From: a virus
IMG/VR virus record: IMGVR_UViG_3300031974_004714
Coordinates: 1 to 22,051 of that record
Length of the DNA: 22,051 nt
Reading direction: 5' to 3' (one strand)
Positions 1-22,051 of this stretch are shown here, piece by piece. The position numbers were made by a program, and so were the translations under genes. The notes under the pieces are model-generated. The model was not told where the DNA came from. It saw only the letters and a program-made list of their open reading frames with translations, and did not search any database. The first letter of the stretch is position 1; each line of letters starts with the position of its first letter.

Positions 1-773
1 AATATAGTTAATACACTCCAATCGTTAGATAATCCTGTATCTATACCTGCAAAATAACGTTTTGCTTTATTTGGTTGTTCATATTGATTTACTACACATA
101 CATTATCTAATCCCTTAAATACCTGACTAGTTGCATCACTAAATTCAGCTAAATATTCCTGTGCAAATATTTCTGCTGGTAATGATACACGTTGTTCCTC
201 TATAAATTGTTCGTCTATAAATGGATTATCTGTTGATTTACCACTAAATGAAGCATAATCACCACTTTGGTCGATTCCTTTTAGATAATACTTATAAAAG
301 TGATTTTTAGCGGCTGGTGTTGATATCATTAAACATTTCTTACCTAATGCAGTTAATGTAGGTAATATTGCCTCTAATATAGCATTTTCTTTTACATATG
401 CTGCCTCATCAATAACTAAATAATGAAAACTAAAACCCCTAATACTATCAGGTCGTTCAGCAGATAAAAATTGTAGTGTAGATCCGTTTAGGAATTTTAT
501 TGTTAAATCTGCTTTGTTTTTTTCTTGTATTAATGAATGTGATGCACCTACTAATTCATTAAATACTTTTTTTGCTTGATTATATATAGGTGATATCCAA
601 GCACCTTTTTGATTACCAGTAGATAATAACCAATACAATAATAGGTTTTGTCCTAAGAGGGATTTACCAAATTGTCTGCCAGTAGATACAATACCAAACT
701 TATGAGGGCTATCTGCAAATCCATCAATTACCTTTTTTTGTCCTTGGTGTGGAGTGAATAATGTTACTTCCAT
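1..773 (-). CDS. Terminase large subunit (partial, C-terminus beyond left edge)
   Basis: This is the packaging motor ATPase/nuclease that threads DNA into the prohead and cuts it. The first 257 residues are visible. A Walker A-type TGRQFGKSL lies at about residues 31-39, Walker B YLVIDE at 118-123 with the catalytic Glu at 123, and an MISTP coupling motif at about 149-153. The RNase H-like nuclease domain begins with FAGID, its first catalytic Asp near residue 245, just before the window ends. The reading frame has a TAG 15 bases before the chosen ATG at 773, so this is the earliest ATG. The start overlaps the preceding UVR-motif gene by 50 bases, and the small-terminase candidate lies just upstream. 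The ATPase motifs make the family assignment firm. Confidence 0.95.
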   Translation of the reverse strand, partial: MEVTLFTPHQGQKKVIDGFADSPHKFGIVSTGRQFGKSLLGQNLLLYWLLSTGNQKGAWISPIYNQAKKVFNELVGASHSLIQEKNKADLTIKFLNGSTLQFLSAERPDSIRGFSFHYLVIDEAAYVKENAILEAILPTLTALGKKCLMISTPAAKNHFYKYYLKGIDQSGDYASFSGKSTDNPFIDEQFIEEQRVSLPAEIFAQEYLAEFSDATSQVFKGLDNVCVVNQYEQPNKAKRYFAGIDTGLSNDWSVLTI

Positions 774-939
774 GTAGTAGATCTTCTAATTCCCATTGAA
801 ACTTTAGCTCATCAGTGCCTGCTTTTAATACAGCAGCATCTTCGTAATTTTCCTTTTCAACTGATTCTTCTATTAATTCGTTAAATACATCTAGTATAGT
901 AGAATAAAAATCATCTATATTATATTCCTTCGTTGCCAT
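724..939 (-). CDS. Small UVR-motif protein between the terminase genes
   Basis: A 71-residue acidic protein. Its central segment, VEKENYEDAAVLKAGTDELK (about residues 27-46), resembles the UVR motif of UvrB/UvrC, a short helical hairpin for protein contacts with the pattern (E/D)(N/D)YExAAxLRDEI. The typical LRDEI is only partly kept (LKAGTDEL). It starts at ATG 939, overlapping the small-terminase candidate by 20 bases. Its end overlaps the large terminase start by 50 bases, which suggests tight translational coupling. A role in bridging or regulating the packaging motor is inferred from position alone. It could instead simply be a coiled-coil adaptor. Confidence 0.7.
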   Translation of the reverse strand: MATKEYNIDDFYSTILDVFNELIEESVEKENYEDAAVLKAGTDELKFQWELEDLLHGSNIIHSTPRTKKGN

Positions 940-1315
940 CGTCTCCCCAATTTAATTTTATATCTAAATTTCCTTGAATAGCAACCTTTACTTCTTCATT
1001 ACCTGTATATTTCATTACTTGGTCTACTGCTCTACTTCTTAATCTTTCATCTTCACTAGCTAATAATGATGTTAATTCATTTACAGCTGGATCTAATAAT
1101 TTGTTTAATTTGTCTTTCCAACCATTATCATAGTTGTCTTTTGCACTAGCCCAATATGCATGATATTGTTTTTCACTTTTATCATTAAAATGTTCATGAC
1201 AGTATTTTATCCATTGATGTTGCTTATACCCTTGTTTATATCTAAGGTCAAAGCATTTATCAACTCGTTCTTGAACTTCAGTATGTGTTAATTTATTTCC
1301 CGCCATATTGTACAT
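920..1315 (-). CDS. Putative terminase small subunit
   Basis: A 131-residue protein immediately upstream of the large terminase, where the DNA-recognition subunit normally lies. The N-terminal half is basic, helical and aromatic (LRYKQGYKQHQWIKYCHEHF), compatible with a DNA-binding region. Residues about 80-110 (LLASEDERLRSRAVDQVMKY) look like the helical oligomerisation segment of phage small terminases. The C-terminal IQGNLDIKLNWGDD matches the short beta tail often seen in this family. An alternative start three codons in (ATG at 1306, MAGNKL) is equally possible, since neither start has a Shine-Dalgarno. The call rests on position and general resemblance rather than a diagnostic motif. 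Confidence 0.7.
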   Translation of the reverse strand: MYNMAGNKLTHTEVQERVDKCFDLRYKQGYKQHQWIKYCHEHFNDKSEKQYHAYWASAKDNYDNGWKDKLNKLLDPAVNELTSLLASEDERLRSRAVDQVMKYTGNEEVKVAIQGNLDIKLNWGDDGNEGI

Positions 1316-1337
1316 TCATTGTATACATATGATACAA

Positions 1338-1586
1338 CTAGTCCTTGAATATTCCACGTTCTATCATTTTTTTATATGCATTTTCTTTTTTTTCTTGCCA
1401 TTCCTCTCCTAAATCATGATCATCTAACCACATATCATTTGGTCTTATATATCCGTATTTACATTTCCTACATTTAGTTTCAGTAATATAACATTGTTGT
1501 CTTGATCTAAAATAAGTGGTAAATGCACCCATTGGTAAAGATTTATTACATGTTCTACATGTTTGTCTTTTTGCCTTTGGATACAT
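1338..1586 (-). CDS. Small zinc-ribbon-like protein
   Basis: An 82-residue protein with two CxxC pairs, C10-x2-C13 and C39-x2-C42, plus C32. This is the spacing of a treble-clef or zinc-ribbon fold that binds one Zn. The C-terminal half is acidic and helical (GEEWQEKKENAYKKMIERGI). Its ATG at 1586 shares bases with the stop of the upstream oxygenase (TAATG), so the two are translationally coupled. Small zinc ribbons of this kind are common in phages and usually bind DNA or protein. Nothing here identifies the partner. Confidence 0.65.
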   Translation of the reverse strand: MYPKAKRQTCRTCNKSLPMGAFTTYFRSRQQCYITETKCRKCKYGYIRPNDMWLDDHDLGEEWQEKKENAYKKMIERGIFKD

Positions 1587-2806
1587 TAAATAAAAGTTGG
1601 TTTTGGACCTGTTGGTTTATTAAATGAATCAAATGTAGTTGTCTCTACAGGTTCTTGTGTTAATACCTTAGGTACAAAGTGTACGTACATGTTTTTATAT
1701 GATTCACCGTAATATCTGGTGTTTCTACCATGTAAACGTAATGCTCCCTCATAGAATAACATCTCACCTACCTTCAAATCAACATCAATCATATTACCCT
1801 CATTATCCTCAACTTCGAGATTCCATGGCACATCGAACTGAACAGGTATTGTGGCTGAAATCAATAAATGTTCTCTGTCTTTGTGCCATAGTAATCTACT
1901 ACCTCTACTATATTCTCTAATGCCAAATATGCTAGTTAACTCTAACTCCATACCTACCCAATTTTCTAGCATTGGTTTGACTAATGAAACTATAGTATCC
2001 CTCTGTTGTTTGTGGTAATCTAAAGGATATAATTTAGTATTTCCTCTAGGTAAATAATCTTTTGTAATACCATCTTCTATAGTATGGTTTTCTGATAATG
2101 ATATAACTTGATTTGCAGCATCTAATACTCCTTTAGGTGTATGTACTATGTTATACCCGTATTTACTAAATTGTGGTATTTTAATTCCTGCTTTATTGCG
2201 TTGTAATCCTTTAATATATTCATCAAATAATCTCTTATCTAATACATTATCAAAGTCATTTTCTCTAACCCAACAAGTTAAAATGTATTTTTCACCTTCA
2301 GTTACTTCTAATCCAGCATGTTTGCTGTCTTGATTTATAGAACCATCTTTATTGAGGTGTTCCCAGTATAAAGCACTACCTTTTTTAGGTAAATACTGTT
2401 GATTTAAACGGGGGAAGTGGGTAGCACCGCTTGAGTTGTCATTTAAAAAGACCATCAGCGTAGCAACTCTATTTCCCGATGCTAACCCAAATCTGTACAG
2501 GTTTTCCCCCTCAAATGCATCAAAATGTTCGTTGAAATATCCTCCAACTTCATATTTCTGTAGTTGTATTGCTTCTAACTTCTTATCCTCAATACCTAAG
2601 TATTCAACTATTTTCTTTCTGATGCCTTGTTCAAATGGTACACAATTACATAGTGAGTATGTTTTGGATTTTCTAGAATCATCTATCTTTGCTTCACCAT
2701 CTAATCCTACAGTACTATCTACTAATTTACCTTCTGAACGTTTAATTAATTCATCACATTCCTCGTTAGTAAGGAAATTGTCTATTGTTTTTAGATTTAT
2801 GCTCAT
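1586..2806 (-). CDS. Tandem two-domain 2-oxoglutarate/Fe(II)-dependent oxygenase
   Basis: A 406-residue protein built from two 2OG-Fe(II) dioxygenase-like domains. The first (about 5-185) resembles prolyl 4-hydroxylase. It has an HFD iron-binding motif at H94/D96, a distal His at 163 (SKHAGLEV) and the 2OG-binding Lys at 173 in GEKYILTCWVRE. The second (about 215-382) has its own HKD motif (H308/D310), a distal His candidate at 359 (RLHGRNTR) and basic residues 361-371 that could bind 2-oxoglutarate. Both sites therefore look intact. Such enzymes hydroxylate proteins, nucleic acid bases or small molecules, and the substrate is unknown here. The gene sits between a small unknown gene and a zinc ribbon in the operon leading to the terminase. 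Marine phages often carry single-domain versions; the tandem form is less usual. Confidence 0.88.
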   Translation of the reverse strand: MSINLKTIDNFLTNEECDELIKRSEGKLVDSTVGLDGEAKIDDSRKSKTYSLCNCVPFEQGIRKKIVEYLGIEDKKLEAIQLQKYEVGGYFNEHFDAFEGENLYRFGLASGNRVATLMVFLNDNSSGATHFPRLNQQYLPKKGSALYWEHLNKDGSINQDSKHAGLEVTEGEKYILTCWVRENDFDNVLDKRLFDEYIKGLQRNKAGIKIPQFSKYGYNIVHTPKGVLDAANQVISLSENHTIEDGITKDYLPRGNTKLYPLDYHKQQRDTIVSLVKPMLENWVGMELELTSIFGIREYSRGSRLLWHKDREHLLISATIPVQFDVPWNLEVEDNEGNMIDVDLKVGEMLFYEGALRLHGRNTRYYGESYKNMYVHFVPKVLTQEPVETTTFDSFNKPTGPKPTFI

Positions 2807-2960
2807 TTTTTACTTTTATAACAGGACCACTATATAACTTTTTATTTAATTCATCTATATCAACGTACTCAGCTTTGCTGAATGATTGTTTAGTTTGTTT
2901 TTGTACTAACCTTATCATACGCCAATTATTTTGTCCCTTTTTTAGGCCTCTTTTTTTCAC
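2766..2960 (-). CDS. Small basic protein, unknown function
   Basis: A 64-residue Lys-rich protein that I do not recognise. It begins at a GTG with an AAGGA sequence about 8 bases upstream, giving a 35-base overlap with the membrane protein before it. An internal ATG at 2918 (MIRLVQKQ) would give 50 residues with no such overlap and is the main alternative. The end overlaps the oxygenase start by 41 bases. No membrane segment, signal peptide or metal motif is visible. It is kept because it fills an otherwise empty gap in a tightly packed operon. Confidence 0.5.
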   Translation of the reverse strand: MKKRGLKKGQNNWRMIRLVQKQTKQSFSKAEYVDIDELNKKLYSGPVIKVKNEHKSKNNRQFPY

Positions 2961-3192
2961 CAGATAATTCCTTTAAGTATTCTCTTACTACTGATCTGAT
3001 GTACCTTCTCATTAAAGGCTGGAATTCTTTAATTACTTCAAAAACTACTTCTCTACTTGCAACTATAGGTTTTCGTTTTGGCAGTTTAGATTTAAGCCAA
3101 CTTAAGATACTATCATATCTGATGATAAATATTGTTAGCAATGATGTTATTACTAATGAAGATATCCAAAATAAAATATATATTTGTTCCAT
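2926..3192 (-). CDS. Single-span membrane protein, unknown function
   Basis: An 88-residue protein with one strong transmembrane segment near the N-terminus (about residues 4-25, ILFWISSLVITSLLTIFIIRY). A very basic, helical cytoplasmic part follows (KSKLPKRKPI, then RRYIRSVVREYLKEL). Two bases separate it from the stop of the sigma-like gene. A small one-span phage protein can be a holin, a spanin component or a membrane-anchored regulator, but no motif decides between these. No lysin gene lies next to it in the window, which weakens a lysis role. Confidence 0.65.
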   Translation of the reverse strand: MEQIYILFWISSLVITSLLTIFIIRYDSILSWLKSKLPKRKPIVASREVVFEVIKEFQPLMRRYIRSVVREYLKELSGEKKRPKKGTK

Positions 3193-3194
3193 AA

Positions 3195-3761
3195 CTAATA
3201 GGTTTTTTCTACTTGTTCTTTTAATTTTCTGAGTACTTTTTTAATGTCTTTAGATATTGTTGAGGTGGGAATCCCTGTTTCTGAAGACATTTCAGCTATA
3301 GTTTTTTCACCATAATAATGTTGCTGGATTAGATATTTTTCATAGAAATGAAGGTCGCCAACAAACTTTTTTATATATACCTCTTGTTCGCTGAGGTGTG
3401 ATTCATTGGGATCATCTGCTCCGTATTCTTTAACATAGTCAATATTTGGGAATAATTCCCTCATTCTTTCGCCTGCGCGTCTATGTTTATGATAGAATGG
3501 AGAACTAGAGGAATGTATTGCTAATGACATAGCTCTAGTAATATATCTTTCTAATGCAGATACTTTTACACTGGGTGATGTAACTATTTTGTATTGTTTA
3601 CTGAGTGGTTGATGAAGAAATGATTCTAAGGTGTGTGATACTAATTCTCCAGCCCATTTATCAGAATTAAATGTACATATTTTGGTTGCATTGATTTGCA
3701 ATTGATCATATATTTTGGATATCTCAGCATCCACAATTTGCCTCATCTCTTTTTCACTCAT
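3195..3761 (-). CDS. Sigma-70-like RNA polymerase sigma factor (phage type)
   Basis: A 188-residue protein that probably redirects host RNA polymerase. Residues about 33-95 resemble a short sigma region 2, with a helical WAGELVSHTLESFL stretch and then LERYITRAMSLAI and SSSSPFYHKHRR. I recall this pattern from Bacteroidetes phage sigma-like proteins. Residues about 139-182 form a region 4-like helix-turn-helix (YLIQQHYYGEKTIAEMSS, then GIPTSTISKDIKKVLRKL). It is the first gene of the operon running to the terminase. A long non-coding leader and a terminator lie upstream, so it probably has its own promoter. T4 gp55 is of similar length and acts on late promoters, but I see no sequence similarity. 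A plain HTH regulator is the main alternative. Confidence 0.75.
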   Translation of the reverse strand: MSEKEMRQIVDAEISKIYDQLQINATKICTFNSDKWAGELVSHTLESFLHQPLSKQYKIVTSPSVKVSALERYITRAMSLAIHSSSSPFYHKHRRAGERMRELFPNIDYVKEYGADDPNESHLSEQEVYIKKFVGDLHFYEKYLIQQHYYGEKTIAEMSSETGIPTSTISKDIKKVLRKLKEQVEKTY

Positions 3762-4103
3762 CGTATACGTAATATAATTAGGTTCCCCCCGGGTTCCAAC
3801 CCATTTTCTACCTCTTATCTCATCCCCTATCTTTCCACCTTTTCTTTAACCCCGTGATTATAACTATATAGAGGAGATGTTTTCACATATTACTTTTCTA
3901 TGACTCCTATAAATGTGAAAAAAAAATAGTATGCACCTTTTTCAATACATACTATTCTTATAATTTTTTATACCTTTTTAACCCTCTAATCCCATCCCAA
4001 TTAATGCCTAATAAACATATATTATTATAATTGAAATGTTAATTAAATGTTATATTAATTATATCTTCAAGATAATAACCCTATTTTAGGGAGTCACGTT
4101 ATT
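3762..4103. other. Non-coding region between the structural operon and the sigma operon
   Basis: A 342-base stretch without a credible ORF. In minus-strand order it holds a weak hairpin just after the fibre stop (CCCTA/TAGGG, 4079-4091), a very AT-rich segment (about 3960-4078) and a strong terminator (3918-3956). A TATAAT-like sequence around 3855-3865 follows, without a convincing -35. Last comes a leader for the sigma gene that contains no C on the minus strand between 3853 and 3794. A GC-rich patch with a small inverted repeat (GGGTTGGAACCC, minus strand, about 3791-3802) lies about 30 bases before the sigma start codon. The sigma operon promoter is expected here but cannot be fixed by eye. 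Confidence 0.6.
3918..3956 (-). terminator. Rho-independent terminator downstream of the fibre gene
   Basis: A perfect 9-bp inverted repeat: AATAGTATG at 3925-3933 and CATACTATT at 3948-3956, with a 14-base loop. On the minus strand the stem runs directly into nine T residues (3926-3918). The stem is AT-rich, but the T-run is long. It would end transcription of the head/fibre operon before the sigma operon. Confidence 0.75.
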
Positions 4104-6491
4104 TTAAGAAGTTTTTATCATTAGGTATCCTGAATCAGCACTTCCAGGGTTTGTACCCGATCCTGAAATCCAAACATCACCAATAGCTAATCCAGTTGAT
4201 GCTGTAGGCAATCCTTCCATTGCTAAACTACCAGATAAAATAGAACCTCTATCATTCTGGTTTTTAGTATGCAGGTTAGGCATGTAAACAGTATCACTTA
4301 CACTTGCTGTAATTTGTGTACCACCTATAATAGATGATTGTGTTACATTGGTATTTACTTTGTTTTGGAATCCATTTAATATCTGTGAGTAATCAGCTCC
4401 ACTTTCAATAGTTAATTGTTGACCACCTACAATTGCTGTTCTTATACCTTGTAATGATTGTTGATATCCACCTACAATTACTGAGGTATCTGCGTTATTA
4501 ATGTTTGCTGCAGCACCACCAATAATAGCACAGAAACTAGAGTTAATAGTATTTCCTTCACCACCAATCGTTGCTGATGTATCTCCACTTACTGAGTGAC
4601 CTGATCCAATTGCTAAACCATTAGCTGCATTGTTGGTGTTATTAAATCCAACTGTTAAGTTATTACTACCTCCAATAGTATGTTGTTCACCTACATTTGC
4701 TGAACCTGATACTGTTAATCTAGCACTTGATCCACTAATTACTACTGAACCAGTTACTTGTAAGCTTCCTGTAATGTCAGCTGATCCTGTGAATGGGAAA
4801 GCTGCACCAATACCTGGTACGTGAGAGGCTGTTACTGCATAGGAAGAAGAAATAACAGGGTTAGCCGAGTTACCTAAATCAACAAAAGTAAATCCACCTG
4901 CACTTGTAGAGAATGCTAATTGTCCATTACCAAAGAAGTTATAAACCGATGAATCAAAATAAGGCGTACCCCATTTTAATGCTCCATTATTAGCAGGGTT
5001 ATTATCAACTATTAATGGTGTTCCAGCTGAACCTGTAGAATTTGAACCATCATATATTTTAACTCTACCATTTGCTTCTCTTGCAATAATGTTTTTATAT
5101 GCACTTCCACTATAGAATTGTAAAGCAGCATAATCATCAGTCATTTGAAGACCAATACCTAAATCAGTAGTTGTATTAGCAAATGTTATACTACCTGTTT
5201 CAGTTAAATTCTCGTGTTTGTAAAATGCTGTTCTTGAACCATTATCTGTGATTTTAAAATCTCCAGATGTGAAACTATTTTTAGTAAATAAGTATTGGTT
5301 ACCTGCGTTAAATACAGTATCACCACTATTTACAACATCAATTTTTAAGTTTCTATTTGATTCAATTAAAGCTACATTTGAACCACTAAATTTAATTTTT
5401 GGTCCTACTGAGAATGAATTGTTTTGTTCATCTAAAAGAATTAATTCTGGACCTGATGAAGCACTGTTTCTGAATGTAATGTTATCTGAATGTACATCAA
5501 AATTAGATCCACTTTGAATTAATGAAGCAGATAAAATTAAATCAACTGATGCTGAATTACCTAATGTTAATGTTTCTTGTAGGTTTCCACCTCCACCACC
5601 AAATGAACTTGTAGCTACTGCTACTGGTACTCCGTCAGAATCACCTACCCAAGCAAATCCTTCTGCTATGTTAGGTAAATCATTTGTTCTACCTGCTCCT
5701 TGTAATATTATTTCTCCATCTGATGCATCTATCTTAGCTGCCGTTCCTATATTTTGAATTAAAAATGAACCTGTAGGTCTTGTCGCTGTTAAAGTACCAT
5801 TTAATCCTACATATACTGGTTGACCTGCTGTAAGTGTAGATGTATCTATTCCTGACTCTCTCCCATTTATAACAACTATTCCATTACCACTTGCATTGAT
5901 AGAATTTTGTGTTATACCAATTGCAGGCATTGTTGATGCACTATCATTAGAAGCAGTTAATACATTTACATTCTCTCCTGTTACTCCATTAGCATATACT
6001 GGAACTCCTGCAGCGATTGTTGAAGTTGATACATTCTTAACTGTTATAATTAAATCTTCGGCTGTTCCACTACCATCTGCTCTTACAGCATGAGAAGCAC
6101 TTACTGCATAAGATGAACTTAAAGCATAAGATGAACTTATAGCGTCATCTGCATTTAAAGCATGAGATGCTGAAATCGCGTTATCTGCATTCAGAGCATG
6201 AGATGCTGAAATTGCATTATCAGCGTTTACAGCGTGTGAAGCTGAAGTTGCTGTATCTGAGGATGCAGCTGAAGTTGCACGTGATGCTGATGTTGCATTA
6301 TCTGCTTGAATAGCATGTGAAGCACTTACTACACTGTCTGCGTATGATGCTGATATTGCATGTGAAGCAGAAATAGGTATAAATACACTACCTGTTCCAT
6401 TTGCTAAAATATTCCCTTCAGCACTAGCACTTACAGTAACTAGCTGTTGAAAAGAAGATGAGATATATAAAGGTCCTAAATTAGTTGCCAT
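4104..6491 (-). CDS. Tail fibre / receptor-binding-like protein with repeat stalk and YadA-like beta-roll
   Basis: A 795-residue low-complexity protein rich in Ser, Ala, Gly, Thr and Asn. A short N-terminus (1-40) probably attaches to the particle. Residues 41-139 are hexapeptide repeats (see the repeat entry). Residues about 144-265 form a beta domain (DLIITVKNVSTSTIAAGVPVY, then GLNGTLTATRPTGSF) of a type I recall from marine phage fibres. Around 560-600 is a TGSADITGSLQVTGSVVISG segment typical of phage fibre stalks. Residues about 604-724 repeat an I-G-G turn every 14-17 residues (AIGSG, TIGGEG, IIGGAA, IVGGYQ, IVGGQQ, IIGG), like the left-handed beta-roll head of YadA trimeric adhesins. 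The C-terminus (VYMPNLHT to YLMIKTS) could be a trimerisation tip. The gene follows the connector with a 2-base gap and ends before a terminator. A head fibre is possible; a tail or host-recognition role is more likely. Confidence 0.75.
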   Translation of the reverse strand: MATNLGPLYISSSFQQLVTVSASAEGNILANGTGSVFIPISASHAISASYADSVVSASHAIQADNATSASRATSAASSDTATSASHAVNADNAISASHALNADNAISASHALNADDAISSSYALSSSYAVSASHAVRADGSGTAEDLIITVKNVSTSTIAAGVPVYANGVTGENVNVLTASNDSASTMPAIGITQNSINASGNGIVVINGRESGIDTSTLTAGQPVYVGLNGTLTATRPTGSFLIQNIGTAAKIDASDGEIILQGAGRTNDLPNIAEGFAWVGDSDGVPVAVATSSFGGGGGNLQETLTLGNSASVDLILSASLIQSGSNFDVHSDNITFRNSASSGPELILLDEQNNSFSVGPKIKFSGSNVALIESNRNLKIDVVNSGDTVFNAGNQYLFTKNSFTSGDFKITDNGSRTAFYKHENLTETGSITFANTTTDLGIGLQMTDDYAALQFYSGSAYKNIIAREANGRVKIYDGSNSTGSAGTPLIVDNNPANNGALKWGTPYFDSSVYNFFGNGQLAFSTSAGGFTFVDLGNSANPVISSSYAVTASHVPGIGAAFPFTGSADITGSLQVTGSVVISGSSARLTVSGSANVGEQHTIGGSNNLTVGFNNTNNAANGLAIGSGHSVSGDTSATIGGEGNTINSSFCAIIGGAAANINNADTSVIVGGYQQSLQGIRTAIVGGQQLTIESGADYSQILNGFQNKVNTNVTQSSIIGGTQITASVSDTVYMPNLHTKNQNDRGSILSGSLAMEGLPTASTGLAIGDVWISGSGTNPGSADSGYLMIKTS
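6075..6371 (-). repeat. Hexapeptide-coding repeats in the fibre stalk
   Basis: This codes fibre residues 41-139. An Ala recurs every six residues in units such as ISASHA, LNADNA, ISASHA, LNADDA, ISSSYA, LSSSYA and VSASHA. The first two alternate, giving a 12-residue (36-base) higher-order repeat. Codons differ between copies, so this is an old or selected protein repeat rather than a fresh DNA duplication. Confidence 0.85.
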
Positions 6492-6493
6492 AT

Positions 6494-7117
6494 TTAAATA
6501 TTTTCATTTTTGCCTGGTTGAGGGGGTGGATAAGAAGGATATGCACTATTTACAATAGGCAATCCTGCATTCCTTGCTAAATTAAGATATATTGATCTTA
6601 CATTTCTAGAGAACACCATTGGTGCTCTATATTGAGATCCATAATCAGGTACAAATTGATATAATTCAGTATTTTGTCCTAATTCTGGGAATTCATTTGA
6701 ATTTTGTGAAATATATCGAGACAACATATCACAATAGAATTGTTTTTTATTTTCTATTGATTGTCTTTTTACATCATATACTTGTTTATCTACACTATTA
6801 CTATTTTCACCTCCATTAGGCGTTAGTAAACCATTATTTCTTGTGCGTATAAACGTATTTTCCGTTACATTATACAGTGAAGCATATAGTAACGCAGGTT
6901 GTACATAATCATCAACTAGCGATTGATATGAACCAGATAAACTGGAATTATCAATTTTGGTTGTTAATGTGTTGTATAAAATAGTTCCAATAATAGGTTG
7001 GATTACTATATCTTGTGCCTCACGAATTGCATTAGTAATTAACTTATCATCTAATGATTCATTAATATCACTAAACGCTCTTACTTTTGCTTCTGATATA
7101 AATAATGTTGTTTGCAT
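6494..7117 (-). CDS. Putative head-tail connector / head-completion protein
   Basis: A 207-residue protein encoded directly after the portal (1-base gap). Its helical N-terminal half (about 13-85) contains the pattern IREAQDIVIQPIIGTILYNTL, then LVDDYVQPALLYASLY. This resembles connector proteins that begin with a membrane-free helical bundle and are found next to portals in Bacteroidetes and marine phages. Residues about 107-143 are charged and helical (KQVYDVKRQSIENKKQFYCDML). The C-terminus is Pro/Tyr-rich and flexible (YPSYPPPQPGKN). The function is inferred from position and general resemblance; no catalytic motif is visible. Confidence 0.6.
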   Translation of the reverse strand: MQTTLFISEAKVRAFSDINESLDDKLITNAIREAQDIVIQPIIGTILYNTLTTKIDNSSLSGSYQSLVDDYVQPALLYASLYNVTENTFIRTRNNGLLTPNGGENSNSVDKQVYDVKRQSIENKKQFYCDMLSRYISQNSNEFPELGQNTELYQFVPDYGSQYRAPMVFSRNVRSIYLNLARNAGLPIVNSAYPSYPPPQPGKNENI

Positions 7118-7118
7118 A

Positions 7119-8390
7119 TTATTCTGTTAGTATTGGGTTTCCACCTATAATTGGGCTTCCTTCTTCAATTTTTTCTTCTAATTGTTTTTCATCTGCAATA
7201 TCTGTATCTTGTGAAGTAACTATTTCTTCTTCATCTGCTTGTTCAAAATCATATAATGGGTTTTTCTGAACAACTCCTAATGTTATATCACCATAGTTAA
7301 ATTCAAGTAATCCTTCAAATACACCTAATATACTTTGTTGATAAGGTAATACTACAGTATTTAAGAATAACCTATATGCAGTTTCAATTTCTTCAGCATT
7401 ATTACCTAAACCAACATTTGATTTAATACCTAATAACATTGGTGAAGTAATTCTATGTGCTGTTAATATCTTTTGAGATACAGTATCATTTAGTACTGTA
7501 TAATAATCATCAGCTCCATTTTGTGGAATAGGCTGAATATCTGGTTTTAATGTTGGATCAGGAACATCCATGTACATCATTTGACCTGCATTTGAACTAC
7601 CTTCATATTGTAGTCTTAACATATTTTCAATTGCAGCTCTTTCTTCATCATTAGCATTTGTAAATGTTGTAATTGCTAAAGATGGTGCTAATCCATTCTT
7701 AATGTTTGATACGTGGAAATTATCTACTTCTTGATCTAAATCAATTACTCTAGTACCACCAATATAATCAGGTAATGGATAATATTCTTGTCCTGGTCTA
7801 TATGGTTGATGGTATAATAATTGTTTAGGTTCTTCTCCTCGTTTTAATGGATTAAATGGAGGTAAATGTGGGATATGTTTTGTTGATGTAATATCATAAT
7901 CCCATACTGGTTTCCAATCTGTGTTTATATAATATCCTGGAATAATGTTTCTATGATCTTTCTCCATTGCACGAACATAAGAAAAATCAACATGATATAC
8001 TTCTGCTATTTTAGTTCTGTCTTTAGAATAAATAATTTCTAAAGCAAAACCACCAAATAATTTATAATCTAAAGCAACTTTGTTGTATATATCATTCCAT
8101 GATTCACCTTCTCTATTTGCATGAGCTAATATATCCTCATCTTCTGTAATTAAACCATCACCTGATACTGCTTGTACAATTGCATTAACACATGAGGCAT
8201 GAATTGAAGAATGATTATATAAATCAATTAAATAATCTGGATACTGATTGTCAGCTCCAAATTTGATATATTTTTTATGTTCGGTACTTTTTTTACCGTC
8301 ATATTTGTGCATTGAAACTTTTTCCACACCTTTCTTAAGTGCAAATTCATCTCGTTTAATGCTCTTAAATTGAAATTTTGTACCTTCCAT
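7119..8390 (-). CDS. Phage portal protein
   Basis: A 423-residue protein that should form the dodecameric ring at the capsid vertex through which DNA passes and to which the tail joins. Supporting features are an early FGADNQYPDYLIDLYNHS segment and the helical SIHASCVNAIVQAV stretch. The DYKLFGGFALEIIY segment follows, then a middle region ending in DNFHVSNIKNGLAPS. The C-terminal SPMLLGIKSNVGLGNNAEE and ETAYRLFLNTVVLPYQQSIL correspond to the wing/clip-to-stem region of HK97-type portals. The last ~45 residues are acidic and probably disordered. Its length fits the family. Its ATG overlaps the upstream stop by one base. Confidence 0.88.
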   Translation of the reverse strand: MEGTKFQFKSIKRDEFALKKGVEKVSMHKYDGKKSTEHKKYIKFGADNQYPDYLIDLYNHSSIHASCVNAIVQAVSGDGLITEDEDILAHANREGESWNDIYNKVALDYKLFGGFALEIIYSKDRTKIAEVYHVDFSYVRAMEKDHRNIIPGYYINTDWKPVWDYDITSTKHIPHLPPFNPLKRGEEPKQLLYHQPYRPGQEYYPLPDYIGGTRVIDLDQEVDNFHVSNIKNGLAPSLAITTFTNANDEERAAIENMLRLQYEGSSNAGQMMYMDVPDPTLKPDIQPIPQNGADDYYTVLNDTVSQKILTAHRITSPMLLGIKSNVGLGNNAEEIETAYRLFLNTVVLPYQQSILGVFEGLLEFNYGDITLGVVQKNPLYDFEQADEEEIVTSQDTDIADEKQLEEKIEEGSPIIGGNPILTE

Positions 8391-8872
8391 TAGTTCTGAT
8401 AAGCGTTAAAAGTAGCATTCTCATTTGACGATACATAGTCAGTAAATGAAGGATCGTTAGATCCACTAACCCATATTCTTTCATCTGCAATATCAATATA
8501 AGATGAAGTAACTGGTCTATACTGGTCTATATCTTCCCAAGTAAAATTAGTTTCATTCCAAAGTAAATCTGTTATATTCCAAATAGCTAAACCAAATGAT
8601 TGGGATACAATTGTTAAATCTCCAAAATATTGTCCTGATGCAGTTGGGAAATCACTTTGTGAAAATGCACATAATAACCACCCACCATACTGTGTTGTAT
8701 TATCAGTTGTAATACTACCAGTAAAACTAAATGTTTCTTGAGTATATGAAGATGTTAAATTAATAGCAGGGACAATGTTTTGTCCTGGTGCTGCATTTAA
8801 ATCTTTTACATTGTAATCGGTCCAAAAAGCAACTGTCTGTACACCTGAACCTGAATAATTAAGTCTAATCAC
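8390..8872 (-). CDS. Beta-rich structural protein of unknown role
   Basis: A 160-residue protein that starts with GTG at 8872 and has no Shine-Dalgarno. It is rich in Ser, Thr, Asn and aromatic residues in alternating patterns (GSGVQTVAFWTDYN, TQETFSFTGSITTDN, FGDLTIVSQSFGLAIW), which suggests a small beta-sandwich. There is no Cys and no signal peptide. It lies between the tail-tube terminator and the portal, and its stop overlaps the portal start. A minor virion protein, such as a head decoration or neck component, fits the context. I cannot name a family. Confidence 0.65.
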   Translation of the reverse strand: MIRLNYSGSGVQTVAFWTDYNVKDLNAAPGQNIVPAINLTSSYTQETFSFTGSITTDNTTQYGGWLLCAFSQSDFPTASGQYFGDLTIVSQSFGLAIWNITDLLWNETNFTWEDIDQYRPVTSSYIDIADERIWVSGSNDPSFTDYVSSNENATFNAYQN

Positions 8873-8906
8873 GAGAATCTACAATATATTGTGTGGTAAT
8901 AAATAT

Positions 8907-8932
8907 AAAAAAAGGGCACCCTAAGGTGCCCT
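8907..8932 (-). terminator. Rho-independent terminator after the tail tube gene
   Basis: A perfect 8-bp stem (AGGGCACC at 8913-8920, GGTGCCCT at 8925-8932) with the 4-base loop CTAA. On the minus strand it is followed by seven T residues (8913-8907). It lies 26 bases beyond the tail tube stop and before the next gene, so it can stop or thin out transcripts leaving the scaffold-capsid-tube block. Confidence 0.9.
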
Positions 8933-8958
8933 AATTTATCTTAAACTAATATACTAAC

Positions 8959-9507
8959 TTACGAGATAGTAATTCCGTCTAATGCGCCTACGAAAGTTGT
9001 AGAACTTCCTGTAACCTCACTAGCTGGGAATGGTTCATCCCCTTGGAAAGTTAATGTATATTGGTTTGCATCTCCGAAAGCTGTTCCTGTTTGTCCAGTA
9101 CCTCCTGATAATGTCATTCCGTTGTCTTGGCCTACATACCACCATTTCCCGACACCATCTTCAGCACCAACGTTTGCTTCTACCACTATTTTCAAGTCTG
9201 GGTTCTGTGCTAGAACTTTAACTTGGTTTCTTAGTGATGATTGCATCTTTTGGAACGGAGCGTTTACTACTTGTTGGTAGAAAACAGTCCCGTTTTCAAT
9301 GCTCGAATTAATAGTTTCTGTAAAATCACCTGTACCTTTAGTAAGTTCAAATTTATAAAATACACCTGAACCTGAAATACCTGTGATTAAACCATTAGCT
9401 GAGCCGGCAACTGAACTAACTGAACCACTCAAAATGTAGATGTTCTTGATTCCACCTAGGTTATCTCTACAACCTAATGAAAATCCTGAAGTAATATCAC
9501 ATGCCAT
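8959..9507 (-). CDS. Tail tube (major tail) protein
   Basis: A 182-residue protein. Its start, MACDITSGFSLGCRDNLGG followed by IKNIYI, matches what I recall of tail tube proteins from Bacteroidetes phages. The body has the expected beta strands and one helix: FYKFELTKGTGDFTETINSS, the helical NAPFQKMQSSLRNQVKVLAQ, DLKIVVEAN, then GKWWYVGQDNGMTLSGGTG and YTLTFQGDEPFPA, the last being a typical tube C-terminal strand. It would polymerise around the tape measure. The gene follows the major capsid protein and precedes a strong terminator, in keeping with high copy number. No sheath gene is visible here. Confidence 0.78.
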   Translation of the reverse strand: MACDITSGFSLGCRDNLGGIKNIYILSGSVSSVAGSANGLITGISGSGVFYKFELTKGTGDFTETINSSIENGTVFYQQVVNAPFQKMQSSLRNQVKVLAQNPDLKIVVEANVGAEDGVGKWWYVGQDNGMTLSGGTGQTGTAFGDANQYTLTFQGDEPFPASEVTGSSTTFVGALDGITIS

Positions 9508-9540
9508 AATTAATTGGTTTTAGTTAGTTAAACAAACAAG

Positions 9541-10491
9541 TTACGCTATATCGTTAGATACGAAATATTCTGGGTGACCGATTTGAGTACCTAGTTTATT
9601 TCTTAATCTATACTTAATGCTATCAGAGTTAATATCATACCATAATTGGTAGTTACTTGTATCTGATAATAGATCAGTTCCAACAAACATATCGCTTGCA
9701 GGGCCTAATACTACTCTCTCAGATCCTCTAAGTCCCCAACCACCTACGATTGCTACGTTAGGATATCCTGGTAGTGGTACTTGATAGTATCCTCCTCGTC
9801 TTTCAACAGTTGTTGGGTCGAAGTGGAATAAGTTCTGAGTTGTTAATCCATTGATGATTCTTTGGAATACTGGAATACCACAGAAGAAAGTTAAATCTGC
9901 AGCGTCAGCTACGTTTGAATCAATTACTGATAACATATCAGTTAAAGCGTCATATGCAGTTGAAGCAGTGATCGCAGATGCACCTTGACCAGTTGGTACG
10001 TTTACACCTGTAGTAGATCCTGAGATTAATGTCTTAAATCCATCAGCTTCAGCAGTTACAGTAGATCCAGCAAATGTAGATCCAGATACTGCGTTCCAGA
10101 TGAAATCATCATTGTTTTGTTGAGCTTTTTCAACTAGCTCTTTAGTTAAATCATTCAATAAGCTGAATGTTTCTTCGTAAGAACCTTCTGGTAAACTAGA
10201 AATACCTAAGTACTTCTGAGTTAACAATTGTAGGTTCCATGCGTCATAAGCTGTTCTCTTAGTAACAGTAATGTTTCTTTGTGAGAATACCGCAGATCCA
10301 GAAGCAGTAGTAACTGCGTCCCCGCCTTGGAAGTAAGGGTCAACAGAAATTAAGTTCAATGGTTCTTGGTACTTGATTCCCTCTTGAATTGAAACATACT
10401 CAGCTGTGTTACCTTTGTAGACTGTGTCTAAAAGCACTTTACCAGCAACTTCATTGTTAAAGTCGTTAAGTGCGCTAACATTTAATGCCAT
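9541..10491 (-). CDS. Major capsid protein
   Basis: A 316-residue protein of HK97-fold type, expected to build the head shell. The N-terminal arm (ALNVSALNDFNNEVAGKVLL) leads to an E-loop-like stretch (GGDAVTTASGSAVFSQRNIT). Then comes a spine-helix-like region (YEETFSLLNDLTKELVEKAQ). The A-domain follows, with ADLTFFCGIPVFQRIINGL and a C-terminal beta/loop section (GYPNVAIVGGWGLRGSERVV, then FVGTDLLSD). It lies directly after the scaffold-like gene (16-base gap) and before the tail tube gene. Its upstream leader is AT-rich (AATTAAATTTTAGAAACT before ATG), with no Shine-Dalgarno. Confidence 0.9.
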   Translation of the reverse strand: MALNVSALNDFNNEVAGKVLLDTVYKGNTAEYVSIQEGIKYQEPLNLISVDPYFQGGDAVTTASGSAVFSQRNITVTKRTAYDAWNLQLLTQKYLGISSLPEGSYEETFSLLNDLTKELVEKAQQNNDDFIWNAVSGSTFAGSTVTAEADGFKTLISGSTTGVNVPTGQGASAITASTAYDALTDMLSVIDSNVADAADLTFFCGIPVFQRIINGLTTQNLFHFDPTTVERRGGYYQVPLPGYPNVAIVGGWGLRGSERVVLGPASDMFVGTDLLSDTSNYQLWYDINSDSIKYRLRNKLGTQIGHPEYFVSNDIA

Positions 10492-10507
10492 AGTTTCTAA
10501 AATTTAA

Positions 10508-11179
10508 TTATTTGTTTTTACTTAATTTCGCTAACATCTTATTGTATCTGCTAGCATTCTTGAATTCAAAATCCTCACTTGAGAATTTTACGTTTGGAAG
10601 TGTTTTGTCTTCAGCTGGTTCATTAGAGAAAGAAGCCATTTTTTCTTCGATTTCTTTCATTTTGTCTTCGTGTTTAGCGAATTTTTTTTCTAATTCCTCA
10701 ACTTTAGCCTCAACTACTTCACCAATTACTTTGATTACCTCTTCCATAGAGATATCTTCTCGTTTTTCTTCTTCTAATTCTTCTTCTTTCGCTTCTTCCT
10801 CTACTTTTAAATCTTCTTCTTCTTTTTCAAAAGCACCTTCTTCAGCACCTTCACCTTTTTCGATGATTTTTGCTGGTGTTTCTTCAGCTAGGTCAGCTTC
10901 GCCTTCTCCAGCTTGGTCAGGATACTTTAATCCAACGATTTTAGAATCTTTATCTAAGATGAATTGAATACCAGAGTCAGAAACATGCTCTCCCTCAGGT
11001 GCAGGTACGAAATTACCTTCTTCATCTTTGATATAAAGGATTTGTCCAATTTCGAATTTGCCCTCTTGTTGGTTAGAAACGATGCTTCCATCCTCTAATT
11101 GAGCTTTATCGAATTTTTCCACGACTTCAGTTAAATTAAAATGTTGCTTCACGAGCTCTTTTAATTCATTTCTTGTCAT
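10508..11179 (-). CDS. Capsid scaffolding protein
   Basis: A 223-residue highly acidic protein placed immediately before the major capsid gene, the usual scaffold position. Residues 1-90 form a small globular part (helix MTRNELKELVKQHFNLTE, then strands GKFEIGQILYIKDEEGNF). Residues about 91-140 are almost all Glu, Ala and Lys. Residues 141-182 are a coiled coil (VEAKVEELEKKFAKHEDKM). The last 20 residues are basic (ASRYNKMLAKLSKNK), like scaffold tails that touch the capsid protein. It would guide head assembly and then leave or be cut by the protease. The first part may have a separate role. Confidence 0.8.
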   Translation of the reverse strand: MTRNELKELVKQHFNLTEVVEKFDKAQLEDGSIVSNQQEGKFEIGQILYIKDEEGNFVPAPEGEHVSDSGIQFILDKDSKIVGLKYPDQAGEGEADLAEETPAKIIEKGEGAEEGAFEKEEEDLKVEEEAKEEELEEEKREDISMEEVIKVIGEVVEAKVEELEKKFAKHEDKMKEIEEKMASFSNEPAEDKTLPNVKFSSEDFEFKNASRYNKMLAKLSKNK

Positions 11180-11302
11180 AATGAAAAATTTTAATTAATT
11201 AGTGATTAATTGTTTCCTATAAATAGATACAAAAATATAAATATTTTGAAGAATGGGTTGCTTCTTGGTTGTTTTCTTATTATGTTACATACGTATAATA
11301 AA
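11180..11302. promoter_or_regulatory. Divergent intergenic region between head operon and plus-strand cassette
   Basis: Only AT-rich sequence separates the scaffold start (minus) from the likely methyltransferase start (plus). On the minus strand, TATTTTTG (11237-11230) matches the Bacteroidetes -7 box TAnnTTTG about 50 bases before the scaffold ATG, but I see no TTG at the expected -33. On the plus strand, TATAAATA (11219-11226) equals the T4 late promoter consensus, about 80 bases before the methyltransferase. Both are single short matches in AT-rich DNA. Confidence 0.35.
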
Positions 11303-11923
11303 ATGAGCAATATTATGACAAACATTATTCAATTAGGAGCCAATAAAGGCGAAGACCATGTCCTTGAATTTATTAAGGATTATGATTATGATAAGTTATT
11401 ACTTGTTGAAGCACATCCAACTTGTATGAGGTTATTAACTAAAAATTATATGCGTTTTAATAACGTATTTTACGAATGTGCTGCAATAGTAGGTGACAAT
11501 GTAGATACTGTAGATTTATATTATAAACCAAATACTAACCTAGAAGTATCATCTATATTTCACAACCATAATCCCCTTAGATCTCAAACACACGTTACTA
11601 TCCCAGCAATGACATTTGATCATCTATGTAATTTACACGATTTTAACGATGTAACTCACTTATTCATAGACATTGAAAAAGCAGATGAGATAGTAATTAA
11701 TTCAATAAATTTAAACAAGTATCCATTAGAATTAATTGTATGGGAAGATGCACATACTAGAATGAATGCATTGCACCCTACATTATTAGATAAACTTAGA
11801 CAAAATGGGTTTGCAATAATGAGTGATGGGCAAAACAAAATTGCATATAAAGGTGATCCACCAAGAATACATTTTAATAGACAAAGGTTACATTTAGAAT
11901 ATACTGGAAAAAATAAATTATAA
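11303..11923 (+). CDS. FkbM-family methyltransferase
   Basis: A SAM-dependent methyltransferase of 206 residues. The SAM-binding start NIIQLGANKGEDH, the acidic strand end KLLLVEAHP and the later THLFIDIEKADEIVINSI correspond to FkbM motifs (G-x-N-x-G, VEAxP, KIDVEGxE). Here the last motif is altered to DIEKAD. The frame opens further upstream at a TTG (11210), but those 31 residues are hydrophobic and unlike the family, so the ATG at 11303 (MSNIMTNII) or 11315 is preferred. FkbM enzymes methylate sugar or other hydroxyl groups. In a phage the target might be host surface glycan or the particle, which the sequence does not show. It is the first gene of a plus-strand cassette, one base before the endonuclease ATG. 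Confidence 0.82.
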   Translation: MSNIMTNIIQLGANKGEDHVLEFIKDYDYDKLLLVEAHPTCMRLLTKNYMRFNNVFYECAAIVGDNVDTVDLYYKPNTNLEVSSIFHNHNPLRSQTHVTIPAMTFDHLCNLHDFNDVTHLFIDIEKADEIVINSINLNKYPLELIVWEDAHTRMNALHPTLLDKLRQNGFAIMSDGQNKIAYKGDPPRIHFNRQRLHLEYTGKNKL

Positions 11924-11924
11924 A

Positions 11925-12458
11925 ATGAGAACAAGTAAAATAGTAAATACAAAAGATTCAATAACTAAATTTTGTACCGAATGTGAGGTTGATTTAACCC
12001 CAGGTACTAACTGTTATGCCTCACAATATAAACGCCACATTTACATCTGTAAATCATGTAGAGCAGAACGAGCAAAACAAGAACATATTAAATATTATTC
12101 TCTACCACATTGGAGAGATAAGAAAAAAGAATATGTTAAAGACTATCGTAGTGAAGAAAAACCAGGAGTATATTTTATTAGATATAGAACTGAAATAATT
12201 TATATTGGTGAAAGTAAAAAACCAGTAGCTCGTAGATGTGTTCACTTTAGTAAATACAAAAACGAGAATCATTGGCAACAACCAATTCAATTAGATTTAC
12301 TTAATGGTAAATTAGATAGACAACATTTATCATTTGAAGTTGTAGTTAATGAGGATGATGATAAAAAACGTAGAGAAATAGAAGCGGATTTTATTAGAAT
12401 TCATCAACCTATTTATAATACAAATAAAAAATCTCCACGAAAAGACTTGGATACCTAA
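11925..12458 (+). CDS. GIY-YIG endonuclease with N-terminal zinc finger
   Basis: A 177-residue protein. Its N-terminal part has two CxxC pairs (C17/C20 in KFCTECE and C42/C45 in CKSC), a zinc finger of the kind attached to phage homing endonucleases. From about residue 80 the nuclease domain reads GVYFIRYRTEIIYIGESKKP, the GIY and YIG elements about ten residues apart. The usual Arg (VARRCVHF), the metal-binding Glu (REIEADFI) and the final Asn (IYNTNK) follow. This is the expected catalytic set, so it looks active. It probably nicks or cuts DNA as a free-standing homing-type enzyme and could have moved the cassette. It directly follows the methyltransferase stop. Confidence 0.87.
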   Translation: MRTSKIVNTKDSITKFCTECEVDLTPGTNCYASQYKRHIYICKSCRAERAKQEHIKYYSLPHWRDKKKEYVKDYRSEEKPGVYFIRYRTEIIYIGESKKPVARRCVHFSKYKNENHWQQPIQLDLLNGKLDRQHLSFEVVVNEDDDKKRREIEADFIRIHQPIYNTNKKSPRKDLDT

Positions 12459-12477
12459 AATAGGGGTCGTATATTTA
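12447..12477 (+). promoter_or_regulatory. Possible Bacteroidetes-type promoter for the secreted-protein gene
   Basis: TTG at 12447-12449, 20 bases of spacer, then TATATTTA at 12470-12477. This fits the Bacteroidetes sigma-ABfr pattern TTG-N17-20-TAnnTTTG with one mismatch in the last G. It starts inside the end of the endonuclease gene and lies about 20 bases before the next ATG. It could give that gene separate expression. Confidence 0.4.
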
Positions 12478-12496
12478 GATATATAAAATGTTACAA

Positions 12497-12871
12497 ATGA
12501 GAAAATTAGTTTATTTATTTATTTTAGTTTCAACAATTGGTTATTCCCAAACTTATACTGGTTTAGCTGGTTATTTAAATGTTAATAATAATGTTTGGAC
12601 ATTAACGTTCCAAAACAACGAGTATTATTATCTTACAGATCCTGCTACTTTAGCATTTGATAATGTAAATGATGTTCAAGTATTCTATTCAGATTTACAA
12701 ATTGCTTTAGATACCAATAATAATGAAATTATAGGTAAAGGATATAAGTTAGTATCAACTAAAAAGAATATTACCCTTTATAATGAATACGGCCAGTATA
12801 TGGTTATTGTAAAGAAATATTTTAAAAAGGGATTAGAAGAAATAAATAAGTCTATCGCGTATATGGAATAA
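12497..12871 (+). CDS. Small secreted protein with Bacteroidetes-type signal peptide
   Basis: A 124-residue protein beginning MRKLVYLFILVSTIGYSQTY, a clean Sec signal peptide with probable cleavage near GYS/Q, the form common in flavobacteria. No lipobox Cys is present. The mature part is about 105 residues, Asn/Tyr-rich, with beta patterns (GYLNVNNNVWTLTFQNNEYY, then KNITLYNEYGQYMVIVKKYF) and a helical Lys/Glu C-terminus. An ATG three codons earlier (12488) is possible but lengthens the n-region unusually. It is the last gene of the plus-strand cassette. A phage-encoded exported protein made in the host may alter the cell surface, for example for superinfection exclusion; that is inference only. 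Confidence 0.7.
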   Translation: MRKLVYLFILVSTIGYSQTYTGLAGYLNVNNNVWTLTFQNNEYYYLTDPATLAFDNVNDVQVFYSDLQIALDTNNNEIIGKGYKLVSTKKNITLYNEYGQYMVIVKKYFKKGLEEINKSIAYME

Positions 12872-12903
12872 AGGAAGGTCTAGTAGAATTACTAGACCCT
12901 CTT
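12872..12903 (+). terminator. Hairpin at the end of the plus-strand cassette
   Basis: A perfect 9-bp stem, GGTCTAGTA (12877-12885) and TACTAGACC (12890-12898), with a GAAT loop. It can extend by a few pairs past one mismatch. It begins only a few bases after the secreted-protein stop. The T-run on the plus side is poor (CTCTT), so it may act as a weak terminator or a 3' protecting structure. Confidence 0.55.
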
Positions 12904-12918
12904 AAAAAATATACTTAG

Positions 12919-12950
12919 AACGTACTTGCAAATATCAAAAAAAGTACGTT
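12919..12950 (-). terminator. Second hairpin between the convergent genes
   Basis: A perfect 9-bp inverted repeat, AACGTACTT (12919-12927) and AAGTACGTT (12942-12950), with a 14-base loop. On the minus strand it is followed, after about eight bases, by a run of six T. It lies 50 bases past the stop of the 48-residue minus-strand gene, so it may end that transcript and keep it from reading into the plus-strand cassette. Confidence 0.45.
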
Positions 12951-12999
12951 GTCAAAATGAGCAAGATTCAATGGGCAGAATCTCACCAATACATATAGG

Positions 13000-13146
13000 T
13001 TAGCTATTTCTATTTTCCCATTGCTGCAAGCAAACAACAAACCTTTGTTTACCATCAGGGAATTCTTTTCTCATTACATTATCAGTAATGCATCTATGTA
13101 AAAATTGTTCTTGATTTTCGTCTTTGTTAGGCGTTGGTATCGGCAT
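13000..13146 (-). CDS. 48-residue conserved phage protein paired with the head protease
   Basis: A very short gene, ATG at 13146 to TAA at 13000, starting 20 bases inside the end of the protease gene in another frame. The product begins MPIPTPNKDENQEQF and continues FLHRCITDNVMRKEFPD and GKQRFVVCLQQW. I recognise this as the short PxPxxxExxxxFxxRCMxDxxMxxEFPDxxQRxAVCxxQW segment seen in many phages beside or fused to head maturation proteins. The two conserved Cys (19 and 39) and the final Trp are present. Its function is unknown. The overlap implies translational coupling to the protease. Confidence 0.8.
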   Translation of the reverse strand: MPIPTPNKDENQEQFLHRCITDNVMRKEFPDGKQRFVVCLQQWENRNS

Positions 13147-15271
13147 TTTCGTATTGTTTACTTGCTTCTAAAATGGTTTTGTCTTTAAATATACCTTCAA
13201 CACTAAAGCCTTTTACTTTACCTGTTTTGATATATTCATCCCATATATTTTTGTTATTTACTTTGTATACTCCAAACCAACTACCTTTAGGTAATTCATA
13301 CCCATAAGTATTTGATTTGTCTTTTTGAGGGTCTCCTACTAACCAAGTTTCTACTAAACTAATATCAGCAACTGTTCTATCTGGATCATGTTCAATGTTA
13401 ATAGAATCAATTAATTTGTTTTGCATTAACTTGTATGATAATCTTTTAATTCCATCCTCATCGAAAAATACGTAATATTTCTCGCCCTCGCCATCTATTC
13501 TAGGAATTAATTTATCAGGAATCATTAATGGACCTGCTAATTCCATTTTCTCATCAATTGCACTAAATAAAAATTGTCCTTCAGGTACGCCTGCTTCAAC
13601 TTCTGCTTGTGTTCTTGATTTAGGATTTACTTGACCACCTTGTAGTGCTCTAGGTCCACCAATAATATCTAATAAATCAGTGTTTGTTTTTTGACTGCGT
13701 TTTTGATCTTCAATATCCTTTTGTTTAGTATAGAATTTTTGTACCCATCTGTGTCTACAATTATAAGATCCTTTATAACTGAATATATCGTAAGTACTAA
13801 ATTCTTCATTAGCACCTTGTAAAGACATATTGTTAATATCTTCTAATCTATATAATAGGTTTAAATCTAATACTTGTCTACAGAATTGTCTGTTTTTACT
13901 GTCTTTAGGTCCTTCATACTTGTATAATACTTTAAATAACGAAGTATCTTGTAATGAACCTTCATCAGGATTTGAATATGCTTTAGTTACCGCAAATTCA
14001 TGGTATAAATTGTTGTTAAATTCCTCTTCACTTAATTCTACCCATCCATCAGCAGACATATCATCTTCTGTTTTACCCACGTTATTTAACGCTTTTAACA
14101 ATTGACCTTTTTTATTGTCATCTAAATCTTCAAAATAATTTTGTGACATTTCTTCTTCAATTGTTTTAAGTAATTTATCTGTTGCTTCTGAATGTGTACT
14201 ACAAGGCATATAAACAATTTCTCCACCAATAGTGTGTTCATGTGTACCTGTACATCCTATTTTTTTAGCTAATTCTAATGCTTGTTCTGGATTAGCAAAT
14301 ACAGGTATTCCATCTATCATTTTTTGATCTGCAAATGAATTAGCTTGTTTTGTTGATTTAGGATGTTTAGCAGGTAATAAATCATAATCAGCAGTGTATT
14401 TTTTATTTTGTGGTCTACCATTTTTTACTAAATATAAAAATGCATTTACTCTAGCTTGTGCCCACTGTTCTGCGGATTTTACTTTAGGTGAATGTGATGT
14501 TTGAAATGCACCTACACCTCTTTGATATACTGCTTTTAATTTAGGGAGTGAAACACCATACCCTAATTTGTCTTTATAGCGTTCGTTAAACTCATCAGAT
14601 TTTCTTTGGAGAGATTCTTCGACGCGTTTTGGGACTTTAACATTTCCTCTCTCACCAGCTGCTGCGCCTCTGGGGTTAACCCTGCTGCCAGATCTACCTT
14701 CGCCGGGTGTTGTTGAACGAGGTGCTTTCTTAGAAGGTCTAATTCCTCCTCTAGGACCAATTTCTGCGAATTCATTTACTTGTTTTTTTTTGATTTGTTT
14801 AATTTCACTAGCGATGATTTCTTCATTACTAGCATCTAATACGCCTGCTTGTCTTAATTTCTTTTCTGCCCAAGGTAATGCTGGAGCACCACCCCATAAC
14901 AAATAAGAAATATATCCACATGCATTGTAATCTTTTCTTCTAACTGCTAATTCATAATTATCTTTTTGACGTAATAAAAATGAACGCATTCTTTTAACTG
15001 TATCTAATGATATAGGTTTACCTTGAGCTAATTGTTGTGCTCTTACTTTACCTACTTGTGTACCACATTTATTACCTAATGCTTCGTTTCTTTTGATACC
15101 TTGTTCTGCTGCTTTTCTAGCTGCTTGAGGATAATCAGTGTATGTTTCTTGGAATTTAGCTTTAGAGAAGAATTGAAAATCTAATTCAATTGCTGGGTTT
15201 TCTACCAATGCAACTGCATCAATACCTTCAAATTTACTATCTTCGTCTATTGTTAGTTTTACTATTTTCAT
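13127..15271 (-). CDS. XkdF-type head maturation protease with several inserted domains
   Basis: A 714-residue mosaic protein. The N-terminus (EGIDAVALVENPAIELDF, about 15-32) and C-terminus (about 565-697) together resemble an XkdF-like phage serine protease. The C-terminal half holds AGPLMIPDKLIPR, the catalytic His candidate H628 (NIEHDPD), LVETWLV and the Ser candidate S690 (VKGFSVEGIF). Between them, in order, lie several segments. The first is a CGTQVGKVRAQQLAQGKPIS domain (about 47-142). A low-complexity basic linker follows (163-215), then a DUF5824-like segment (about 225-300). Next is IDGIPVF with CTGTHEH and MPCSTH (about 319-362). Last is a MuF-like head-morphogenesis segment (about 423-515) with RQFCRQVL, YDIFSYKG and NCRHRW. 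It probably processes scaffold and capsid and may also do minor-head tasks. It lies between tape measure and the 48-residue gene. The protease assignment is firm; the inner domain names are from memory. Confidence 0.82.
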   Translation of the reverse strand: MKIVKLTIDEDSKFEGIDAVALVENPAIELDFQFFSKAKFQETYTDYPQAARKAAEQGIKRNEALGNKCGTQVGKVRAQQLAQGKPISLDTVKRMRSFLLRQKDNYELAVRRKDYNACGYISYLLWGGAPALPWAEKKLRQAGVLDASNEEIIASEIKQIKKKQVNEFAEIGPRGGIRPSKKAPRSTTPGEGRSGSRVNPRGAAAGERGNVKVPKRVEESLQRKSDEFNERYKDKLGYGVSLPKLKAVYQRGVGAFQTSHSPKVKSAEQWAQARVNAFLYLVKNGRPQNKKYTADYDLLPAKHPKSTKQANSFADQKMIDGIPVFANPEQALELAKKIGCTGTHEHTIGGEIVYMPCSTHSEATDKLLKTIEEEMSQNYFEDLDDNKKGQLLKALNNVGKTEDDMSADGWVELSEEEFNNNLYHEFAVTKAYSNPDEGSLQDTSLFKVLYKYEGPKDSKNRQFCRQVLDLNLLYRLEDINNMSLQGANEEFSTYDIFSYKGSYNCRHRWVQKFYTKQKDIEDQKRSQKTNTDLLDIIGGPRALQGGQVNPKSRTQAEVEAGVPEGQFLFSAIDEKMELAGPLMIPDKLIPRIDGEGEKYYVFFDEDGIKRLSYKLMQNKLIDSINIEHDPDRTVADISLVETWLVGDPQKDKSNTYGYELPKGSWFGVYKVNNKNIWDEYIKTGKVKGFSVEGIFKDKTILEASKQYENADTNA

Positions 15272-15284
15272 GTGTCTATAAATA

Positions 15285-17123
15285 TTATCCGGATACAGTC
15301 CTTCTAGTTCCTAATTTTGCTTCAGCTTCTTGGTTACTTGTTACATCACCACTTACAACATAAGCTCTTACTGCTCCACCTCTAACTTGTGTTTCAGGAG
15401 ATAATCCAGTTGGTATATCACCTAAATCACCTCCTAATGCAGTACCCGATGGTGTTGGAGCTGCTCCTCTACCACCACCAGTAGAAATTGTAGGTGCTCC
15501 TCCTACTCCACCTCCAGTATCACTAGATTTAATTTGTGAAATAGATTTAGCAGCACTTGCTACTGCAGAAGCAATAGATAAACCTGCTGATATTGTGTTA
15601 ATGGTAACCCAAGGTTGTCCTAAGGTTAATGGTGATGCTGCTACTGCTTTTGCATTTGCTAAACCTGTAGCTGAAATGATTTGTCCAATTGCTGCTGCTT
15701 GAGTTGCAATAACAGCTGCTATTTGTAATTCTTTAGATTCACCTGCTAATTGGCCTAATAAACCACCAAATTGAGATAATAAACCAAATTTAGCTTGTTC
15801 AATTGCTGCTCTAGCTTCCAATTCAGCCATTGCTGCAGCTGCTTTTTCATCTGCTTCTCTTTTAGCAGTTTCAACTGCTTGATCTGCGGCTGCATCTTCT
15901 GCTTCTGCTTTTCGTTGAGCATAGAAATCTCTAATTGCTTGTTTTTCTTCTTCTGTAGCAGCTAATCTTTCTAATTCAGCTAATTTACGTTCTTCTTCTA
16001 ATTCAAGTTTCTGTAATTCAGTTTCAGCTTCTAAATCTTCAGCTCGTGTTTTATAATCAGCTAATATTGCAGCTATACCATCTAGTCTTGCTTTCTCGTC
16101 TGCTTTTGCTTTTTCCTCTTTAGCAATTCTTTCTGCTTCGTCTTCTTCTTCTTGTTTTTTACGTTCGTCTCTACGTTTTTGTCTTTCTGCTTCTTGTTCG
16201 TCTGCTAAACGTTTTTGTTCTTTTAAACGTAATAATTCTAATTGGAAAATTGCTTCTTTCTTTTCCTCTTCATCTTCTAATGAGGCAATTCTTTGTTGTA
16301 ATAGATTTTGTTCTATTTCAAATAATTCTCTTGCTGATGCTCCTCTTGCTTGTGCTCTAGCTAAATCTTTTTCTGCTGCTTCGGCTGCCGCTGATGCTGT
16401 TTCTCTAATTGCTATTTCAGCACGTTCTGCTTCATCAGGTAGTAAACCTAAAAATTCAAGTGCTGGTCTAATTGCATCAACAAATGAATCAAATGCTGCT
16501 TTAGCTGTATCAACAATACCAGTTAGTACTTTACTTCTACCAATAAAGTTTTTAATTGCAGCACTTACTTTATCAAAATTAGCTACTAATAAACCTACTG
16601 CTACTACTATAGCTCCAATACCAGTGGCTGCTAAGGCAATTTTAAATTTACCTAAACCACTATTTACTAATTTTTGTGCCGCAGCAAATAATTTTTGTGC
16701 TTTAGCACTTCGTTGTAATGATTGAGTTAATGCAATGGCTCCATCTGCTCCTTGTTTCAATCCTTGAGCGAATGCAATTGCACCTGCTGCTCTAGCAGTT
16801 AATTCATCAAATTTTTCTGATTCAACATTAAATAATGCAGCTGCACCTGCTGTAGAAGCAATTGTACCACCTAATATATCAACTGAACCCTGAAATGCTC
16901 TTACTTTATCTTCAGCAGTAAACCTAGCTAAGGCTTGATTTGCACCTTCTAATTCAGATTCAACAGCATTAATTTCTGTTTTTAATTCTTTGAATCGTTT
17001 TGAATTAACAGGGACCTGTTTTATCTCTTCATTTAAGTCAGATAATTGAGTCTCTAACTGCCCTATGGTAGTAACAGCACCTTGGTCATTGACTTTAATA
17101 TTATATTCTATAGTTTGAGCCAT
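15285..17123 (-). CDS. Tape measure protein
   Basis: A 612-residue protein that would set tail length and line the tube. It begins with a helical segment (IGQLETQLSDLNEEIKQVP). Hydrophobic Ala/Gly-rich segments follow (about 100-118 and 160-186, including LAATGIGAIVVAVGLLVANF). A long Glu/Lys/Ala coiled coil spans about 240-440, and a second hydrophobic section about 445-530. The tail end is Gly/Thr-rich (GGGRGAAPTPSGT) and finishes RAYVVSGDVTSNQEAE. This layout is characteristic. At the usual ~1.5 angstrom per residue it would give a tail of roughly 90 nm if most of it is extended. It lies between the nucleotidyltransferase-like gene and the protease. Confidence 0.87.
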   Translation of the reverse strand: MAQTIEYNIKVNDQGAVTTIGQLETQLSDLNEEIKQVPVNSKRFKELKTEINAVESELEGANQALARFTAEDKVRAFQGSVDILGGTIASTAGAAALFNVESEKFDELTARAAGAIAFAQGLKQGADGAIALTQSLQRSAKAQKLFAAAQKLVNSGLGKFKIALAATGIGAIVVAVGLLVANFDKVSAAIKNFIGRSKVLTGIVDTAKAAFDSFVDAIRPALEFLGLLPDEAERAEIAIRETASAAAEAAEKDLARAQARGASARELFEIEQNLLQQRIASLEDEEEKKEAIFQLELLRLKEQKRLADEQEAERQKRRDERKKQEEEDEAERIAKEEKAKADEKARLDGIAAILADYKTRAEDLEAETELQKLELEEERKLAELERLAATEEEKQAIRDFYAQRKAEAEDAAADQAVETAKREADEKAAAAMAELEARAAIEQAKFGLLSQFGGLLGQLAGESKELQIAAVIATQAAAIGQIISATGLANAKAVAASPLTLGQPWVTINTISAGLSIASAVASAAKSISQIKSSDTGGGVGGAPTISTGGGRGAAPTPSGTALGGDLGDIPTGLSPETQVRGGAVRAYVVSGDVTSNQEAEAKLGTRRTVSG

Positions 17124-17137
17124 ACGTAAATAAATAT

Positions 17138-17539
17138 TTAACTAAATAGGGCAACTCTTGCCTTCATCTTGTTCCTAAAATTTAAGTGCCCACCTAATCT
17201 AGCTACATCTAATGTTGTATAATGTTTTTTTAATGCTGATAATGATTTAACTGGTATTGATAAACCGTCTACATTATGCATTTCAAATTCAGGTAATTTT
17301 TTGTTAAATACGTCAATATAATGATTATTAAATGATGTTGACCATCCCCATCCATTAAACCTATCTAAGCGCCTTACCCAATTATCTAACCCATCATACG
17401 CATTTTCAGGTACATCAACTATTACATCTATATCTTTACCTGAGAATGAATCAATAATACCATGTAAGTATAAAGCTAAACTACCACATATAACATAATC
17501 GTTACAGTAATAATCTAGATATTTAATTACTTCTCTCAT
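17138..17539 (-). CDS. Small nucleotidyltransferase-fold protein
   Basis: A 133-residue protein with the Pol beta-type nucleotidyltransferase signature. It has G19-S20 in YVICGSLALYLHG, D36 and D38 in GKDIDVIVD, and a third acidic candidate, D76, in HYIDVFNK. These are the residues that bind the metals and nucleotide. There is no extra substrate domain, so it resembles minimal antitoxin/AbiEii-like or tRNA-modifying transferases in size. Its substrate is unknown. It lies inside the tail operon, with 7 bases to the preceding tail gene and 14 to the tape measure start, so it is expressed with structural genes. A catalytically dead structural use cannot be excluded. Confidence 0.7.
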   Translation of the reverse strand: MREVIKYLDYYCNDYVICGSLALYLHGIIDSFSGKDIDVIVDVPENAYDGLDNWVRRLDRFNGWGWSTSFNNHYIDVFNKKLPEFEMHNVDGLSIPVKSLSALKKHYTTLDVARLGGHLNFRNKMKARVALFS

Positions 17540-17546
17540 TATTGTT

Positions 17547-20183
17547 TTATGTTATATCACATCCACTACAAGTTCCTCCTACACTATAACTACCTCCAAA
17601 TGTGGTTACAAAATAATTACCTTGTTCCATACAGAATGTTCCATCACCAAAATCTTCTAATCTTTCTTCTATATAAGTACCATCACAACAATATCCTTCT
17701 AATAGTACAGAATCACCTGAACTGTTAACATATATTTCTATTGTCTCACATACAACTGGAGTTGGCGTAGGAGTAGGTGTTGGTGTTGGAGGAGTAGGTG
17801 TAGGTGTTGGTGTTGGAGCCGGTGTTGGTGATGGAGTTGGAGCTGGAGCTGTAGTCACATCGTTAAACACAGGATATAATTTAATTAACTCAACTGTTAC
17901 TACATCTGGTTCCTTTAAGTTAAATCCTTTTATTTTATTAATTCTATATTTTTGATCCTTAATGATTATAGTATCATTTAATCTTATGTCTTTATATTCC
18001 TCAGGAGTAAATAACATATCTAATGTTAATTTTTTTCCTTCATTCCAGAATAAACCAGCTATATAATTTTGCCAATATGATTCATAAGCAGTATTAGTAT
18101 AGAATCTTTCAGCATTACCATAAGGTGAACTTGGTGATACAAACTGAGTATAATTTTGGTCAAATGATAAATTATAAGTGTTATCTAAATTACCTATTTC
18201 ACTTATATTACCAATTGTAGAATATCCTGCACTGCCTGAGTTAACATTAAAGTAATCAACATTTTGAACACCATTTATACCTACCCAAATTTGGTCATTA
18301 GCTGCTCCTACAGGTTGTATACCAGTTAATTTATATCCTAATCTAGGTTTAAAATTAAATGCTTTTTGTTTTGAATTATCAAATTTATAAATGTGAGGAA
18401 CATAATTGTCACTATTTGATAAATTAAATGTAGGATCACCTGCTGCAGTTACACTACCACTTTCAATCATTGTTCCCATAATAATAGGAGCAAAGAAAGT
18501 AGTTATTTTTCTTGTACCTTGAGGTATATCACTACTTGCAATTAATTGTATTGTTCCGTATTGTAAGTTAGGTTGGTTTTCTTTTGTTATTTTAGAGAAC
18601 CTATCATTATCATCTGCTTGACCAATAAATGTTTCTTTATTTTGTTCATCTAATGGTGCTGTAATAGAAATACGTTTTGATGTATCAAATTTTTCAGTCC
18701 AATCTTTAGTTCTACCTTGTAGCATCCAAGTATCAAATGGTTCTATTCTTAATACATTAGATTGTCCTGGTTCTGGAACAGCAACCATATTAAATTGCTC
18801 TAAGAATCCTTTAAATATATCAAGTGTTTTTGTATTTGCATCAAATTGATCTCCTATGTTAATAATTGAACCACTATAGTTAATTGGAGAATCTATTGCA
18901 TTCCAAAATGATTCTGTAGGTTGACCTGCTATTGCTGTATTAACTGATGCAGTTAAGAAATTACCTGTTAATGATGTTATATTAGTATTATTCCTTAATC
19001 TAAACAATTGTTCTACTGTATCTCCAGCACTTAAATTAAGCGCAAATGAAAATCCAAATGACCAATCATCTATAAAAGCAGAACTTAAAGTTGTACTAAA
19101 TGATCCAGCTGGATATATAGTTGTACCATTTAATCTTAAAAATGTTTCATACGTATGTCCTCCTGTTGATGATGGAGTCATAACATTATCAAATGCTATA
19201 ACACTCTCAAATGTATATTCTCCTGGTAATGAGGCTGTAAATACACCATTTGTATATTGGTTTTCTGGATCATAAATTTCAGTATATGAACCTGATAGAC
19301 TAATATAAGGAGAAGTAGTACCAAATCCAGATGTTGCAGGTATTGTATCAGGAGTAGGTGATGAGGTAATAGATGATGAGAAATTATAATCTTTTGAATC
19401 TAATGTTGTTGCACCTAAACTATCTTGTGATGATGCTAAACAATACACATTTTGAAATGCATAAGTATCTAAATTTAAAAATGATGAAGTATAAGTAAAT
19501 CCACCTTGTGCACAAACAACATCTAATAATTCTTTACCTCTAATTGCAGGTAAGAATTGTTCATATCTCATAGGTGTATTCTTATTATCAATACTACCAC
19601 TACCTAAAGTTGATCCTGCAAATTGTATTCTAGGTAATAATGGATAATCAATAGATTCATCTGTACCATAATCAACTAAAGGATAAAATACAGCACCACT
19701 TAATAATACATCACTACCAGTTCCAGCTAGCCAAGATGAACTAATTGCTGCAACTGACATTGTATGGTTAAAATTATCCCAATCAGCATTTCTAATAAAT
19801 TCACCAGATACTGCTTGTGCAAATGAAACTGCTTGATCTATTACTTGTACTTTATAATCAACATACCCATCTTCACTAGTTACAATTTCTAATAATTGCA
19901 TTTTACCAGTTAATACTTCATCACCATCAACTAATAAACTAGCAGGTATAAAATTATACATTGCAGGAGTACCAGTAGCACCTACATCATAAGCATGTCT
20001 AAAAAAGTTATTATTTTTCTTTGTTCCTGGTAGATCAAATGTTTGTGAACCTACACCAAATAAAACCCCTACTTCAGCGTTATCAACTGCTGATATATCT
20101 AAACGTAATGGAATATTTGAGTCAATATCTAAATCGACTATTTCACTACCAAATGTAGCTCTTAAAATTAAATCTCTAGCCAT
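17547..20183 (-). CDS. Large tail/baseplate protein with Pro-Thr linker and C-terminal Cys domain
   Basis: An 878-residue protein. The N-terminal ~130 residues (GVGSQTFDLPGTKKNNNFF, FNFIPASLLVDGDEVLTG-like strands, YKVQVIDQAVSFAQAV) resemble a conserved tail protein of Bacteroidetes phages that follows or precedes the tape measure. The centre is Ser/Thr/Asn-rich beta sequence. Residues about 690-775 (WNEGKKLTLDMLFTPEEYKD, DTIIIKDQKYRINKIKGFNL) look like a second globular beta domain. A Pro-Thr linker (about 777-811) then joins a 67-residue domain with six Cys (812, 832, 833, 851, 872, 875). The start ATG overlaps the previous stop (TAATG). A baseplate or tail-tip role is likely. The C-terminal domain may contact the host or be exposed on the surface. 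Confidence 0.72.
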   Translation of the reverse strand: MARDLILRATFGSEIVDLDIDSNIPLRLDISAVDNAEVGVLFGVGSQTFDLPGTKKNNNFFRHAYDVGATGTPAMYNFIPASLLVDGDEVLTGKMQLLEIVTSEDGYVDYKVQVIDQAVSFAQAVSGEFIRNADWDNFNHTMSVAAISSSWLAGTGSDVLLSGAVFYPLVDYGTDESIDYPLLPRIQFAGSTLGSGSIDNKNTPMRYEQFLPAIRGKELLDVVCAQGGFTYTSSFLNLDTYAFQNVYCLASSQDSLGATTLDSKDYNFSSSITSSPTPDTIPATSGFGTTSPYISLSGSYTEIYDPENQYTNGVFTASLPGEYTFESVIAFDNVMTPSSTGGHTYETFLRLNGTTIYPAGSFSTTLSSAFIDDWSFGFSFALNLSAGDTVEQLFRLRNNTNITSLTGNFLTASVNTAIAGQPTESFWNAIDSPINYSGSIINIGDQFDANTKTLDIFKGFLEQFNMVAVPEPGQSNVLRIEPFDTWMLQGRTKDWTEKFDTSKRISITAPLDEQNKETFIGQADDNDRFSKITKENQPNLQYGTIQLIASSDIPQGTRKITTFFAPIIMGTMIESGSVTAAGDPTFNLSNSDNYVPHIYKFDNSKQKAFNFKPRLGYKLTGIQPVGAANDQIWVGINGVQNVDYFNVNSGSAGYSTIGNISEIGNLDNTYNLSFDQNYTQFVSPSSPYGNAERFYTNTAYESYWQNYIAGLFWNEGKKLTLDMLFTPEEYKDIRLNDTIIIKDQKYRINKIKGFNLKEPDVVTVELIKLYPVFNDVTTAPAPTPSPTPAPTPTPTPTPPTPTPTPTPTPVVCETIEIYVNSSGDSVLLEGYCCDGTYIEERLEDFGDGTFCMEQGNYFVTTFGGSYSVGGTCSGCDIT
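17751..17855 (-). repeat. Pro-Thr linker repeat in the tail protein
   Basis: This codes about 30 alternating Pro and Thr residues with a few Ala and Ser. On the plus strand it appears as GGTGTTGGTGTTGG-type triplets. Such runs are prone to length change by slippage. The linker separates the tail protein body from its small Cys-containing domain. Confidence 0.85.
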
Positions 20184-22051
20184 TATGTTCTACTTCTTCT
20201 TTTATTAGAATATTTAAACCTAATTGTTACAGTAAATTGTTTTTGTCCTTTAATATTTGTTCTATATCTAAAATTACTATTTGTAATTATAATAGGAACA
20301 AATTCACTATCTACCTGTAACATTACATTTGGTGAAGTAACTAATTCTTTATAAAAATTACTTTGATTAAAATACCCTCTAGGTGTCTCAAAATCAAGTA
20401 TATATGGTGTTGTTACTTCATACTCATCTTCCTGTGATAAATAGTATTGTTGAATACCCCGAGCTTGTACATCATATAAACTAATACTTGAATCATATGA
20501 TGCTTCAGCATTTCTAAATTCAGCTCGTGTATTAATTGTTGCATTTCTTCTTACTGCTGTTGTATTAAATCCTATAGTATCCCAAACACCATATTCATTT
20601 ATAAAAGCAAAGTTAAATCTATCTTCATAATCACATGGATTATCTCTATAGAAATAAAAACTATGATCTATTGATTCTGATGATGAGGCACTTAAGGCTG
20701 TACCTACAACACTAATTTCTCCTACTACCCAATCATTTAAAGGACCATCTAATTCATTTAATTGAGCCATACCACCTGGAATTGTTATAAATGGTACTGT
20801 TGAACCACTACCACTTACTTCTGCTAATGCTGGTATTACATCGTTTACAACACCACCACCAGGGTATTTACTACCAGTCCAAATGTAGCTATTTGATCCA
20901 GTATTAAGATTTGGATCTGAAAATGTTTTCCATCCTATTTCTATATCTGCTGAACCACTAGTATTTAAAAATGAATAACATGCATAATCAGTATCAGCTA
21001 CTGGTTTCATGTATTTTTCATAGTATGAATTATCATCTATACTTAATAAATCTTGTGAACACCAATTTGTTAATAATATGTTATTATCATTTTGTCCTGC
21101 TGCAATACCAGCCCAACCTATTTGTCCATAATTAAAGTTAAAATTCCAAGATTGAATTACTGGACTAGTTAAATTAGGAGGATTAATTGGTTGAGGTAAT
21201 GATGCTGAAAATGCTGTTTCATTAGGCCATACTTGTAAACGAGTACTAGGTGTTGTTGTTGATGTTTTATTTTCAATTATTTCATACCCTATAGTACTAT
21301 CACTACCACTTGCATTTACATAATATCCAGGCCACATTGGATAAAGACTTGATTCCCAATCTGCATTATCTGAACCTGAATAACCTGCAGTTAATACTGG
21401 AGGACTAAAACTAGATGTCCAAACACCTGCTGCTCTAATACCATAAACTTTATCAACTGAAGCAGTAAAATCCGTTGAAATAAGCACTTGAGTTCCAGGT
21501 CCAGCACTACCTGTAACACCAGTAAAAGTAGCTACTCTTAATTGATCAGTTAAATTGTCAATAATTAATTGATAAGTGTAAGCTGATGAGGATACACCTG
21601 CAGAATATACTTCAACATGGAATACTGTAGAACCACTATAATCAAATGAAGCACTTGTTTCAGCAAAAAATAATCTAGATTCTGTAATACTTGAAGATAC
21701 CAATAAATTAGTATCAGCATAAGATGAAGTACCAGGTAATGTGGTTCCAGTTGTTTCGTAGTTATATAACGTTAAACTACCGCTAAAAGACGATGATTCT
21801 GGTAATGCAGAAGCTGTAGATGTTGTTGTAGGATTAAACCAACCATATTTGTAAGGTTCTACAGTACCTCTAAATATTGAAATATTAGAAGCCGATACTG
21901 CAGGATCACCTGCACTTCCATTACCATCATAAACTACTACACTTGAAGAGGTTGATACACCCCATTCTTCACCAAATGCAATATTAAATTGATCATATGA
22001 AGTAATGTTATCATTATCCCCAGATTTAGTTACAGGTATAATAGTTGTTGT
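20183..22051 (-). CDS. Tail/baseplate structural protein (partial, N-terminus beyond right edge)
   Basis: The frame is open from the window's right edge to TAA at 20183, giving 622 visible residues. The sequence before the in-frame TTG at 21703 codes plausible protein of the same character (for example YKYGWFNPTTTSTASALPES), so the gene should not be started there. It is rich in Ser, Thr, Gly, Asn and Tyr with repeated beta strands. The C-terminus is basic and aromatic (GQKQFTVTIRFKYSNKRRSR), with strands resembling a tail-tip or baseplate domain. No catalytic motif is visible. Its stop shares bases with the start of the next tail gene, so the pair is coupled. A baseplate or tail-tip component is the best guess; the exact family is not recognised. 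Confidence 0.65.
   Translation of the reverse strand, partial: TTTIIPVTKSGDNDNITSYDQFNIAFGEEWGVSTSSSVVVYDGNGSAGDPAVSASNISIFRGTVEPYKYGWFNPTTTSTASALPESSSFSGSLTLYNYETTGTTLPGTSSYADTNLLVSSSITESRLFFAETSASFDYSGSTVFHVEVYSAGVSSSAYTYQLIIDNLTDQLRVATFTGVTGSAGPGTQVLISTDFTASVDKVYGIRAAGVWTSSFSPPVLTAGYSGSDNADWESSLYPMWPGYYVNASGSDSTIGYEIIENKTSTTTPSTRLQVWPNETAFSASLPQPINPPNLTSPVIQSWNFNFNYGQIGWAGIAAGQNDNNILLTNWCSQDLLSIDDNSYYEKYMKPVADTDYACYSFLNTSGSADIEIGWKTFSDPNLNTGSNSYIWTGSKYPGGGVVNDVIPALAEVSGSGSTVPFITIPGGMAQLNELDGPLNDWVVGEISVVGTALSASSSESIDHSFYFYRDNPCDYEDRFNFAFINEYGVWDTIGFNTTAVRRNATINTRAEFRNAEASYDSSISLYDVQARGIQQYYLSQEDEYEVTTPYILDFETPRGYFNQSNFYKELVTSPNVMLQVDSEFVPIIITNSNFRYRTNIKGQKQFTVTIRFKYSNKRRSRT

Follow-up and report, generated by a model that had tools for sequence, protein, structure and literature searches.

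Portal and maturation protease are commonly regarded as distinct single-purpose head proteins. A phage gene in which a protease is interrupted by several further modules raises the question of what kind of head protein it encodes and how these modules came to lie within it. Such a gene is located at positions 13127-15271, on the minus strand, of the stretch of viral DNA analysed here (the window, 22,051 nucleotides). It forms a single unbroken frame of 714 aa and, judged by Pfam and PHROG matches and by its homologues, encodes a head maturation protease of XkdF type that is split by nested modules. From the N- to the C-terminus the protein comprises an N-terminal element (Nm), a module with the motif CGTxVGKxRAxQL (CGT), DUF5824, DUF3721, a domain that is the C-terminal portal domain in relatives (portal-tail domain, PTD) and the protease core, with about 535 aa of small modules separating Nm from the core. 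The initial annotation of this DNA, which gave no strand, had placed the gene and the residues H628 and S690 correctly, and the four recognisable modules it saw between the N-terminal piece and the core are borne out by Pfam and PHROG.

A direct scan of viral contigs with the whole window protein gave no match, and alignments of single segments were needed: in IMG/VR, a PTD-segment alignment yielded 32 loci and a protease-core alignment 80 loci, from 511 confirmed relatives. The closest relative of the window protein (66% overall identity, 79% in the core) is encoded by locus L042, an independent contig showing the window's order minus DUF5824, with a four-cysteine stretch in place of the window's linker and DUF5824. 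As the window is metagenomic, the long frame might represent an assembly chimera, or else a decayed protease with neutral insertions, which we regard as extremely improbable: the matching order in L042 argues against an assembly artefact, like architectures are present in the further independent contigs L046/L047, L058, L103 and L110-L112, and the catalytic residues and the PTD invariants are retained.

Protease core and N-terminal hairpin

The core (residues 572-698; 13178-13558, minus strand) matches Peptidase_S78_2/XkdF (PF14550) over residues 573-695 with 44.5 bits (cut-off 24), and the catalytic residues H628 (13388-13390) and S690 (13202-13204) are invariant among 31 aligned relatives. 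The N-terminal element Nm (residues 1-35, GIDAVALVENPAIE; 15167-15271, minus strand) is a β-hairpin, with its strands visible in AlphaFold2 models, and its profile is found, at E ≤ 0.01, at the start of 76 of the 78 complete ORFs that contain S78. The distance between Nm and core is bimodal, either 8-31 aa (compact proteases) or 199-535 aa (split proteases) with none between 31 and 199, and the window protein has the longest distance among its relatives.

In an AlphaFold2 model of a compact homologue (L081, residues 1-172, 27 sequences, pLDDT 84) Nm forms two strands (2-7 and 16-23) and residues 29-40 are disordered. The best solved match of this compact homologue model, which was compared in place of the window core folded alone, is T4 gp21 (5jbl_B; Z 8.3, next match 3.1; rmsd 2.5; 111 aligned); Foldseek of the same model against the PDB gave no significant match, and gp21 surfaced only upon realignment. 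As the match covers only residues 26-172, the hairpin lies outside the gp21-like part, and together with the disordered stretch preceding the core this indicates the linker between hairpin and core as the insertion point. The initial annotation had joined the N-terminal piece and the core into one XkdF-type protease. The XkdF match is indeed present towards the C-terminus and the N-terminal element is a trait of the same family, whereas the idea of the N-terminal piece being half of the catalytic domain does not hold. From its sequence, the window protein is predicted to mature the procapsid as an XkdF-type, T4 gp21-like protease.

Inserted modules and linkers

In the AlphaFold2 model of the full chain (pLDDT 77.8) the protein appears as a row of confident beads, i.e. 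the hairpin, a helical CGT module (49-170), a helical DUF5824 module (215-298), a small α/β DUF3721 module (328-356), a PTD of mixed structure and the core (570-694), connected by disordered stretches at residues 30-40, 172-207, 308-315 and 530-564. The pTM of 0.37 means that the placement of the beads relative to one another and the docking of the hairpin to the core are not readable from this model. Alignments mixing full-length sequences and fragments misplaced Nm, and other alignments served for folding. The inner region is not a single continuous known domain, as would be expected from the nested segments initially described, and a Pfam search placed XkdF, DUF5824 and DUF3721 all above their cut-offs.

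The helical CGT module (residues 44-146; 14834-15142, minus strand) matches phrog_2859 over residues 44-142, was modelled with a pLDDT of about 92 and could be aligned across 26 copies found in portals, in proteases and as standalone ORFs. DUF5824, likewise helical in the AlphaFold2 model (residues 211-308; 14348-14641, minus strand), is recognised as PF19141 at residues 238-298 with 34.3 bits (cut-off 25). The segment initially described by its CTGTHEH and MPC motifs is real and corresponds to DUF3721 (PF12518; residues 319-362; 14186-14317, minus strand), with a marginal Pfam score of 27.1 bits against a cut-off of 27 at residues 325-361 and an invariant C-G-H-H...MPC pattern in 16 aligned modules, making it a candidate metal-binding module.

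Two linkers deserve attention. The first (residues 163-215; 14627-14785, minus strand) had been described as basic and Gly/Pro/Ser-rich, which its composition supports (12 K/R, 4 D/E and 19 G/P/S among 53 residues), and as a natural cleavage place. It is not a generic spacer: its matches occur only in DUF5824-bearing ORFs (9/9), showing that it belongs to the DUF5824 cassette. Residues 172-207 are predicted to be disordered, which plausibly leaves the linker accessible to cleavage. The second, between PTD and core (residues 530-564; 13580-13684, minus strand), has pLDDT values below 50 at 530-557 and 559-564.

Comparison of the CGT, PTD, compact protease, DUF5824 and DUF3721 profiles with PDB sequences gave nothing convincing, and DUF5824 and DUF3721 are not mentioned in the literature searched. 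The top structural matches of DUF5824 (14348-14641; residues 200-308 of the model) are chains of sigma-factor region 2 (best Z 6.4, rmsd 2.8, 71 aligned), which we treat as a lead and not as a claim, as in such a small helical bundle the Z-score may reflect a common arrangement alone. A chance alignment had hinted at CGT and DUF5824 being related to each other, for which hhalign gave no support.

A portal domain within the protease

The PTD (residues 382-518; 13718-14128, minus strand) is the module that relatives carry on the portal. Window residues 401-519 match the portal family phrog_33693 in its C-terminal part (389-513 of 560), a family matched by all 28 aligned PTDs. The portal of the window itself (7119-8390, minus strand; PF04860, phrog_11226) is short, with 423 aa, and lacks the PTD. 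The 43 records containing a protease and a complete portal fall into two groups: in 31 the portal bears the PTD and the protease is always compact, and in the other 12 the protease bears it, is always split and is accompanied by a short portal; in none of the 43 is it present on both. In the split-protease records from the record search, the short portals span 376-421 aa as open frames. Once records are thinned to 80% identity in the core, 15 cases with the PTD on the portal and 8 with the PTD in the protease are left. Fisher tests on PTD location yield very small values but assume independence, which is untrue of related phages, and we therefore put the weight on the absence of double or mixed cases. 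In some loci with split protease and short portal (L045, L050, L062) no PTD was detected within the 26-30 kb records, indicating either that the PTD is dispensable in some members or that its gene lies outside these records.

The Nonlabens phages P12024S and P12024L share Nm, core, portal, scaffold and PTD with the window (34% identity in the core, tblastn) and illustrate the alternative arrangement. In P12024S a compact protease (Nm motif 15-27, core 48-173) forms one protein with the scaffold, and the portal of 560 aa ends in the PTD, whereas in the window the scaffold has a gene of its own and the split protease contains the PTD. The same head parts thus appear, from sequence comparison, to be swapped between two different head proteins, portal and protease.

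The segment around NCRHRW, which lies in the PTD, had been called MuF-like. It is real and conserved, but its identity as MuF is not supported: none of the 28 PTDs matches PF04233 even with E values of 10 allowed, and an hhalign comparison with eight aligned genuine MuF proteins gave a probability of 0.2%. Twelve records of the window's family, among them the complete genomes of P12024S and P12024L, lack PF04233, while both control phages were positive, and for this reason the PTD may stand in for MuF. Loci such as L011 have the order portal-CGT-PTD, and the halovirus HRTV-28 has portal-CGT-MuF; by this analogy the PTD may fill the role of MuF although no homology between them is detected. The 1139-aa portal-MuF protein of HRTV-28 carries CGT, as does the window protein, but between portal and a genuine PF04233 MuF domain and with no Nm detected, whereas the window protein has the PTD and no MuF match. 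The suggestion that protease and minor-head functions are combined in one polypeptide holds in the sense that residues 382-518 are the portal-tail domain of the relatives.

Module shuffling and the proposed insertion slot

The inserted modules vary in kind, order and position across the relatives. L046 shares the order Nm-CGT-DUF3721-PTD-core with L042, L063 and L067 have Nm-PTD-core, and L111 has Nm-PTD-DUF3721-DUF5824-CGT-core (Nm being found via profile); in other relatives the modules follow the core, as in L083 (Nm-core-CGT-DUF3721-DUF5824) and L081 (Nm-core-CGT). Close copies of modules are found on distant cores: between the window and L083, DUF5824 is 77% but the core only 44% identical, between the window and L048 the values are 60% and 54%, and between L046 and L081 CGT is 85% but the core 53% identical. 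In a quick tree of the cores (131 columns, many forks open) the split state requires three changes and is strongly clustered, with which a single origin remains compatible.

The split of the protease, the shuffling of its modules and the mutually exclusive location of the PTD are observed directly. They lead us to propose, with a probability of about 0.55, that the hairpin-core linker of the XkdF-type protease is an insertion slot for interchangeable head modules, including a PTD that moved from the portal. The split proteases of L045, L050 and L062, with no PTD detected in their records, count against it, as does the low pTM of the full-chain model. According to this model the flexible linker would take up small head modules, the PTD would have moved into the protease in the lineage of the window while the portal became short, and a part once contributed by the portal would now reach the interior of the procapsid by way of the protease. 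Prohead proteases have the capsid protein as a substrate, in many cases also cut scaffold and internal proteins, and can process themselves (PMC7411985). By analogy, the window protein would be built into the procapsid together with the scaffold, turn active inside it and mature the head. Cleavage of its own chain during maturation is plausible, for which the disordered linkers 172-207 and 530-564 would be the likely places; PTD and the other modules would then stay in the head or be ejected with the DNA, and the protease would leave or be degraded.

Two loci, L079 and L085, are exceptions to the order with Nm first and represent a natural gene fission (L079:489-2966, L085:3994-6471). Nm and PTD form a separate gene of 228-229 aa, followed by an ORF of 143 aa (L079) or 121 aa (L085), the latter fitting the sole DUF5856 match of the family scan, and by a third gene combining DUF3721, a HAD-like DxDDT segment, CGT and core in one ORF. 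Hairpin and PTD thus need not share a chain with the core. This bears on whether the modules might be permanent structural or targeting parts for procapsid anchoring or for binding DNA or scaffold, which are never cut, the protein acting as a whole. The SPN3US protease, whose non-catalytic C-terminal part is required for prohead entry (PMC7411985), provides a precedent, and the first linker as a conserved piece of the DUF5824 cassette, not a random spacer, would fit. The extensive predicted disorder between the beads, a module make-up that varies without effect on core conservation and the fission in L079 and L085 speak against it, and we hold permanent parts to be possible, if on the unlikely side. 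A further-reaching form of our proposal, according to which the hairpin-core loop has evolved into a cargo bay, its modules including the PTD entering the procapsid within the protease, which then releases them by cleavage, with the hairpin acting even in trans as part of a two-piece enzyme in phages of the L079/L085 type, seems doubtful to us.

Multidomain head proteins are established from polyvalent proteins with 2-15 domains and from fusions of MuF or portal to effector domains (PMC5512222). These resemble the window protein in being multidomain, encoded in head clusters and shuffled in architecture, and they suggest that the modules might be cargo which rides on any head protein, is released by the protease and acts in the newly infected cell. 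Modules that change fast on constant carriers, the HAD-like segment of L079 and L085 and BFVD relatives including proteins named Zeta toxin and ChaB would agree with such a role. Yet no window module matches a known effector enzyme, and PTD and CGT vary too little, and are bound too closely to portal or protease, for arms-race toxins. We consider a cargo role of this kind unlikely. The window protein also differs from the proteins of PMC5512222 in that CGT, DUF5824, DUF3721 and PTD are not among the effector enzymes named there and in that the modules are nested within their carrier, the maturation protease.

One domain moves between portal and protease in a mutually exclusive manner, and phages of Bacteroidota, Vibrio, Roseobacter and haloarchaea have one module set in common, distributed over portals, proteases and fusions of protease and capsid protein. 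This points to a common need in the procapsid interior that any head protein can serve. Shared modules are also found in proteins of HGTV-1, HRTV-28 and CRP-821 and in Salinibacter and Vibrio phages, and CGT alone in PaBG. The prohead protease gp11 of halovirus HGTV-1 (888 aa) has CGT and DUF3721 fused to the protease as in the window, but C-terminal to it and with no Nm detected. In gp39 of Roseobacter phage CRP-821 (974 aa) CGT and DUF5824 precede an S78 protease as in the window; here the protease is of PF04586 type and fused to the capsid protein, and Nm, DUF3721 and PTD are missing. Domain mosaicism, too, is established for phage proteins, the main cases being tail, lysis and replication proteins (PMC10684548). 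As there, domains are shuffled between phage proteins, but portal, protease and MuF are absent from the main text of that study, whereas portal and protease are what the window case involves. In the literature that could be searched, neither a maturation protease interrupted by nested modules nor the alternation of a domain between portal and protease was found to be described. While multidomain head proteins and mosaicism as such are known, these two features appear to be new. Displacements of the protease gene were reportedly described by Liu and Mushegian in 2004.

The module set offers a way into several domains whose function is unknown, and it accounts for some misleading annotations. 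The 974-aa product of CRP-821 (L003:3974-6898), named major capsid protein, consists of CGT, DUF5824, S78 protease and capsid protein. K459_0024 of a Vibrio phage (L007:3962-4735) is annotated as DNA methyltransferase yet carries the CGT module, and phrog_1530, under the same annotation, matches the window protease core; both are probably maturation proteases under a misleading name. Two further small cysteine-containing motifs recur, RCIPxLxxEGYDxDQAAAICY and CWxGYxxIGxK...PNCVP, at L045:5200-6420 and in 12 other S78 ORFs, in L094, L103, L106, L027 and others, and also in other phages.

The window probably stems from a phage of Bacteroidota, since its relatives in genome collections, all compact, are mostly found in Bacteroidota MAGs, with one Sphingobacterium isolate contig. 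Its head cluster includes a scaffold-like gene (223 aa; 10508-11179, minus strand), recognised by a scaffold profile and corresponding to the part fused to the protease in P12024S, and a probable major capsid protein (9541-10491, minus strand), which has phrog_11320 (unknown) as its sole match and is named by its position in the cluster and a gene order like that of the relatives. Between protease and scaffold, a plus-strand group (11210-12871) within the minus-strand cluster encodes an FkbM methyltransferase (PF05050, 4e-10), a GIY-YIG-like endonuclease (PF01541, 4e-4, just below the cut-off) and a small ORF, and may represent a mobile cassette. At the left end of the window lies a gene for a 2OG-Fe(II) oxygenase (PF13640; 1586-2806, minus strand), and an ORF with weak similarity to nucleotidyltransferases (DUF6036, below cut-off; 17138-17539, minus strand) adjoins the tape-measure gene.
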